From contig DASPKU010000002.1 in the NCBI GenBank assembly GCA_035627955.1, forward strand, positions 86,277 to 150,276: 64,000 nt of DNA, read 5' to 3'. Shown here piece by piece: positions 1 through 64,000 of the stretch (position 1 is its first letter; each line of letters starts with the position of its first letter). A model generated the notes under the pieces. It saw nothing but the letters and a program-made list of their open reading frames with translations. It did no database searches and was not told the origin of the DNA. The DNA is from Phycisphaerales bacterium (GTDB lineage: Bacteria > Planctomycetota > Phycisphaerae > Phycisphaerales > UBA1924). Both the position numbers and the translations under genes were made by a program.

Positions 1-255
1 GAGGCACCTGGCAACGTCGCGTACGTGCTGGCATTCGCGGGCCTGCTCGCGCTGACGTTCACGATCACCCTGGACTACCAGCACCGCAGCAAGAGCCAGC
101 TCGCCCGGTTCCGCAACGCGGTGCAGGAGGTTCACACCAACGTCGTGGTGTACCGCATGCCGCGCCAGCAGGCGCTCAGGAAGTCGCTGCTGAACCTCAG
201 CGAGGATGAGCTCGCGGACGCACTGCTGTTCCTATCGAGCCTTGGGATGCGCTAG
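1..255 (+). CDS. C-terminal part of an unidentified protein with one hydrophobic segment
   Basis: The reading frame is open to the left edge of the window, so this is most likely the end of a longer gene; a GTG at 25 is the first possible internal start. The visible ~84 residues begin with a hydrophobic stretch (AFAGLLALTFTITL) followed by a charged helical region ending SLGMR. No family was recognised. It is transcribed towards clpB, which is on the opposite strand, and the two end convergently about 135 bases apart. The stop is TAG at 253-255. Whether the hydrophobic part is a membrane anchor cannot be decided from the fragment. Confidence 0.45.
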   Translation, partial: EAPGNVAYVLAFAGLLALTFTITLDYQHRSKSQLARFRNAVQEVHTNVVVYRMPRQQALRKSLLNLSEDELADALLFLSSLGMR

Positions 256-330
256 CGCCCCCGCTCTCAGCACAGTGCCCGACTCCGATGCACAACAGGT
301 GACCGTGTTTTACGCCCAACTGTCTTTCCT

Positions 331-380
331 CCGCGCAACTCCGCCCTTCCGCGCAACTCCGCCCTTCCGCGCAACTCCGC
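331..380. repeat. 18-bp tandem repeat, about 2.8 copies
   Basis: The unit CCGCGCAACTCCGCCCTT is repeated head to tail at 331-348, 349-366 and partly at 367-380. It lies just beyond the clpB stop codon, between two convergent genes. No hairpin with a T-run is seen in it. Confidence 0.8.
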
Positions 381-390
381 GTACCTGCCT

Positions 391-3120
<2,730 letters not shown>

Positions 3121-3191
3121 CGGTTCCTCCTTGAGACCACCCACGCCCTGTACGGCGGCGGTCAGGTGGTGAACATGCAACCGGCGCGCCA

Positions 3192-3238
3192 CTTTCCGGC
3201 CCATCCGGAAAGCCCAGGGATCACGATCGCTGGGCTTT
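3192..3238 (-). promoter_or_regulatory. Two overlapping, mutually exclusive hairpins in the clpB leader
   Basis: In the orientation of clpB transcription, AAAGCCCAG pairs with CTGGGCTTT (9 bp, positions 3230-3238 with 3209-3217, 12-nt loop). Immediately after, CTTTCCGG pairs with CCGGAAAG (8 bp, 3205-3212 with 3192-3199, 5-nt loop). The two stems share the CTTT at 3209-3212, so they cannot both form fully. The structure ends about 71 nt before the clpB start codon. The base pairing is seen directly; a regulatory role is inference. Nothing else was recognised in the 413-base stretch between clpB and the next gene. Confidence 0.5.
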
Positions 3239-3533
3239 GTCACCAACTCACGCCCCGGGGACTGCCACTGTGACACCCTGTTGAGTGTGCCACGCCAAAG
3301 ACTTATGCGCCGCGCGGGTGCCATGGACTCAACGCGGCTCTGAGCGGTGAGTTGATAGTGCGGCTACCCGGCAACCACCTATCCAGCCGGTCCGTATCCC
3401 TCTCTGCCCGCGTCACCTGGAGTACCACCGCCCCCTCCCGCCGGCAAACGCCCGGCAAACCGTTTGACGAGGGGCCACACTTGGGTTACAAACTCACCCC
3501 GCCCCTCACCCGGGGCCCCACTGGAGTCGCCGC

Positions 3534-3788
3534 ATGCTCAGCAAGGTCCGTGTCGTTGGTCTTCTCGCCCTCGTCGCCGGCGCCTCGACCCTCGGCGGCT
3601 GCGCCAGCAGTGTCGACGGCGACCTCTCCCCCGGCCTCGCCACCCTCAGCGGCCGCGCTGTCGACTACGGCAACAGCCGCGCCCACGCGTGGGACACCAA
3701 CTACCGCACCCTGAAGGAAGACTGGGCCCGCGGCTTCGCCTTCACCGACCGCCCCAGCCGCCTCTCCCCGGCGCCCATCCCCCACTGA
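3534..3788 (+). CDS. Small predicted lipoprotein
   Basis: An 84-residue protein with a lipoprotein signal: positive MLSKVR start, a hydrophobic core VVGLLALVAGAST and the lipobox LGGC with the cysteine near residue 23. The mature part is about 60 residues, rich in charged and aromatic residues and ending in PAPIPH. No family was recognised. It stands alone, followed after 60 bases by a good intrinsic terminator, which supports a real monocistronic gene. The ATG at 3534 gives the signal peptide without extension. Confidence 0.7.
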   Translation: MLSKVRVVGLLALVAGASTLGGCASSVDGDLSPGLATLSGRAVDYGNSRAHAWDTNYRTLKEDWARGFAFTDRPSRLSPAPIPH

Positions 3789-3847
3789 TCGCCACCAACA
3801 AGCCCGACGCGCACGCGAGGGTCTTCTGCTTCGACACTCAAACGAAT

Positions 3848-3876
3848 AAGGGCCCTCGCGGGCCCTTGTTTCTTTT
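3848..3876 (+). terminator. Intrinsic terminator of the lipoprotein gene
   Basis: AAGGGCCC (3848-3855) pairs with GGGCCCTT (3860-3867) around a TCGC loop and is followed by GTTTCTTTT. The T-rich tail is on the plus strand, so it ends transcription of the preceding lipoprotein gene. Confidence 0.85.
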
Positions 3877-3896
3877 CCCAGGTTGTAGCGCCGCGC

Positions 3897-4310
3897 TCAC
3901 GCCGCCGTGTACTGCCCGCGCTCGACCTTCTTGAACATCTTCCCGTTCTTGATCAGGCACTGGTTCACGATGGTCCGGAAGTTCGCGGCCGTGGTCTGGT
4001 ACCCGGCCTTCTGCACCGCCTCGGCCACCTCCGTCACGCCCATCGTCTTGCCCTTGAGCACCTTGGCAAGCGCGTCAGCGAGGTTCATCTCGTTCCGAGC
4101 CCGCTTGCGCCCCGGCACCGCACCAACGCGCCCCACGCGCACAGCGCCCGTCGCCGCCCCGATCTCCCGCAGCTGCGCATCGATCACGCTCAGCTTGGAA
4201 ACAAGCTTCGCCCGCTTGCGCTGCAGCACCTGCGCGGCCTTCGCACGGCGTGCCAGCTCCGCCTGCAGCTCAATCATCGAAAGATGCGACAGTCCAGACT
4301 TCCGGCCCAT
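3897..4310 (-). CDS. Small protein with C-terminal winged-helix (HARE-HTH-like) domain
   Basis: A 137-residue cytoplasmic protein in two parts. Residues 1-55 form a predicted charged helical region (ELQAELARRAKAAQVLQRKRAK), then a basic linker (PGRKRARNEM). Residues ~75-135 (NLADALAKVLKGKTMGVTEV ... GQYTA) have the layout of a HARE-HTH-type winged helix: a KGKTM-like helix, a helix that chooses partners (EAVQKAGYQT) and a final hairpin. This suggests DNA binding or a nucleoid/regulatory role, but the exact family is inference. It lies downstream of parB on the same strand, separated by 177 bases. Similar small proteins are frequent in planctomycete genomes. Confidence 0.75.
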   Translation of the reverse strand: MGRKSGLSHLSMIELQAELARRAKAAQVLQRKRAKLVSKLSVIDAQLREIGAATGAVRVGRVGAVPGRKRARNEMNLADALAKVLKGKTMGVTEVAEAVQKAGYQTTAANFRTIVNQCLIKNGKMFKKVERGQYTAA

Positions 4311-4487
4311 GTGTCATTCCTCTTTTGCCGGCCCGGAGTTTGGCGTGGGGCCTTGCACGCATGATCTCTCAGATATGAGCCTGCGGGCTCAATGATCGCA
4401 CAAACCTGAGTCGCCGATTCTACATGCACGCCGGCGCGAAACCTATGTCACGCGTCGACAAATATGTTCGTGCAATGTTCGTTCGAA

Positions 4488-5480
4488 CTAGTGCGCCCGC
4501 ACGTTCAGGCGTTGCAGCAACCCATCGAAGTGATCAAGCCCGTAGAACTCGATGCACAGCCGGCCGCGCTTGCCGCTGCCGGTCGTGAGGATCTGCACCT
4601 TCGTTCCCAGCTGCTGCCCGATCTGCCGCTCCAGGTCCCGCAGGTGCGCGTACCGCGTGCTCAGGTCTTCCATGGGGTCGGCCTTGCCCCCCTTGGCCTT
4701 GCGCTCCCCCACTTTCGCGGCGATGCTCTCGAGCTTGCGCACCGAGTAGTTGAACGTGTGCGCCTCGCGTGCCAGCCCCACCCGCTGCGGCCCCGCCGGC
4801 GCCGCGAGCAGCGCCTTGCCGTGCCCCGCGCTCAGCTCGCCTTTGACGATCATCTGCGCGATCTCCGGCTCCAGCTCGCACAGCCGGATCAGGTTCGCAA
4901 CCGTCGACCGCTCCAGCCCCACGCGCTCGGCGAGCTGCTGCTGCGGCAGGTTGAACTTTTCGCCCAGCGCCTTGAGCGCCCACGCCCGCTCCATCGGGTT
5001 GAGGTCCTCGCGCTGCACATTCTCGACGAGCCCCCACTCGGCGCTCTGCTCGTCGCTCATCGGCCGCACCAGAGCCGGGATCTTCTCCAGGCCCGCCGCC
5101 GTCGCTGCCCGCCACCGCCGCTCGCCCGCGACCAGCTCGTACCGCCCGCCCGCGATCGGCCGCACGATAACCGGCTGCATCACACCCGCGCGCTTGATCG
5201 ACTCCGCCAAGCGGGCGATCGCCGCGTCGTCGATGACCTTCCGCGGCTGATACCTGCTCGGCTCAATCACCGCCACCGCGATCGACTGAAAGTCCGATAA
5301 CCCAGAGCCCTCGCCATTAGCCGGCGTCGCAACAGCCCTATGTTCCTGCGCTGCAACAACTTGCGTCTCAACCGCCACCGGCACCGCCGGCGTATCCAGC
5401 GCCAGCAAACTGCTCAGCCCCCGTCCCAACCGCCGCGCCGGCGACTTCACTTCCACGGCCGCGCCCTTCTTCGCATCCAT
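4488..5480 (-). CDS. parB: Chromosome-partitioning protein ParB
   Basis: Cytoplasmic CTP-dependent DNA clamp that loads at parS sites and guides origin segregation with ParA. The 330 residues show the typical N-terminus [12 protein letters not shown], a ~50-residue variable linker, the ParB/Srx domain with EPSRYQPRK and the CTP-binding GERRWRA motif near residue 115, a helix-turn-helix ([20 protein letters not shown]) and a dimerisation tail. The start ATG at 5478-5480 is preceded by GAGAGGAGAA. No parA is adjacent; the next gene upstream is divergent and encodes a Nudix protein. Three parS-like palindromes lie 0.3-1.3 kb from the start, which supports the assignment to the chromosomal Spo0J/ParB type. 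Confidence 0.95.
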
Positions 5481-5555
5481 GCGATTCTCCTCTCAGTTGT
5501 CGATCTCGCGCGCCCATGGTAACAAGCACCGCGCCGCCGCGCGCCGGAGTTCCAC

Positions 5556-5999
5556 ATGACAGCCAATCACGATTCGCTCGAGGTCGAGGTCATCGCCCGC
5601 GGCCTGTGCGTCCGCAACAACCGCGTCCTCCTCTGCAAGAACCTCAAGCACGACTACTTCTACCTTCCGGGCGGGCACGTCGAGTTCGGCGAGACCGCAG
5701 GCACGGCGCTGGCCCGGGAGCTCCAGGAAGAGGCCGCGATCGACTGCAAGGTCGGCCGCCTGCTCCTCGCCCACGAGCACATTTTTCGGCAAGGCAGGCG
5801 CGTGCGGCATGAGCTGAATCTGGTGTTCCACGTGGAACTGCCCGATGTGGAGGTGGTGAGCCAGGAGGAGAAGATCTCCTTCGAATGGGCGGACCTCGGC
5901 ACGATCGGCGAGCGGGACGTGCGCCCGGAGGCCGTGCGGCTGTGGCTCGCGAGGCCCCTCGACGGCTCGTTCAAGTGGATAAGCGAGTCGCTGACTTGA
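5556..5999 (+). CDS. Nudix hydrolase
   Basis: A 147-residue enzyme expected to hydrolyse a nucleoside diphosphate linked to another group with Mg2+. The Nudix box is complete: GGHVEFGETAGTALARELQE followed by E, matching Gx5Ex7REUxEExGU at about residues 39-61. The substrate cannot be told from sequence. The start ATG at 5556 is 75 bases from the divergent parB start. A near-perfect parS sequence (5824-5839) lies inside the coding region, encoding the VFHVEL strand, so DNA and protein constraints overlap here. Confidence 0.9.
   Translation: MTANHDSLEVEVIARGLCVRNNRVLLCKNLKHDYFYLPGGHVEFGETAGTALARELQEEAAIDCKVGRLLLAHEHIFRQGRRVRHELNLVFHVELPDVEVVSQEEKISFEWADLGTIGERDVRPEAVRLWLARPLDGSFKWISESLT
5824..5839. 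promoter_or_regulatory. parS-like site, 15 of 16 matches
   Basis: TGTTCCACGTGGAACT differs from the perfect palindrome at 6410-6425 only in the last base. The ParB-binding consensus is TGTTnCACGTGnAACA. It is inside the Nudix gene, 344 bases from the parB start. Confidence 0.7.
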
Positions 6000-6038
6000 A
6001 GGCAAGTGGGGTGTTCATCCTGCCGATAAGCCAGTGCG

Positions 6039-6821
6039 ATGCCCCCACCATCCGCAAACCAGAACCTGGCGATGAACGCCGAGCTGCTGCACCAGATCGA
6101 GTCGCTGCAGCGGGAGGTCGCCTCACTGCGCACCGACCTGGCGCGGGCTGAGCAGCTGGCAACGCTCGGGACGCTCTCGGCGATGGTGGCGCACGAGGTA
6201 AACAATTTGATGACCCCTGTGATCAGCTACGCCCAGATGGCGAAGGCCCGCCCGCAGGATGCGGAGCTGGTGGCCAAGTCGCTCGAGCGATCAATCAGCG
6301 GGGCCCAGCAGGCGTCGCGGACCGCGAACGCCATCCTGCGGCTGGCGCGCGGGCAGGACGGACCTTGCGAGTGCGATGTGGGCGGCGTTCTAGACGACGT
6401 CATCGCGTGTGTTCCACGTGGAACACGCCGGGATGTCGTGATCCGCACGCATGCGGAATCCTCGCTCGTGGCTGCCGCGAGCCCTGTCTCGCTCCAGCAG
6501 ATTGTCCTCAACCTCGTCCTCAACGCCCTCAAGGCGGTGGGAGGGCGAGGCACCATCGACATCCGCGCGTCCACGCGTGGCCCTGACGTCCTCATCGAGG
6601 TTGAGGACAACGGGCCAGGTGTTCCGAAAGACCTCTCTCCCCTGCTCTTCAAACCCTTCGCGGCACAGTCGGGCTATGGAACCGGCCTGGGGCTTTCGAT
6701 CTGCGATCGTCTTGCGAAGCAGGCGGGCGGCGAGGTTTGGCTGGATCGGGTCGGCGGCCCGGGCGCGAAGTTCTGTGTGCGTGTTCCCCGTGGAACAACT
6801 ACGTCCGCGGCCGCGGCTTAG
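6039..6821 (+). CDS. Sensor histidine kinase, NtrB/HAMP-less soluble type
   Basis: A 260-residue protein without membrane segments. After a short coiled coil (ELLHQIESLQREVASLRTDL) comes the H box with MVAHEVNNLMTPVISY (phosphoacceptor His near residue 53), then the HATPase_c domain: N box IVLNLVLNALKA, G1 EVEDNGPGVP and G2 GTGLGLSICDRL. It lacks an obvious input domain, so it probably senses through a partner. No response regulator is adjacent. The ATG at 6039 is used; 6072 (MNAELLH) is an alternative. Two parS-like sites lie inside the gene, each encoding VPRGT. Its stop overlaps the stop of the convergent ABC gene by four bases. Confidence 0.88.
   Translation: MPPPSANQNLAMNAELLHQIESLQREVASLRTDLARAEQLATLGTLSAMVAHEVNNLMTPVISYAQMAKARPQDAELVAKSLERSISGAQQASRTANAILRLARGQDGPCECDVGGVLDDVIACVPRGTRRDVVIRTHAESSLVAAASPVSLQQIVLNLVLNALKAVGGRGTIDIRASTRGPDVLIEVEDNGPGVPKDLSPLLFKPFAAQSGYGTGLGLSICDRLAKQAGGEVWLDRVGGPGAKFCVRVPRGTTTSAAAA
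6410..6425. promoter_or_regulatory. parS site, perfect 16-bp palindrome
   Basis: TGTTCCACGTGGAACA is an exact palindrome and an exact match to the ParB consensus TGTTnCACGTGnAACA; the symmetry extends to 18 bp (6409-6426). It lies inside the histidine kinase gene, about 0.9 kb from the parB start. Confidence 0.85.
6782..6797. promoter_or_regulatory. parS-like site, 15 of 16 matches
   Basis: TGTTCCCCGTGGAACA matches the perfect copy except for C in place of A in the central CACGTG. It is near the 3' end of the histidine kinase gene. Confidence 0.65.
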
Positions 6822-7948
6822 GCGGGGACGATGACGACATCTTCCGGGGCGATGCGCACGTGTGAGACGTTGGCCCGCACTGCGCCGGGGTTCAACACCG
6901 CCATCTTGACCGTCACGCCGCCGGGTAGCTCGAGGTCGTGCTGGACCATCTCGCCCAGGTAGATCGAGTCGAGGACGCGGGCAGGCACGGTGTTCGGGCC
7001 AGCAGCGGCGGCGGAGTTGAAGGCTTCGGGTCGGATCGAGACCAGGACCTCGGCACCGGGGGCCGCGCCCTTGGGAATGGGTGAGCGGGCGAGGAGCGGG
7101 CAGACGGGAGAGTCGAGGTGGATGCCCTGATCGGTGACGCGGGCGATCTTCGCGGCGATGAGGTTGGTTTCCCCGAGGAACTCGGCGACGAATCGCGAGC
7201 TGGGCTGGCGGTAGAGGTCTTCGGGGGTGCCGATCTGCTGGACGACGCCGTGCTTCATGATGGCCACGCGGTCGGCCATGCTCAGGGCTTCTTTCTGGTC
7301 GTGAGTGACGTAGACGGTGGTGGTGCCGGCCTCTTTGCAAATCCTTCTGATTTCAGACCTTAGCTCTATGCGGAGCTTTGCGTCCAGATTCGAGAGGGGC
7401 TCGTCGAGGAGGAGGACGGAAGGTCTGATAACCAATGCCCTGGCCAGGGCAACGCGCTGCTGCTGGCCGCCGGAGAGCTGGTTGGGCTTGCGCTGGGCGT
7501 AGTCCTGCATGCGAACTGCGGCGAGGGCGTCCATCACGCGGTCGGTGCGTTCCTTGCCGGTCACTTTGCGGACATCGAGGCCGAAGGCGACGTTCTCGGC
7601 GACGGTCATATGGGGCCAGAGGGCGTAGCTCTGGAAGACCATGCCGGTGTTGCGCTTGTTGGGCGGGAGGAAGGTGACGTCGCGGGTCTGCGCGCCTTCG
7701 ACAAACAGCAGCTTGCCGGAGGTGGGTTCGATGAACCCGGCGATCATGCGGAGGAGGGTGGTTTTGCCGCAGCCGGAGGGGCCCAGGAGGAAGAAAAGCT
7801 CGCCGGCGTCGATCTTGAGGGAGACGCGGTCCACGGCCGTGGTGACGCCGCCACCGATCCCGGGGAAGGACTTGGTGATCTGCTCGATGGCGATGGCGGT
7901 GCCCGCGGCGGCGGTGGGGGAGGGGCGGTGTGCAGTGGCTGAGGACAT
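6818..7948 (-). CDS. ABC transporter ATP-binding protein, CUT1/Fe3+/polyamine-like
   Basis: ATPase subunit of an importer, 376 residues. Walker A is [13 protein letters not shown], the Q loop is in [17 protein letters not shown], the signature is [15 protein letters not shown], Walker B is [12 protein letters not shown] and the switch His is in [11 protein letters not shown]. The ~120-residue C-terminal region has the TOBE-like fold of the UgpC/MsmK/PotA/FbpC group ([17 protein letters not shown]). The start MSSATAH at 7946-7948 was chosen because the family N-terminus begins soon after; the open frame upstream lacks family similarity. No permease or binding protein is adjacent, so the substrate is unknown; several permeases may share this ATPase. 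It overlaps the histidine kinase stop by four bases. Confidence 0.92.
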
Positions 7949-7996
7949 GGCGGCAAATGTAGCAGGCGGGGTGGTTGGCTGAGTTAGGATGCGCGC

Positions 7997-8356
7997 GTGC
8001 GGAAGCCCAGCCCAACCCAGCAGCTCGCGACCCTGCGGAAGTACCGCAACGCGCCCAAGCGCGATCTGTCCATTGGGGCCGAGGTGGAGCAGTACCGGCG
8101 GAAGTTTGCGCGGCAGGCGGGGGCGTTTGGCGGGCTCGATGATGCTTGGGCGGAGCTGGCGCCCGCGGGGCTCGCCGCGCTGGCGAAGCTGGTGAAGCTC
8201 ACGCCCGGCGGCGTGCTGCACATCGAGTGCGCGGATGCGAGCGCATGCTTCGAGGTGGATCAGTGGAAGCGCGGCGGAGGCTTGGCGCTGCTGCGGTCCA
8301 GGTGCACGGTCACGCTGAAGGATGTGCGGGTGAGCGTGGCGAAGCGGCGGAAGTGA
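7997..8356 (+). CDS. DciA-like (DUF721) protein
   Basis: A 119-residue cytoplasmic protein. Residues ~25-115 fit the DUF721/DciA pattern: a helical segment followed by a region with GGVLHIECADASACFEVDQW and a final strand TVTLKDVRVSV. DciA loads the replicative helicase DnaB in bacteria that lack DnaC. The GTG at 7997 is the start in this frame; no good Shine-Dalgarno is seen. It is divergent from the ABC ATPase with ~48 bases between, and sits 2.5 kb from parB and within 1.2-2.2 kb of the parS-like sites, a setting consistent with an origin-proximal replication gene. The assignment rests on pattern only. Confidence 0.65.
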   Translation: MRKPSPTQQLATLRKYRNAPKRDLSIGAEVEQYRRKFARQAGAFGGLDDAWAELAPAGLAALAKLVKLTPGGVLHIECADASACFEVDQWKRGGGLALLRSRCTVTLKDVRVSVAKRRK

Positions 8357-8444
8357 AGGCGGGTCTCTCGCGGAGACGCGGGGACGCGGAGAAAGAGGGG
8401 ACAACGCTGACGGGCTTCGTGAGTTCGATCGTCTGCCGATTGCG

Positions 8445-8855
8445 ATGCAACAATCAGGTGTGAGTGGAAACAGTCATCCGGTGGTGCTCTTCGATGGCGT
8501 GTGCAATCTGTGCACGTCGTCGGTGCAGTTCATCGTCCGGCGTGATCCGGAGGGGCGGTTCCGGTTTGCGCCGTTGCAGTCGGAGGCGGCGCGGGGGCTG
8601 CTCGGCGAGACGAGCGAGCGGCCGGACAGCATCGCGCTGGTGGAGGGTGGGCGCGTGTACTGGAAGAGCACGGCGGCGCTGCGGATTGCGCGGCGGCTGG
8701 GTGGACTGTGGCGGGTGCTGTATGTGCTGATCGTGGTGCCGCGGCCGGTGCGGGACTGGGTGTACAACATCATCGCGCGGAACCGGTACAGGTGGTTCGG
8801 GAAGCAGGACGCGTGCATGATGCCGACGCCGGAGCTGAGGGCGCGGTTCCTGTGA
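8445..8855 (+). CDS. Thiol-disulfide oxidoreductase DCC family protein (DUF393)
   Basis: A 136-residue protein with the signature VVLFDGVCNLCTSSVQFIV: the DG and CxxC (CNLC) at residues ~20-23 define the DCC family. The rest (RFRFAPLQSEAARGLL, RRLGGLWRVLYVLIVVPRPV, YRWFGKQDACMMPTPELRARF) is the usual helical part. The biochemical role of the family is poorly known; a redox role is assumed from the CxxC. DCC proteins are often near DoxX/HTTM membrane proteins, and here a DoxX-like gene follows but on the opposite strand. Confidence 0.9.
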   Translation: MQQSGVSGNSHPVVLFDGVCNLCTSSVQFIVRRDPEGRFRFAPLQSEAARGLLGETSERPDSIALVEGGRVYWKSTAALRIARRLGGLWRVLYVLIVVPRPVRDWVYNIIARNRYRWFGKQDACMMPTPELRARFL

Positions 8856-8861
8856 GAAGCG

Positions 8862-8893
8862 ATAGGACTCATATGAGTCATAGGACTCATAGG
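8862..8893. repeat. TAGGACTCATAGG-type short repeat
   Basis: The segment holds two copies of ATAGGACTCAT around the palindrome GACTCATATGAGTC. Related segments occur at 11889-11918 and 34358-34390, always between genes. Here it lies between two convergent stop codons. Confidence 0.7.
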
Positions 8894-8920
8894 AGGAGGC
8901 GCGGGGGTACTCGATCAAGG

Positions 8921-10369
8921 TCACCGGTTGAACGGCATTTCCTGGATCCAGTTGAAGCCGCGGCTCTTGATGAGGAATGAGTCGTCGGGGACTTTGGTGA
9001 GGGTGGCCTTGAGCATGCCGCCGGTGTACGGGCCGTCGATAGTGAGGGTGCCGTCGTCGTTGGTGATGAGCTCGAGCTGGTACATCTGGCCCTTGGGCGT
9101 GAGGGTGAGGGTCTTGTCGGCGTCGCTCAGCTTGAAGCCGACGGAGTCGCGCTGGTCGGTGTAGTTCTCGACGAGCATGGTGCCCCAGCGGGTGAAGGAG
9201 ACGCGGCGCCAGCGGCGCTCGTCGGGCAGCTCGCGGGCGGGGGTGCCGTTGAGCGTGATCGAGGTGACCTTGTAAAGGCCGGCGAGCGGCGGCTTCGGGG
9301 GCGGGTTGAGGTACCGCTTCCAGGAGTAATAGGAGCCGTAGCAGCCCATGCCGAGGATGAGGATGACGGCCAGGGCGTGCACGCCCCGGAATGACCACTT
9401 CTGCCACATGTTGCACGAGGGCCACCACAGCGAGCATGGCGTGGTGGGGCGGTTGAGCAGGGTGACGCAGACGAGGCGGGACGCGAAGGGCATCGCGATG
9501 AGGGCCGCGGCGATCATGAGGTGGAAGGAGTAGAGCTTGACGGGGACGTCGTAGCACATGTTCAGCATGAACACGTTGAGCATGACGCCGAAGCACACCA
9601 ACGCGCCGATGAGCGCGGTGCGGCGGAAGAGGAGCAGGCCGCCGCCGATGATCTCGGCGAGGCCGGCGAACATGGTGTAGGCAGGGGATGCGCCCATGAA
9701 GGTCCAGAGCAGGCCCATCATTGAGGAGTTGCCGTAGGTGGAGATGAGCTTCTCGGGGCTGGGCGGCTGGAACTGCGAGGGCGGGAACTTGGCGAAGCCG
9801 TAGCCGAGAAGGATCGCGCCGAGGGCGAAGCGCAGGTAGATGTGCCAATAGCTGAAGACGCGCGGGTAGGCCTTGCGGCGGAAATCGATGAGCGACCACA
9901 CGAGCGCACCGAACGCGGCGATGCACAGGAACGAGAAGGCCTCGACCCACTTGAGCATGGTGTCGCCGGAGCCGGTGGGCTGGATGATGATGGAGCCGGC
10001 GCCGCTGTCGGGGAGGTGCAGGACGTTGGCGCCCACCCACTTGCACATGGCTTGCGTGGCCTGGTCCCACAGGCCGTAGACGGGCTTGCCGTTCTCCCAG
10101 GTGCCGGCGACGATGGCCGCGGCGTCGGCGAGCCACTTGAGGCCGGGTACCCACTGGAGGCGCGCGAGGTGGTCGAGGGGGAAGGGGAGGAAGTAGAGGG
10201 TGAAGTAGATGAAGGAGAAGCGGAAGAGAATGCGGTTGATCAGGGGCCAGCGGGCCTGCGGCCCGGGCGGGAGCGCGGCCTCGTCCAGCCTCTCGCGCTG
10301 GTAGCCGGGAAACATGGAGGGCTGGTCAGGGCTTGAGGGGGCGGGGGCCTCGGTGAGCGTGGTGGACAT
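8921..10369 (-). CDS. DoxX-like multi-pass membrane protein with C-terminal soluble domain
   Basis: A 482-residue inner-membrane protein. Hydrophobic segments are visible near residues 45-65 (ILFRFSFIYFTLYFLPF), 135-155, 180-200 (RFALGAILLGYGFAKF), 225-245 (FAGLAEIIGGGLLLF), 250-265, 275-295 and 330-345. The segments around LRFALGAILLGYG and the EIIGGGLLL helix resemble DoxX-like proteins. The last ~110 residues form a beta-rich soluble domain (PPLAGLYKVTSITLNGT ... LLIKSRGFNWIQ-like ending). The ATG at 10367-10369 starts the protein; the first 35 residues are polar. Function is unknown. It is convergent with the DCC gene, so the two are not in one operon although the families often associate. 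Confidence 0.75.
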   Translation of the reverse strand: MSTTLTEAPAPSSPDQPSMFPGYQRERLDEAALPPGPQARWPLINRILFRFSFIYFTLYFLPFPLDHLARLQWVPGLKWLADAAAIVAGTWENGKPVYGLWDQATQAMCKWVGANVLHLPDSGAGSIIIQPTGSGDTMLKWVEAFSFLCIAAFGALVWSLIDFRRKAYPRVFSYWHIYLRFALGAILLGYGFAKFPPSQFQPPSPEKLISTYGNSSMMGLLWTFMGASPAYTMFAGLAEIIGGGLLLFRRTALIGALVCFGVMLNVFMLNMCYDVPVKLYSFHLMIAAALIAMPFASRLVCVTLLNRPTTPCSLWWPSCNMWQKWSFRGVHALAVILILGMGCYGSYYSWKRYLNPPPKPPLAGLYKVTSITLNGTPARELPDERRWRRVSFTRWGTMLVENYTDQRDSVGFKLSDADKTLTLTPKGQMYQLELITNDDGTLTIDGPYTGGMLKATLTKVPDDSFLIKSRGFNWIQEMPFNR

Positions 10370-10470
10370 GCGCGTACCCCTTGAGTGATGGCCGAGCGGC
10401 CGGTTTCAAGAGGGATGCTGGACGCTGCGTTCTCCGGCAGTACAGCGGTCCCTTCACCTGCCTGCCCCGA

Positions 10471-11550
10471 TTAGGGCTGCGGGAGCGCCTTCATCTTTGC
10501 CCAGACAGATTCGGCATCAAGGGTGAGGCAGCTCGGCTCCTTGTCGCCTGCGCTGACGACCATCTTGGGATACCCGGCCTTGTCCAGGCTCGCAGCGCCG
10601 TAGCGACGGAGAGCTTCGAAGACGAGGTCGGCCGGGCCAATCAGCAGGTCTCCCATCGCGAGGTAGTACGTGCCGGGAGGAAGCTTTGGCGGAGCCTTCT
10701 GACCATCCATGTCCATGAACACTCCTCCCTCAGGGCCAATCGGGAACGTGTACAACTGGTCGCAGTCGGCGGAGAGGAGGGTGACCGATTTGCGGACGCC
10801 GCCGTAGATCATCGGGGCCTTCCGGAAGTTCTGTACGTTGACTTCCACTGGGACGAGAACCGTCGGACCGGCCGGCCACTGCACATCGGGGAGAGTGATC
10901 ACGGTGTCGTATGACGCATCTGCTGGGACCGTCACGTCCTGGTATATGACACGCCCCTGAGCGGCCACACGCGGAGACTTTTCGAGGGCGATGAAGTACG
11001 TACCGCGCTCGCCGCGTTTGAACCCACCCACACTGAAGCGGTTGTTCTTGGAGAGGAACAGGCATCGGCCGCGGGACCTCGAGGCGTACACAGGGCCGAC
11101 GGGTTCGCCATCTTTGAGAACAATCCCGGTCGCGCTCACTGCTCGCGGAAGCGTGATGACCCCTGAGATTGATTTCTCAGTGTCCGCGATGGGGAACTCG
11201 TACCACTTGTTGAACGAGCGTTTGAGTGTCAGGGCTCTGAAGGCCGCGGCCTCGGCATTCTCGCAAAAGGGGTCGAACAGGAAGTTGGGATCGAAGGGGG
11301 CCACAACCAGCGTGGCGGGCCCACGTGGCACGACGGCGATGTCGCTGAACCCACTCCCATCGGGCCCCGTGCTACAGATGTCGTTATCTCCTGCACTTCC
11401 ATTGCAGGTCGCGACAAAGGGGACATCGGGAATCCCGGCTCCTGTTTCGTCTCTGACGGCTATCTTGAACTCCACGGCACGCTCATCCGTGGGCTGACCG
11501 TGTGCGGCGAGGAATCCGACGATGGCTGCGGCGGCAACGTGGAGGTGCAT
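10471..11550 (-). CDS. Secreted protein of unknown function
   Basis: A 359-residue protein with a probable signal peptide (MHLHVAAAAIVGFLAAHG). The mature part looks beta-rich, with strands such as EFKIAVRDETGAGIPDVPFV that recall carboxypeptidase-regulatory or Big-like folds, and about seven cysteines. No family was identified. The DNA here is visibly less GC-rich than its neighbours. A small gene lies 42 bases upstream on the same strand and may be cotranscribed. Confidence 0.6.
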   Translation of the reverse strand: MHLHVAAAAIVGFLAAHGQPTDERAVEFKIAVRDETGAGIPDVPFVATCNGSAGDNDICSTGPDGSGFSDIAVVPRGPATLVVAPFDPNFLFDPFCENAEAAAFRALTLKRSFNKWYEFPIADTEKSISGVITLPRAVSATGIVLKDGEPVGPVYASRSRGRCLFLSKNNRFSVGGFKRGERGTYFIALEKSPRVAAQGRVIYQDVTVPADASYDTVITLPDVQWPAGPTVLVPVEVNVQNFRKAPMIYGGVRKSVTLLSADCDQLYTFPIGPEGGVFMDMDGQKAPPKLPPGTYYLAMGDLLIGPADLVFEALRRYGAASLDKAGYPKMVVSAGDKEPSCLTLDAESVWAKMKALPQP

Positions 11551-11592
11551 TGATCGTGATCCAGGAGGACGAACTGCGCACAGCCAGCACGT

Positions 11593-11868
11593 TCACACTC
11601 GGTGTCCGAGCTGTTTACGAACCTCTTTAATTGCGAGCAGGTAACGGAGTGACTCGGTGTCTTCTTCGCGTTTACGAGTTTCACAGAGATCTCGGGGTCG
11701 ACCAGGGAACAGCCAGAGTGCTCGTGACTTGCGGCGCGCTCGATCCGCCTTCGCGAGCCGCTGGTCAAGACTGAGACTCAGGTTCTCGCGGACTTCGGCG
11801 AGAACCTCGTCGTCGGTCTTCTCGCAGGGCCAGAGGATTCGGCCTAGGTCAGAGGGTCGGGCGACCAT
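11593..11868 (-). CDS. Small hypothetical protein
   Basis: A ~91-residue, highly charged, predicted helical protein (DDEVLAEVRENLSLSLDQRL, KADRARRKSRALW, ESLRYLLAIKEVRKQLG). The ATG at 11866-11868 is used; a TTG two codons earlier is possible. It has no hydrophobic segment. The LSLDQRLAKAD-like helix and size are reminiscent of small antitoxin-type or HTH-less regulators, but no family was recognised. Base composition is lower in GC than the surroundings. It precedes the secreted protein gene by 42 bases. Confidence 0.45.
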   Translation of the reverse strand: MVARPSDLGRILWPCEKTDDEVLAEVRENLSLSLDQRLAKADRARRKSRALWLFPGRPRDLCETRKREEDTESLRYLLAIKEVRKQLGHRV

Positions 11869-11888
11869 GGCCAATCGTATGTGAGCGG

Positions 11889-11918
11889 ATAGGACTCATA
11901 GGACCTCTAGGACTCATA
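11889..11918. repeat. TAGGACTCATAGG-type short repeat
   Basis: ATAGGACTCATAGGACC is followed by TCTAGGACTCATA. It is a second member of the short repeat family seen at 8862-8893 and 34358-34390, here upstream of the small hypothetical gene. Confidence 0.65.
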
Positions 11919-11936
11919 CGAGCGATGGCGGGCGAG

Positions 11937-11966
11937 CCCACCCCAACCCCTCCCTATGGGAGGGGC
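11937..11966 (-). terminator. Repeated CCCCTCCC hairpin after gmd
   Basis: In the direction of gmd transcription, GCCCCTCCC pairs with GGGAGGGG around a short loop, followed by TTGGGGTGGG. It lies ten bases beyond the gmd stop. A nearly identical 30-bp element lies just after the membrane-protein gene at 13210-13239. There is no real T-run, so termination is inference. Confidence 0.5.
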
Positions 11967-11975
11967 ATTGGAATG

Positions 11976-13034
11976 TCACCGGTCGTGGTCGCCCTGGCGG
12001 TGGATTTTGTGGCCGGCGTCCTTGAGGGTCTTCTCGCGGTGGGCGAGCTCGAGGTCGTGGTCGACCATCATTTTGGCGAGCTGTTCGACGGTGGTGGTGG
12101 GTTCCCAGCCGAGCTTGGTTTTCGCCTTGGAGTAGTCGCCCAGCAGCTCGTCGACCTCGCTAGGGCGGAGGTAGCGGGGGTCGAAGGCGATGAAGTCGGT
12201 GTAGTCGAGGCCGACGTGCTCGAAGGCCATGCGGGCGAACTCGCCGACGGAGATCATCTTGTTGGTGGCGATGACGTAGTCGTCGGGCTTGTCGTGCTGA
12301 AGCATGAGCCACATGGCCTTGACGTAGTCGCCGGCGAAGCCCCAGTCGCGCTTGCTGTGCAGGTTGCCGAGGTAGAGCTTGTCCTGCAGGCCGAGCTTGA
12401 TGCGGCCGACGGCGCGGGTGATCTTGCGGGTGACGAAGGTCTCGCCGCGGCGGGGGGACTCGTGGTTGAAGAGGATGCCGCAGCTGGCGTGCAGGCCGTA
12501 GGCCTCGCGGTAGTTGACGGTCATGTAGTGGGCCATGACCTTGGCGCAGGCGTAGGGCGAGCGCGGGTAGAAGGGCGTGGTTTCGCGCTGGGGCACCTCG
12601 AGCACCTTGCCGTACATCTCGGAGCTGGAGGCCTGGTAGAAGCGGCACTGCTGGCCGGACTCCTGCTGGAACTCGCGCACGGCGTCGAGGATGCGCAAGG
12701 CGCCCATGGCGACGGTGTCGGCCGTGAAGATCGGCATGTCGAAGGAGACGCGGACGTGGGACTGAGCGCCGAGGTTGTAGACCTCGTGGGGGCGGACGCG
12801 GCGCATGAGCTCGGAGAGGGAGTTGCTGTCGCAGAGGTCGCCGTAGTGGAGTTTCAGGCGAGCGCCGCCGGCGTGGGGGTCCTGGTAGATGGGGTCGATG
12901 CGGGCGGTGTTGAAGGAGGAGCTGCGGCGGATGATGCCGTGGACTTCGTAGCCCTTGCTGAGGAGAAGCTCGGCGAGGTAGGAGCCGTCCTGTCCGGTGA
13001 TGCCAGTGATGAGGGCGCGGCGGGGTGCGATCAA
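11976..13034 (-). CDS. gmd: GDP-mannose 4,6-dehydratase
   Basis: Converts GDP-D-mannose to GDP-4-dehydro-6-deoxy-D-mannose, the first step to GDP-fucose, rhamnose-type or perosamine sugars for surface glycans. The 352 residues are of normal length. The NADP-binding GxxGxxG is [19 protein letters not shown], followed by the family-typical [30 protein letters not shown], the catalytic SSSEMYGK with YxxxK as [10 protein letters not shown], and [16 protein letters not shown]. The start at 13032-13034 gives the exact family N-terminus. Downstream is a repeated hairpin. The GT-C-like gene lies upstream on the same strand, ~200 bases away. Confidence 0.97.
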
Positions 13035-13209
13035 GGTGGGCTCCTAAGACTCCCGAAGGGGGGATGTCGGCGATTTTAGAGGTGGGGTTGAAGGCGGAAG
13101 GGGGAGAAGAAATGTCGGATGTGCGATGTCGGACTTCGGATGTGAGGCGGGGCGAGTTCGACGGGTTGCGTTGAATCGCACCGACGATTGCGGGCGTGAG
13201 GCGATCAAA

Positions 13210-13239
13210 CCCACCCCAACCCCTCCCTCAGGGAGGGGC
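13210..13239 (-). terminator. Repeated CCCCTCCC hairpin after the membrane glycosyltransferase-like gene
   Basis: AGCCCCTCCCT pairs with AGGGAGGGG-type arm and is followed by TTGGGGTGGGTTTG on the minus strand, directly after the stop of the upstream gene. It is a close copy of the element at 11937-11966. Confidence 0.5.
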
Positions 13240-13241
13240 TT

Positions 13242-14726
13242 TCAGAGCGGCCAGAAGCGGTGGTTGGGGGGCTCGGGTGGGCGGGGGAGGTTGGCGGGGG
13301 CGGGGGGTTCGTGGGGGAGGTTGGCGGCGGGTGGGGGGTCGTTGATGTGGTCGGAGTGGCGGAGGGAGTTGAGGGTCACGGCGAGGAGGGCGAGGGAGAG
13401 GGCGAGGGGGGTGAGGGGGCGGAGGTAGTGGAGGAGCCGGTTGAAAGGCACACCGGTCGGGAGACCGGTGCCACCAGAAGAAAGCAGGGCGAACAGCATG
13501 AGGGCGAAGGGGTCGACGTAGCGCTGGAAGAGGTCGTGGTTGGCGGTGCTGGCGGCGGTGTAGCCGAGGATGGCCGCGATGAGGATGAGGCGGCGGCGGG
13601 GGTCGTTGGCGGCGGCGAGGGCGAGGATCGCGAGGGCGCCCAGCATCGAAAGGGCCAGCATGAACGGGGAGGTGTGGCCGGCGATGAGCGGGAGCTTGGC
13701 GGCGATGTTCCACAGGCCGCTGCGGCGGCCGGCCTCATAGTCGTGGTTGGTGGGGACGATGCACGCGGCCACGAAGATGAGCGCCAGGATGACGAGGAGG
13801 GTCGTGCGTTGCGTGCGCCACAGGCGCAGGGCGTGGGGCCACCAGAGGGGCGCGAAGAAGGGTGAGAAGGCGCCGAAGGTGGCGAGGATCATGACGAACG
13901 CCGCGGGGTTGGCGCCCTTGTACCAGCCCTGGAAGACGGGCGGCACGAGGCCCTGCCAGTAGCGGGCGAAGAGGGCGAGGATGGCGAGAGCGGGGACCGT
14001 GAACGCGACGGCGAGGAGCGTGCGGGTGAGCTGTCGCGGCACGTCGGTGAAGACGAGCTTCAAGGGGATGAGCGGATCGGTGGTAGGGTCGGCGGTCGCC
14101 TCTTGGCTTGAAGGGGTAAGCCACGCGGCCACCCACAGCAGGCCCGCGGTCCACGCGTGGATCTGGCGGACGAGCACCAGTGCGAGGAGGATGAGGCCGC
14201 CGAGCGTGAGCCACGCGAGTGTGAGGCGCGGGCGGAGAGCGATGAGGAGGATGGCGAGCACGCCCAGCCAGCCGAGGTCGTCGGGGAGGAGCCAGGCGCT
14301 GCTCTGCACGACGTAGACCGAGCAGGCGAAGGGGAGGGTGATGGCGATGGCGAGCAGTGGGGGGGCGCGACGTCCCGCGGCGTGGCCCAGGAGAAATGAG
14401 AGCGTTGTTGCGATCAGGAGCGAGACGAGCTGGAGGGCGGTGATGGAGGGGCTGATGAACCTGGCGACGGCGGCCTCAAGGATGTGGTAGCCGGGCGTGG
14501 TGGCGGACTTGTAGTGCCAGAGGTCGAAGTCGGGCCACTGCCGGGCGAACTGGCGGATGGTGGGCTCGTGGTAGAGCTTCTGGTCGTAGGCGACGCGGGA
14601 GGGGATGCGGCTAGAGAGGATGAGGGCGAGGCCGAGGGCGAGGGTGAAGGCCGCGAGGGTGAGGGCGGGGAGGAGGGGGCGGGGGTTAAGGGTTGGAGGT
14701 GGCACGTCGAGGATGAGTATCGGCAT
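13242..14726 (-). CDS. Multi-pass membrane protein, probable GT-C-type glycosyltransferase
   Basis: A ~494-residue integral membrane protein with about ten hydrophobic segments, starting near residue 18 (LPALTLAAFTLALGLALIL). After the first segment comes an acidic/aromatic loop with YDQKLYHEP and WPDFDLWHYKSATTPGYHIL, like the first catalytic loop of GT-C enzymes that use lipid-linked sugars (ALG10/ArnT-like), so a sugar transferase is inferred. The C-terminal tail is proline-rich (EPPAPANLPRPPEPP). The start at 14724-14726 is uncertain; the ribosome site is weak. A palindromic repeat (13451-13476) is read in frame as GGTGLPTG. It lies between gmd and a methyltransferase, consistent with surface glycan synthesis. 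Confidence 0.7.
   Translation of the reverse strand: MPILILDVPPPTLNPRPLLPALTLAAFTLALGLALILSSRIPSRVAYDQKLYHEPTIRQFARQWPDFDLWHYKSATTPGYHILEAAVARFISPSITALQLVSLLIATTLSFLLGHAAGRRAPPLLAIAITLPFACSVYVVQSSAWLLPDDLGWLGVLAILLIALRPRLTLAWLTLGGLILLALVLVRQIHAWTAGLLWVAAWLTPSSQEATADPTTDPLIPLKLVFTDVPRQLTRTLLAVAFTVPALAILALFARYWQGLVPPVFQGWYKGANPAAFVMILATFGAFSPFFAPLWWPHALRLWRTQRTTLLVILALIFVAACIVPTNHDYEAGRRSGLWNIAAKLPLIAGHTSPFMLALSMLGALAILALAAANDPRRRLILIAAILGYTAASTANHDLFQRYVDPFALMLFALLSSGGTGLPTGVPFNRLLHYLRPLTPLALSLALLAVTLNSLRHSDHINDPPPAANLPHEPPAPANLPRPPEPPNHRFWPL
13451..13476. repeat. Palindromic repeat inside the membrane protein gene
   Basis: The 26 bp are identical to clpB positions 1785-1810 in reverse orientation: CACCGGTC, a 5-base centre, GACCGGTG, then CCACCA. 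It is translated as SGGTGLPTGVP in a loop between membrane segments. Confidence 0.8.
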
Positions 14727-14728
14727 TT

Positions 14729-14837
14729 GGGTGGCCAGCCGCTCCGCGGCGGCTTTTTCAAGGCTTACGAACTGGCGGGGGTGTCCGGTCGATAATGGGT
14801 GTCCGAAGGAAGACCGCCGCGGAGCGGCGGGCCACCC
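14729..14837. repeat. Inverted 24-bp repeat pair flanking a divergent promoter region
   Basis: GGGTGGCC followed by A and GCCGCTCCGCGGCGG at 14729-14752 is matched on the other strand by 14814-14837 with 23 of 24 identical bases. The arms are 61 bases apart and sit in the 5' leaders of the divergent membrane protein (start 14726) and methyltransferase (start 14856). Each arm is also partly self-complementary. Confidence 0.7.
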
Positions 14838-14855
14838 ATGCAGGACAGGAGGATC

Positions 14856-15500
14856 ATGGCAGGACCAATCTCCAGGTTGATGCAGGCGATGCACGGGCCG
14901 GTGTACCGGGCGCGGCTGCGGGCGCTGGTCGCGGCCATCCTGCCACACCTCAAGGAGGGCGACCAGGTCCTCGATGTGGGGTGTGGGAACGGCACGCTGG
15001 GGCGAGCGTTGATGGACGACCCGCGCGCGCCCAGGGGGCTGGTGGTGGAGGGGTTGGAGCGTGTGGCGCGGGGGGGCGAGCCGATCACGGTGCACGCGTA
15101 CCCGGGCGGGCGCATGCCCTTTGGTGATGGGACTTACGACGCGGTGATCGTGGCGGACGTGCTGCACCACGAGCAGGACCCGGAGGGGCTGCTGCGGGAG
15201 TGTGCGCGGGTTTCCAGGCGGCTGGTGATCATCAAGGACCATCAGCTGAAGGGCGTGCTGGCCAAGGCGCGGGTGAGCTTTATCGACTGGGCGGCGAATG
15301 CGCCGTACGGCGTGCCGTGCTTGTACCGGTACAACACGCCGGGGGAGTGGTCACAGGTGCCGGGGCGGCTGGGGCTTGAAGTGGCGGAGAGCCTTGGGTC
15401 GATGAAGGTCTACCCGCCGGTGGTGAACCTGCTGTTCGGCGGGGGGTTGCACTACTTCGCGGTGCTGCGGAAGCCAGAATCGCAAGGGCCGGGAGCTTGA
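14856..15500 (+). CDS. Class I SAM-dependent methyltransferase
   Basis: A 214-residue cytoplasmic enzyme. The SAM-binding motif I is VLDVGCGNGTLGRAL near residues 40-54; motif II/III is YDAVIVADVLHH, typical of methyltransferase-11 type enzymes, followed by LLRECARVSRRLVIIKDHQL. The start at 14856 is preceded by AGGAGG at good spacing; ATG 14838 in the same frame is a less likely start. The gene ends four bases into the next open frame and is probably cotranscribed with the UbiA-like gene. The substrate is unknown; the context suggests a glycan, lipid or isoprenoid. Confidence 0.88.
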   Translation: MAGPISRLMQAMHGPVYRARLRALVAAILPHLKEGDQVLDVGCGNGTLGRALMDDPRAPRGLVVEGLERVARGGEPITVHAYPGGRMPFGDGTYDAVIVADVLHHEQDPEGLLRECARVSRRLVIIKDHQLKGVLAKARVSFIDWAANAPYGVPCLYRYNTPGEWSQVPGRLGLEVAESLGSMKVYPPVVNLLFGGGLHYFAVLRKPESQGPGA

Positions 15501-15550
15501 GGCCGCTGGATGGTGAGCGCGACAGGTCGGGCCACCGGCAGGACACGATC

Positions 15551-16507
15551 ATGAAGCATGATCGTGGCACGGTGTGGTCTCTTGTGCGCCTGGCCCGGTT
15601 GCACCAGTGGCTCAAGGGCGTGTTCGTTCTCATTGGGCCGTTGTACGGGCTGAAGGACCTCACTGCTCAGCAGCACGAGTTATGGTGGGAGCCGCTCACG
15701 GCGGGGCTGCTGGCGTTCCTGGCGTTCGGGTTTGCCAGCAGCGGGTGCTACGTCATCAACGACCTGCACGATGCCGAGCTGGACCGGATGCACCCGCGGA
15801 AACGGCACCGGCCGATCGCGAGCGGGGCGGTGGGGAAGGGGGCCGCGGGGGTGTTCGCGGCGGTGCTGTTCGTGCTGGCGGCAGGTTGCATTCTCGCGCT
15901 GGACGCAGCGGTACGGCTGGGCGTGGCGGCGGTGGTGCTGGGGTACGTGGTGAACGTGTTTGCGTACTCGGCGTGGCTGAAGCACGTGGTGATCGCGGAT
16001 GTGCTGTCCCTGGCACTGGGGTTCGTGCTGCGGATGTTCGGCGGGTGTGCCGCGGTTGGGATCGCGCCGACCACCTGGCTGCTGAACGTGACGTTCTTCC
16101 TGGCGATGTTCCTGGCCTTTGGGAAGCGGCTGGGTGAGCGGCGGACGCTGGGGCTGGATGCGGCCAGTGCGCGGGGGGTTCAGGCGGCGTACACGGATGA
16201 GCTGCTGCGGATGGTGGTGGTGGTGACGGGTGTTGCAACCCTTATCACCTACGCGGGTTATGTGCAGGCGCGGGAGCCGGAGACGAGCTTCCAGGTCTGG
16301 CCGTTCCTCGCCAGGTTCAACTTCCTGTGGTTCACCATGGTGCCGGCGATTTATGCCCTGATGCGGGCGATCGTGCTGCTGGAGCGGGGGCAGTACGACG
16401 ACCCGACGGAGCTGGCGGTGAAGGACCGCCCGATGCAGGGGGCGGTGCTGGCGTTCATGTTCTTGACGGCGGGCGTGCTGAGTTGGAAGCTGTGGGCTCC
16501 CCAATAG
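15551..16507 (+). CDS. UbiA-family prenyltransferase, decaprenyl-phosphate phosphoribosyltransferase-like
   Basis: A ~318-residue membrane enzyme with about eight hydrophobic segments. The first Asp-rich motif is NDLHDAELDRMHPRKRHRPI, the form used by DPPR synthase-like UbiA proteins that attach phosphoribose to polyprenyl phosphate; the second charged loop is AFGKRLGERRTL. The start MKHDRGTVW at 15551 fits the family N-terminus (LVRLARLHQWLKGVFVLIGPL); a TTG at 15497 would add a polar extension. It follows the methyltransferase by about 50 bases. Its product could be a lipid-linked pentose for cell-envelope glycans; a different prenyl acceptor is possible. Confidence 0.85.
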   Translation: MKHDRGTVWSLVRLARLHQWLKGVFVLIGPLYGLKDLTAQQHELWWEPLTAGLLAFLAFGFASSGCYVINDLHDAELDRMHPRKRHRPIASGAVGKGAAGVFAAVLFVLAAGCILALDAAVRLGVAAVVLGYVVNVFAYSAWLKHVVIADVLSLALGFVLRMFGGCAAVGIAPTTWLLNVTFFLAMFLAFGKRLGERRTLGLDAASARGVQAAYTDELLRMVVVVTGVATLITYAGYVQAREPETSFQVWPFLARFNFLWFTMVPAIYALMRAIVLLERGQYDDPTELAVKDRPMQGAVLAFMFLTAGVLSWKLWAPQ

Positions 16508-16632
16508 GGGTGAAGTACCGATCCGTGACAGAGAACTGTCGGTTGTGCGTCTCTCGTAGAGTCTCTGCCCCACGGTTTTCCCATCGTGGGCCTTTGTAAG
16601 TGCTTGCAGGTGTTCGAGAACGGAGGTTTCTG

Positions 16633-19600
16633 ATGCTGATGCGGTTGGCCAGGATTGCGACGGCGGCGGCTCTGGTGGCGGCGTGCGGTCTCGCGACGCC
16701 GGTTGTGGCCCAGGACGGCGCCCCTTCTGGTGGTGGCGAGGCCCCGCAGTTCAAGCCCTTTGCCGAGGTGAGCAAGGGGTACGAGAAGGTGATCTCCACG
16801 GCGGACGGGCAGAGCTTCTACACGCTCTTCACCCGCAAGCGCGACGGGGGCATGCTGGCGGAGCTGCCCCGCGGGTGGGAGAGCCAGAAGCAGTTCATTG
16901 CCATGACGGTGGCCAGCGGCGAGAGCTATGCGGGCCTGCAGACCGGCGACCTGTACGTGTACTGGAAGCGGTTCGACAACCGCCTGATGCTCATGGAGCC
17001 CAACGTGGGCACCCGGAGCAACGGGGACCCTGAGAGCAAGAGCAGCGTCAAGAACCTGTTCACCGACCGGGTGATCCTGGATGTGCCGATCGTGTGCATG
17101 GGGCCCAACGGGCAGCCGGTGATCGACTTCAAGGCGCTGCTGGCCGGTCGCATCCGCGAGGTGTTCACCGCGGGCGGGGGCGTGGGGCGCGTTGGGCGCG
17201 GGGCGCTGAGCGCCAACGCGAGCCTGGCGACCATCAAGGATGCGAAGGCGTTCCCGAAGAACGTCGAGATCACGTACGAGATGCCCACGACCAACGGGCG
17301 GATCCAGGCGTTCCACTACTCGATCAGCTCGATCCCTGACAGCACGGGGTATCAGCCGCGGGTGGCGGATGACCGGGTGGGGTACTTCACCACGGTGTAC
17401 CGCGACCTGGGCAAGTTCACCGACCGCGAGAAGTGGGTGCGGTACATCAACCGCTGGCACGTTGAGAAGCGCGATCCCAAGCTGAAGATGAGCCCGCCCA
17501 AGGAGCCCATCGTGTTCTACATCGACACCGCGGTACCGGTGCGCTACCGCACGGCGGTGCGCGAGGGCGTGCTGCGGTGGAACAAGGCCTTCGAGAAGGT
17601 GGGCATCAAGGACGCGATCGAGGTCTACCAGCAGGACGAGGCCACCAACCAGCACATGGACAAGGACCCGGAGGATGTGCGGTACAACTTCATCCGCTGG
17701 CTCTCCAATGACGAGGGCACGGCCATTGGCCCCAGCCGCACGCACCCGCTGACCGGGCAGATCCTGGACGCCGACGTGGTGCTGACCGACGGCTGGATCC
17801 GCCACTTCTGGGTGCAGTACAACGAGATCATGCCCGAGATCGCGATGGAGAACCTCTCCGGCGAGACGATCGCGTGGCTGGACAAGAACCCGCAGTGGGA
17901 CCCGCGCGTCCGCCTGGCTGATCCGGGCGAGCGCGACGCCATCATCGCCCAGCGCGCCCGTCGCGGCGTGCTGGCGTACGGTGGGCACCCCATCGCCATG
18001 CACACCTCGGGCGCCCAGGAGCACGACTCCACGCGCCTGGCCGGCGCGCGGGAGTTCGACGGGTTGATCGGTCGCTCCAGCCAGTTCAACGGGCTGTGCC
18101 TGGCGGCCAAGGGCAAGGCGTTCGACATGGCCACCATGCAGATGACCATGGAGATCATGGACATGGACGAGGTGGCCAAGGCCTACGGCATCGAGACCGG
18201 GGCCGAGGGCGAGCCGGCTGAAGGAGAGAAGGGCGAGGGCAAGAAGAAGGAGAAGGGCGACTCGCTCGACGGGATCCCCGACTGGTTCGTGGGGCCGCTG
18301 CTGGCGGACCTGGTGAGCCATGAGGTGGGCCACACGCTGGGCCTGCGGCACAACTTCAAGGCCTCGGGCCAGTGGACGCTGGAAGAGGTCAACAGCGAGA
18401 AGGTGAAGGGCAAGAGCCCGATCACCGCGTCGATCATGGACTACACGCCCGTGAACTTCGCCATCAAGGACGGCAAGGCCACGGGCGACTTCGCGATGAT
18501 TGACGTGGGCAAGTACGACTACTGGGCGATCGAGTACGGCTACACGCTGGATGATCCCAAGAAGGTGCTGGAGAAGGTGGGCGAGCCGGGCCACGAGTAC
18601 GGCACCGACGAGGACGTCGGCGGGCCCGACCCCTTGGCGCAGCGTTATGACTTCTCCAAGAACCCGATCGATTACGCCAAGAGCCAGATGGAGCTGGCCA
18701 AGTACCACCGCGAGCGGCTGCTGGAGAAGTTCGCGAAGAACGGCGAGAGCTGGGCCAAGGTGCGGCGGGGCTACACCATCAGCCTGGGCATGCAGACGCG
18801 CGGGCTGAGCATGCTGTCGCCGTGGGTGGGCGGGGCGCACGTCAACCGCGACCACAAGGGCGACCCCAACGGTCGCGAGCCGATCGTGGTGGTTCCCGCG
18901 GCCCAGCAGCGCGAGGCGCTCAAGTGGGTCATCGAAAACTCGTTCTTCGATGAGAGCTTCGGGCTCACCCCCGAGCTGCTCCAGAAGATGACGGTGCAGA
19001 AGTGGCTGGACCAGGGCGGTGGTCGCGACGCGGCCGAGGACGCGACCTGGCCGGTGCACGACCGCATCGCGGGCATCCAGAGCTCGGTGCTAACGATGCT
19101 GATGAACCCCACGACGGTGCGGCGGGTGTTCGACAACGAGTTCCGCGTCAAGGCCGAGGAGGACGTGCTCACGCTGCCCGAGATGCTCGACACCATTCAC
19201 GCGAGCGTGTGGAGTGAGCTCGAGAAGGGTGGCAGCGGCAAGTTCACGGCGCGCAAGCCGATGATCAGCAGCCTGCGCCGCAACCTGCAGCGCGAGTACC
19301 TCGACCGCATGATCGAGCTGACCTTCCCGGGCAGCGGCAGCGGCGAGGCGTACAAGCCGGTCTCCAACCTGGCGATGTACAAGCTGCGGGGCCTCAAGGA
19401 CCGCATCGCCCGCGTGCTGGATGACAAGGGCGCGGCCGGGAACCTCGACGCGTACACGCTCGCTCACCTGACCGAGGCGCGCACGCGGATCGAGAAGGCC
19501 CTGGATGCCGGCTACACCCTCAACGGCGGCGGCGGCATGGGGGGCATGGGCGGGTTCATCATCCTGGGCAACACGCCCGAGACGGTGCAGCCCACGCAGC

Positions 19601-19686
19601 AGGCCCCGGCGCTGCAGTCGATCCCGACGCAGTACCTGCCGGAGGAGGCGCCGGCCTCGCAGCCGGTTCCCGCGCCGAAGCAGTGA
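16633..19686 (+). CDS. Secreted zinc-dependent metalloprotease (DUF5117/DUF4953 type)
   Basis: A ~1017-residue exported protein with signal peptide MLMRLARIATAAALVAACGLATPVVAQ (split here only for reading; cleavage after AQ). The N-terminal ~300 residues fit the DUF5117 pattern (FTRKRDGGMLAELP, FDNRLMLMEPN). The zinc site is HEVGHTLGLRHN at residues 563-574 with the following Met in SIMDYTP, as in metzincin-like peptidases. A lysine/glutamate-rich insert (EGEKGEGKKKEKGD) lies just before it. The C-terminus is Gly- and Pro-rich. The ATG at 16633 has GGAGG seven bases before it. It is followed by a strong terminator and is probably monocistronic. Substrates are unknown. Confidence 0.9.
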   Translation: MLMRLARIATAAALVAACGLATPVVAQDGAPSGGGEAPQFKPFAEVSKGYEKVISTADGQSFYTLFTRKRDGGMLAELPRGWESQKQFIAMTVASGESYAGLQTGDLYVYWKRFDNRLMLMEPNVGTRSNGDPESKSSVKNLFTDRVILDVPIVCMGPNGQPVIDFKALLAGRIREVFTAGGGVGRVGRGALSANASLATIKDAKAFPKNVEITYEMPTTNGRIQAFHYSISSIPDSTGYQPRVADDRVGYFTTVYRDLGKFTDREKWVRYINRWHVEKRDPKLKMSPPKEPIVFYIDTAVPVRYRTAVREGVLRWNKAFEKVGIKDAIEVYQQDEATNQHMDKDPEDVRYNFIRWLSNDEGTAIGPSRTHPLTGQILDADVVLTDGWIRHFWVQYNEIMPEIAMENLSGETIAWLDKNPQWDPRVRLADPGERDAIIAQRARRGVLAYGGHPIAMHTSGAQEHDSTRLAGAREFDGLIGRSSQFNGLCLAAKGKAFDMATMQMTMEIMDMDEVAKAYGIETGAEGEPAEGEKGEGKKKEKGDSLDGIPDWFVGPLLADLVSHEVGHTLGLRHNFKASGQWTLEEVNSEKVKGKSPITASIMDYTPVNFAIKDGKATGDFAMIDVGKYDYWAIEYGYTLDDPKKVLEKVGEPGHEYGTDEDVGGPDPLAQRYDFSKNPIDYAKSQMELAKYHRERLLEKFAKNGESWAKVRRGYTISLGMQTRGLSMLSPWVGGAHVNRDHKGDPNGREPIVVVPAAQQREALKWVIENSFFDESFGLTPELLQKMTVQKWLDQGGGRDAAEDATWPVHDRIAGIQSSVLTMLMNPTTVRRVFDNEFRVKAEEDVLTLPEMLDTIHASVWSELEKGGSGKFTARKPMISSLRRNLQREYLDRMIELTFPGSGSGEAYKPVSNLAMYKLRGLKDRIARVLDDKGAAGNLDAYTLAHLTEARTRIEKALDAGYTLNGGGGMGGMGGFIILGNTPETVQPTQQAPALQSIPTQYLPEEAPASQPVPAPKQ

Positions 19687-19710
19687 TGCGTGTTCCGTGA
19701 GTTGATCAGG

Positions 19711-19744
19711 AGGGCCCCGCGGGTGCGGGGCCCTCTTTGTTTTT
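19711..19744 (+). terminator. Intrinsic terminator of the metalloprotease gene
   Basis: AGGGCCCCGC (19711-19720) pairs with GCGGGGCCCT (19725-19734) and is followed by CTTTGTTTTT. Confidence 0.9.
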
Positions 19745-19757
19745 GCGGGTCGATTGA

Positions 19758-19837
19758 GCACGCCGCAGGCGCGACGGTGAGTAGGCGTGGGCAGAGCCAG
19801 GCCGCCCAGCGCCGCCCACGGACCTGCTGCGGCGTGC
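19758..19837 (+). ncRNA. Candidate structured RNA: nested stems in a 370-base gap
   Basis: GCACGCCGCAG (19758-19768) pairs perfectly with CTGCGGCGTGC (19827-19837), and inside it CGTGGGC (19786-19792) pairs with GCCCACG (19814-19820). The gap between the metalloprotease terminator and the pseudopilin start (19745-20053) has no convincing gene; it holds this structure, a hairpin at 19884-19909 and GC-rich leader. The strand is assigned only because both neighbouring genes are on plus. It matches no RNA family that I recognise, and in GC-rich DNA such stems can arise by chance. Confidence 0.3.
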
Positions 19838-19883
19838 AAGGACCGCTCGCCGGCAAGCCGTGGCCTCGTCAGAGGAATTGACG

Positions 19884-19918
19884 CTCATCACCCCACCCCC
19901 GGTGATGAGCCTCTATTC
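19884..19918 (+). repeat. Hairpin plus TGAGCCTCTATTC element
   Basis: CTCATCACC (19884-19892) pairs with GGTGATGAG (19901-19909) around CCACCCCC. It runs into TGAGCCTCTATTC (19906-19918), which recurs exactly at 32678-32690 upstream of pyrB; both have a C-rich loop. Confidence 0.5.
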
Positions 19919-20053
19919 ACTCTTGACCCGGGCGAGGTCCTGATATGGTGGTGGGGGTTGGTAGGGTGAAACGCGGGGGCGGGGGTGGGCGTAGAAGGTC
20001 GGCCCGGTCGGGCTGGGCGTTCGCCTTCGGGTCAGCAAGCTGGGGTGGTCGAT

Positions 20054-20782
20054 ATGAGGGGCATGAGGGTGACGACATCCAGGGCACGCGGCTTTACGCT
20101 CATCGAGCTGCTGGTGGTGATCTCGATTATCGCGCTGCTGATGGCCATCCTGCTGCCCACGCTCAGCGGGGCTCGGGAGGCGGCCCGGCGGACCAAGTGC
20201 CTGGCCAACCTCAAGGGCATCGGCCAGGGCGTGCAGCTGTACCTGAACACCGAGGGCAAGGGGTACATCCTGCCCAAGGTGCGGCCGCTGAACAGCGGGA
20301 CCAACCAGAACGATCCGTCGCTGTTCGACGTGATGGTGCGGTACGTGGACGCGGCCGTGCCGCAGGAGACGGCGCCGGACTCGGGCGAGTGGGTGGTGAG
20401 CGACCCGTGGAAGTGCCCGTCGGACCAGAAGACGTGGCGGGCGACGGGGACCAGTTGGGAGTACCCGCCGGGTGATGCGATGCTGGCGGCGGAGATGGCC
20501 GTGCTCAGCAACGTGCAGCATGCGGTGAGCAAGGCGTACGAGGTGTTCCCGGTCAAGCTGCCGATCTTGGTGGATGCCAACGACTGGCACAACCCGCGGT
20601 ATGACGTGGAGACACGCTCCGGCGATGGCAGCAGCGAGTCTCTCGAGCGTCGGTGGGACCGCAACGGCCTGATCTATGGTGACCTGCACGCAGAGAAGGT
20701 TCCGTTCCAGCAAAACACGAGCACTCTCCAAGACTTCTTCGAACTGGTCCGCCAGTTCAGCGGCGGCTTTGGTTCACCCTGA
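20054..20782 (+). CDS. Pseudopilin with prepilin-type N-terminal methylation domain
   Basis: A 242-residue protein exported by a type II secretion or type IV pilus-like system. The class III leader is [13 protein letters not shown] with the cleavage motif [19 protein letters not shown] and Glu at +5, followed by [27 protein letters not shown], the usual planctomycete pseudopilin helix. The globular part has two cysteines and a final [12 protein letters not shown] segment resembling the DGH-like motif of such proteins. The ATG at 20054 gives a leader of suitable length. A gene for a membrane protein follows nine bases later and is likely cotranscribed. A weak promoter-like TTGACC lies at 19923. 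Confidence 0.92.
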
Positions 20783-20791
20783 GGAGCACCC

Positions 20792-21652
20792 GTGTCTGCA
20801 CTGTCGAACATCTTCTCGCGGCTGAGTGATGCCCTGGGCGGGTCGTCGGGGTATCGCATGCCGCTGCGCGAGCGGCTGCGGATGGTGGAGGAGCGCGCGA
20901 AGGACGGCGTGCAGCAGTGGTGGGGGCGGCAGACGGCCGACGAGCCGACGCGCCTCCGCACGATGCGGCGGCTGTGGATCGGCGGGACGGTGGCGGTGCT
21001 GATGCTGGCCGGCGGGGCGTGGTGGCTGTGGGGGCCGCGGATGCAGCCCAACTACGAGACCGCGGCCCTGGACGAGGTGTTCGACTACACGCTGCTGAGT
21101 GATGAGTTCAACGCGCTGCCGATCGAGGAGCGGATGAAGCTGCTGGGGCAGCTGGTGCAGCGGATGAAGGGGATGAGCGCCGAGGACTCGATGCTGCTCG
21201 CGGCCTTCGCGTCGGGGATCGGCGGGAAGATGCGCAAGCAGCTGGAGGAGAACGCCAGCAAGATCGCCATCGACCTGTGGGACAAGCACGCGAAGGAGTA
21301 CGACACGGTCCCGCCGGAGGAGCGCGAGAAGTTCCTGGAGGACGCGTTCGTGGACTTCTCGCAGACGCTGGAGCAGCTGGTGGGCGAGCAGCGCGACATG
21401 AGCCCCGAGGAGCGGGTGGCGGACGCCAAGAAGCAGGCCGCGCGTGACATGGAGTGGGCGAAGAAGAACCCGGAGCGGATGCCCAGCGGCCGCATGATGG
21501 GCACGGCGTTCGGGCTGATGAACAACAACGTGGGCGGGCACGCGTCGCCGGAGCAGAAGGTGCGCGGCAAGCAGATGATGCGGGACATGGTGCGGCACTT
21601 CCGCGGGCAGGACGTGGCGACGGGGAAGCCGAAGGCGCCGGGGCCGCCGTGA
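20792..21652 (+). CDS. Hypothetical single-pass membrane protein
   Basis: A 286-residue protein starting with GTG at 20792, preceded by TGAGGAG overlapping the pseudopilin stop. A ~70-residue cytoplasmic region is followed by one membrane segment (LWIGGTVAVLMLAGGAWWLWG), then a ~200-residue helical, acidic and methionine-rich domain on the other side (LPIEERMKLLGQLVQRMKGM, RVADAKKQAARDMEWAKK). No family was recognised. It is translationally coupled to the pseudopilin, so a role in pilin-like assembly or in the same envelope process is possible but unproven. The RAYT repeat locus begins right after its stop. Confidence 0.7.
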   Translation: MSALSNIFSRLSDALGGSSGYRMPLRERLRMVEERAKDGVQQWWGRQTADEPTRLRTMRRLWIGGTVAVLMLAGGAWWLWGPRMQPNYETAALDEVFDYTLLSDEFNALPIEERMKLLGQLVQRMKGMSAEDSMLLAAFASGIGGKMRKQLEENASKIAIDLWDKHAKEYDTVPPEEREKFLEDAFVDFSQTLEQLVGEQRDMSPEERVADAKKQAARDMEWAKKNPERMPSGRMMGTAFGLMNNNVGGHASPEQKVRGKQMMRDMVRHFRGQDVATGKPKAPGPP

Positions 21653-21671
21653 TGGTGGTGCGCGCGGAGGA

Positions 21672-22197
21672 CGTTCGGAACGAGCCCCGAACGAAGTGAG
21701 CGGGCGGTGCTGCCCGCGTCGCCGGTTCTCGCGAGGACCCGTCACTGCGTTCCGGGCTCGTACGAACGGGCAGGGTGCGCACGGGCGGGCAGGAGGTTCA
21801 TCAGCGCAAAAGTCGTTCGGAACGAGCCCCGAACGGAGTGAGCGGGCGGTGCTGCCCGCGTCGGCGGGTTACACGGAGGACCCGTCACTGCGTTCCGGGC
21901 TCGTATGAACGGGCAGGGTGCGCACGGGCGGGCAGGGGGTTGATCAGCTCAAAAGTCGTTCGGAACGAGCCCCGAACGGAGTGAGCGGGTGGTGCAGCCC
22001 TTGTCGCCGGTTTCTCGGAGGACCCGTCACTCCGTTTCCGGGCTCGTATGAACGGGCAGGGTGGGCACGGACGGGCAGGGTACATGTTGACGCGAGAGAC
22101 GTTCGGAACGAGCCCCGAACGAAGTGAGCGGGCGGTGCAGCCCGCGTCGCCGGTTTCTCCGGAGGACCCGTCACTTCGTTCCGGGCTCGTATGAACG
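21672..22197 (+). repeat. Upstream REP array of the RAYT gene: four ~98-bp palindromic units
   Basis: Units at 21672-21768, 21814-21911, 21957-22054 and 22100-22197. Each starts CGTTCGGAACGAGCCCCGAA, continues with a GTGAGCGGG arm, has a ~30-base centre, and ends with CCCGTCACT, CGTTCCGGGCTCGT and GAACG, so the two ends form a long imperfect stem. Units are separated by exactly 45 bases and repeat with a 142-143 base period; the separators are themselves related (GGCAGGGTG-GCACGGGCGGGCAGG). The 609-base region before the transposase start holds no other gene. Confidence 0.92.
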
Positions 22198-22261
22198 GGC
22201 AGGGTGGGCACGGGCGGGCAGGGTGCGCAAGGGCGGGCAGGGTGTCTGTACAGTTTCTGCC

Positions 22262-22927
22262 ATGTCCCTCCCGCTCGCGTACTTCCTCACATGGGCGTGC
22301 TATGGCCAGCGGCTGCACGGTGATGAGCGCGGCACGGTTGACCGCGAGCACAATCGGCGCGGCTCTCCGATGCTCGCACCGGACCCGAGGCGGGTGGCCC
22401 GCGAGCGCGCGGTGATGAACGGACCGCCGGTGACACTCTCGGCAGCGATGCGGGCCGTCGTCGAGGATGCGATCCCACAGCTGTGCGAAGAGCGGGGCTG
22501 GCGGCTGATCACGCAGAGCGTGCGCACCACGCACGTCCATGTGGTCGTGAACTGCCGTGGCTCGCACTCGCCGGAACGAGCAATGGCGCAGTTCAATGCG
22601 AGGCTGACGCGCGAGCTGCGGCGCGCCGATCTCGCGGGCGAGGATCAGCACCTGTGGGCGGAGCACGGCAGTACGCGCTGGATCAACGATTACGCGGGGC
22701 TGTACGGGGCCATCGCGTACGTCAACGACTGGCAGACAGGTCCGAACCGCGAGATGCTCGAGGAGCACCGGCGGGCGACGCGGGCGCACATTGAGTCGCT
22801 GAAGGCGTGGCTGCGCGAACAGGGACTGCCGGAGGACGGCAGCACTGTGGTGGTGGGTGAGAGCATGGAAGAGCGGCATGCGCGCGTGAACCCGGAAGTC
22901 GTTCGGAACGAGCCCCGAACGGAGTGA
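22262..22927 (+). mobile_element. REP-associated tyrosine transposase (RAYT), IS200-like Y1 family
   Basis: A 221-residue HUH single-strand transposase. The N-terminus LAYFLTWACYGQRLHGDERG with VDREHN is typical of this planctomycete-type group. The metal-binding HUH is HVHVV at residues 91-95, and the likely catalytic tyrosine is Tyr153 in AIAYVNDWQ, inferred by position. The ATG at 22262 is used because upstream sequence in the frame is translated repeat. The last codons (VVRNEPRTE) and the stop are supplied by the first downstream repeat unit. It is flanked by four and three units of the palindrome it presumably acts on. RAYTs are usually single-copy domesticated transposases that spread or maintain REP elements. 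Confidence 0.9.
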
Positions 22928-23257
22928 GCGGGCGGTGCTGCCCTGGTCGCCGGTTTCTCGGAGGACCCGTCACTTCGTTCCGGGCTCGTATGAACGGGCA
23001 GGGTGGGCACGGGCGAGTGAGGTGCTTTTCGATGCGAGCGACGTTCGGAACGAGCCCCGAACGAAGTGAGTGGGCGGTGCAGCCCGCGTCGCCGGTTCAG
23101 GCAAGGACCCGTCACTGCGTTCCGGGCTCGTTACGAACGGGCACCGTGCGCACAGAAGACGTTCGGAACGAGCCCCGAACGGAGTGAGCGGGGGGTGCAG
23201 CCCGCGTCGCTGGTTTCTCGGAGGACCCGTCACTTCGTTCCGGGCTCGTCGCGAACG
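22900..23257 (+). repeat. Downstream REP array of the RAYT gene: three units
   Basis: Units at 22900-22996, 23042-23139 and 23160-23257 in the same orientation as the upstream array. The first two are 45 bases apart, the last two only 20. The first unit overlaps the 3' end of the transposase gene. The 346-base region up to the next gene holds nothing else. Confidence 0.9.
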
Positions 23258-23273
23258 TGCACCTCGTTCACCC

Positions 23274-23999
23274 TCAATCCTTCTCCGTCCTACACGTCAG
23301 CACCAGCCTGCCCGCGTCTACCCGCACGCCGGTGATGCGCACGAGGCGGCCGTTGTCGAGTTCGATGACGGGGCGGTCGAGGGCGGGGCGTTGGCCCTCG
23401 AGGGCGGCGAGGATGTCGTCGGTGGAGTCGCCGCGGACCATGGAGCCGAACTGGTCGAGGAGGAACTCGCGGGGGAGGGGCAGGCCGCCCAGGGCCATGC
23501 CGGAGATGTTGAGCCACACGCCGCCGTCCCTGATCTCGGGCAGGCCGGTGACGGTGACGACGCGATCGAAGCCGCCCTGCACGAGGTGGATGCCCACGCG
23601 TACCTGGCCGGGCTCGAGGGCGACCTGCACGCCGTCGATGGCCTGCGGCCAGTGGCCGTCGCGGTTGGCGACCCAGCCCTTGAGGCGCGTGGCGAGCCAG
23701 GCGTTGGCCTCTTCCTCGCTCACTTCCAGCTGCCACTCGCGGCTGCGGTAGGGGCCGGGGGCCTCGGCGGGGCGTGCCCGCGAGAGCTCGGAGACGACGG
23801 TGTTCTCCACCTGCTCGGCCTGCACCTGCGTGGGCTCGTCGAGCGGGACCTCGTGCCACCACTCCGGCCGCTGCTGCGAGAGCCACCAGGCGTAGCCGCC
23901 CGCGATCGCCAGGAGCAGCACCAAGCCCAGCAGGAGCAGGAGCAGCACGCGCCGGGCTCTGGGGCGTGCTTTCCGGGCTTGCGGGTGAGGGCGGGGCAT
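23274..23999 (-). CDS. Hypothetical protein with N-terminal membrane anchor
   Basis: A 241-residue protein: a strongly basic N-terminus (PHPQARKARPRARR), one hydrophobic segment (VLLLLLLGLVLLLAIAGGYAWW) and a ~200-residue extracytoplasmic domain rich in beta-strand patterns (EWQLEVSEEEANAWLATRL, VQVALEPGQVRVGIHLVQGG, PVIELDNGRLVRITGVRVDA). The layout resembles planctomycete proteins of unknown function with a lipid-transfer-like or DUF2993-like beta domain, but no firm assignment is possible. It is divergent from holA with ~30 bases between starts. The 3' end nearly touches the last REP unit. Confidence 0.7.
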   Translation of the reverse strand: MPRPHPQARKARPRARRVLLLLLLGLVLLLAIAGGYAWWLSQQRPEWWHEVPLDEPTQVQAEQVENTVVSELSRARPAEAPGPYRSREWQLEVSEEEANAWLATRLKGWVANRDGHWPQAIDGVQVALEPGQVRVGIHLVQGGFDRVVTVTGLPEIRDGGVWLNISGMALGGLPLPREFLLDQFGSMVRGDSTDDILAALEGQRPALDRPVIELDNGRLVRITGVRVDAGRLVLTCRTEKD

Positions 24000-24031
24000 C
24001 GGGGGCCATGCTAGCCGTGTACCCTCTGGCC

Positions 24032-25072
24032 ATGGCCAAGAAGCCCGCCGCGAGCACCGACCTCAAGCCGATGGAGGAGTGCCGCGTCTTCATCATCCAA
24101 GGCAAGGAGGCGTTCCTGCGGGTGGAGCGCACGGCGGAGGTGCGCGAGCGGCTGGAGAAGCACTTCGGGGGCGTGGACGTGTTCACCTTCGACGGCAACA
24201 GCGCCACCGCGGCCGACGTGCTGGACGAGTGCCGCAGCTTCGGGCTGATGTCGGGGCACAAGCTGGTGATCGTGGAGGACGCGGAGGAGCTGGTGAAGGA
24301 GGACACGCGCCCGCTGTTCGAGCGGTACGCCGAGTCGCCCTGTGAGGGCTCGACGCTGGTGCTGCGGAGCGGGGCGTGGCGGGCGGGCAAGCTGGACAAG
24401 ATCGTCAATGAGGTGGGGATGACGATCCTTTGCAACCCGGTGAGCGACAACGAGGCGCAGAAGTGGGTGAGCAAGCGGGCGGGGAGCGAGCACCGGGTGA
24501 AGATCGATCCGGTGGCGGTGTCGATGCTGGTGATGCGGGTGGGCGCGGAGCTGGGGAAACTCGACACGGAGCTGGCAAAGCTCGCGGCCGCGGCCCCCGA
24601 GGGGCTGATCACGCCCGAGATCGTGCAGCAGTTCGTGCAGCCCACGCGCGAGGAGGCGGTGTGGGGCATCCAGCAGACGCTGCTGACAGAGGATGCGAAT
24701 ACGGCGATGCAGCACCTGAGGTACGTGCTGGATGTGTCGCGGCACCCGCCGCAGCTGGTGCTGTACGCGTTCGTGGACCTGGCGCGCAAGGTGCACGCCG
24801 CGTCGCGGGCGCTGCACCAAGGCGTGTCGCCGCAGGTGATCGCCCGCACGCTGAAGCTGTGGGGCGCCTCCGAGCACGCGATCCTCAAGGCGGGCAACAA
24901 CGCGAACCCAGCGCGGGCGCTGCGGCTGCTGCGGGACTGCGTCGCCGCCGACAGCCGAAGCAAGTCGGGCTTCGGCGAGGTGGAGCGGACGCTGGAGCGG
25001 CTGGTGGTGCGGTTCTCGCAGCTGCTGGGCTCGCACAACACCGCCCAGAACACTGCTGGATCGAGGCGCTGA
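24032..25072 (+). CDS. holA: DNA polymerase III subunit delta
   Basis: Clamp-loader subunit that opens the beta sliding clamp. The 346 residues match the family layout: a Rossmann-like AAA domain I without Walker A (CRVFIIQGKEAFLRVERTAE, GHKLVIVEDAEELV), domain II (LDTELAKLAAAAPEGLITPEIVQQFV) and the helical collar (ALRLLRDCVAADSRSKSG, VERTLERLVVRFSQLL). HolA is poorly conserved, so the call rests on domain order and DVFTFDG-like and SGHKLVIV motifs. The start ATG 24032 (MAKK) is preferred to 24008. It abuts ispE: the TGA is followed directly by its ATG. Confidence 0.88.
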   Translation: MAKKPAASTDLKPMEECRVFIIQGKEAFLRVERTAEVRERLEKHFGGVDVFTFDGNSATAADVLDECRSFGLMSGHKLVIVEDAEELVKEDTRPLFERYAESPCEGSTLVLRSGAWRAGKLDKIVNEVGMTILCNPVSDNEAQKWVSKRAGSEHRVKIDPVAVSMLVMRVGAELGKLDTELAKLAAAAPEGLITPEIVQQFVQPTREEAVWGIQQTLLTEDANTAMQHLRYVLDVSRHPPQLVLYAFVDLARKVHAASRALHQGVSPQVIARTLKLWGASEHAILKAGNNANPARALRLLRDCVAADSRSKSGFGEVERTLERLVVRFSQLLGSHNTAQNTAGSRR

Positions 25073-26089
25073 ATGACCGAGCTGCTGTGGCGGGCGTACG
25101 CGAAGGTGAACCTGTGCTTGTCGGTGGGTGCGCCCGAGCCCGAGGGCTCGCCCAGGGCGGGGTGGCACGCGATCGCGACGTGGATGCAGTGCATCGACCT
25201 GCACGACGAGGTGCGGATCAGCACGCGGGCGGAGGGCACGCCGTCGAGCGTGACAGTGCGGTGGGCGGAGGATGCCCTCCGCTCGACGCCGATCGACTGG
25301 CCCATCGAGAAAGACCTGGCGTACCGGGCGCTCAAGGCGCTGGAAGTGCACGTTGGGCGGCCGCTGCCGGTGGCGGTCGATGTCGTGAAGCGCGTGCCTG
25401 TGGGCGGGGGGCTGGGCGGGGGCTCGGCCGATGCCGCGGCGGTGCTGCTGGCGGTGCCGCGGGTGCTTGGGTTTTCGGTTGATCCGGCCGACACGCTGCG
25501 GCTGGCGATGTCGCTGGGGTCTGACTGCGGGTTCTTCGCGGACGCGGACGCGGCCGAACAGACGCCCGCCCGCGCGGCCCTCATCACCGGCTTCGGCGAT
25601 CAGGTGCATCGCGTCGAGGGCGTCGCGTCCGAGCTGCTGCTGATCGTCCCCGCGTACGGCTGCCCGACGCAGCCGGTGTACAGGATGTTCGACGAGGTGC
25701 TGAAGGAGCAGCTGCGCGACGAGATGATCGATCGTGCCCGCAAGGGGCTGATCGGCGGCAAGGAGCGGCAGACGTCGCCGCGGGAGTCGCTGGTGGAAGC
25801 CCGCTGGCAGAAGGCGGCGGAGGTTGGGCGCGTGGACGGTGACAAGCTGTTCAACGATCTGGCGATCCCCGCGTTCCGCATCGAGCCGCGCCTGGGGCAG
25901 CTGGTGACCGCGCTGGCGCGGGCCACGCGCGAGACGCCGGTGGTGACCGGCAGCGGCAGCTGCGTGTTCTTCCCCACGACGGCGGGGAAGATCGACAAGC
26001 TGCACGAGCGGGCGGCGAAGCTGCTGGAGACGGCGGCGGGCGAGGACTTCGCGGCGGGGGCGAGGGTGGTGCGGACGCGGCTCGTGTAA
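25073..26089 (+). CDS. ispE: 4-diphosphocytidyl-2-C-methyl-D-erythritol kinase
   Basis: GHMP kinase that phosphorylates CDP-ME in the non-mevalonate isoprenoid pathway. The 338 residues are slightly longer than usual. Motifs: the N-terminal YAKVNLCLSV, the ATP-binding VPVGGGLGGGSADAAAVLL (motif 2) and VTGSGSCVFF (motif 3, glycine-rich). An insertion of about 30 residues around KGLIGGKERQTSPRES separates the domains. It is translationally coupled to holA with no gap. Two REP units in reverse orientation follow in the 344-base gap to the next gene. Confidence 0.95.
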   Translation: MTELLWRAYAKVNLCLSVGAPEPEGSPRAGWHAIATWMQCIDLHDEVRISTRAEGTPSSVTVRWAEDALRSTPIDWPIEKDLAYRALKALEVHVGRPLPVAVDVVKRVPVGGGLGGGSADAAAVLLAVPRVLGFSVDPADTLRLAMSLGSDCGFFADADAAEQTPARAALITGFGDQVHRVEGVASELLLIVPAYGCPTQPVYRMFDEVLKEQLRDEMIDRARKGLIGGKERQTSPRESLVEARWQKAAEVGRVDGDKLFNDLAIPAFRIEPRLGQLVTALARATRETPVVTGSGSCVFFPTTAGKIDKLHERAAKLLETAAGEDFAAGARVVRTRLV

Positions 26090-26115
26090 GGCGGCGCGCA
26101 GGTGCGCGCAAGAGA

Positions 26116-26336
26116 CGTTCGGAACGAGCCCGGAACGCAGTGACGGGTTCTCAGGATGATCGGCGACGAAGGCGGCACGGCCCGCTCACTTCGTTCGGGG
26201 CTCGTTACGAACGACGCGCCTGCAGGGAGCGCCAGCGCCGTTCGGTACGAGCCCGGAACGCAGTGACGGGTCCTCAGGATGATCGGCGACGAAGGCGGCA
26301 CTGCCCGCTCACTTCGTTCGGGGCTCGTTACGAACG
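26116..26336 (-). repeat. Two REP units in reverse orientation
   Basis: Units at 26116-26213 and 26239-26336, 25 bases apart. They read GAGCCCGGAACGCAGTGACGGG, a GAT-rich centre, then CCCGCTCACTTCGTTCGGGG and CTCGT-GAACG, that is, the reverse complement layout of the units beside the transposase. They fill most of the gap after ispE; the remaining bases are the leader of the next gene. Confidence 0.88.
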
Positions 26337-26433
26337 GGCAAGGTGCTTCCTATCCGCAACCCACCCTGCCGCCGGTGCGAACAATGAGTTCCCCGGGGCT
26401 GCGAGGGGTCGGGCCCGCGGAGGGAGGTTCAAC

Positions 26434-29400
26434 ATGCCCGCCCGTGTACTGATCGCGGTCCTGCTCGCGCTGCTGCCCGCCCGCGCGTTCGCGCAGGTGA
26501 TGCGCCACACCATCGACTTCTGGAACGACCCGTTCGTCGCCAGCTCCAGCAGCGAAGACCCGGGCTGGGTGAAGTTCGCGATCGTGCTGTCGGACCCCGC
26601 GACGGTGGTGTTCCAGAACAGCAACCAGTACCGCTTCCACTACGACTTCGCCCGCCAGCACCTGCCGCCGTTCATCGGCGTGAGCCGCGCCCAGTTCGAC
26701 GCGTCCACGCTGCACACGACCGGCCAGCAGGCGGTGCTGGGGGCGGTGCTGTTCCCAGGCTTCGGCTCCACGACGGGCGCCAACGAGTTCGGCGTGCAGC
26801 TCGTCGGGCAGGACGTCTACCCGCGCGAGTTCGTGCGCGATGTGTTCAACACCGTCAAGACTAAGGTCCTCAACAACCCGGCCGCGGTGCCGCTGTACAT
26901 GCCCACCTTCGAGCAGAGCGCCCTCGCTGAGAGCGAGCGGGCGTGGTTCGCGGGCGAGGGTATCACCGTGGCCAGCCCCGCACGCTGGGCCCGCGGGAAC
27001 GCGGTGTACGCCCCGGGGTGGGCGCTGGGGCGGCTGAAGTTCGTCACCGCCTCGCAGATCGACGCCGCGTACGGCGCCGGCACGCTGCTGCCCACCGACA
27101 TCCTGCTGACCGACGGCGTGCCCGCGGAGGTGCCGTTCGTCGCGGGCATCGTGTCGCTGGGGCCCGCGACGCCCAGCTCGCACGTGGCGATCCTGAGCCA
27201 GTCCTACGGCGTGCCCTTCACGCACCTGGCGGTGGCGGAGGACGCCGCGCGGGCGCAGGCGCTGGAGGGCCGGCGGGTGCTGCTGCGGGCGTACGACTTT
27301 TTCGGCGGGAACGAGGTGCTGCTGCTGGACACGACCGACACGCTGACGCAGGCGCAGGCCGCGGAGCTGCTGGCGCTCAAGGCCCCGCCGGTGCTGCAGA
27401 TCCAGCCGATGGCGGTGCGGGGGGCGTACAGCGTGAACACGAACCCGCTCACGCCCGCGGATATCCGCTTCGTTGGCGGCAAGGCGTCGCACTACGGCAT
27501 CCTGCGGCGGGCCATCCCCGCCAGCATCCGCCCGGGCGCGGCTTTCACCTTCGACCTGTGGAACGCGTACCTCTCGCAGCCCTTGGGGAACGGGCGCACG
27601 CTGCGCGAGGAGATCGCGGCACGCCTGGGGCACCACACCTGGCCGCCGGCGAGCATGGCGGCGCTGCGGGCGGACCTGGAGGGCGTGCGGGCGCTGTTCA
27701 CCAGCACGGCGGCAACGACCTTCTCGCCCACGCTGCAATCGGCGGTGCTGGCGACGCTGCAGGACCCGCAGTACGGCTTTGATCCCAACGTCAAGCTCCG
27801 CTTCCGGTCCTCGACCAACGTGGAGGATTCCGACGACTTCACCGGTGCGGGGCTGTACGAGTCCTTCAGCGGCTGCCTGGCGGATGAGCTCGACGGCGAC
27901 ACCGTGGGCCCGAGCATCTGCGAGCCGGGCGAGGCCAACGAGCGCGGCGTGTTCCGTGCCATCCGGCGCGTGTACGCGAGCTTCTACAACGAGAACGCGT
28001 TCATGCAGCGGCTGCGGTTCGGCGTGAACGAGTCGCAGGTGGGCATGGGCCTGCTCGTGCATCACTCTTTCCCGGATGAGACCGAGCTGGCCAACGGCGT
28101 CGCCGTGGTCCGGCGGAACACCTTCGGGAACTTTGAGATTCGGATCACCTCGCAGGTGGGCGCGACCTCCATCACCAATCCCAGCGACGGCTCAACGCCC
28201 GAGCAGGTCGAGGTGCTCATCTTCAACTTCACGTCCTTCACGCGGCTGGTCCGCAGCAGCGACCGTGTGCCGCTGGGCGGCACGGTGATGAACTGGGACA
28301 CCGACTACGGGGCCCTGGTCTCGCGGCTGGTGAGCGCGTCGGACCGCTACGCCTCCGAGATGAACTCCCCGCAGCACCTGCTGGACTTCGAGTTCAAGAA
28401 GACGACATTTGGCGGGGCGATTGAGATCAAGCAGATGCGCCCGCTGCCCCTGCCCGACATCACGCCGTCGGTGGTGCCGTACCTGGTGCCGCAGCCGACG
28501 GAGTACTGCGTGTTCCAGGGCGAGTACGGCGATGTGTTCGCCAACCACCGCCTCAAGCAGCGGCTGACCCTTGACACGGGGTTCGTGCGGCTGAACCGGC
28601 CGCTCGCGGGGTCGTTCTTCACCGGCGCACGCCAGGTGCAGCGGGATGGGTGTGCGACGGTCGAGGCACAGGGGCCGCTGGCGGGCTTCCCGCAGTACCA
28701 GTGGAGCGGCGGCACATCGACCATCACCGAGCGGTGGCGCTCGCCCGACCTGACGAATGCGCGGGCCAACGCGCTGGGCGTGGACTCAATCCCCATCATG
28801 GTCTCGCAGGTCCAGTCCCCAGTGCTCACCATCCGCGACCTGGGCCACCCCATCAACGGCATGCGCGGCCTCGGCCTGCAGGTCACGCACGACGCCCCGG
28901 TGCGGTCGATCGACTGGCTCAACAACCCCGTGTGGGTGAACACCGAGAGCGTGATGCTGTGCCCATGCGAGGAGCTGGTCCCGGCGGGGCTCGTCACGCG
29001 CGAGATCGACCTGCCCAACGGGGTGCAGGTGACCACGTCGTTCTACTGGCCTGACCCGGCGTCCGGGGCGGTCGCGGGCTACACCGCGCACCTGACCCGC
29101 TGGGAGCAGACGGTGATCACCGGCCTCACGGCCCAGCCGATCGTCCTGACGGGCGAGCAGGCCCAGACCTACCGCCCCGGGCACCACAACTTCTCGGAGA
29201 GTTTTATTTTCGAGCCCCGCCTGGACCCTGCGGTGCCGGCGACGCAGCTGGCCGAGCTGCGGGGGCTGGGCATCGCGGCGATCTACCTCGAGGGTCCGCC
29301 GTGGGAGGTCGAGTACCTGGCGACCCTCGGCCCGAGCTGCCCTACCCCCTGCTACCAGGACTTCAACGGCGACGGCGACCACGGCACCGATCAGGACATC

Positions 29401-29535
29401 GAGGCCTTCTTCGCCTGCATCGGCGGCCACTGCTGCGCGGCGTGCGGTCCGGCGGACTTCAACGGGGACGGGGACACCGGGACGGACCAGGACATCGAGG
29501 CGTTTTTCAGGGTTCTGGGCGGGGGGGCGTGCTAG
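26434..29535 (+). CDS. Secreted phosphohistidine/ATP-grasp protein (PEP synthase/glucan dikinase-like) with dockerin-like tail
   Basis: A 1033-residue exported protein with signal peptide MPARVLIAVLLALLPARAFA. A phosphohistidine-like segment (PATPSSHVAILSQSYGVPF, His at about residue 250) precedes a pyruvate-phosphate-dikinase-type ATP-grasp domain: GGKASHYGILRRAIP near 349 and KLRFRSSTNVEDSDDFTGAG near 454. This order, His before ATP-grasp, is that of alpha-glucan water dikinase rather than PEP synthase, and the PEP-binding barrel is missing. The C-terminus has two EF-hand/dockerin-like repeats (DFNGDGD and DQDIEAFF, twice). The ATG at 26434 has GGAGGGAGG nearby. The reaction and phosphate acceptor are unknown; ATP use outside the cytoplasm would be unusual. 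Confidence 0.8.
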   Translation: MPARVLIAVLLALLPARAFAQVMRHTIDFWNDPFVASSSSEDPGWVKFAIVLSDPATVVFQNSNQYRFHYDFARQHLPPFIGVSRAQFDASTLHTTGQQAVLGAVLFPGFGSTTGANEFGVQLVGQDVYPREFVRDVFNTVKTKVLNNPAAVPLYMPTFEQSALAESERAWFAGEGITVASPARWARGNAVYAPGWALGRLKFVTASQIDAAYGAGTLLPTDILLTDGVPAEVPFVAGIVSLGPATPSSHVAILSQSYGVPFTHLAVAEDAARAQALEGRRVLLRAYDFFGGNEVLLLDTTDTLTQAQAAELLALKAPPVLQIQPMAVRGAYSVNTNPLTPADIRFVGGKASHYGILRRAIPASIRPGAAFTFDLWNAYLSQPLGNGRTLREEIAARLGHHTWPPASMAALRADLEGVRALFTSTAATTFSPTLQSAVLATLQDPQYGFDPNVKLRFRSSTNVEDSDDFTGAGLYESFSGCLADELDGDTVGPSICEPGEANERGVFRAIRRVYASFYNENAFMQRLRFGVNESQVGMGLLVHHSFPDETELANGVAVVRRNTFGNFEIRITSQVGATSITNPSDGSTPEQVEVLIFNFTSFTRLVRSSDRVPLGGTVMNWDTDYGALVSRLVSASDRYASEMNSPQHLLDFEFKKTTFGGAIEIKQMRPLPLPDITPSVVPYLVPQPTEYCVFQGEYGDVFANHRLKQRLTLDTGFVRLNRPLAGSFFTGARQVQRDGCATVEAQGPLAGFPQYQWSGGTSTITERWRSPDLTNARANALGVDSIPIMVSQVQSPVLTIRDLGHPINGMRGLGLQVTHDAPVRSIDWLNNPVWVNTESVMLCPCEELVPAGLVTREIDLPNGVQVTTSFYWPDPASGAVAGYTAHLTRWEQTVITGLTAQPIVLTGEQAQTYRPGHHNFSESFIFEPRLDPAVPATQLAELRGLGIAAIYLEGPPWEVEYLATLGPSCPTPCYQDFNGDGDHGTDQDIEAFFACIGGHCCAACGPADFNGDGDTGTDQDIEAFFRVLGGGAC

Positions 29536-29553
29536 GGGTACCCCTACCCCTAG
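29532..29553 (+). terminator. Hairpin at the stop codon of the dikinase-like gene
   Basis: CTAGGGGTA (29532-29540) pairs perfectly with TACCCCTAG (29545-29553) around CCCC; the TAG stop is inside the left arm. Only a short TGGTTTG follows, so it is a weak intrinsic terminator at best. Confidence 0.5.
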
Positions 29554-29588
29554 TGGTTTGAAGCTCAGTTCATCCAACAGAATGCGCT

Positions 29589-29678
29589 TTGAAGCGATTC
29601 GATCGAACCCCTGCTCACTTTTCAACGATAAGGCACTATCGCTTCAATTGCGGGGCCGGATTTCAGCTATCGTTTCAA
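29589..29678. promoter_or_regulatory. Repeated ATCGyTTCAA decamers upstream of the Fic gene
   Basis: ATCGCTTCAA (29638-29647) and ATCGTTTCAA (29669-29678) are direct repeats 31 bases apart, and TTGAAGCGAT (29589-29598) is the inverse copy. The last one ends six bases before the proposed Fic start. Such spaced repeats suggest an operator, perhaps for the Fic protein's own winged helix. Confidence 0.5.
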
Positions 29679-29684
29679 TCCAAG

Positions 29685-30887
29685 ATGGACCCCAAAGAGT
29701 TCATGCCGACAGCGCCTGGTCGCCTGGTCGTTGCCACAGGCTTCGAACAGAGGCTTCGACGAGGGATGTGGGAATCGGTACCGGTGCGGTCTCACGCATT
29801 TGTGCCGAATCCACTACCGCCCTCCTTTTCGGATGCACAGCGTGGTCAAGTCTTGAGCGAGGTGGTCGCCGCGCAGACGGCCCTCATCAGACTGGAAGGA
29901 CTCCTCCGGGGCATGCCCGACCCTCATGCGCTTCTCGGACCGATGCTGAAGCGCGAGGCTAAGTACTCATCGAAGATCGAGAACACGACCGCTTCGATCC
30001 GCGAGATCGCTCTGGTCGAGGCAAATATGCCCGCCCCGCGGCCGGAAGTGGCTGAGGTTCGGAACAACTTGCTGGCCCTTCAGCATGGAATCAACTCACC
30101 TCTCCCGCTCTGTCTGCGCCTCATGAGGGAAATGCACGCGGTGCTACTGCTTGGCGTGGACGACACCAAGCAGCCGGGGCACTTCCGTGCGAGTCAAGTT
30201 CACATCCGTGGTGTCGAGCCGGGGCTGGAGACTGCACGTTTCGTTCCTGCGCCGCCAGGTGACGAGATGCAGTCCTGCTTGAACTCTTTCGAGAAGTTCT
30301 TGAATCGGAAGGCTGATCCGGGTTCTCCTATCGAGTTCCCAGTGGAACTCGCTCTCGTTCATTACCAGTTCGAGTGCATCCACCCTTTCATGGATGGGAA
30401 TGGGCGCCTTGGTCGGCTCTTGATTCCCTTAGCGGGGATCAAACGAGGACTTGTTGAGTTCGCATTGCCTCACGTGAGTCGATTCCTTGAGAGCAACCGG
30501 GAGGAGTACTGCGAGCTCCTCCTGAGAGTCAGTACGAAAGGGGATTGGGTTTCATGGATTCGCTTCTTCTGCAGGGCAATCGTTGAAGACTGCACGAAGA
30601 ACATGGTTCGGGTGCGGCGTTTGGCGGATCTGCGGGAGGAGTACCTCCAGCGTGTCACCGGCAAGAAAACAAGCGTCCTAGCGCAGCAACTCGTGGACTT
30701 GCTCTTCGTGCGGCACGCGGTGACGACGGCGATCGTCTCTCAGGAGCTCGGAATAACAACTCCACCGGCACAGAAGCACATCGACCGACTCGAGAAGGCC
30801 AAGATTCTCCGCGAAATAACGGGTGGAAACTACGGTCGAGTCTGGGTTGCCGAGGACCTCGTCAGGCTGATCGAGGCTGAGGATTGA
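29685..30887 (+). CDS. Fic family AMP-transferase-like protein
   Basis: A 400-residue protein. The Fic_N region carries the inhibitory motif SSKIEN (Ser95xxxGlu99Asn100), so it is class II auto-inhibited. The catalytic motif is HPFMDGNGRLGR with His233, complete, so transfer of AMP (or another nucleotide part) to a protein hydroxyl is expected. The last ~90 residues contain a winged-helix-like region (LVDLLFVRHAVTTAIVSQEL, TPPAQKHIDRLEKAKIL). The start MDPKEF at 29685 is chosen because family similarity begins soon after and the upstream bases carry repeated motifs; an ATG at 29703 is possible. Base composition is clearly less GC-rich than its neighbours, which suggests transfer. The 3' end overlaps ubiX by 26 bases. 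Confidence 0.92.
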   Translation: MDPKEFMPTAPGRLVVATGFEQRLRRGMWESVPVRSHAFVPNPLPPSFSDAQRGQVLSEVVAAQTALIRLEGLLRGMPDPHALLGPMLKREAKYSSKIENTTASIREIALVEANMPAPRPEVAEVRNNLLALQHGINSPLPLCLRLMREMHAVLLLGVDDTKQPGHFRASQVHIRGVEPGLETARFVPAPPGDEMQSCLNSFEKFLNRKADPGSPIEFPVELALVHYQFECIHPFMDGNGRLGRLLIPLAGIKRGLVEFALPHVSRFLESNREEYCELLLRVSTKGDWVSWIRFFCRAIVEDCTKNMVRVRRLADLREEYLQRVTGKKTSVLAQQLVDLLFVRHAVTTAIVSQELGITTPPAQKHIDRLEKAKILREITGGNYGRVWVAEDLVRLIEAED

Positions 30888-31521
30888 TCTGCTGCTCCCA
30901 CCGCGTGTTGAGCGTGTGCGGCACGCCCAGGTGGTCCAGCACCTTGCCCACCACGAAGTCAACCAGGTCCTCGATGCGCTTGGGCATCATGTAGAAACCG
31001 GGGTTCGGTGAGCAGATGGTCGCGCCCGCCAGGGCCAGCGTCTCCATGTTGCGGATGTCGATCAGGCTCAGCGGCATCTCGCGGTGGCAGATGATCAATG
31101 GCCGCCGCTCCTTGAGGCACACGGCCGCGGCCCGGCAGAGCAGGTTGCTGCCGCTGCCGGTGGCGATCGCGCCCAGCGACGCGGAGGAGCATGGCAGCAC
31201 GGCCATGCCGGAGTGGTGGAAGCTGCCGCTGGCGATCAGGGCGCCGACGTCCTTGTTGGGATGGAGAATCAGCCGCAGGTGCGGGTCGATCCCGGCGTTG
31301 GCCAGGTTGGGCACGAGCTGCTCGAAGGTCAGCTCGCGGACGCCGCACTCATCGAAGAGGAGGCGGCGGCCGTACTCGGTGCACACGAAGTGCACCTCGT
31401 GCCCGGCGCCCAGGAGCAGCTCCAGCAGCCGCAGGGTGTAGGGTGCCCCTGAAGCGCCGGAAACCCCGACGACGTAACGCCTTGCGGGCGGCCCGCCCAC
31501 GGTTGCAGCAGTCGCGTTCAT
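30862..31521 (-). CDS. ubiX: Flavin prenyltransferase UbiX
   Basis: Attaches a dimethylallyl group to reduced FMN, making the prenyl-FMN cofactor of UbiD-type decarboxylases. The 219 residues show the family motifs: VVGVSGASGAPYTLRLLELL, GSFHHSGMAVLPCSSASLGAIA, SNLLCRAAAVCLKERRPLI, the RE(M)PLS segment HREMPLSLIDIRNM and PNPGFYMMP. The start ATG at 31519-31521 gives a short tail before the first strand; a much longer open frame upstream is not similar to the family. It is convergent with the Fic gene and overlaps its end. No ubiD is in the window. Confidence 0.95.
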   Translation of the reverse strand: MNATAATVGGPPARRYVVGVSGASGAPYTLRLLELLLGAGHEVHFVCTEYGRRLLFDECGVRELTFEQLVPNLANAGIDPHLRLILHPNKDVGALIASGSFHHSGMAVLPCSSASLGAIATGSGSNLLCRAAAVCLKERRPLIICHREMPLSLIDIRNMETLALAGATICSPNPGFYMMPKRIEDLVDFVVGKVLDHLGVPHTLNTRWEQQINPQPRSA

Positions 31522-31674
31522 CCTGCCGATGGTAAGTGGTTCCGGACGCGGGGGCTTGCCAAAGCCCCGCCGGTCCACTTTCGGTACGATGGACGCACGC
31601 GGCGTGGAACGCCGCGGGGAGAGCACCCGACGCGCAGCATCTGCGCACCGGGCCGAACGGAGTCGGAGGAACGC

Positions 31675-32460
31675 ATGAACATCACGAAGATCACGAACGT
31701 CGCGGGCACGGCCGCAGTCGTCGGCCTTGCCATCACCCTGGCCCTCAACGCAGGCTGCCAGAAGTACCAGAACTACCCCGTCGTCCCTACGAGCAAGGGC
31801 CTGGCGGAGGACCCCAGCAACCCGGCGACGGAGGCTGCGATCGTGGCCGCGGTGCAGTACGTGGGCAACCGCTACCCGCCCAACGGTGAGCCCGTGGCGC
31901 TCAAGCCGGGCAAGGAGCCGGGAAAGCTGATGGTGGACTACCCGTTCGCCCTCAACCTGCCGGCGGGGATGCGCAAGAGCTTCTATGAGCGGATCCCCGG
32001 CAAGATCGGGCCGAGCGTGGTGCCGCTGACGCCCGAGGTGGTGGAGGAGGGCACGCTGCCGATCTTCCACGTGACGCGGGTGCAACTGCGGTTCAACAGC
32101 GGCATCGTTGATGTGCTGCGGCCGGTGCCGGAGCTGGGCGCCGGGCCTGACGGCAAGCCCATCTACCAGAAGTTCACCGTGCGGCTGCAGGGCGGCTTCG
32201 AGCCCTGGCGGGCCCTGCACGCGCGGGCGTGGGACCCGGGCTTTGACGAGGCGCCGCCGGTCTACTTCGTGCCCGACATGGAGCGGGTGGAGCAGTTCAA
32301 GTACTCCACGGTGTGGACCCCCGCGCAGCGGGAGGAGTACGACCGCGGGCTGCTGGCCAGGGCCGAGCCGGTTGTGACGCCGCAGGAGCCGCTGACTGTG
32401 CGTGTGCGCCCGAAGATGGAAGTGACGGACGGGGTGGCGAGCGAGAAGCACACGGATTGA
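31675..32460 (+). CDS. Hypothetical lipoprotein or exported protein
   Basis: A 261-residue protein with signal-like N-terminus NVAGTAAVVGLAITLALNAGC; the NAGC could be a lipobox with Cys at residue 28. The mature domain has well-spaced hydrophobic and aromatic residues (MVDYPFALNLPAGMRKSFYE, TLPIFHVTRVQLRFNSGIVDV, RLQGGFEPWRALHARAW). No family was recognised. The ATG at 31675 has GGAGGAA seven bases before it. It is followed by a REP unit and the pyrB leader. Confidence 0.75.
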   Translation: MNITKITNVAGTAAVVGLAITLALNAGCQKYQNYPVVPTSKGLAEDPSNPATEAAIVAAVQYVGNRYPPNGEPVALKPGKEPGKLMVDYPFALNLPAGMRKSFYERIPGKIGPSVVPLTPEVVEEGTLPIFHVTRVQLRFNSGIVDVLRPVPELGAGPDGKPIYQKFTVRLQGGFEPWRALHARAWDPGFDEAPPVYFVPDMERVEQFKYSTVWTPAQREEYDRGLLARAEPVVTPQEPLTVRVRPKMEVTDGVASEKHTD

Positions 32461-32507
32461 CGTCGCGGCGATTCGATGTTCGACCTTCGCGCGGGGATCA
32501 CGACAGC

Positions 32508-32629
32508 CGTTGGGAACGAGCCCCGACGCGTCTTCGCGCGGCGTCCGCCCACGCAGTGAGCGGGCAGTGCTGCCCTGCGCGCAGGGTCCGCGCGAGAACC
32601 CGTCACTTCGTTCCGGGCTCGTATGAACG
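32508..32629 (+). repeat. REP unit with a ~25-bp internal insertion
   Basis: This 122-bp unit has the usual ends (GTTGGGAACGAGCCCC and CCCGTCACTTCGTTCCGGGC with TATGAACG) but carries an extra GC-rich segment near 32526-32550 (CGCGTCTTCGCGCGGCG) in the left arm. Confidence 0.8.
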
Positions 32630-32648
32630 TGCAGGGTTGACACTGCGC

Positions 32649-32690
32649 GAATAGAGGCTCAACCCCCACCCCCCTAATGAGCCTCTATTC
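32649..32690 (+). promoter_or_regulatory. 13-bp perfect hairpin upstream of pyrB
   Basis: GAATAGAGGCTCA (32649-32661) pairs with TGAGCCTCTATTC (32678-32690) around a 16-base C-rich loop, 25 bases before the pyrB start. The right arm also occurs at 19906-19918. There is no T-run, so it is not a classic terminator; it could affect pyrB expression. Confidence 0.5.
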
Positions 32691-32715
32691 GTGCGGGCTG
32701 TTACCATCGCCCCCG

Positions 32716-33672
32716 ATGCCTACCACCACCGCCACCCGCGGCCTTCTGGGCCTGCAAGGGATGCCCGCGCCGGAGCTCCGCGGGCTGCTCGTTGCGACGC
32801 GTGAGATGGCCTCGCGCAAGCCCGAGTCCACGCTCGCGGGCCGGATCATCGCCAACCTGTTCTTCGAGGATTCGACGCGGACGCGGACGAGCTTCAGCGT
32901 GGCGGCGAAGCGGCTGGGGGCGGAGGTCGTTGACCTGCTGGGGGGCAACTCGAGCGTCAGCAAGGGCGAGACGCTGATCGACACCGCGCGGAACGTGGAG
33001 GCGATGGGCGTCGCGGCCCTGGTGGTGCGGGCCCGCCAGAGCGGGGCGGCCAGCATGATCGCGCGGAGCGTCGCGTGCCCGGTGCTCAACGCCGGCGACG
33101 GGCGGCACGAGCACCCGACGCAGGGGCTGCTGGACATCTACACGCTGGCGGAGGCGCACGGCCGGCTGGCCGACTTTGACCTGCGCGGGCTGAAGGTCGC
33201 GATCGTCGGTGATGTGGGCGCATCGCGCGTGGCGCGGTCGGATATCGCGGGCATGGTGACGCTGGGGGCCGAGGTGGTGTGCGTCGGCCCGCCGGCGATG
33301 GCGCCGCGCTCGCTGACGGGGCTGGGGGCGCAGGTGAGCGCCGAGCTCGACCCGCTGCTGGCGAGCGTCGACGCGGTGATCATGCTGCGGATCCAGTTCG
33401 AGCGCTACGGCGACGGGAAGCCTCCGGCGGGGGTGGAGGCGCCGAAGTCGTCGCCCATTGCCAGCGTGCGCGAGTTCCGCGAGCTGTTCGCGCTGACGGG
33501 CGAGCGGGCGGCGAGGATGAAGAAGGGCTCGGTGGTGATGCACCCGGGGCCGATCAACCGGGGCATCGAGCTGGACGCCGAGGTCGCCGATGGGCCGCGC
33601 TCGGTGATCCTGCGGCAGGTGACCAACGGGGTGCTGGTGCGCATGGCGGTGCTGGAGCGGATGATCCTCTGA
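32716..33672 (+). CDS. pyrB: Aspartate carbamoyltransferase catalytic subunit
   Basis: Joins carbamoyl phosphate and aspartate in pyrimidine synthesis. The 318 residues carry the carbamoyl-phosphate site FFEDSTRTRTSF (STRTR from residue 53), the aspartate-side HEHPTQGLLD (His133) and MHPGPINRGIEL near the end, with the typical KGETLIDTARN loop. The start ATG at 32716 gives the family N-terminus (GLLGLQGMPAPEL); an ATG at 32677 lies inside the upstream hairpin. The guanylate kinase gene follows 50 bases later. No pyrC or regulatory pyrI is adjacent. Confidence 0.96.
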   Translation: MPTTTATRGLLGLQGMPAPELRGLLVATREMASRKPESTLAGRIIANLFFEDSTRTRTSFSVAAKRLGAEVVDLLGGNSSVSKGETLIDTARNVEAMGVAALVVRARQSGAASMIARSVACPVLNAGDGRHEHPTQGLLDIYTLAEAHGRLADFDLRGLKVAIVGDVGASRVARSDIAGMVTLGAEVVCVGPPAMAPRSLTGLGAQVSAELDPLLASVDAVIMLRIQFERYGDGKPPAGVEAPKSSPIASVREFRELFALTGERAARMKKGSVVMHPGPINRGIELDAEVADGPRSVILRQVTNGVLVRMAVLERMIL

Positions 33673-33722
33673 GTGCCACGGCCGTGCTCTGGCGGTCGTG
33701 CCCCCACATACCCTTGCCGACC

Positions 33723-34349
33723 ATGCACCCGCCCGACCACCGCCTTCCCACCGATACCGACGACGGCATGCTGCTGATCATCAGCGGCCCCAGCGGCGTG
33801 GGCAAGACCACGATTACCCGCGGCGTCGAGCGCTCGATCGCCGACTCGGTGTTCTCGGTGTCGGCGACGACGCGGGCCAAGACGCCGGCGGACGTGGAGG
33901 GAGTCGATTACCACTTCGTGAGCGACGAGGAGTTCGAGCGGATGAAGGCGGCGGGCGAGTTCCTCGAGACCGCGGGCGTGTACGGCAAGAAGTACGGCAC
34001 GCCCAAGGCGTGGGTGCTGGAGCAGCTCAAGCGCGGGCGGCTGGTGATCCTCGAGATCGACGTGCAGGGGGCGATCCAGGTGAAGTCGCAGGTGAAGGAC
34101 GCGTTCGGCGTGTTCGTGCTGCCGCCCAGCGAGGCGGAGCTGCTGGCGCGCCTGCGCTCACGCAAGCGCGAGGACGAGAGCGCCATCCAACGCCGGTTCG
34201 AGGCGGCCCGCCAGGAGATCGCCGTGGCCCGCGACTGCGGCGTGTACAACGTGTTCCTGGTGAACGGCACGATCGAGGAGTCGATCGCCCAGGCCGCCGC
34301 GGCGGTGCAGGCGGAGCGCGAGTGGAGAAGGAAGCAGCGGGGGCGCTAG
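33723..34349 (+). CDS. gmk: Guanylate kinase
   Basis: Phosphorylates GMP to GDP with ATP. The 208 residues begin with a short polar extension, then the P-loop IISGPSGVGKTTI near residues 18-30, the GMP-binding SVSATTRAKTPADVEGVDYHF, EFLETAGVYGKKYGTPKAWV, the VILEIDVQGAIQV strand and RLRSRKREDESAIQRR lid. All key residues are present. It follows pyrB on the same strand and is likely in the same transcript, giving a small nucleotide-synthesis unit. Confidence 0.96.
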   Translation: MHPPDHRLPTDTDDGMLLIISGPSGVGKTTITRGVERSIADSVFSVSATTRAKTPADVEGVDYHFVSDEEFERMKAAGEFLETAGVYGKKYGTPKAWVLEQLKRGRLVILEIDVQGAIQVKSQVKDAFGVFVLPPSEAELLARLRSRKREDESAIQRRFEAARQEIAVARDCGVYNVFLVNGTIEESIAQAAAAVQAEREWRRKQRGR

Positions 34350-34357
34350 GGCTCGGA

Positions 34358-34390
34358 ATAGGACCTATAGGACTCATAGGACCTATAGGT
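34358..34390. repeat. TAGGACTCATAGG-type short repeat
   Basis: ATAGGACCTATAGGACTCAT is followed by AGGACCTATAGGT. It is the third member of the family, between the convergent gmk and nuoD stops. Confidence 0.7.
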
Positions 34391-34405
34391 CGGAGAGGAA
34401 GGCCC

Positions 34406-35695
34406 CTACCGGTCCAGCTCCGCCGCGACGATGTTCAGCGAGCCCACCACCGCCACCGTGTCGCTGAGCAGGTGCCCCTCGAGCATCTTGCTGACGACCT
34501 GGAAGTTGATGAAGCTTGGCGGCCTTGTCCTCACCCGCCAGCTGCGGGGGGTGCCGTCGGCGACGATGTAGTAGCCCAGCTCGCCGTTGGCCGTCTCGTT
34601 GCACCCGTAGACCTCGCCGATGGGGGCCTTCCAGCCGCGGTTGGTCATGATGAGCTCGAAGTGCTGGATGAGGCCTTCGATGGAGCCGTAGACGTCCTTC
34701 TTGTTGGGCTTGACCACCTTGCTGTCCGCGAAGGTGTCCATGGGGCCGCCGGGGATCTTGTCGATCAGCTGCTCGATGATCTTCAGGCTCTGCTTCATCT
34801 CCTCGATGCGGACGAAGTACCGCGCGTAGGTGTCGCCCTCGGTGGCGATGGGCACCTGGAACTTCACGGCCTCGGCGCCCGCTCCGTCCCAGTTGTCGGC
34901 GTAGCAGAGGTAGGGCTCGTCCTTGCGGATGTCGCGCTTCACGCCGCTGGCGCGGGCGTTGGGGCCGGTGAGGCTCCAGGCGATGGCCTCGTCGTGGGTC
35001 ATCACGCCGATGCCCTGCGTGCGGTCCATGAAGATGCGGTTGCGGTTGAGGAGCCCCTCCAGGTCCTTGAGAGCGTTGGGCACCTCCTCGCGAATCAGCT
35101 TCTTGACGAGGGTCTTGAACATCTCCTCGTCGGGCAGGTCCATCATGGCCCCGCCCACGCGGGTCCAGTCGGCGTGGAAGCGCTGGCCGCTGATGAAGTC
35201 GCAGATGTCGTAGATCTTCTCGCGGACGTTGAAGGCGTAGATGAAGCCCGTGAACGCGTTGAGGTCCAGGCCCGCGGCCCCCACGCACAGCAGGTGGTTC
35301 TGGATGCGGGCGATCTCCGCCATGATCGTGCGGACGACCTTGCAGCGGGGCGTCAGGTCGATCCCGAAGAGCTTCTCGACGCAGTGGTGCCAGCAGATGT
35401 CGTTGGCGATTGGGCTGAGGTAGTCCATCCGCGAGACGATGGTGACGTACTGGTTGTAGTCGAGCACCTCGCCGAGCTTCTCGAAGCCCGAGTGCAGGTA
35501 GCCGATGTGGGGCGTGCAGCGGGCGACGCGCTCGCCGTCGAGCTCGAGCACCAGGCGGAGGGTGGTGTGGGTGGCGGGGTGCTGGGGGCCGAAGTTGAGC
35601 ACCCAGCGGTCGCCGGTGTCCACGTGCTCCTTCAGGTAGGAAGGGGCGTCGGAGTCGACATTGATCACATCGTCGGGCTTGAGCGTGAAGGGCAA
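34406..35695 (-). CDS. nuoD: NADH-quinone oxidoreductase subunit D
   Basis: 49-kDa-type subunit of respiratory complex I that forms part of the quinone site at the membrane arm junction. The 429 residues include LNFGPQHPATHTTLRLVLEL, HIGYLHSGFEKLGE, YDYLSP-like SRMDYLSPIANDICW, GQRFHADWTRVGGAMMD and the C-terminal PPSFINFQVVSKMLEGHLLSD. The quinone-site His and Tyr equivalents (HPATH; YLHRG variant as YLHSG) are visible. The start at 35693-35695 gives the family N-terminus with a short tail. No other nuo gene is in the window, so it is a detached copy. It is convergent with gmk. Confidence 0.95.
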   Translation of the reverse strand: MPFTLKPDDVINVDSDAPSYLKEHVDTGDRWVLNFGPQHPATHTTLRLVLELDGERVARCTPHIGYLHSGFEKLGEVLDYNQYVTIVSRMDYLSPIANDICWHHCVEKLFGIDLTPRCKVVRTIMAEIARIQNHLLCVGAAGLDLNAFTGFIYAFNVREKIYDICDFISGQRFHADWTRVGGAMMDLPDEEMFKTLVKKLIREEVPNALKDLEGLLNRNRIFMDRTQGIGVMTHDEAIAWSLTGPNARASGVKRDIRKDEPYLCYADNWDGAGAEAVKFQVPIATEGDTYARYFVRIEEMKQSLKIIEQLIDKIPGGPMDTFADSKVVKPNKKDVYGSIEGLIQHFELIMTNRGWKAPIGEVYGCNETANGELGYYIVADGTPRSWRVRTRPPSFINFQVVSKMLEGHLLSDTVAVVGSLNIVAAELDR

Positions 35696-35864
35696 GGGGG
35701 CCTCCGGTTAGCGGGGTGGAAGTTTAGCCGCTGGGGGCGGGTCCTCGGGCGGGCGGTGACGGCGCGGGGGGCACGCGTGTAACGGCTTGCGGCGTCTGGG
35801 GCTCCGGCCGGTAAGGCGGCATGGCTGCACAAGGGCGGTGCCCCGCGAATCCGACGGTGCCGGC

Positions 35865-35893
35865 TTGACGAAGCCCACAGTGCCGACTATTGT
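35865..35893 (+). promoter_or_regulatory. Sigma-70-type promoter of the MarR-DoxX-pirin operon
   Basis: TTGACG (35865-35870), a 17-base spacer and TATTGT (35888-35893) make a good housekeeping-type promoter. The dyad TTGTGACAA (35890-35898) overlaps the -10 box and could be the operator for the MarR protein encoded just downstream at 35919. Confidence 0.65.
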
Positions 35894-35918
35894 GACAACA
35901 ACTATCAGACCAACAGAT

Positions 35919-36434
35919 ATGCCCCCCCGCAACCCACAACTCGACGCCCCCGTCCGCGGCCTGGCGGCGGAGATCAACAAGAAGCGGCCCTTTGACCTGC
36001 CCGAGCAGGAGGCCTGGCTCAACCTGCTCCGCACCCTGTCGGTGCTGGCCGAGCCCGTCGAGCGGATGTTCAAGGAGCACGGCCTCTCCGAGGCCACGTA
36101 CAACGCCCTCCGCATCCTCCGCGGCAGCGGGCAGGCCGGTCGGGCGTGCAGCGAGATCGGGCGCGACATGGTGACCCGTGTGCCGGATGTGACGCGGATT
36201 GTTGATCGGCTCGAGAAGGAAGGGTGGGCGACCCGCTGCCGCGTGCCCGAGGACCGGCGCGTGGTGCTCATCAAGATCACCGAGAAAGGGCTGGCCCTGC
36301 TGGCCCGGCTGGATGAGCCGATCCGGCAGCTGCACAAGCGGCAGTTCGCGGGGCTCACCAAGGCCGAGGTGCAGGAACTCAGCCGCCTGCTGGAGAAGGT
36401 CCGCGGCAGCGCGGGCGAGAACGCGTCACAGTGA
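35919..36434 (+). CDS. MarR family transcriptional regulator
   Basis: A 171-residue winged-helix repressor-like protein. The N-terminal helix (EQEAWLNLLRTLSVLAEPVE) is followed by the DNA-binding region LSEATYNALRILRGSGQAGR, SEIGRDMVTRVPDVTRIVDR with the recognition helix and the wing RVPEDRRVVLIKITEKGLAL, all as in MarR/EmrR proteins. The ATG at 35919 is used because it follows a good promoter by ~20 bases. It is first in an operon with DoxX and pirin genes, a set often induced by quinones or electrophiles; the inducer here is inference. Autoregulation is suggested by the dyad on its promoter. Confidence 0.93.
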   Translation: MPPRNPQLDAPVRGLAAEINKKRPFDLPEQEAWLNLLRTLSVLAEPVERMFKEHGLSEATYNALRILRGSGQAGRACSEIGRDMVTRVPDVTRIVDRLEKEGWATRCRVPEDRRVVLIKITEKGLALLARLDEPIRQLHKRQFAGLTKAEVQELSRLLEKVRGSAGENASQ

Positions 36435-36535
36435 ACGAGCGACATGACGGCAGGCCTCGTCGGTCTGCCGGGCAGATGAGAGACCGACCCACCGCCCGAA
36501 ACCTGTTGCAACAAGCACCCACAAGGAGATTGACG

Positions 36536-37006
36536 ATGGAAGCCCACACCCCCGCCGCCCTGCGTTTCCTCCACCAGCCCGACCTCGGCCTGCTGCTGCT
36601 CCGAGTGGCCCTGGGCATTTCCGGCGTGTTCCACGGCGGGCAGAAGCTCTTCAGCGCCTTCGGCGGCAAGGGCATGGAGGGCTTCACCAAGTTCCTGGGC
36701 AGCATGAACGTCCCAATGCCGGGCGTGTCGGCGTACATGGCGGCGCTGGCGGAGTTCGGCGGCGGCATCCTGATCGCCATCGGCCTGTTCACGCGCCTGG
36801 CCAGCATCCCCTTCGCGTTCACCATGCTGGTGGCGTGGGGCATGGCCCACCAGTTCTCGTTCATCAAGACCGAGACGGTGAACGGGAGCGAGCTGCCGTT
36901 TCACCTCATGGTGATGGCCTTGGCCCTCGTGTTCACCGGCCCCGGCAAGTACTCGGTGCAGGCCCTGTTCTTCGGCAAGCGTGACGCGGCGCCGCACCGC
37001 GTCTGA
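36536..37006 (+). CDS. DoxX family membrane protein
   Basis: A 156-residue inner-membrane protein with four hydrophobic segments: LGLLLLRVALGISGVFHGGQ, AALAEFGGGILIAIGLFTRL, PFAFTMLVAWGMAHQF and LMVMALALVFTGPGKYSV. The HGGQKLF and GPGKYS signatures define the DoxX group. ATG 36536 is preceded by AAGGAGA. It lies between the MarR and pirin genes, and in such operons DoxX is thought to help with redox stress; its exact activity is unknown. Confidence 0.93.
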   Translation: MEAHTPAALRFLHQPDLGLLLLRVALGISGVFHGGQKLFSAFGGKGMEGFTKFLGSMNVPMPGVSAYMAALAEFGGGILIAIGLFTRLASIPFAFTMLVAWGMAHQFSFIKTETVNGSELPFHLMVMALALVFTGPGKYSVQALFFGKRDAAPHRV

Positions 37007-37071
37007 CCTTCTCTCCTCGCGCGCCCCGTCCGGGAGACCGGCGGGCGCGTGTTCCACGAAAGGAGCCTCGC

Positions 37072-37770
37072 ATGATCTCTGTCCGAAAGTCATCCGATCG
37101 CGGCCACTTCAACCACGGCTGGCTTGACACCTACCACACCTTCAGCTTCGGCCACTACTACGACCCCAACCACATGAGCTTCCGCAGCCTCCGCGTGATC
37201 AACGAGGACGTCGTTGCCCCCGGCATGGGCTTCCCGCAGCACCCGCACGACAACATGGAGATCATCACGTACATCCTGAGCGGGGCCCTGGCCCACAAGG
37301 ACACCACCGGCGGCGCGTCCACCATCAAGCCCGGCGATGTGCAGCACATGACGGCCGGCAGCGGCATCGAGCACAGCGAGTACAACCCCAGCAAGACCGA
37401 GCCGGTCCACCTGCTTCAGATATGGCTCAAGCCCGAGGCTCGGAACCTGGAGCCGCGGTACGACGAGGCGCACTTCACCGAGGCGTCGCGGCGCGATCAG
37501 CTGCGGCTGGTGGCCGCGCGGGAGCCCAAGGACGGGGCAATCAAGATCCACCAGGATGTGAACCTGTACGCGTCGCTGCTGGGTGGCGGGAAGCAGGTCA
37601 CGCACTCCCTCTCCCCCGGCCGGCACGCCTGGCTCCAGATCGCCCGTGGGCAGGTGACGGTGAACGGCCAGACCCTGAGCGCGGGCGATGGGGCCGCGGT
37701 GTCGGAGGAGCCCAGGCTCACGATCCAGGCGGACCGTGACGCGGAGTTCCTGCTGTTTGATCTCGCGTGA
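37072..37770 (+). CDS. Pirin family protein
   Basis: A 232-residue bicupin. The first cupin has the metal-binding set GFPQHPHDNMEIITYIL with two His and one more in GSGIEHSEYNP, as in quercetinase-active YhhW-type pirins; the second cupin (HQDVNLYASLLGGGKQVTHSL) has lost most metal ligands, as usual. The start MISVRKSSDRGHFNHGWLDT at 37072 is the family N-terminus, with AAAGGAG upstream. It ends the MarR-DoxX-pirin operon; substrate and role are inferred from the family (oxidation of flavonoids or quinones). Confidence 0.95.
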   Translation: MISVRKSSDRGHFNHGWLDTYHTFSFGHYYDPNHMSFRSLRVINEDVVAPGMGFPQHPHDNMEIITYILSGALAHKDTTGGASTIKPGDVQHMTAGSGIEHSEYNPSKTEPVHLLQIWLKPEARNLEPRYDEAHFTEASRRDQLRLVAAREPKDGAIKIHQDVNLYASLLGGGKQVTHSLSPGRHAWLQIARGQVTVNGQTLSAGDGAAVSEEPRLTIQADRDAEFLLFDLA

Positions 37771-37773
37771 TCA

Positions 37774-38367
37774 TCAGGAGTGCGGGAGCGCCTCGGGCAT
37801 TACGCGGAAGTACCCCTTGATGCACGAGGCCTCGCGCACGCACACCTGGATGTGGCTCTTCTCGTGGAAGCCGGCGCCGGGGTAGATGGGGGCGCCCTCG
37901 ACGAAGACGCCGCGGACGGTGTCGAAAGGCTCAACACCAGGCGTTGAGTGGACCTCCTCAACCACAGCACAATCCAGATACCTGCGGAGGAGGTCGGACC
38001 CGCCAACGTTCTGCGGGAGCGGGACGTTGGCCTGCTCCGACAACTTGGAGAGTCGGGTGTACCCCATCCTGACGAGCTCGATCATGGTGTGATCGAGGAG
38101 GTTGAGGCAGCGGCCCAGGTCGATCACCGCGCCGACGACCGCAGGATCCTTGATCCGCGGGCCGACCTTGCGGGGGTGGGCCGAGAGGTGTGCGGCGTAC
38201 TCCATCGCCCGCGCCGGGTTGTTCTCCCAGAAGTAAACGCCGTGACCCAGCCAGTCGAAGTCGTTGACGCTCGGCTTGAGTGATGCGGCGCCGGCGAACA
38301 CCTGCTCGGCCACGGTGCGATCGCACCCGTGGAAGCCAAGGATGAACGAAGGGAGCACGTCGTACAC
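37774..38367 (-). CDS. ADP-ribosyltransferase-like protein, probable toxin of a two-gene system
   Basis: A 197-residue cytoplasmic protein starting with GTG at 38367. FHGCD at residues 12-16 and DWLGHGVYFWENNPARAMEYA at 38-58 look like the H and Y segments of PARP-like ADP-ribosyltransferases (His13, Tyr45); the third segment may be EKSHIQVCVRE near 170, with Gln or Glu as the last catalytic residue. I recall a wider family with the same LGHGIYFWE signature, without proven function. The start is only three bases after the stop of a 60-residue gene, so the two are coupled like a toxin and antitoxin. Family identity and activity are inference from motifs. Lower GC than neighbours. Confidence 0.6.
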   Translation of the reverse strand: MYDVLPSFILGFHGCDRTVAEQVFAGAASLKPSVNDFDWLGHGVYFWENNPARAMEYAAHLSAHPRKVGPRIKDPAVVGAVIDLGRCLNLLDHTMIELVRMGYTRLSKLSEQANVPLPQNVGGSDLLRRYLDCAVVEEVHSTPGVEPFDTVRGVFVEGAPIYPGAGFHEKSHIQVCVREASCIKGYFRVMPEALPHS

Positions 38368-38370
38368 GCG

Positions 38371-38553
38371 TTACTTGTCCGAGTATTCCTTCGTCAGCCG
38401 GCCCTTCTCATCAACGATGCCCAGCTTGATGAGGTGAGCACGCGCGGCACCCGGCGTCCTGAGCGTCTCCTCGAGGAACTTCTTGGACGCTTCCAAGTGC
38501 TTGCGCACCAGTTCAGGCGTGTTCGTCGGCGGCTGCATGGTCCGGCTGGTCAT
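38371..38553 (-). CDS. Small protein upstream of the ART-like gene, probable antitoxin
   Basis: About 60 residues: NTPELVRKHLEASKKFLEE followed by TPGAARAHLIKLGIVDEKGR and LTKEYSDK. The TPxAARxxLxxxGIxxxxGxLTxxY pattern is common in small proteins that precede toxin genes. ATG 38551-38553 is preceded by an AGAGGTG site; ATG 38575-38577 would add eight residues without a ribosome site. Its stop is three bases before the next gene's GTG. No DNA-binding domain is visible, so control of the promoter would need the complex or another factor. Confidence 0.6.
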   Translation of the reverse strand: MTSRTMQPPTNTPELVRKHLEASKKFLEETLRTPGAARAHLIKLGIVDEKGRLTKEYSDK

Positions 38554-38781
38554 CGGCACCTCTTCCCAATCATACACTGAACTGAGAGGTCCACCCTCCT
38601 ATCGGCGGTGGTGCAGGGGGTCTTCTCCCCTAAGTCCCAGAACCACCCCGGTCACGCCCGCACACACCCCCTCCGTCTACCGTAACAGGGTTCTCACCCG
38701 GGTTTGCACAGCCCGGGCGTTCCATTGGCCGCCGCGGGCCGATAGAGACTGCACACTGCACCACGGCCCCACGGAGACGCG

Positions 38782-40131
38782 ATGGAGTCCATGCTCGCTT
38801 TCATTCACGTGCTGCTCGCCATCGGACTGCTGGCGATGGTGATCGTGCAGGCCAAGCGCGGCACGGTGCCGATGATGTCGGCCCGCAACTTCTTCTTCTT
38901 CGGCGTCTTCATCTTCCAGATCGTCAGCGCCGCCCTGTCGTTCTCTTTGGAGGACTACTGGGAGACGCCCGTCGGCGACCCGGACTCCACCGGGCTCAAG
39001 TACACCGTCGTCCTCATCCTGTTCATCCTGCTCTTCAACGAGGTGTACAAGCGCGGCTGGTTCGCGTTCCGGCTGCCGCAGCGCTTGCAGACCAAGCTGC
39101 CCATCCCCACCGACGGGGCGATGATCGGGATGGCGTTCGTGCTGGTGGTATTCGGCGCGATCTCGCGGTTCCTGCTTGTGTACATCCCCGTGTTCGGCGC
39201 CATGGCCGGCATCATCGCGACAGCGTTCGCGGCCGCGGGCAGCGGGCTGGTGTGCTGGGTGTGGGCCCGCAAGCTGATGAACCCGCTCTACGCCATGGCG
39301 GCGATCATCGTCATCGGCGCCGCGTTCGTCGTCGCGACCAACAAGGCCTTCGGCCGGCGCGACCTGCTCAGCGTGGTCATCGGCTGCATGTGGGGGGCGT
39401 TCCACGGCTACTTCCGCTACGTGCCGCTGCGGCGCTCGATCATCCCCCTGGGCCTGGTAGCCGGGTGCGGGCTGGTGGTGGTGGCGGCGTTCACCGCCTC
39501 CCGCTCCAGCGAGAACAAGCAGCTCAGCCAGTCGGAGCTCAACTCGCGCATGCTCAACGCCGACCTCAAGGCCGGCGTCATCGACCTGCTGTCGGGGCAG
39601 TACGCGGCCGCCATCAGCATGTGGCTGATCGAGTCGCGCCCCAACTCCTTCCCCTACGACACGCTGCACTCGTTCCGGTACTTCGCGACCAACCCCATCC
39701 CGCGCGTGTGGTACGAGGACAAGCCGGTGGCCCTGGGCCTGTCGATGGTGCCCGAGGTGGGTCTCAACGAGGGCAAGGCCGACGGCTTCACCGTGGGCCC
39801 GGGCCTGATCGGGCACATCTGGAACGACAACCCGTGGCTGGCGCTGCCCTTCTACGCCATCGTGCTGGGCGTGATCATGCACATCCTGGACAAAGCCGTG
39901 GAGCTCCAGCCTGGGCACCCGATCGCCATCATCCCGGTGGGCGGTGCGCTGGGCGATCTCATCGCGATCCCCCGCGGCGAGCTGGGGCTGTACATGTTCC
40001 GCACGGTGTGCGGCGTGTTCATGGCGTGGCTGATGCTCCGGCTGTTGGCGCGTCTCGTGGCGGGTCGAAGCACGGGCATGCCGCTGGAGCAGCGCGAGCC
40101 GGAATACGCCGAGTACGGCGAGGTCGCCTGA
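38782..40131 (+). CDS. Wzy-like oligosaccharide repeat-unit polymerase or related membrane protein
   Basis: A 449-residue protein with about ten to twelve membrane segments (for example AFIHVLLAIGLLAMVIVQA, FFFFGVFIFQIVSAALSF, MIGMAFVLVVFGAISRFLLV). The large loop YDTLHSFRYFATNPIPRVWY with EDKP resembles the loop of O-antigen/oligosaccharide polymerases. No catalytic residue is established for the family, so this is a pattern call. The ATG at 38782 follows a GGAGAC site. The 228 bases upstream contain a CCCGGG hairpin near 38697-38717. The neighbouring large secreted protein and the epimerase suggest envelope glycan work. Confidence 0.65.
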   Translation: MESMLAFIHVLLAIGLLAMVIVQAKRGTVPMMSARNFFFFGVFIFQIVSAALSFSLEDYWETPVGDPDSTGLKYTVVLILFILLFNEVYKRGWFAFRLPQRLQTKLPIPTDGAMIGMAFVLVVFGAISRFLLVYIPVFGAMAGIIATAFAAAGSGLVCWVWARKLMNPLYAMAAIIVIGAAFVVATNKAFGRRDLLSVVIGCMWGAFHGYFRYVPLRRSIIPLGLVAGCGLVVVAAFTASRSSENKQLSQSELNSRMLNADLKAGVIDLLSGQYAAAISMWLIESRPNSFPYDTLHSFRYFATNPIPRVWYEDKPVALGLSMVPEVGLNEGKADGFTVGPGLIGHIWNDNPWLALPFYAIVLGVIMHILDKAVELQPGHPIAIIPVGGALGDLIAIPRGELGLYMFRTVCGVFMAWLMLRLLARLVAGRSTGMPLEQREPEYAEYGEVA

Positions 40132-40363
40132 GCGATTCCCTCTTTGTCGCGGCCACCTGCCTCACCAGAATTTCAGAGGACACGCTCCGGGCGTGCGGCC
40201 TGCGCTAACCAGCGGCGTTGGTGACGCGCCGCGCGAGTAGAACGCGTGCACAGGCCCCAGAATCACGTCACATTGGGAAGGATGGGTTCATCCGTTCAGC
40301 GGAAGAACAGGTGCGACGATAGTCGATGGCCGGGGCACATTGCGCCCCGAGCAGGAAGGTGCC

Positions 40364-42508
40364 ATGAAGCTCTTGCAAGCGATCAGTGCAGCGGCCGCGG
40401 CGATCGCGGCCGCCATCTCCCAGGCCCACCAGCTCCCCGCGCTGGAGACTGGGCCGGCCCAGGTGAACTGCCGGCTGGTGGAAGGACAGCTGGAGATGCG
40501 CGATGCCGCGACGGGCGCCTACCTGATCGCCCGCCAGGGCTTCAAGATGGTGCGCGACTCGGGCCCGGGCGTCACCCATGAGCTGACGCTGCAGACCCAG
40601 CCGACCGGCGCCGACGTGCTGATCAAGCTGACGAACACCTCACAGCAGCCGCAGCGCGCGGGCACGATCTCGACGGGCATCTACAACCTCGGGCACGAGA
40701 TCGAGTACCTCGACGGGCGTAAGGCCGCGAAGATGGTCAAGATCAACCGCGACGCCCCCGCGATGGCGTCGTTCGGCGCGCAGTACCCCGACGCGACCTA
40801 CTCGCCGGTGATGGTGATCAAGAACCAGAACGTGGCGTTCGGCGTGTCGATCCAGTACCCGCTGATGCAGTACAAGCACGACGTGACCGTGGGCATCGCC
40901 AGCCCCGGCAGCTCCTTCGCCGAGGGCCCCGCCGGCAAGGGCTGGCTGGTGTGGATGAACCTGTGCAACCTGGGCGGCGAGACGGTCTACACCCGCCAGA
41001 ACCACCCCTGCATCATCCCCCCCGGCGAGACGCTGACCTACGTGGTCTCCGTGCGCATGACCCGCGACGTGCAGAACTGGGTCACCACGCTCATGCCCTA
41101 CCGCAACTACTTCCGCAGCCTCTACGGCGGCGTCAAGTACATGCGCCGCACCTCGCCCGTGCTGGGCATGAGCGCCTCCGAGGGCAGCAACCACTCCGAT
41201 ACCAACATCTACGCCTACCGCAACGACATCCGCCCCGACCTCCGCGGCTGGGGCCCGGCCGTCGAGTCCTTCGGCCGCTTTGACTACAAGAGCCGCATGA
41301 TCTGGGGCCTCTCGGGCTGGTACCGCAACAACAAGCACCTCAACTACCCCTACCTCGTGGCCAGCCCGCTGCGCAACCATCCGAAGCTCTCCACCATCTT
41401 CGACCCCAGCATCGGCCTGGCGCGTCTGGCTACGGATGGGCGCGAGGTTGGCGTGTGGTGGGGGCGTGCCCTCGAGATCTGCCGCCAGTGGGACACCAAC
41501 GAGGCCATCCTCTTTGACCCTGATAACCCCGAGCTCGCGGCCATCCAGCTCCGTGAAATGCAGGCCATCTATGACACCGGCGCCCGCGTCGTGGGCCTGG
41601 ACACCTTCGGCCACCGCCGCTGCCCGGTGTGGAAGTCCATCCCCTGGCTCCAGGACATGCAGGCCCGCTTCCCCGGCGTGTCCTTCGTGACCGAGCCGTG
41701 GATGAGCGACGTGATGAACCTGGTCGCCGCCAGCTACCTGGAGGGCGTGGCCGCGGACTATGGCCGCCCCGCGAGCGTGGCCGACATGTACGCGATCAAG
41801 GGCCCGCACGTGCTGGCGGACTTCATCGTGCCCGGGCACGAGCACTGGGCCTCGCTGCACTACCACCTCCAGCGGCAGTACTTCGGGCTCGAGGCGTCGC
41901 CCGCGCTGATCGAGGCGGACGTGCGCCGCTTCGCGTCCTGGGGCTACGTGCCGATCCTCTTCGTGGACATGGACGCGCCGCGGAACGTGAACATCGCCCG
42001 CAGCTGGGAGACCTCGCTGCCCGCGGCCATCGTCGCCAGCGACCCCTACATCCAGAACCTCAAGAACGGCCGGCTGCCGAACTACGTGGCTCCCGCGCCT
42101 CAGCCCCAGCCTCAGCCGCAGCCCCCGCCCACGGGCGGCGGGTCCTCGGGCTCGGGGGGCTCGGGCGGGAGCTCTGGCGGGAACGGCGCCATCACCACCC
42201 AGCCGCGCATCAATCAGCAGCTGAAGCCGACCACCAACCGCAAGGTGACCGGGTTCCTGGGCATCCGCCCCTCCACCAAGCCGGTCAGCGGCGGGCAGCC
42301 CGCGCCCGGTGGGTCGGGCGGCGCTGGTGGATCATCGGGCGGGCAGCAGCCCGCGGCGGGCAATGGCAAGCAGCCGCGCCTGGCGGTGACGATCACCCAG
42401 CGGTTCAACCGCAAGGTGAAGGGTCAGCCGCAGATGCAGGCCGACAAGACGCAGGGCCTCATCGACGCGATGAACAAGCAGGCCCGTGAGGAGCAGGACC
42501 AGGACTAG
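40364..42508 (+). CDS. Large secreted protein of unknown function with low-complexity tail
   Basis: A 714-residue protein with a probable signal peptide (MKLLQAISAAAAAIAAAISQ). Residues ~20-270 look like a beta-sandwich (ITLEIGV-type strands, GYGVSIQYPLMQYKHDV). Residues ~350-580 alternate helices and strands with VVGLDTFGHRRCPVWKS, GVSFVTEPWMSDVMN and YVPILFVDMDAPRNV, consistent with a TIM barrel, perhaps a glycoside hydrolase; catalytic acids could not be fixed. Then come a Gln/Pro stretch (PAPQPQPQPQPPP), Gly/Ser-rich linkers and a basic C-terminus with NRKVTGF and NRKVKGQ. ATG 40364 has AGGAAGG before it. The stop shares CTAG with the convergent epimerase. Confidence 0.6.
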   Translation: MKLLQAISAAAAAIAAAISQAHQLPALETGPAQVNCRLVEGQLEMRDAATGAYLIARQGFKMVRDSGPGVTHELTLQTQPTGADVLIKLTNTSQQPQRAGTISTGIYNLGHEIEYLDGRKAAKMVKINRDAPAMASFGAQYPDATYSPVMVIKNQNVAFGVSIQYPLMQYKHDVTVGIASPGSSFAEGPAGKGWLVWMNLCNLGGETVYTRQNHPCIIPPGETLTYVVSVRMTRDVQNWVTTLMPYRNYFRSLYGGVKYMRRTSPVLGMSASEGSNHSDTNIYAYRNDIRPDLRGWGPAVESFGRFDYKSRMIWGLSGWYRNNKHLNYPYLVASPLRNHPKLSTIFDPSIGLARLATDGREVGVWWGRALEICRQWDTNEAILFDPDNPELAAIQLREMQAIYDTGARVVGLDTFGHRRCPVWKSIPWLQDMQARFPGVSFVTEPWMSDVMNLVAASYLEGVAADYGRPASVADMYAIKGPHVLADFIVPGHEHWASLHYHLQRQYFGLEASPALIEADVRRFASWGYVPILFVDMDAPRNVNIARSWETSLPAAIVASDPYIQNLKNGRLPNYVAPAPQPQPQPQPPPTGGGSSGSGGSGGSSGGNGAITTQPRINQQLKPTTNRKVTGFLGIRPSTKPVSGGQPAPGGSGGAGGSSGGQQPAAGNGKQPRLAVTITQRFNRKVKGQPQMQADKTQGLIDAMNKQAREEQDQD

Positions 42509-43488
42509 GCCCGCACGCTCTTCATCCACGCCCACTGGCGACCAACCCCCTCCTCGAAGGGGGTTTTTGGTTGATAGTCGAGCTCGGCGGTGGCGCGGGT
42601 GAGGTCGGCCCAAGTGCGCTGCACGTCGCCGGGGCGCATGGGGCCGCGCTCGATCTTCGCGGGTTGGCCGACGACCTTCGCAATGGTGTTCACCATCTCA
42701 TCGAGGCCGATCGGGTGGTTGCCGCCGAGGTTCCACACGCGGTAGCCATACTGCGGGATGCGGTCATACGACGCGAGCACGCCGCTGACGATGTCATCGA
42801 TGAAGGTGTAGTCGCGGCTGGTGCCGTCCCCGAAGAGCTGCACCGTGTCACCCGCGCAGATCTTGCGCATGAACAGGTTGATCGCGAGGTCCGGGCGCTG
42901 GCGTGGTCCGAAGACGGTGAAGAACCGCAGCATGGCGACCGGCTGCTTCGTGAGGTGCCAATGCGTGTAGCCGATCAGCTCGCAGGCTTTCTTGGTCGCC
43001 GCGTAAGGGCTGATGGGCTGGTTGACGTCCTGGGTCTCGCTGAAGGGGGCGGTGGGGGAGTTGCCGTAGACCGAGCTCGAGGACGCGACCACCACCCGCG
43101 AGCACTCGGCCTTGCGGGCCTCCTCGAGGATGACGCTCGTCGCGAGGACGTTGGCCTTGGAGTAGCCGACGGGGTCCTGGATGCTGGGGCGCACGCCGGC
43201 CTTCGCGGCCAGGTGAATGACGCCCTCGGGGCGGGTGCGCTGCATGAGCGAGCCCAAGCCGGTGGCGTCCGTGATGTCCAGCTCGTGGAACTCGAAGGCG
43301 GAATCCGCCCGTCTCGGAGAGAGGGGATACCCGAGCTCCGAGAGGTTGCGTTCCTTGGCGGCGCGGTCGTAGAAGGGGTCGAAGTTATCCACACCGATGA
43401 CGCGCTGGCCGCGGGCCAGGAGGGCCGCGGCGACGTGAGAGCCGATGAACCCGGCGGCGCCGGTCACGAGCACAGGCTGGGTGGTCAT
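42505..43488 (-). CDS. NAD-dependent sugar-nucleotide epimerase, UDP-glucuronate 4-epimerase-like
   Basis: A 327-residue SDR enzyme. The NAD-binding motif is VLVTGAAGFIGSHVAAALL, with VDNFDPFYDRAAKERN, DITDATGLGSLM, VIHLAAKAGVRPSI, SSSSVYG and the catalytic YAATKKACE. The GVDNFDPFYD and AGVRPS segments are typical of UDP-glucuronate/UDP-galacturonate 4-epimerases. Start at 43486-43488 (MTTQPVLVTG). Downstream it meets the large secreted protein with overlapping stops (CTAG at 42505-42508). Its product would feed acidic sugars into surface glycans. Confidence 0.9.
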   Translation of the reverse strand: MTTQPVLVTGAAGFIGSHVAAALLARGQRVIGVDNFDPFYDRAAKERNLSELGYPLSPRRADSAFEFHELDITDATGLGSLMQRTRPEGVIHLAAKAGVRPSIQDPVGYSKANVLATSVILEEARKAECSRVVVASSSSVYGNSPTAPFSETQDVNQPISPYAATKKACELIGYTHWHLTKQPVAMLRFFTVFGPRQRPDLAINLFMRKICAGDTVQLFGDGTSRDYTFIDDIVSGVLASYDRIPQYGYRVWNLGGNHPIGLDEMVNTIAKVVGQPAKIERGPMRPGDVQRTWADLTRATAELDYQPKTPFEEGVGRQWAWMKSVRA

Positions 43489-43545
43489 GGGTGCTTGGAG
43501 CCTCGAGGGGACGCGCCCGCGGTGCAAATCCCGCTAGACGTTCCG

Positions 43546-43580
43546 CAAAAACAAGCAGGGCGCCATCAAAGACAGCGCCC
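43546..43580 (-). terminator. Terminator-like hairpin, minus strand
   Basis: On the minus strand GGGCGC (43580-43575) pairs with GCGCCC (43563-43558), followed by TGCTTGTTTTTG. It cannot end the epimerase gene, which lies beyond it, so it ends something transcribed from 43581-43784 or read-through. Confidence 0.55.
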
Positions 43581-43784
43581 CGCTGGAGGAGAGAGAGATC
43601 AGTGGAGTATAGAGTCGTATCGGTCGGTGCGTTGCGGAAGCCCCAAAGTTCCCGTCTCGATTAACAGGGTTTCCCCCGCCGCCCACTCTCTTCGCATTCC
43701 GCGTGCCAGCTGGATGTGATCACCCGGTGGTCATCCGACGGCTGTCCCGCGCGTGAGTTCCACAAGCTGATCACGGGCAGTTCC

Positions 43785-43824
43785 AAAAAGCAGGCAGGGC
43801 CGACCCCGCTTGATCGGCCCTGCC
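43785..43824 (-). terminator. Intrinsic terminator of the LTxxQ-like gene
   Basis: GGCAGGGCCGA pairs with TCGGCCCTGCC (11 bp, 43793-43803 with 43814-43824) and on the minus strand is followed by TGCTTTTTGG. It lies 65 bases after the stop of the minus-strand gene at 43889. Confidence 0.85.
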
Positions 43825-43888
43825 ATTCACCCGGGCGTGCGCTGCGAAACACCCCTACACGCACCGGGTCGTTCGTTGGAGCGGAAGC

Positions 43889-44821
43889 TCAGTCGGGGGC
43901 CTTCTCCTTCTGCTTCTTCTTCCACTCCTTCTTGTCCAGGTAGCGCTTGATGGCCTCGCGCTTGGGGTCCTGCCCGTTGCCGGCCCGCTTGCCGGGGCCC
44001 TTCTCGCCCCCGCCGCTGCTGGGCTGGGGCACGACCTCGGAGGGGTTCTCCTCCGGCTTGGCCTCGGGCTTCTTTTCGGGTTGAGCCTCGGGCTTCTTGC
44101 CGGCGCCCGGCTTCACCCCGTCCTTCTTGCGCTGGTCCATCTCGCGCTGGGCGCTCATCTCGTCCCGGAGCTTCTGGAGCTGGTCCTTGAAGGCCTGCTT
44201 CTGGGGATCGGTCAGCAGGGCGTGGATCTTGGCGTGTGTGTCTGCGGGCGTGGGGGCGCCGGCCAACAGCTCCTTGATCCGCTCCCGCGCCTCCTCGGCC
44301 TTGCGGGGGTCGGTCTGCTCCTCCATCGAGCCGCTCTTCTGCCCGTCCTTCTTGGTCACGCTGTTCTTGCGCTGATCCAGCTGGGGGCGGCGGTTCTCGC
44401 CCTGGCGGGCCAGGAACTCCATCGCCCGACGCCGGTCCTCGGGCGTCAGCATGCCGAGCAGTTCCCGCACCTCTTCACGGTGGTCCTCGCGATACTTGCC
44501 CATGCTCGAGGTGAAGGCCTCGTTGATGCGGCGGATCTGCGACTGCTGCTCGGGCGTCAGGCGGAGGTCCATGTCGTCGCTGTTGCGGAGGGACTCGACC
44601 GCCCGCATGAACAGCCGGTGGGGGATCTCGCCGCCCATCATCTCCTTGCCGCGGGCGCGGCCCGGGGCGAACTGCCGCTGCTCTCCGGCGACCCCCTCTT
44701 CTTTAACGGTGGGCCCCTTGAGAACGGGCTCGTCGCTCGCAGGCTGTTCCTTCGACTGGGCGAACGCACTCCAGCCGACGCTCACCGCCAGACCTGCCGC
44801 GAGGATCACGCTGAGTTTCAT
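43889..44821 (-). CDS. Secreted helical protein, LTxxQ/Spy-like
   Basis: A 310-residue protein with signal peptide MKLSVILAAGLAVSVGWSAFA. The mature part has two helical LTPEQ-type repeats (DLRLTPEQQSQIRRINEAF, and LGMLTPEDRRRAMEFL) and a third helix pair near LLTDPQKQAFKDQLQKL, the pattern of periplasmic Spy/CpxP-like chaperone or metal-sensing proteins common in planctomycetes. The C-terminus is very rich in Lys, Pro and Glu (KPEAQPEKKPEAKPEE) and ends in a basic helix. The ATG at 44819-44821 gives the signal peptide directly. A strong terminator follows. Confidence 0.75.
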   Translation of the reverse strand: MKLSVILAAGLAVSVGWSAFAQSKEQPASDEPVLKGPTVKEEGVAGEQRQFAPGRARGKEMMGGEIPHRLFMRAVESLRNSDDMDLRLTPEQQSQIRRINEAFTSSMGKYREDHREEVRELLGMLTPEDRRRAMEFLARQGENRRPQLDQRKNSVTKKDGQKSGSMEEQTDPRKAEEARERIKELLAGAPTPADTHAKIHALLTDPQKQAFKDQLQKLRDEMSAQREMDQRKKDGVKPGAGKKPEAQPEKKPEAKPEENPSEVVPQPSSGGGEKGPGKRAGNGQDPKREAIKRYLDKKEWKKKQKEKAPD

Positions 44822-44887
44822 GCCAAGGTCTCCTGTTGCGGCCCAACGGCCGGCTGTAAGCCCTATTGCCAACACCTACCATCGGCC

Positions 44888-46093
44888 ATGTCGATCACCA
44901 AGGAACTGGTCCGCGAGGCCCTGGGCACTGTTCGAACAGGGACCTCCGACCTTGCCGCGTGCCTTCTGCACGTCGCGGCCTGCGATACCTACGCCAGCGT
45001 GCGCCTGGGGCTGAACGCCAGCCCTGCCGACTGCCAGACCCTGGCCGCACAAGCCCATAACGCCTTGCAGACTAAAGCGCAATCGCAGGGCGTCAAGCTT
45101 GATTCCTTCATCGCCGAGTTCGTCGGCCCCGGCGGCAAGGTGGCTCACACGGCCCGGTTCGGCTCCATGAACCCGCCGCCGGCTGGTTCACAGGCAGGTT
45201 CGAAGCCGCCGCCCGCCACCGGCGGGCACACCCCCATCCCGGGCCTGCGCCCGGGCCAGCAGGGGGGTTCGCCCTCGGGTCTACCGGGAGTGCGGCACAT
45301 TGTTGCGGTGGGTGCCGGAAAGGGCGGCGTGGGTAAGTCCACGGTGGCCCTCAACTTGGCCGTGGGGCTGGCGCGGAAGGGGCACGCCGTGGGCCTGCTG
45401 GACGCCGACATCTACGGCCCCTCGATGCCCACCATGCTGGGCCTTGAGTCCCACCAGACGCACGTGCTGGAGGGGATGCTCCAGCCTTTCCTGGTCCACG
45501 GCATCAAGGTGATGACGATGGGCAAGCTCGTGGAGCCTGACAAGCCGCTCATCTGGCGCGGGCCGATGGCGCATGGGGCCTTCAAGCAGCTCACCGAGCA
45601 GACGAACTGGGGCGAGCTGGACTACCTGATCATCGACCTGCCGCCGGGGACGGGCGACATCGCCCTGACCATGGCGCAGATGCTGCGCCTCACGGGGGCG
45701 GTGGTGGTGTGCACGCCGCAGAAGGTGGCCCAGGACGACGCGACGCGGGCCGCGCGGATGTTCCAGCAGCTCCAGATCGACGTGCTGGGGGTGGTGGAGA
45801 ACATGAGCTTCTTCGTGGGCGACGACGGCAAGGTGTACGACATCTTCGGACGCGGCGGGGCCGAGCAGATGGCCGCGCGGCTGGGCGTGCCGTTCCTGGG
45901 GGCGGTGCCGATCACGATGTCGCTGCGGGCAAACTCGGACAAGGGCGACCCCACGGCCAACTTCACCGGCAGCGACCGCGCGGGGCAGCAGCTGGGGGCG
46001 ACGCTGACCGCGCTGGTGGCGAGCGTGGAGCAGCAGGTGGCGGTCGCGGCGATGAAGTCGCAGGCCGCGCGGCCCAGTTTCTCGATCTCGTAA
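44888..46093 (+). CDS. Mrp/NBP35-type P-loop ATPase, atypical
   Basis: A 401-residue member of the MinD-like Mrp/ApbC group, normally an Fe-S cluster carrier. The deviant Walker A is GAGKGGVGKSTVALNLAVGL at residues 142-161, with DADIYGPSMPTMLG and LIIDLPPGTGDIALTMAQ. Two things are odd: the usual N-terminal MIP18/DUF59 domain is replaced by another ~95-residue region and a Pro/Gly linker, and the CxxC that normally binds the bridging cluster is absent (ENMSFFVGDDGKVYDIFG). It may bind clusters otherwise or have another cargo. The ATG at 44888 is used. A 166-bp palindromic element separates it from lepB. Confidence 0.9.
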   Translation: MSITKELVREALGTVRTGTSDLAACLLHVAACDTYASVRLGLNASPADCQTLAAQAHNALQTKAQSQGVKLDSFIAEFVGPGGKVAHTARFGSMNPPPAGSQAGSKPPPATGGHTPIPGLRPGQQGGSPSGLPGVRHIVAVGAGKGGVGKSTVALNLAVGLARKGHAVGLLDADIYGPSMPTMLGLESHQTHVLEGMLQPFLVHGIKVMTMGKLVEPDKPLIWRGPMAHGAFKQLTEQTNWGELDYLIIDLPPGTGDIALTMAQMLRLTGAVVVCTPQKVAQDDATRAARMFQQLQIDVLGVVENMSFFVGDDGKVYDIFGRGGAEQMAARLGVPFLGAVPITMSLRANSDKGDPTANFTGSDRAGQQLGATLTALVASVEQQVAVAAMKSQAARPSFSIS

Positions 46094-46100
46094 AGGCGGG

Positions 46101-46266
46101 TACCAAACACGGAGGCACGGAGGGCACGGAGCGGGGAATAGGAAATGGAAGCAGGATCGGATTGAAGGCGGGAGCATGAGACCCCTGCGTGATCGCCCCC
46201 GAGTTCTTTTCTGGTTCTGACTTTTCCTGTCTTCGCTCAGTGATCTCCGTGCCTCCGTGTTTGGTA
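46101..46266. repeat. Palindromic intergenic element with 22-bp perfect terminal inverted repeats
   Basis: TACCAAACACGGAGGCACGG plus AG (46101-46122) is the exact reverse complement of 46245-46266. The ends enclose ~120 bases without a gene. It looks like a small MITE- or REP-like element between mrp and lepB. Confidence 0.75.
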
Positions 46267-46292
46267 TTCCCCGCGGGCCATACTCTTGGGCC

Positions 46293-47882
46293 ATGGCCGA
46301 CGCCAAGCCCGAGCAGCAGCCGACGCAGATCAAAGAGACGATCACCTCGATCATCATCGCCTTCGCGATGGCGTTCGTGTTCCGCGGGTTCGTGATCGAG
46401 GCGTTCGTGATCCCCACCGGCTCCATGGCGCCCACGCTGCTGGGGGCGCACATGCGGTACAAGAGCCCGTACTCGGGCTATGAGTGGACGACCGGTCCCA
46501 AGGAGTACCTGGACCAGACCGGGACCGTTCCGGCCCCGATCCAGACCGGGGTGAACGTCAACGACCCGATGACGGGGCAGCCGCTGCCGGCGCGGAACAC
46601 GCCGCGGTTGTGGGGCGACCGCATCTTCGTGATGAAGTACCTCTACTCCATCTACGACCCCAAGCGGTGGGACGTGGTGGTGTTCAAGAACCCGACGGAC
46701 CCGGGCATCAACTACATCAAGCGGCTGATTGGCCTGCCCAACGAGATGGTGGCCATGATCGACGGCGATGTGTTTGTGCAGCCCGTCGCGCCCGGCGAGC
46801 AGGTGAACCCCGAGGAGCGGCTGTGGGGCGGCAACAAGTGGCGCGTCGCCCGCAAGCCCGAGGCAGCCCAGCGGGCCATGTGGCAGCCGATCTTCAGCAG
46901 CGAGTACACCCCTATTTCGGCCGCGGCGTACGTGGCCCCGTGGGTCGCGCCCCGCGACCAGTCCAACAGCTGGAAGCTGGCGGACCGCAAAGACTACGAG
47001 TACACGGGCCAGGCACCGACATCGCTGACGTGGCACCCCGGGCGGCAGATCACCGACTTTGTCGCGTACAACGAGACCTCGCCGGGGCGGTTCCAGGTGT
47101 TCCCCACGAGCGACATCCGGCTCTCGCTGGGCATCCGCCCGGAGAAGGAGGGCCAGCGCGTCGCGGCCGTGGTGAACGCCCGCGGGCACGAGTTCCGGGC
47201 GGAGGTCGCGGGCGCGGATGTCACGCTGCAGATGCGGCAGGCCGACGGCATCAACCCCGACGGCCCCTGGCAGCCGCTGGCGACGGCGAAGCTCGACCAG
47301 CCGCTGACGCCGGGCGTGGTGACCAACCTGGACTTCTGGCACGTGGACCAGTCGATGTCGCTGTTCGTGAATGACTCGCGCGTGGCGTACGCCGAGTACC
47401 ACTGGTCGCCCGCGGAGCGGGTGCAGCGGTCGCTGGGGGTGGACCTCAAGCGCGTGCAGGGCGACCCCTTCTACCTCATGCAGCCCAACAACTACAAGCA
47501 GGCGGGGGCGCACTTTGAGTTCGCCGGTGGGCCCTTCACGCTCTACCGCGTAGCGATCGAGCGGGATATCTACTACCAGCCCGCCCTGTACAACTCGCTG
47601 AGCGGGCGCGAGGGGCAGCCCGGCAAGACGCTGTCGCCCGCGACCACGGCCGTGCTCAGTCCCAACCAGTTCTTCACCTGCGGCGACAACAGCCCGATGA
47701 GCCTGGATGGGCGGCTGTGGGGCCCGCACAACCCGTGGGTGGACGAGATCGACGACACCCACGGCGTGGTTCACCGCGACCTGCTCATCGGCAAGGCCTT
47801 CCTGGTCTACTTCCCCGCGCCGCGGCGCGGCCCCGTGCCTGTGCCGATCCCGGACTTCGGGTCGATGCGGTTCATCTGGTGA
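46293..47882 (+). CDS. lepB: Signal peptidase I with a large insertion
   Basis: Membrane serine/lysine protease that removes signal peptides. One membrane segment (ETITSIIIAFAMAFVFRGF) precedes box B FVIPTGSMAPTL with catalytic Ser44; box D is YIKRLIGLP with catalytic Lys143; box E is CGDNSPMSLDGR near residue 464. The 529 residues are far longer than typical (250-325): about 270 extra residues lie between boxes D and E and include a beta-rich region (LDFWHVDQSMSLFVNDSRVA, AHFEFAGGPFTLYRVAI) that resembles a carbohydrate-binding or LamG-like fold. The start MADAKPEQ is at 46293. A 49-residue membrane protein follows closely. Confidence 0.93.
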   Translation: MADAKPEQQPTQIKETITSIIIAFAMAFVFRGFVIEAFVIPTGSMAPTLLGAHMRYKSPYSGYEWTTGPKEYLDQTGTVPAPIQTGVNVNDPMTGQPLPARNTPRLWGDRIFVMKYLYSIYDPKRWDVVVFKNPTDPGINYIKRLIGLPNEMVAMIDGDVFVQPVAPGEQVNPEERLWGGNKWRVARKPEAAQRAMWQPIFSSEYTPISAAAYVAPWVAPRDQSNSWKLADRKDYEYTGQAPTSLTWHPGRQITDFVAYNETSPGRFQVFPTSDIRLSLGIRPEKEGQRVAAVVNARGHEFRAEVAGADVTLQMRQADGINPDGPWQPLATAKLDQPLTPGVVTNLDFWHVDQSMSLFVNDSRVAYAEYHWSPAERVQRSLGVDLKRVQGDPFYLMQPNNYKQAGAHFEFAGGPFTLYRVAIERDIYYQPALYNSLSGREGQPGKTLSPATTAVLSPNQFFTCGDNSPMSLDGRLWGPHNPWVDEIDDTHGVVHRDLLIGKAFLVYFPAPRRGPVPVPIPDFGSMRFIW

Positions 47883-47901
47883 GGTGGGGGCCGAAGGGGG
47901 C

Positions 47902-48051
47902 ATGAGCGACGCGTGCTGGGTGATGGTGGGGATCGCGCTGCTCGTGCCACTGTTCAAGGGCATGCAGATCTGGTGGCACCACCGCCAGCCGGCAACGAAG
48001 GGGCGGAACGCGACGTATCGGGATGAGCCGTGGGACGATCCGGCGGATTGA
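47902..48051 (+). CDS. Small putative membrane protein downstream of lepB
   Basis: A 49-residue peptide starting at ATG 47902 with a weak GAAGGGGG site. It has one hydrophobic segment (CWVMVGIALLVPLFKGMQIWW) and a charged tail (YRDEPWDDPAD). It begins 20 bases after the lepB stop, so it is probably cotranscribed. No family was recognised; such small genes are hard to prove. Confidence 0.45.
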   Translation: MSDACWVMVGIALLVPLFKGMQIWWHHRQPATKGRNATYRDEPWDDPAD

Positions 48052-48063
48052 TCGGACGAGTGG

Positions 48064-48284
48064 CGTTGGGTACGAGCCCGGAACGCAGTGACGGGTCCTC
48101 TTCGGGGCCGGCGACGAGGGCAGCACCGCCCGCTCACTTCGTTCGGGGCTCGTTACGAACGACGCGCTGGGGGCGAGCGCCTGAACCGTTCGGTACGAGC
48201 CCGGAACGCAGTGACGGGTCCTCGGGGTGATCGGTGACGAGGGCAGCACCGCCCGCTCACTTCGTTCGGGGCTCGTTGCGAACG
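48064..48284 (-). repeat. Two REP units in reverse orientation
   Basis: Units at 48064-48161 and 48187-48284, separated by 25 bases, in the same reverse layout and with the same spacing as the pair at 26116-26336 (GAGCCCGGAACGCAGTGACG ... CCCGCTCACTTCGTTCGGGG). Confidence 0.88.
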
Positions 48285-48322
48285 TTTCTTGCGCTCCCCG
48301 GGCTCTCCGCAGCCCCGCCGCA

Positions 48323-48338
48323 TGGCACAACTTTTGCA
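48323..48338 (+). promoter_or_regulatory. Sigma-54-type promoter upstream of transketolase
   Basis: TGGCACaacttTTGCA has the GG and GC of the -24/-12 boxes separated by exactly ten bases and matches the consensus TGGCACn5TTGCW. It would give a ~280-nt leader before the tkt start at 48631. No other gene lies in that interval, which is otherwise GC-rich with no recognised motif. Confidence 0.6.
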
Positions 48339-48630
48339 CCCGGTGGGGGTCCGCCCCTTGCCAAGCCCGGCGTCAGGCCAGATACTCCCGGACCTGCCCC
48401 GGTTCGGGCACCTCGAGGAGAGGGCTTGGCCGGGGGCCCTGCTGCCGTGGCGCCCGCGTGGGTGTCCGGGTGCAGGGACAGGTGGTGGGTGTGTCGCAGT
48501 CCAACAGTCCGCACGGCCTCTCGCAGGCTCCTTATCCCCCTCCTCCTCTCTCCCTCCCGGGCGCGTGGCAACGGGGGAGAAGGTCCGCCGAAACGGCGAG
48601 AGGCCGGGTCAAGCAAAGGGAGCCACGCGA

Positions 48631-50595
48631 ATGTCTTTCGAAGCCGTCGTCAACGCCCAGGCCATCGAGCTCGACCGTCTCTCCCTCGAAATGTGCGCCG
48701 CCGCGGGCTCGGGCCACCCCAGCTCCGCCATGTCCCTCGGCCACATCGTCACGGTGCTCATGTTCTCCGCCATGCGCTGGAGCCCCGAGTACCCCGATTA
48801 CCCGACGTCGGATCGGCTGGTGCTGAGCGAGGGTCACGCAGTGCCGATCGTGTACGCCGCCGCCGCCAAGCTGGGCGTCATGGTGGGCAAGGGCGAGACC
48901 CGCAAGAAGCTCACCGTCGATGAGCTCAAGGGCCTGCGCATGGGCACCAGCATCCTCGAGGGCCACCCCAACCCGATGGAAGGCTTCCCCTTCTTCGACG
49001 CCGCCACCGGCTCGCTGGGCATGGGACTCTCCGTCGCCGCGGGCCTCGCGGAGGCCGCGCGCCTGGACAACATGGACAAGCGCATCTACTGCATCATGGG
49101 CGACGGTGAGAGCCGCGAGGGCCAGATCGCCGAGGCGATGGACTACATCATCGACCGCAAGCTCCGCAACGTGCTGCCCATCTTCAACTGCAACGACTAC
49201 GGCCAGGCCGACCGCGTCAGCAACCAGCAGTCCGCCGAGGTCCTCGCCGAGAAGCTCAAGGCCTACGGCTTCGACGCCCGCATCATCGACGGCCACAGCC
49301 CTTCGCAGATCAAGAACGCCTTCGACGCCTTTGCGTCCCTTCAGGACAACCGCAACGGCACGCCCATGGCCGTCGTGGCTAAGACCGTCAAGGGCTGGGG
49401 CTGCCCCTCGCTCCAGGGCGCGGGCTGGCACGGCAAGCCGCCCACCGGCGACGCCCTCAAGAAGGCCTACGCCGAGCTCGACCAGAAGCGCGTCGAGGCG
49501 ACCACCGCGCTCGCGACCACCGACCAGTTCACCATCCAGAACCCCGCCGACGCCCCCGAGCAGGACTACACCAGCCCCGAGTACCCGACGCTCACCGAGG
49601 CCATGAAGAAGTTCGACATGGAGTCGATGATCCACTCGGGCAACATGGCCACCCGCCGCGCCTACGGCATCGCCCTGCGTGCCATGGGCCAGGTCAACCC
49701 CAAGATCGTCGTGCTCGACGCCGACGTCTCCAACTCCACCTTCGCCGAGTACTTCAAGAAGGACACCAAGACCGCGCCGCGCTTCCTCGAATGCAAGATC
49801 GCCGAGCAGAACATGTACTCGGTCGCGGCCGGCGTCGCCGCGGGCGGCAAGGTCCCCTTCGCCAGCACCTTCGCCAAGTTCGTCACCCGCGCGTACGACC
49901 AGATCGAGATGGCGATCTACTCGGGCGCCAACCTCAAGATCGTCGGCAGCCACGCGGGCGTCACGCTCGCCGCCGACGGGCCCAGCCAGATGTCGCTGCC
50001 CGACGTCTCCTGGTTCCGCGCCTTCACCACCATGAAGGACCACCGCGGCAACCCCGGCTGCTACATCCTCCAGCCCAGCGACGCCTACGCCGCGTACGCC
50101 CTCACGCAGGTCATGGCCGAGTACGAGGGCGTCTGCTACATGCGGACGCTGCGGGCCGACACCGAGTTCATCTACAGCGACGACGTGGTGTTCAACCTCG
50201 GCGGCTTCGAGGTGCTCAACGAAGGCCGCGACATCTGTATCTGTGCCTCCGGCTACATGGTGCACGAGGCCAACAAGGCCGTCGAGCTCCTCGACAAGGC
50301 CGGCGTCTCCGCGACGCTCGTCGACCTCTACTCCATCCCCTTCGACACCGACGCGCTCCTCGACATCATCGGCGCCAACAACGGCCTGTGCATGACCATC
50401 GAGGACAACTTCGGCGGCGGCATCGGCTCCGCCGTGGCCGACGCACTGCTCGAAAGCGGCGACGCCTTCAAGCTCCAGCAGATGCACGTGAAGCGGATTC
50501 CGAAGAGCGCCCGGACGCCGGAGGAGGTGCTGGCGATGTGCGGCCTCACCGCGACTGATATCCAGAAGAACGTGATGAAGATGCTGGGGGTCTGA
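48631..50595 (+). CDS. tkt: Transketolase
   Basis: Thiamine-diphosphate enzyme that moves two-carbon units between sugar phosphates in the pentose phosphate pathway. The 654 residues contain GSGHPSSAMSLGHI, SEGHAVPIVYA, the ThDP-binding GDGESREGQIAEAMDYI with N, GHPNPMEGFPFFDAATGSLG, and the C-terminal half with LECKIAEQNMYSVAAGVAA and SHAGVTLAADGPSQMSLPD. Both halves are in one chain. The ATG at 48631 follows an AAAGGGAG site. A strong terminator follows. A sigma-54-like promoter lies ~300 bases upstream behind two REP units. Confidence 0.95.
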   Translation: MSFEAVVNAQAIELDRLSLEMCAAAGSGHPSSAMSLGHIVTVLMFSAMRWSPEYPDYPTSDRLVLSEGHAVPIVYAAAAKLGVMVGKGETRKKLTVDELKGLRMGTSILEGHPNPMEGFPFFDAATGSLGMGLSVAAGLAEAARLDNMDKRIYCIMGDGESREGQIAEAMDYIIDRKLRNVLPIFNCNDYGQADRVSNQQSAEVLAEKLKAYGFDARIIDGHSPSQIKNAFDAFASLQDNRNGTPMAVVAKTVKGWGCPSLQGAGWHGKPPTGDALKKAYAELDQKRVEATTALATTDQFTIQNPADAPEQDYTSPEYPTLTEAMKKFDMESMIHSGNMATRRAYGIALRAMGQVNPKIVVLDADVSNSTFAEYFKKDTKTAPRFLECKIAEQNMYSVAAGVAAGGKVPFASTFAKFVTRAYDQIEMAIYSGANLKIVGSHAGVTLAADGPSQMSLPDVSWFRAFTTMKDHRGNPGCYILQPSDAYAAYALTQVMAEYEGVCYMRTLRADTEFIYSDDVVFNLGGFEVLNEGRDICICASGYMVHEANKAVELLDKAGVSATLVDLYSIPFDTDALLDIIGANNGLCMTIEDNFGGGIGSAVADALLESGDAFKLQQMHVKRIPKSARTPEEVLAMCGLTATDIQKNVMKMLGV

Positions 50596-50621
50596 GAGCT
50601 CTCTTCCATACGTCGTTCCGG

Positions 50622-50654
50622 GGGCCGGCCCAGCGCCGGCCCTCGCTGTTTTTG
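50622..50654 (+). terminator. Intrinsic terminator of transketolase
   Basis: GGGCCGGC (50622-50629) pairs with GCCGGCCC (50635-50642) around CCAGC and is followed by TCGCTGTTTTTG. Confidence 0.88.
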
Positions 50655-50777
50655 AGCGCGTCCAAACACCGGCGTGAGAATCACTTGAGCGTAACCCCCC
50701 CGCGAGCGTGATTTAGGCAGCATCGCCGCGGCGGTCATGTATAGTGCCGGTGTGAGTCACCGTGTGGGAGACATCCG

Positions 50778-51530
50778 TTGAGACCCATCAAGACACTCCA
50801 GTCGCTGCTTGCCCGCGCGGGGGTCCTGGTCTTTCGCAAGCGGCTCCTGCCCTTCGGCATCGTCCCGGCGTACGACGTTGAGCGGCTCTTCGGGGCGCCG
50901 GCGACCATCCTGGACGTTGGCGCGAACATGGGGCAGACCGCGCTTGAGTACGCCCGCGCGTTCCCGGGAGCGAACATCTACGCCTTCGAGCCCGTGCCCG
51001 CGACCTATGAGCAGCTGCGCACCAATGTCGCGCACCTGCCCCGGGTGCGGGCCATCCCCTTCGGCCTGGGCGCGCGCGAGGAGACCGTCGCCATCGAGCT
51101 GGGGCAGGCGGATGAGCGCAACTCGGTGCTCAACCGCGCCGGCGCGGGGGCGACCAACACGGCGATGGTGCGGATCACTACCGGCGACCGCTGGATGGCC
51201 GGGGAGGGGCTAACCTCGATCGACCTGCTGAAGATCGACACCGAGGGCTTTGACGTGCAGGTGCTCCGCGGCTTCGAGGGCACCCTCGCGGCCGGGCGCG
51301 TGCGGGCCGTGATGGTGGAGTGCGAGTTCGACCGCGTGACCCCCGAGCCGCACTCCAACTTCCGCGATATCGACCAGTTGTTGGCGCCGCTGGGGTTCCG
51401 GGTGGTGACGTTCTATACGCACTGCGCGACGCCGAAGGGGATGGCGTGGGGGAATGTGCTGTTTGTCCACGCGGCTGCGCGGTCGCCCGCGACGGGTTCG
51501 GTTCAGGCCGAGACTGCGGGGGCGTGCTGA
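50778..51530 (+). CDS. FkbM family methyltransferase
   Basis: A 250-residue SAM-dependent methyltransferase. Motif I is TILDVGANMGQTALEYA, motif II is NIYAFEPVPATYEQL, and the FkbM-specific LLKIDTEGFDVQVLRGFEG is complete. The start is TTG at 50778, preceded by GGGAG; family similarity begins soon after, and no ATG fits. A -10-like TATAGT is at 50740-50745, but no clear -35. FkbM proteins O-methylate sugars or other secondary products; the target here is unknown. Confidence 0.9.
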   Translation: MRPIKTLQSLLARAGVLVFRKRLLPFGIVPAYDVERLFGAPATILDVGANMGQTALEYARAFPGANIYAFEPVPATYEQLRTNVAHLPRVRAIPFGLGAREETVAIELGQADERNSVLNRAGAGATNTAMVRITTGDRWMAGEGLTSIDLLKIDTEGFDVQVLRGFEGTLAAGRVRAVMVECEFDRVTPEPHSNFRDIDQLLAPLGFRVVTFYTHCATPKGMAWGNVLFVHAAARSPATGSVQAETAGAC

Positions 51531-51585
51531 GATGACGCGCAGCTTGCCGTCGTGATGAGATTCGATCGCTTACGCGATCGGCTCT

Positions 51586-52842
51586 TTACTTTTCTTCCGC
51601 GATCAGCCGCTCCATCAGCGCCTTCTCGGCGGCGCGGTACTTCTCGACCGCGCGGGTGAGGGTTTCGCTGGCTTCGGCGGCGCCATCGCCGGTCTGCACG
51701 GCCTTGAGGGCCTCGCTGGCGGCGCGGAGGTCGCTCGCGGCCTCGGCGTAGGCGCGGGTGGCGTCGTAGAGCACCTGCGTGCTCAGCTCCTTGGTGGTGG
51801 GAGTGTGGAGCAGGCGCCAGGGCTGGCTGCGGATCTCGATGGCGGTCAGCTTGAGCTGGTCGCTCATCAGCCGCAGGTTGGCCATTGTGCGGTGCAGGCT
51901 GGGCGTCTCTTGCTTGACCACGGTGGTGACGGTGGCGAGCGCGCCGGAGAAGGTGTCGAGGGCGTCGCGTCCCTTGGCGAGGGCGTCGTTGAGGTGCGTG
52001 AGGGTCTCGCGGTCGAGCTTGGCGGTGGCGCTCTCGAGGTTGGCGAGGATCTGCGTGAGGCGGTCGCGGTTGTCGGCAACGAGGCGGCGGACCTCGGTGG
52101 CGGTGGCCGCGGCGTCATCGAGGGAGGTCTCCGCATTGCTGAGCATGGGGTCGAGGCGCTGGGAGGCCTTCTCGATGTTCGCTGCCGTGCGGTCGACGAG
52201 GACCGACCACTCGCTGAGCTTGCTGCGGAGCTGGTTGATGAGTGCCTGGGCGTCGGAGAGGCTGGTCTCGACCATCGGGCCGGAGCGCTCGATGAGGCCG
52301 GCGACGCGCGCGAGCGAGGCTTCGAGGGAGGCGAGGGAGGAGCGCATCTGCGACACCTGCTCGCTGCCGAAGCCGGCCTGAGCCAGGAAGGCGGGCGGCG
52401 CGAGCTTGCCAGGGACGGTGTCGCCGGTCTCGACCTTCGCAGTGGCGCCGATGTGCTGGGGCACGCGCCCGGTGCCGACGCTGGAGATGTTGATGCTGCT
52501 GAGCGTGCCGAGCAGGGGGAGCTGGAGGAAGACGCCGGCGTCCTCGTAAATGGTGACGTCCGCGCGGGTCTCGACATCGACGACGACACCGGTCGGCACG
52601 CCGTCCTGGCGGGCGAAGTCCACGGCCAGCACGCGCCCGATCCGCTGCCCCGCGAGCAGTACCTCGGACCCGGGCTTGAGGCCGGTGGCGCCGTCCTCCA
52701 GCGAGAAGCGGACGGTGAAGCGGGTGAGGCCGCTCATGGGCGGGACAGAGCTGAGCTTGAAGCTGGCCCAGACGCCAAGGGCGAGGGCCGTGAGCACGAA
52801 GCCGCCGGCCAGGATGTTGTTCCGCGCTGCGCGGGTGGACAT
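51586..52842 (-). CDS. MlaD/MCE family protein
   Basis: A 418-residue periplasmic lipid-transport protein anchored by an N-terminal segment (NNILAGGFVLTALALGVWASF). The single MCE domain follows: FTVRFSLEDGATGLKPGSEV, LLAGQRIGRVLAVDF and the YEDAGVFLQLPLLGTLSSIN hydrophobic loop. The last ~230 residues are a long helical coiled coil (SLSDAQALINQLRSKLSEWS, NLESATAKLDRETLTHLND). Start at 52840-52842. The ATPase gene lies just upstream on the same strand with a REP unit between them. Phospholipid trafficking between envelope layers is expected; an MlaE permease is not in the window. Confidence 0.9.
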   Translation of the reverse strand: MSTRAARNNILAGGFVLTALALGVWASFKLSSVPPMSGLTRFTVRFSLEDGATGLKPGSEVLLAGQRIGRVLAVDFARQDGVPTGVVVDVETRADVTIYEDAGVFLQLPLLGTLSSINISSVGTGRVPQHIGATAKVETGDTVPGKLAPPAFLAQAGFGSEQVSQMRSSLASLEASLARVAGLIERSGPMVETSLSDAQALINQLRSKLSEWSVLVDRTAANIEKASQRLDPMLSNAETSLDDAAATATEVRRLVADNRDRLTQILANLESATAKLDRETLTHLNDALAKGRDALDTFSGALATVTTVVKQETPSLHRTMANLRLMSDQLKLTAIEIRSQPWRLLHTPTTKELSTQVLYDATRAYAEAASDLRAASEALKAVQTGDGAAEASETLTRAVEKYRAAEKALMERLIAEEK

Positions 52843-52861
52843 GGGTGCACTCTATCACGTT

Positions 52862-52955
52862 GTGAACAAGCCCGGAACGCAGTGACGGGTCTGTGGGCGG
52901 AGCGGCGTCGAAGGTGGCACGGCCCGCTCACTGCGTTCGGGGCTCGTACCGAACG
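52862..52955 (-). repeat. REP unit between mlaD- and mlaF-like genes
   Basis: One reverse-orientation unit (CAAGCCCGGAACGCAGTGAC ... GCCCGCTCACTGCGTTCGGG) fills the 127-base gap inside a likely operon. Its left tip is degenerate. Confidence 0.82.
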
Positions 52956-52969
52956 TCTATCGCAGTCCC

Positions 52970-53848
52970 TCAGCCCCGGGTGGGTTCGATACTGGGAACA
53001 GCCAGCGGCCTGGTCATTCCGAACAGCTCGCGTTCGAGCAGCCCCTGGTCGCGCCGGTCGGTGATGGGGCCCTGGGCGTCGCCGCGGAGGAACTGGCGGA
53101 TCAGGCGCTCGTCGGGGGAGAGGGCCGCGGCGGCGTCCTCGGAGGTTTTGCGGACGCGGTCATACCACTCGCGGGTATTGACGGTGAGCATGCGGCCCTT
53201 GTCGAGCATGGCCATGCGGTCGGCGATGGTGAAGGCCGAGTCCATCTCGTGGGTGACGACCACGCTGGTGACGCCGAGCTTCTTGCTGAGGTCGATGATG
53301 AGCTGGTCGATCTGGGCGCTGGTGACGGGGTCCAGGCCGGCGCTGGGCTCGTCGTAGAAGAGGATCTCGGGGTCGAGGGCGAGGGCGCGGGCCAGGCCCG
53401 CCCGCTTCTTCATGCCGCCGGAGATCTGCGAGGGGTACTTGTCGGCGTGCTCGAGCAGACCGACGAGCTCGAGTTTGATCTTCACCTGGATATCGATGAT
53501 GTTGCGGGAGAGCTCGGTGTGCTCCTGGATGGGCAGGGCCACGTTCTCCGCGAGCGTCATGGAGTTGAACAGGGCGCCCGATTGGAAGAGGATGCCGAAG
53601 CGCTTGCGGACCTCGTCGAGGCGCGCGGGGGTGGCGGCGGTCATGTCCTCGCCAAGGACGTGGATCGAGCCCTCCTCGGGGCGGAACGAGCCGATGATGA
53701 GGCGGAGCAGCGTGCTCTTGCCCGAGCCGCTGCCGCCCATGATGACCATGGTTTCGCCGCGGCGGACCTCAAGGTTGACGCCCTGGAGCACGGCCCGCCC
53801 GTCGAAGCGTTTGACCACGCCCTGGCACTGGATGACGGGCTCGTCCAT
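52970..53848 (-). CDS. ABC transporter ATP-binding protein, MlaF-like
   Basis: A 292-residue ATPase of the Mla/MCE group. Walker A is IMGGSGSGKSTLLRLIIG, followed by the Mla-typical FGILFQSGALFNSMTLAENV with PIQEH, the signature QISGGMKKRAGLARAL, Walker B EILFYDEPSAGLDPVTS and the switch His in VVVTHEMDSAF. The start at 53846-53848 (MDEPVIQCQGVVKRF) gives the family N-terminus. The C-terminal extension of ~40 residues is variable. It partners the MlaD-like protein just downstream. Confidence 0.92.
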   Translation of the reverse strand: MDEPVIQCQGVVKRFDGRAVLQGVNLEVRRGETMVIMGGSGSGKSTLLRLIIGSFRPEEGSIHVLGEDMTAATPARLDEVRKRFGILFQSGALFNSMTLAENVALPIQEHTELSRNIIDIQVKIKLELVGLLEHADKYPSQISGGMKKRAGLARALALDPEILFYDEPSAGLDPVTSAQIDQLIIDLSKKLGVTSVVVTHEMDSAFTIADRMAMLDKGRMLTVNTREWYDRVRKTSEDAAAALSPDERLIRQFLRGDAQGPITDRRDQGLLERELFGMTRPLAVPSIEPTRG

Positions 53849-53886
53849 GAGGGTCCCTTGCGCGCTCTGCCCGGCTGCCGCGGCGA

Positions 53887-54744
53887 TCAGCCGCCCGACG
53901 GGGGCTTGGGCGTCTCCGCGGGAGTCTCCGTCGGCTGATCGGCCGGCGCGTCCGCAGGATTCTCGGGTGTGGGAGCGGTCGGCGCGTCGGGCTTGGAGCC
54001 GTCGGGCAGTGCTGGCGTCGTGGGGTTGCTGCCGGGGGGCAGGCGGGCGGGGTCCCACAGGGTCCACTTGCTGCCCTTGGGGCTGGAGATGATCACGTTG
54101 GAGAACTGCGGCTGCTGATTGTTCTTGCTGCTGCTTCGGCCGGCGGGGTCGAGCTGCAGCCAGGCGACGCCCGAGCCCTTGTCAAAGGTCATCACGAGCG
54201 GGAAGACGTCGTTGCGGCCTTGCGCGGCCTGGAAGGCGTCGGCCGAGCCCATGGCGGCCTTGCCGAACTCGATCAGCGTGCCGGGGGCGCCGGTCACGTG
54301 CCCGAGCTCCGCCTGGTAGGAGGACCGGAAGGTGTCAAGGTCGGCGTCGGTGATGCGAGCGTTTGCCTCGGGGGTCAGCATGGTGCGGAAGGTGGTGTAG
54401 TCGCCGGTATCAAGAGCGCGGAACTTCTCGGTGAGCGGCGTCGCCACCTCGCGCTGGTAGCCGGCCCACAGATGCCCGCCGCCGATCGAAAGCCCCAGCC
54501 ACACGGCCGAGACCACGAGCGAGATGATGATGCCGGCGATCGCCAGCCCGCGGCCCACCAGGCGGCCGTTGCTGTTGGCAATGACGATGAGGGCGGCGAC
54601 GCCGAAGAGCGTGCCCAGCACGGCGGGGCCGGGCGGGCAGCAGATCAGGGAAAAGACCAGCGACAGCACGGCCATGACGCTGGTCCGCTGCTCGACGTAG
54701 GGCTCGGAGGGGTAGTTGGGGTAGCCCGGGCTGTACTGGCTCAT
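53887..54744 (-). CDS. DUF4190-type membrane protein with soluble domain
   Basis: A 285-residue protein. After ~20 polar residues come two hydrophobic segments typical of DUF4190: SVMAVLSLVFSLICCPPGPA and GRGLAIAGIIISLVVSAVWLG, with a SNGRL loop between. A ~130-residue extracytoplasmic domain (YTTFRTMLTPEANARITDAD, FPLVMTFDKGSGVAWLQLDP) follows, then a Pro/Ala/Asp tail (PDAPTAPTPENPADAPADQP). The function is unknown. It lies between the cysteine desulfurase and the MlaF-like gene on the same strand, with 38 bases to the latter. Confidence 0.75.
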   Translation of the reverse strand: MSQYSPGYPNYPSEPYVEQRTSVMAVLSLVFSLICCPPGPAVLGTLFGVAALIVIANSNGRLVGRGLAIAGIIISLVVSAVWLGLSIGGGHLWAGYQREVATPLTEKFRALDTGDYTTFRTMLTPEANARITDADLDTFRSSYQAELGHVTGAPGTLIEFGKAAMGSADAFQAAQGRNDVFPLVMTFDKGSGVAWLQLDPAGRSSSKNNQQPQFSNVIISSPKGSKWTLWDPARLPPGSNPTTPALPDGSKPDAPTAPTPENPADAPADQPTETPAETPKPPSGG

Positions 54745-54775
54745 GACCCCGAGGGTATGCGGGCAACCCCGTCGA

Positions 54776-55918
54776 TCACGTCATCGACCTCCGCAACCGG
54801 TCCACGCACTCGATGACGATGGCCGCACCCTGCTCGATCTCGGCCGGGGTGGTCTCGCGCGAGAGGCTGAAGCGGACCGAGCCGTGGGCGACCTCCTCGG
54901 GCACGCCCATGGCCAGCAGGACCGGGGAGGGGTCGAGCGAGCCGGAGCTGCACGCGGCCCCGGCGGAGGCGCACAGGCCGCGCTCGCTGAGGAGCATCAG
55001 CAGGGCCTCGGCTTCCAGGCGCGGGAAGCCGATGTTGGTGGTGTTCCAGATGCGTGGCACGGCGGCTGCTCCGCGTGCCATGGCGACGTCTTCGTCGCTA
55101 TGTCTTCCAGTGGGAGTTCCGTTGACCACCGCATCCGGCACAGCCCTCACAACGAGCGATTCAAACCGATCCCTCAGTCCTTGGAGCCGCTCGCGCTCGC
55201 CCGCATTCTTAAACCACTCCGCCGCCTCCGCGCAGGCTACGCCCGCGCCGATGATGCCGGCGACGTTCTCGGTGCCGCCGCGTCGACCCAGCTCCTGGGT
55301 GCCCAGGACGCGCGGGCGCAGCCGCACGCCGCTGCGCACCCACAGCACGCCGACGCCCTTTGGCCCGTGGAACTTGTGGGGGGAGAAGGTCAGCAGGTCG
55401 CAGGGGAGTTCGGTGACGGGCTCCTTGCCGACCCACTGCGTGCCGTCGCAGTGGAACAGCACGCCGCGTTCCCGGCAGAGGCGGGCGATGTTGGCCACCG
55501 GCTGCACGACGCCGGTTTCGTTGTTGCACCACTGCACGCTGACGAGGCCGACATCCGGTGTCAGCTTGGCGGCGAGGTCGGCGAGGTCGATGAGGCCGTG
55601 GCTCGAGAGGCGGAGCCAGCGGGTGTGCCCGGTCTTCTCCAACTCTTCGCCAATGTCACGCACGGCCGCGTGCTCGGCCTTGGTGGTCACGAGCACGCGC
55701 CGCGATTCGGGCAGGGCGTGCAGCACGCCGCGGACGGCGAGGTCGATGGCCTCGGTGCCGCCGGAGGTGAAGGTGATCTCGCGGGCTTTGGCCCCGATGA
55801 GGTCGGCGGCGGACTGGCGGGCGAGTTCCACCTGCTGGCGCGCGGCCTGGCCCGCTCGGTGCACGCTCGAGGGGTTGTGCCAGTACTCGCGGAGGGCTGT
55901 TTCCACCGCGCGCACCAC
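54776..55918 (-). CDS. Cysteine desulfurase (NifS/IscS family)
   Basis: PLP enzyme that takes sulfur from cysteine for Fe-S clusters and other uses. Visible: FTSGGTEAIDLAVRG, the PLP-binding lysine in TFSPHKFHGPKGVGVLW, QWCNNETGVVQPV and the catalytic Cys in ASAGAACSSGSLDPSPVL. Two oddities: the conserved start IIYLDNNATTRPSEAV is encoded in the same frame at 55916-55963 but no ATG, GTG or TTG precedes it, so the first normal start is the GTG at 55916-55918; and a ~16-residue extra segment (GRHSDEDVAMARGAAAVP) derived from a palindromic repeat sits in the C-terminal domain. The true start is likely about 45 bases upstream with a non-standard codon or a sequence error. Confidence 0.88.
   Translation of the reverse strand: MVRAVETALREYWHNPSSVHRAGQAARQQVELARQSAADLIGAKAREITFTSGGTEAIDLAVRGVLHALPESRRVLVTTKAEHAAVRDIGEELEKTGHTRWLRLSSHGLIDLADLAAKLTPDVGLVSVQWCNNETGVVQPVANIARLCRERGVLFHCDGTQWVGKEPVTELPCDLLTFSPHKFHGPKGVGVLWVRSGVRLRPRVLGTQELGRRGGTENVAGIIGAGVACAEAAEWFKNAGERERLQGLRDRFESLVVRAVPDAVVNGTPTGRHSDEDVAMARGAAAVPRIWNTTNIGFPRLEAEALLMLLSERGLCASAGAACSSGSLDPSPVLLAMGVPEEVAHGSVRFSLSRETTPAEIEQGAAIVIECVDRLRRSMT
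55055..55098. repeat. Double palindromic repeat inside the cysteine desulfurase gene
   Basis: TGGCACG (55055-55061) pairs with CGTGCCA (55074-55080), and GCGACG (55083-55088) with CGTCGC (55093-55098). It is read in frame as extra residues absent from typical family members. Confidence 0.7.
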
Positions 55919-56013
55919 CGCCTCGCTGGGGCGCGTGGTCGCGTTGTTATCGAGGTAGATGATGCGGGAAGGGTATGAGGGCGTGCGCTGGGTGTGCTGT
56001 TCAGGGCCGCGGG

Positions 56014-56547
56014 TCAGAACGGGGCCTTCTCGCCGAACTTCGCCGCGAGGTCGCGCAGGTGCCGCTTGAGGTAGGTGTCCTTGCCGAACAGGTATTCCAT
56101 CATTGCGCGGGGGATGGCGTGCTTTACGCGCCCGCGCTCGGTGAGCGTGACGCGCGTGCCGCCGCCCTCGGGTGACACGAGGTACTCCCAGTTGCCGCTG
56201 AAGAACTGGGCGTCGTCGGCGATGGTGCCGACCATGCGGGTGGGCGGCTGGATCTCACTGAACACCAGCACGAAGCTGTTGCGGCCCATCTGCTGCTTCC
56301 ACACGGGGTGCCCGTCGCGGTCGGGCAGGCGCTCCAGTTTGTTGATGCCCTTGACCCAGTTCTTATGGCCGGCGATGTCGGCGATGGTGTCCCACACGAC
56401 CTGCTGCGGCTGGTTGAGCGTGATGGCGGCGCTGGCGGTGTGCTCCTCGGGCAGGCGCTTGCCGAGAAGGTGCATGGTCAGGAGGAAGAGCGCGAGCAGG
56501 CCGATGGCGGCGAGGGCGATGTAGAGCCAGATCATGGTGGACAGCAT
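56014..56547 (-). CDS. SRPBCC family protein with N-terminal membrane segment
   Basis: A ~177-residue protein. A single membrane segment (IWLYIALAAIGLLALFLLTM) is followed by a START/Bet v1-like SRPBCC domain: AITLNQPQQVVWDTIADIAG, WVKGINKLERLPDRDGHPVW, TRMVGTIADDAQFFSGNWEY and the C-terminal helix IPRAMMEYLFGKDTYLKRHL. ATG 56545-56547 is used; 56533-56535 is an alternative. SRPBCC domains bind hydrophobic ligands; the ligand is unknown. It is upstream of the cysteine desulfurase on the same strand. Confidence 0.8.
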   Translation of the reverse strand: MLSTMIWLYIALAAIGLLALFLLTMHLLGKRLPEEHTASAAITLNQPQQVVWDTIADIAGHKNWVKGINKLERLPDRDGHPVWKQQMGRNSFVLVFSEIQPPTRMVGTIADDAQFFSGNWEYLVSPEGGGTRVTLTERGRVKHAIPRAMMEYLFGKDTYLKRHLRDLAAKFGEKAPF

Positions 56548-56574
56548 ACCGGCGGGTTTGGTGCGTGCGAGACC

Positions 56575-56673
56575 CGTTGGGAACGAGCCCGAAACGCAGT
56601 GACGGGTCCTCCGGTCAACCTTGCACGCAGGGCTGCCCGGCCCGCTCACTTCGTTCGGGGCTCGTTACGAACG
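56575..56673 (-). repeat. REP unit
   Basis: One reverse-orientation unit (GAGCCCGAAACGCAGTGACG ... CCCGCTCACTTCGTTCGGGG) between the SRPBCC start and the frameshifted O-methyltransferase stop. Confidence 0.85.
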
Positions 56674-56686
56674 GTCGCCGCAAAGC

Positions 56687-57359
56687 TCATGACTTGCGCG
56701 CGATCAGCACGCCTTCCCGGATCGGGACGCACGCGGTAACGAAGGCGGGGTCCGCGGCGACCGTCCGGTTGAACGTGTCCACCGCGTGCTGCTCGGGGGT
56801 GTTGCTGTCGATCCACCAGTTGCCGGCGCCCAGGGCGTTGTCGGCGATGAACAGACCGCCGGGGCCGGATCATGGGGCGGAGGTGCTCGAAGTAGGCGAG
56901 GTACTCGGTCTTGACGGCGTCGATGAAGGCGACGTCGATGGACGCGGGGCCGAGCTCGCGGGCAAGGCGGGGGAGCACGTCAAGGGCCGCGCCGGTAATG
57001 ACCTGCACGCGGTCGGCCAGGCCCGCGGCCTCGAACTCCCGCTGGGCGAAGGCCGCGTGCTTGGGCTCGAACTCGATGGCGATGAGGCGACCGGCGGGCG
57101 GGAGGGCGCGGGCGAGCCAGATGCCCGAGTACCCGGCCAGTGTGCCGACCTCGATGATGACGCCGCGGGCGGCGGGGGCCTGCGTGGCGGTGGTCGCGAG
57201 CAGCTGGAGCAGGCGGCCGACGTCGGGCGACACGGCGATATCGGGCAGCCCCGCGGCCCGGGCGCGGTCCATCAGCGTGGCAAGGTGCGGGTCCGACCCG
57301 CCGAACACGCGGGCGAGGTAGTCACGGGTCGCGTCCCACCGCTGCGGCGTCATCTCCAT
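56687..57359 (-). pseudogene. O-methyltransferase, interrupted by a single-base frameshift
   Basis: The first ~165 residues are a normal class I O-methyltransferase (GVIIEVGTLAGYSGIWLARA, GRLIAIEFEPKHAAFAQREF, SIDVAFIDAVKTEYLAYFE, of the caffeoyl-CoA type). Near 56861-56866 an extra base in a GGGGCC run moves the frame. With one C removed the protein continues as GGLFIADNALGAGNWWIDSN and ends VPIREGVLIARKS at a TGA (56687-56689), so the full enzyme is ~224 residues. Start at 57359 (MEMTPQ). Either a recent mutation or a sequence error in a homopolymer; without the repair the frame runs into the REP unit. Confidence 0.85.
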
Positions 57360-57491
57360 GAGATGAGCATAACCGCGACAAACGTGCCACCGAGATGTCC
57401 TCATCTCGGTGGCCTTGGTCTGCCTCAGCGAGTGTCGTCCGCCGATCCGGGACTTCGCCCGGAGCGGCTCAGTCTCGGCTTCTTGGAGAGC

Positions 57492-58022
57492 TCAGCTCGG
57501 GCGAGGCCTCACCCACGCACGCACGCGACGCGCGTACTCGCACGTGGACTTGCCTGCCTGTGCAACCTGGCGACCCGCCGTGCCCATGTGCGAGCCCACC
57601 GTGACGGTGGCGTCCTTGCACTTCACCGCGGCGCCCGCGACCTCGCGCCCCATGTCGCGGAAACCCGCGGCCGCGGCGGCGGCGTTGGCCTTCCAGTCCG
57701 CGGGTTTGCGGGCGGCCTGCTGACGCCCCACATGCTTGACCGCCCACACGCTGAGAACGCCCGCCAGCAGCGTGATCCAGCCCCACACAACCCACGCGGT
57801 GGGCGCGGTGAACGCGCCGGAGTCGGCCGCGGCGGAGACGCCGATGGCGGACGCGAATGAGGCGAGCAGGGTGGAGCCGAAGCCGGCCTTCAGCGTGCCC
57901 TTGATGCTCTCGGGGGCGAGCGCTTCGTCGCCAAAGGCCCACCACAGGCCCTTGTAGCCCCTCCAGGGCAGCGTGAGCAGCACGGCGAACGGGCGGCGGA
58001 CCAGCGACAGGATGCGGCGCAT
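57492..58022 (-). CDS. Hypothetical membrane protein
   Basis: A 176-residue protein. A basic N-terminus (RRILSLVRRPF) leads to a hydrophobic stretch (VLLTLPWRGYKGLWWAFG), then a segment ending in two membrane helices (AGFGSTLLASFASAIGVSAA; AWVVWGWITLLAGVLSVWAV) and a basic Ala-rich C-terminal tail (WKANAAAAAAGFRDMGREVA). No family was recognised. It follows the cyanophycinase on the same strand with ~75 bases between. Confidence 0.65.
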   Translation of the reverse strand: MRRILSLVRRPFAVLLTLPWRGYKGLWWAFGDEALAPESIKGTLKAGFGSTLLASFASAIGVSAAADSGAFTAPTAWVVWGWITLLAGVLSVWAVKHVGRQQAARKPADWKANAAAAAAGFRDMGREVAGAAVKCKDATVTVGSHMGTAGRQVAQAGKSTCEYARRVRAWVRPRPS

Positions 58023-58097
58023 AGGAGCCTCCGCCCTGTTATTGGGAGGCGAGCCGGCGGCATTTCAGGGGGGAAAACGGCAGCCCGGGCTGCTGGT

Positions 58098-59513
58098 TCA
58101 CCGCGGCTTCGGGCTCTCCGGCGACAGCCCGGTCGAATGGTCGACTTTCGGTGGAATCGGTAGCGGGGCCGGCACAGCCTGGCCGCTGACGAGGTCGACA
58201 CCCCACCCGGGCGGCAGCAGGTGGACGAGACCCCGGTGCAGCGAGGCCGCCTTGAGCGAGCCGGGCGCGAATGCCTCGAGCGCGTGCGCGCCGTCGAGTA
58301 TCACCGATGATGCCGCGGTTGCCCCGGGGCGCACCGCGATGTTGATGTGCGTATCGAGGAAGGACAACTGCGTGCCGGGCGGGGCCATCACCGCCACCTG
58401 TCGCTCGCAAGAAATGGTGTTGATCCGCTCCATCACGGGGCGGGCGTCTGAATAAGGGTTGCCGACGACCCACACGGTCGGGCCGCCCCCCATCGTGGCG
58501 ACGCGCGTCCACTCGGGCGATCCCCGCTTCGCCGGGTCTGGCGCGTCGCCCTGGGGCGCGGGCTGTGGCGCGGCGGTGAAGGGCACCTCTATCTCGGTGC
58601 TTGTGATTGACCAACCGCCCGTGCGCGCCGGCGTCGGTTCACGCGCCGTGATGAACTGGCGCGTCTTGAGGTCCAGCTTCGCGCCCGCGGGGGCGATCGT
58701 GATGAAGACGAAGGAAACCAGGGGCGGGCGGTCCTTGACGATCTCAATGCGCGAGCTGGGTGAGAGCTCCAGCAGCACGGCCACACCCTCGCCCTTCACC
58801 TCCGCCGTGCCATCGGGGGAGACGCACAGGGCGGTGCGGGCGTCCATCCCGACGCCGAGCACGTCGGCCTTGTGGACCTCCCGGGCGTGGGCCAGCATGG
58901 CCATCAGCCTCGGCAGCCGGGCCCGTTCGCCGAAGTGCGTGTCGAACAGCACGCCGGGGGCGAACCCGAGGTAGCCCTTCGTGAGCGTGAGGTCGGGGTG
59001 GCGGGCGTCCTTGACGATCTCGTCGGGGTGCAGTGAGCCGTTGACGGCGTCGTAGCTGAGCTCGCCGAGGATGGCGCAGCCCGCGCTCGTGCCGCCCACA
59101 ACCCCGCCGCGCTTGAACACCTCGCGGATCGCGGCCTCGGTTTTGGTGCCGCGCCACATCTGGACGTAGCGGCTCTGCGACCCGCCCCGGATGAAGATGA
59201 TGGATGCGGCGGTGATGGCGTCGTAGGTCTCCTGGGTGTCGGCGTTCCTCTCGGTGATGACGAGGCTCTTGGCGGACTTCGCGCCCGCCTTCACGAAGGC
59301 CGCTTCCCGCGGGTCGGGCTGGTCGGTCGCATCGAGCTCCACCGCGCCGAGCAGCACCACGTGCCCGTTCCCACCCTTCGCGGCCATCCACCCGTACATC
59401 TCCGCGGCCCAGGGGCCACGCCCGGTGCCGCCGCCCTCGGCGCAGAGATAGCCCTGGGCGAGGGCGTGTTGAAGGCACAGGAGAACGGCGGCCGTGGCGG
59501 CGAGAAGTCGCAT
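58098..59513 (-). CDS. Exported cyanophycinase-like peptidase (S51)
   Basis: A 471-residue protein with signal peptide MRLLAATAAVLLCLQHALA. The S51-type core is visible: CAEGGGTGRG, HVVLLGAVELD, IIFIRGGSQSRYVQMW, and the nucleophile elbow GGTSAGCAILGE with the catalytic Ser. A KGYLGFAPGVLFDTHFGERA segment supplies the next conserved block. The ~190-residue C-terminal part is not typical and carries Pro-rich linkers (APQPAPQGDAPDP). Such enzymes cleave beta-Asp-Arg dipeptide polymers or act as exported peptidases. It starts four bases after the stop of the SRPBCC gene, so both are probably cotranscribed. Confidence 0.88.
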   Translation of the reverse strand: MRLLAATAAVLLCLQHALAQGYLCAEGGGTGRGPWAAEMYGWMAAKGGNGHVVLLGAVELDATDQPDPREAAFVKAGAKSAKSLVITERNADTQETYDAITAASIIFIRGGSQSRYVQMWRGTKTEAAIREVFKRGGVVGGTSAGCAILGELSYDAVNGSLHPDEIVKDARHPDLTLTKGYLGFAPGVLFDTHFGERARLPRLMAMLAHAREVHKADVLGVGMDARTALCVSPDGTAEVKGEGVAVLLELSPSSRIEIVKDRPPLVSFVFITIAPAGAKLDLKTRQFITAREPTPARTGGWSITSTEIEVPFTAAPQPAPQGDAPDPAKRGSPEWTRVATMGGGPTVWVVGNPYSDARPVMERINTISCERQVAVMAPPGTQLSFLDTHINIAVRPGATAASSVILDGAHALEAFAPGSLKAASLHRGLVHLLPPGWGVDLVSGQAVPAPLPIPPKVDHSTGLSPESPKPR

Positions 59514-59516
59514 GTG

Positions 59517-60149
59517 TTAGTGCTCCAGGAGGTCGCGCAGGGCATCCAGCCGCGCGCCCCATTGCTCTTTGACGCGCTTGCCCGCCGCGGCGGAGGGCAG
59601 CTTGCTGTGCTGCACGGTCACCTGGGCCTTGCTGTCGCCCTTGGGGTAGAACATGACCTCCAGGTTCGTGCCGTCGCCCCACGTGATGCGGATGGAACGG
59701 TCCTGCGTGGCCTTGCGGACGGTGAAGTCATCGGGCAGCCACTTGGCGCGGGCGCGGCCATTCCAGGCGTTGTAGAGGTCGCTGATCGGCACGTTGATGG
59801 TGCGGCTGGCGCTCACGGAGAAGCCGTCGGGACGCTCGTGCTTGGCGCGCAGGCCGCGGTCGCGCTCGTAGGCGACCGTGACCATCTGGCACCACCACTC
59901 GGGCACGGCGTGCGCGTCGTGCAGGTGCTCGGCGGCGAGCTTGTGGTTGTGCTCGCCGAGCTTTCTGGCGAAGGTGTCGAGAACCTTGAACCAGTGGGAC
60001 TGTGGCTTGCCGGTGGCGCGCTCGACCGCCCCGTCAGAGATGCCCGCGGCGGGCTTCGCGCCTGCCGCTTTCTTAGACGTGGCGGCTTTCTTCGCGACCT
60101 TTGCGACGGTTTTACCAGTGCGTGCGGGGGTGGCGGTCTTCGTCGGCAT
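59517..60149 (-). CDS. SRPBCC domain protein with Lys/Ala-rich N-terminus
   Basis: A 210-residue protein. Residues 1-35 are histone H1-like (KTVAKVAKKAATSKKAAGAK). A helical region with GISDGAVERATGKPQSHWFK and HLHDAHAVPEWWCQMVTVAY (DUF4287-like) follows, then an AHSA1/SRPBCC domain (VSASRTINVPISDLYNAWNG, RSIRITWGDGTNLEVMFYPK). Proteins with this combination are common in soil bacteria; activity is unknown. It is directly upstream of the cyanophycinase-like gene. Confidence 0.82.
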   Translation of the reverse strand: MPTKTATPARTGKTVAKVAKKAATSKKAAGAKPAAGISDGAVERATGKPQSHWFKVLDTFARKLGEHNHKLAAEHLHDAHAVPEWWCQMVTVAYERDRGLRAKHERPDGFSVSASRTINVPISDLYNAWNGRARAKWLPDDFTVRKATQDRSIRITWGDGTNLEVMFYPKGDSKAQVTVQHSKLPSAAAGKRVKEQWGARLDALRDLLEH

Positions 60150-60191
60150 GGACGGCAGGATACCGCGCGGGCTGCGTCCGCCAAGCGCGGT

Positions 60192-60758
60192 TCACTTGAT
60201 CCTGAGCAGCCGCTTCTCGATCTCGGCCGCGAGGCGGGCGGCTAGGCGTGTGTCCTGCGAGACCGGGACGTTGTACTCGCCGCCCACGCCCTGGGCCGCG
60301 GCCTGGGGGTCGCTGGCTGTGGTGGTCATGCCGATCGCCCGCGACGACACGCGGACGCCGGGGCTTTGACGCCGGTACACGGTCACCTCGACACGTCCGC
60401 GCAACAGGCCCGCGGGGTCGACGGGTGCCGGCTCGCCCGCGTCGTTCTCGAACGTGATGCGGACGACGCGTGACTGGTTGTTTACGGTGTCGTCCACCTC
60501 CTGCGAGAGCGAGGACTGATCCTTGTCCCACATGGAGACCAGCCCGGCGGTGGCCTTGGGCTGCGTGGTAATGACGCCCTGCTGGGCATCGACGCGCTCG
60601 AGCTGGAAGCGGTAGTCGCGGAGCGTCTCACGCGCGGCGTCGAAGGCGGCGGCGTAGCGGCCGGTGCCGACCTGGAACTCGGGTGATGTCGGGCGGGAGC
60701 AGCCGACGAGGAGCAGAGCGGCGAGGAGCAGCGGCAGGGCCTTCAGCATGTGCACCAT
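60192..60758 (-). CDS. Predicted lipoprotein
   Basis: A 188-residue protein with lipobox LVGC after a hydrophobic MLKALPLLLAALL core (Cys at residue 20). The mature part has a beta-rich pattern (YAAAFDAARETLRDYRFQLE, GVITTQPKATAGLVSMW, RGRVEVTVYRRQSPGVRVSS) and ends with a helix EIEKRLLRIK. No family is assigned, but similar small lipoproteins are frequent. It starts nine bases after the PLP decarboxylase stop on the same strand. Confidence 0.8.
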   Translation of the reverse strand: MVHMLKALPLLLAALLLVGCSRPTSPEFQVGTGRYAAAFDAARETLRDYRFQLERVDAQQGVITTQPKATAGLVSMWDKDQSSLSQEVDDTVNNQSRVVRITFENDAGEPAPVDPAGLLRGRVEVTVYRRQSPGVRVSSRAIGMTTTASDPQAAAQGVGGEYNVPVSQDTRLAARLAAEIEKRLLRIK

Positions 60759-60767
60759 GGTACCGGT

Positions 60768-62314
60768 CTAGAGCGCCGCAGCACACTGCTGTACCAGCTC
60801 CCACAGAGCCCGCACGTGGCGCTCCTGCGTGCGGGTCGCGCCGATGGCCGCGCGGATGACGTACTTGCGGACGCCGCCAACCTCCACGACCGTGTGGGTG
60901 ATAAAGGCACGCCCGGAGGCGTTCACGGCGTCGAGGAGCCGCTTGTTGCGCTCGTCGGCGGCGGGGCCCTCGCCGCGGAGGCGGAAGCAGACGAGGTTCA
61001 GCCGCCGCTCGCCGATCAGCTCGAAGCGAGCGTCGGCACGGACGAGGTCTTCGAGGAACCCCGCCAGCCGCACGTGCTCGCGGATCTGCGCCCGCAGGCC
61101 TTCGACCCCGTAATGCCGCAGCACGAACCAAAGTTTCAGGGCTCGGAACCGTCGGCCCAGTGGCACCTGCAGGTCGCGGAAGTCGGTGACGGCGCCCGAG
61201 TCGCTGGCGGTGTTGCGGAGGTACTCGGGGGTGATGGAGAGGGCGTCGATGAGGCCGCGCTTGTCGCGCACCCAGAAGCAGTCGCAGTCGAAGTTGGTCA
61301 GCAGCCACTTGTGCGGGTTGAAGCAGAAGGAGTCGGCGTGCTCGACGCCCTCGAGCATCCAGCGGAACTCGGGGCACACACACGCGGAGCCCGCGTGCGC
61401 GGCGTCGATGTGCAGCCACGCCCCGCCCCGCGCCGCCGCGATGTTCACGATGCTGTCGAACCCCAGCGTCCCCGTCGTCCCCAGTGTCGCGCACACGAAA
61501 CACGGCCACTTCCCGGCCGCGATGTCATCGGCGATCATGCGGGCGAGCGCGGGAGCATCCATCGCGAACGACGCGTCCACCGGCACCAGCCGCACGTGCT
61601 CGCGGTCCTCTGGTCCGCTGGCGATCCCCGCGATCATGGCCGCCTTGATGATCGACGAGTGAGCCTGCTCGGACGCGTACACCGTCAGCGCATCCGCCCG
61701 TCCCAGCCCTGCCGGCGGGCACGCTGGCGCGCGGCCACCAGTGCAACGAGCGCGGCCTCGCTGGCCGTGCCCTGTATGACGCCCGCGCCCTTGCCCGAGT
61801 CGCTGCGCCACTCCCGCGGCAGGCCCATCGCCTCGACCAGCCAGTCGAGCACTCGCTCCTCGAGCTCTGTGCACGCGGGGCTGGTGGCCCACAGCATGCC
61901 CTGCACACCGAGCCCGGCGCTCAGCAGCTCGCCCAGCACTGCGGGGCCCGACGCGTTGGCAGGGAAGTAGCCGAAGAAGCTCGGGCTCTGCCAGTGCGTG
62001 ACGCCGGGGAGGATGGTGCGCTCGAGGTCTTCAAACACCGCTGACCACGCCTGATCCGCGGGCGCGGCGGCGAGCTGCGGCCAGTCTCCCTCTCCCGATT
62101 CATCTGACGGCTCCGCCCCGAGCGAGCCGAGCCCCGACTCCGGTGGCGACTCGGGAAGCCCGCCCTTCACCTCACCCGGCGTCACCCGCGACAGCACCGG
62201 CAGCGACTCCACGCGGTCCCAGTAGGCCGCGATCCAGTCGACCATGCGGTGCCCCAGCGCGCGGAACTCCTCGCTGGTCATGTGCGGAACGGGGCTCGAA
62301 TCGTCGGGCGTCAT
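60768..62314 (-). pseudogene. PLP-dependent decarboxylase (aromatic amino-acid type), frameshifted
   Basis: Group II decarboxylase of ~515 residues in two frames. The N-terminal part (62314 to ~61690) has MTSEEFRALGHRMVDWIAAY, THWQSPSFFGYFPANASGPA, LGELLSAGLGVQGMLWATSP and GVIQGTASEAALVALVAARQ. The C-terminal part (~61700 to 60768) has YASEQAHSSIIKAAMIAG, WLHIDAAHAGSACVCPEFRW and the PLP lysine in SFCFNPHKWLLTNFDC. The two frames join around 61690-61700, where one base seems to be missing in CGGGCGGATGC; otherwise the N-terminal frame ends RMR-stop. Mutation or sequence error cannot be told apart. It heads a run of minus-strand genes down to 57492. Confidence 0.88.
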
Positions 62315-62327
62315 GGGCGTCAGCGTA

Positions 62328-62351
62328 CCCACCGGTGATGAGACCGGTGGG
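62328..62351. repeat. CACCGGT-type palindrome in a divergent promoter region
   Basis: CCCACCGGT (62328-62336) pairs with ACCGGTGGG (62343-62351) around GATGAG, in the 64-base gap between the decarboxylase and helicase starts. It resembles the ACCGGTC...GACCGGT repeat of 1785-1810 but is shorter. Confidence 0.5.
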
Positions 62352-62378
62352 CAAGGGCGGCTTCGTACACTCCCCGTC

Positions 62379-64000
62379 ATGAACCCCGCCGGGAACCGGA
62401 TTCTTGCCCGTATGCTCGACCGGCTGTTCGCCGCGATCGTCAGCGGGCCGAGCCTCAACTGCCGCCCGCACAGCAGCCGCCAGCGCGTGGACCTGATGCA
62501 GCTAGGCAAGCTGGCTGACCGTGAGCCGGCGGCCGCGCTGCACGACCTGCTGTCCGACGGCGCCGCATTCGAGCTCACCTCCCGCCTCAAGCCGCCGGCG
62601 CGCCTGGCGACGCAGGTGCGCTTCCGCAAGAAGTCCGAAGGCGAGGGTTCGGAGACGCCTCTGGACCCCTCTGAGTCCGCGGCGCAGAAGGCGTGGACCG
62701 AGCAGAACTCGCTGCTGTCCAAGCTCCGGGTGCTCATCGAAGAAGCTCGCACGTACGAGAACGACACGGGCGCGTACGTGCTCAACGTCGGCTACCCGCT
62801 GGTGAGCCTGCCACCGGGCGCGAGCTTCGGCAAGCACCAGGGCACGCGCCGAATCCTCGCGCCCATCGCGTTCATCCCGGTGGCGGTGACGCTGAAGGCC
62901 GGGGCGAGCGCGGGCGTGCGGGTGGAGTGCAAGTCCGACGAGGTGGACCGCGTCGTTGCGAACGACGCGCTGCTGGCGTGGATCGAGCAGAACACCGGCA
63001 AGAAGGCCGAGACGCTGTTCACCGACGACGAGGGCGTCAACACCTGGCGCGAGATCGCGGAGCTGGTGCGGCACGCGTGCGCGGCCCTGAAGCTCGATGT
63101 CCCGGCGCTGTTCCAGGCGGACACCCTCCCCGCGACCCTGCCGCTGGAGGCGGCGCCGAAGGCGGAGGAGGGCGAGGCGAAGCCCGCGATCATCAACGCG
63201 GCGGTGCTGGGGCTGTTCCCGATGGCCAACCAGGGGCTGCTGCGGGACACGCAGGCGATGCTGGCTGGCGAGAGTGTGCGGGGGCCCGTGGAGAGCTTCC
63301 TGCGCGCGGATGTGTCGCTTGACGCCTCGGTTGCGGAGCAGGCCCCTGAAGAGCCGACGCCCAGAAAGAAGCGGCCGAAGGTCTTTGCCACCGAGCGGCT
63401 GGTCGCGCCGGCGGACCCGTGCCAGGCGCGGGCGGTGGCCCTCGCACGCACGAGCGCCGGGCTCGTCGTGCATGGTCCGCCCGGCACGGGCAAGTCGCAG
63501 ACCATCACGAATATCATCGGCGACCACCTCGCCCGCGGCGAGCGCGTGCTTTTCGTCTGCGAGAAGCGCACGGCCCTCGACGTGGTGGCCAACCGTCTCA
63601 CGGCGTTGGGGCTGGGCTCGCTGTGCGCTGTCGTGCACGACCCGCAGCGCGACCAGCGCGAGCTGTACATGAGCATCCGTGAGCAGCTGGAAACGCTCGC
63701 CGAAGTCAAGACGCACCCCATGGCCGAGCAGCGGGTCGCGAAGATCGACCAGGAGCTGGGCACGCTGCACGCCGAGCTGACCGGGGTGCACGACGCCCTG
63801 TCGCGTGCTCCCGATGGTGAGGAGATGTCGCTGCACGCGCTAGTGGGGCAGTGGCTGGCGCTCACGGCCGAGGGCAGTGCCACCGCGCTCGATGGCCTCG
63901 AGGGCGTGTCGCTGCACGAACTGGAGCCCGTGCTGCCGGTGGTGCGCGAGGCGTTGCAGCGGGCCCTTGATGTGTCGTACCCGACCAACGAGTGGAGCAG
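62379..64000 (+). CDS. DUF4011-type superfamily 1 helicase-like protein, 3'-partial
   Basis: The frame is open from ATG 62379 to the window end (540 residues seen). Residues ~1-230 contain segments typical of DUF4011 proteins (SRQRVDLMQL, LLSDGAAFELTSRL, YVLNVGYPLVSLPP). The P-loop GLVVHGPPGTGKSQTITNII is at about residues 361-380, followed by GERVLFVCEKRTALDVVANR (motif Ia). The rest, including the other helicase motifs and the usual C-terminal nuclease-like or DUF3320 parts, lies outside the window. Such large helicases are often near defence genes, but the role is not proven. It is divergent from the decarboxylase. Confidence 0.88.
   Translation, partial: MNPAGNRILARMLDRLFAAIVSGPSLNCRPHSSRQRVDLMQLGKLADREPAAALHDLLSDGAAFELTSRLKPPARLATQVRFRKKSEGEGSETPLDPSESAAQKAWTEQNSLLSKLRVLIEEARTYENDTGAYVLNVGYPLVSLPPGASFGKHQGTRRILAPIAFIPVAVTLKAGASAGVRVECKSDEVDRVVANDALLAWIEQNTGKKAETLFTDDEGVNTWREIAELVRHACAALKLDVPALFQADTLPATLPLEAAPKAEEGEAKPAIINAAVLGLFPMANQGLLRDTQAMLAGESVRGPVESFLRADVSLDASVAEQAPEEPTPRKKRPKVFATERLVAPADPCQARAVALARTSAGLVVHGPPGTGKSQTITNIIGDHLARGERVLFVCEKRTALDVVANRLTALGLGSLCAVVHDPQRDQRELYMSIREQLETLAEVKTHPMAEQRVAKIDQELGTLHAELTGVHDALSRAPDGEEMSLHALVGQWLALTAEGSATALDGLEGVSLHELEPVLPVVREALQRALDVSYPTNEWS

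Follow-up and report, generated by a model that had tools for sequence, protein, structure and literature searches.

A class 3-type TnpAY1 transposase gene inside an array of paired hairpin repeats in a Phycisphaerales genome

The window analysed here, a stretch of 64,000 nucleotides of Phycisphaerales DNA, contains a gene for a HUH-Y1 single-strand transposase that is surrounded by seven copies of a REPIN-like repeat. By the published description of motifs, hairpins and hosts, the protein fits the rare class 3 of TnpAY1 and is not a classical RAYT. The locus is very probably a class 3 TnpAY1 'REPtron', in which a single-copy HUH-Y1 endonuclease gene lies inside an array of non-autonomous elements that are recognised by its product. 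Such a system is of a known but little-studied kind, the class having been published in 2018; what is new is a sharper picture of the substrate and a stronger tie between protein and repeat. The evidence is computational and consists of the fold of the protein, its catalytic residues, the covariation of the hairpins, their copy number, and the association of the protein with the repeat.

The gene is an open ATG reading frame of 221 codons on the forward strand (22262 to 22927), encoding the HVHVV motif and Y153, with H91-V-H93, W132 and Q158 as further marks. The array spans positions 21672 to 23257, with four units upstream and three downstream of the gene, all in the same orientation and each forming a palindrome of about 97 bp. 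On the forward strand, unit 1 (arm A followed by arm B) occupies 21672 to 21768, unit 2 occupies 21814 to 21911, unit 3, with one extra T in arm B, occupies 21957 to 22054, and unit 4 occupies 22100 to 22197; these four form a tandem with a period of 143 bp. Unit 5 (22900 to 22996, forward) overlaps the 3' end of the gene, the last codons and the TGA stop of which fall within it, and it is followed downstream by unit 6 (23042 to 23139, forward) and unit 7 (23160 to 23257, forward). The first-pass annotation had described a 221-residue HVHVV protein between four and three palindromes of the same orientation, ending at 23257, and the coordinates of the reading frame and of the units bear this out. 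The longest frame at this place has 267 amino acids and begins with GTG at 22124; its start codon lies inside a repeat, and it is unlikely to mark the true start. Longest frames that begin inside repeats, here and at 26140, are a likely source of wrong start annotation.

The same palindrome had been taken as dispersed and multi-copy, and further members of the family do occur in the window, on the reverse strand: two units opposite in orientation to the array at 26124 to 26328 (arms 26124 to 26205 and 26247 to 26328), a single arm B at 32602 to 32622, two units at 48072 to 48276 (arms 48072 to 48153 and 48195 to 48276), and one unit each at 52866 to 52947 and 56583 to 56665. Searches of the window with the two arm patterns, at most three mismatches being allowed, gave 26 matches each, whereas dinucleotide shuffles averaged 0.04 and 0.02.

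The repeat unit consists of two hairpins of about 22 nt that face each other, typically with 42 nt between them. From the (C)GAG foot, each hairpin continues with three or four C-rich stem pairs and a tandem G-A/G-A step, followed by two inner pairs that carry a GNA loop. The two ends are unequal, arm A being CGTTCGnnACGAGCCCCGAACGNAGTGAGCGGG and arm B being ACGAGCCCGGAACGNAGTGACGGG with a less conserved lead. A single long palindrome was rejected as the unit, because the arms are separate hairpins that stand alone in 22 of 65 units. Thus, of the palindrome of about 98 bp with arms of about 31 bp that had been proposed, the palindrome is real (about 97 bp), but the unit is two facing hairpins and not just one stem; its length is no novelty either, since it arises from a REPIN-like pair of short hairpins. 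The foot of the window hairpin reads ACGA, which appears to differ from the published class 3 foot CnGA; feet that would match CnGA (CCGA or CAGA) are present in 13 of the 31 GNNA loci among relatives. The hexamer CGTTCG precedes 54 of 65 A arms versus 20 of 41 B arms. It was considered as a general upstream guide pairing with CGAACG, and this was rejected because, in the C8 subfamily described below, only 1 of 11 arms is preceded by it.

Across the 23 contigs (4.26 Mb) of the host's own genome, the arm pattern was found 51 times in forward and 51 times in reverse orientation, and its reversed control never. The stretches that were fetched hold at least 108 arms, collected with at most two substitutions and grouped into 65 units; these lie at 55 places, and the home array takes up two of them. 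Of 109 arm matches, one was left out of the catalogue as a likely chance match. This catalogue is not exhaustive, and a further pair with four-base loops lies outside the fetched stretches (C1:174009 and C1:174075). Head-to-head pairs account for 43 of the 65 units, and the other 22 are single arms. Among the paired units, 36 are A+B, six are A+A and one has two atypical arms; the gap is 42 nt in 18 of the 43. The arms are near-invariant at most positions genome-wide, within the limit of two substitutions at which they were collected. When genes are predicted from codon usage with a simple model, which scores 80% of this DNA as coding, all but two of the 65 units fall outside them. The window gene is present in one full copy, accompanied by two divergent class 3 paralogues, one of them broken, and the genome has eight other PF01797 matches. 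The broken paralogue, at G000:C17:22040-22540, is interrupted by stops.

The assignment of the protein relies on profile matches, a structural model and conserved motifs. It scores 28.2 bits against Pfam Y1_Tnp (cut-off 23) and 26.9 bits against NCBIfam IS200, which is below the cut-off of 55. Its AlphaFold model (pLDDT 86.4) is closest to ISDra2 TnpA, IS608 TnpA and the RAYT–REP hairpin structure 4er8 (E values from 2e-5 to 8e-5); this fold and the Pfam match uphold the Y1/HUH identity that had been read from the sequence. H91, H93, W132, Y153 and Q158 are found in every row of a 19-row alignment of the window protein and 18 relatives, and H91, H93 and Y153 are retained in 128 of 131 class 3-like loci. 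The 2018 article that defined class 3 started with a handful of proteins, a set then extended to 24, and located the hairpins by manual inspection; it lists Y----Q, W[TA], NHVH and a longer N-terminal core as marks of the class, Planctomycetes, Acidobacteria and Proteobacteria as its hosts, and several atypical, weaker-structured flanking hairpins with a 5' foot CnGA, multi-copy in the genome (PMC6006769). It relates Y----Q to class 1, and its authors leave the origin and behaviour of class 3 open (PMC6006769).

In the window protein the tyrosine motif is YVNDWQ (Y153-VNDW-Q158), which has the Y----Q form of class 3 and agrees with the consensus YV[VI][AENY]EQ at Y, V and Q only. W[TA] is represented by W132-A133, and HVH is present with Thr replacing the Asn of the published NHVH. 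Conservation from Y7 to Q158, matching an extended N-terminal core, was seen with the 18 relatives, which were retrieved with the window protein and not with the published class 3 profile of 155 amino acids. The class 2 RAYT motif Y---NP is absent from the protein and the GT[AG]G foot is absent from the repeat, where the consensus upstream of the stem is CGTTCGnnACGAG; the strict label of RAYT, given to the protein in the first-pass annotation, was therefore abandoned. Judged by record title, the 80 best named relatives comprise 57 from Planctomycetota (31 of them from Phycisphaerae and below), 17 from Acidobacteria, with five or fewer Bryobacterales records, and six others. The impression of a planctomycete-like genome proved sound, a relative of the same family (G002) being Phycisphaerae bacterium HBSAPP03. 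Residue 112 is Asn in the window protein and Lys in the other 130 of the 131 class 3-like loci, and the end branch of the window protein in the tree of these loci has a length of 0.84 against a median of 0.45, although it was not flagged as long. Because of these two features and the IS200 score below cut-off, the activity of the protein is uncertain, and the window copy may be altered or losing activity.

Protein and repeat had at first been tied by linkage. The linkage stands, and the tie now rests on more than that, namely on the hairpin subfamilies of paralogues, on covariation and on an association with copy number across genomes. The intact class 3 paralogue of the same genome (C8:9464-9940) is 43–46% identical to the window protein and is flanked on both sides by hairpins of a G-C subfamily (C8:9418 and C8:10023), whereas the window array belongs to an A-T subfamily. 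The sequence of the C8 subfamily, GAGCCCCGAGCGTNAGCGAG, has 18 matches genome-wide with at most two mismatches, and the window-type match listed on the contig of this paralogue is 70 kb away from it. Among the class 3 genes seen, only the window gene has the window subfamily on both sides.

Covariation was assessed by a search of the sequences in hand in which one inner stem pair was left free on both sides. Outside the own genome, the freed pair was Watson–Crick in 126 of 128 matches (48 of 201 loci), comprising 109 C-G, 11 G-C and 6 A-T pairs, and the remaining two were T-G and G-T. In the own-genome stretches it was Watson–Crick in 106 of 108 matches (95 A-T and 11 G-C). This search was relied on instead of an earlier covariation table, the 11 hairpins of which had been chosen partly for their pairing.

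Across the phylum, a class 3 gene (match at E<=1e-8) is present in 40 of 294 genomes. At least five tandem-GA hairpins of a generic pattern were found in 16 of these 40 genomes versus 3 of the 254 without the gene (p=5e-13), where the threshold of five copies was chosen after the counts were seen and the counts lack independence, as family f30 supplies 12 of the 16 positive genomes. Counted by family, the same level is reached in 5 of 11 with class 3 versus 3 of 81 without (p=4e-4). Family f30 has 14 genomes with the gene, 12 of which reach five copies, and two genomes without it, each having a single copy (p=0.05). The three hairpin-positive genomes without a class 3 gene are 77–86% complete. 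At least one match occurs in 64 of the 294 genomes, and many of these are single and near the control level of 0–2. A weaker association is seen when the comparison is confined to the 61 nearest genomes (11 of 22 with class 3 versus 7 of 39 without, p=0.018), where the seven positive ones lacking a strong class 3 match carry 5–61 hairpins each.

The first-pass annotation had also raised the case of repeats equally common in related genomes. Instead, the window-type repeat has 108 matches in its own genome, 1–4 in four of 60 relatives and none in the other 56, so that the subfamily is nearly private to its own genome among the genomes searched. Lineage-specificity and dependence on the protein are not fully separable in this comparison, because the searched relatives are all outside the genus.

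Hairpins also accompany the relatives of the window gene. Among 71 named class 3-like loci, which are the best 80 named less nine duplicates and form a later set, separate from a first set of 54, repeated segments lie within 650 nt of the gene in 63; hairpins were called automatically in 35, of which 31 are GNNA, and 36 had no call. In the first set, a caller rescored with a bonus for tandem G-A steps and none for loops, a rescoring made after the data were seen, found a hairpin in 35 of 54 loci, 28 of them with a GN(N)A loop on one strand, and gave no call in 19. It superseded a first caller that was blind to G-A steps; under that caller, 13 of the 31 loci with a called hairpin had GNNA or GNA loops. 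A repeated segment was not found at 3 of 57 class 3-like loci (L090, L148 and L155). Control Y1 loci had a hairpin in 13 of 27 cases, with no GNNA tetraloop among the 13 and GNA triloops in six. For this reason, the GN(N)A loop was given up as a feature that would tell class 3 from other Y1 loci, and the GNA triloop of the window has no diagnostic value on its own. Six loci (L076–L080 and L082) form a well-supported sister clade; their hairpins, read from the GAG foot, have TCCC in three of six, and the rest have TCCA, CCCC or three-base loops. Judging from these loops, loop type may follow the protein clade.

Compared with known systems, the window system combines features of several. REPINs are paired inverted REPs, described in Pseudomonas fluorescens. 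The window units likewise have two facing REP-like hairpins that form one long hairpin and are dispersed as a unit, but they differ in the class of hairpin, in having two non-equivalent ends, and in being paired in 43 of 65 cases. With the class 2 RAYT/TnpAREP systems, the window shares the HUH-Y1 fold (4er8), a single gene amid its own repeats, dispersed intergenic copies and a separate repeat family for each paralogue. The class 2 marks Y---NP, WQ and the GT[AG]G foot are missing, and the window hairpin differs from class 2 REPs in its tandem GA and GNA cap. The TnpA proteins of IS200/IS605 elements (IS608 and ISDra2) have in common with the window protein the fold, HUH, a Tyr followed by Gln, and hairpin recognition, which is predicted for the window. 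Unlike them, the window system has many gene-less units, and a whole mobile element was not seen; near-identical copies of gene and ends, a trait of IS200/IS605, were not found in the own genome, where the intact paralogue is the divergent one described above.

The closest likeness is to class 3 as described by Quentin et al. in 2018, which has Y----Q, W[TA], HVH, the longer N-terminal core, hosts among Planctomycetes and Acidobacteria, several atypical hairpins and a high genomic copy number in common with the window system (PMC6006769). In addition to the apparent difference in the foot, the hairpins are termed atypical and weaker in that description, whereas those of the window follow a defined grammar within a paired, two-ended unit (PMC6006769). 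The TIRYT genes and TIRtrons of Di Nocera et al. (2013) also combine RAYT-like genes with non-GTAG inverted repeats, some of which are described as self-complementary and multi-copy; the window repeats differ in being paired hairpins in arrays, next to a class 3-like protein (PMC3733652). According to the 2018 classification, 20 of 26 TIRYTs fall into subclass 2.1 (PMC6006769).

By analogy with better-known Y1 enzymes, we infer that the window protein would bind and cleave the hairpins, transfer strands and mobilise the units. Hairpin binding and cleavage by IS608 and TnpAREP are reported as established for those families (PMC8266576). When an element becomes single-stranded, on the lagging strand or during repair, the protein would bind its hairpin through the capped loop and the irregular stem. 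Tyr153 would then cut beside the foot and form a 5'-phosphotyrosine, with a metal held by H91, H93 and Q158, and the rejoining of ends elsewhere would spread units into intergenic DNA and lengthen the home array. The home array, the dispersed intergenic copies, the two unlike ends and the specificity of the subfamilies fit this proposed sequence of binding, cutting and rejoining. The putative substrate is clear and testable: it is a short hairpin that contains a G-A step and, in most of the called cases, a GN(N)A cap, and that covaries and differs between paralogues; whether the enzyme mobilises the repeats thus becomes a simple oligonucleotide question.

Other explanations of the locus have to be weighed against the class 3 REPtron. 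The palindromes could be transcription terminators or mRNA-stability hairpins, their array at the gene being accidental or regulatory. This is very improbable: the location of 63 of 65 units outside predicted genes and the strong folding of the seven array units as RNA (-54 to -65 kcal/mol) would agree with it, but each of the two paralogues of one genome has a separate hairpin subfamily, and copy number goes with the class 3 gene across the phylum, in genomes that are partly kin. Moreover, the frequency of repeats (63 of 71) and of hairpins (35 of 71) at class 3-like loci contrasts with 40 other placements in the window, only three of which had a repeated hairpin, two being the window family itself. 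An ordinary insertion sequence of the IS200/IS605 type, moving whole and leaving several copies of its ends around, is quite improbable. The genome holds one full copy of the gene with two divergent paralogues, one of them broken; 53 further places, distant from the gene, carry hairpins, and the gene is flanked by four plus three unit pairs instead of single left and right ends. What speaks for such an element is the shared fold and the Y----Q motif, which the 2018 article ties to class 1 (PMC6006769), and the fact that genes of relatives are bounded by inverted hairpins and inserted into host genes together with them.

It is unlikely, if less so, that the gene is a relic, in decay or put to another use, and that the units spread earlier or through another Y1 enzyme of the same genome. 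Asn112 in place of Lys, the end branch above the median and the eight other PF01797 matches point in that direction. Against it, the catalytic H, H, Y and Q are intact in an open frame, the arms are near-invariant at most positions (subject to the substitution limit of their collection), and the window subfamily flanks both sides of this class 3 gene only, among those seen.

Several relatives of the window protein sit in open reading frames of about 1300 amino acids, which are valyl-tRNA synthetases with an in-frame transposase. These nested synthetases would be the part of the results likely to surprise specialists. The insertion point in ValS lies between ...ALRAM..QR and L.F.P.RYAKT...ISRQLWWGH. 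Among the 61 relatives, class 3 occupies this loop in G002, G036, G043, G044 and G047, and Y---NP transposases occupy the same loop in G007, G015, G016, G024, G039 and G051. A Y1 transposase lies in LeuS, between WIGRSEGAE and TTRPDTxFGATY, in G008, G011, G024, G028 and G033, so both synthetases of G024 are occupied. Within the single genus g40, the ValS loop holds class 3 in G043 and G047 and the Y---NP type in G039, and the ValS match of G055 has no such gap. Among the matches listed, the ValS search gave one locus over the family cut-off per nested genome, except for G047, where ValS is split over two contigs; partial matches below the cut-off are probably IleS.

Among the 131 class 3-like loci, 13 are in ValS (L170–L174, L198, L200, L201, L204, L205, L209, L210 and L267), 12 in AlaS (L202, L203, L206–L208, L212, L213, L216, L218, L219, L223 and L225) and eight more in long frames, in a sample that over-represents nested cases since three rows of its query alignment (A2), the lead row included, are themselves nested in ValS. 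Y1 genes of other types, Y---NP in most, are found in LeuS (L161, L162, L164, L169 and L176) and in the ValS loop used by class 3 (L163, L165, L166, L167, L182 and L185). ValS- or AlaS-type Pfam domains were found in 12 of 15 long frames; ten of these 12 also match Y1_Tnp, and the class 3 match of the remaining two was obtained with tblastn. The residues H, H and Y are kept, with no stop, in all 25 ValS and AlaS nested cases, and the residues of the ValS signatures HxGH and MSK do not vary among 21 versions, nested and empty ones together. In many of these loci class 3 is flanked by hairpin-encoded peptides such as TSRDREGA and PLPHGRGS, and a model of one nested ValS (pLDDT 72.5, pTM 0.57) has a confident transposase core between low-confidence hairpin-encoded linkers. 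On the tree, nested and free states change at least nine times with low support, and well-supported branches force only one or two changes per label.

We lean slightly towards reading these cases as an intein-like life without splicing, in which Y1 transposases would repeatedly insert in frame at recurring permissive loops of synthetase genes that are essential (ValS and AlaS for class 3, ValS and LeuS for the Y---NP types). Their own hairpins would encode the linkers, and one polypeptide would combine a working synthetase with a working HUH endonuclease, so that loss of the element would be difficult. Short REPs inside tRNA-synthetase genes have been reported before (PMC3733652), and literature searches, mostly at the level of titles, found no earlier report of a whole transposase there. 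If confirmed at the protein level, residence in synthetases would be a new way for a bacterial transposase to persist, and the nested transposases would account for some of the excessively long frames of ValS, AlaS and LeuS in these genomes.

The own-genome ValS (L181, C11 at about 39803) contains no transposase; at the same loop it has a 105-aa stretch with short tandem repeats in frame. One AlaS frame (L213) seems to contain two Y1 domains, a Pfam match at 334–392 and class 3 at 1001–1154. Class 3 also occurs in frame, with hairpin-encoded linkers, in a gene judged by eye to be methylase-like (L175 in G342), in an N6_Mtase/Type_ISP_C gene (L215) and in a DUF1156 gene (L220).
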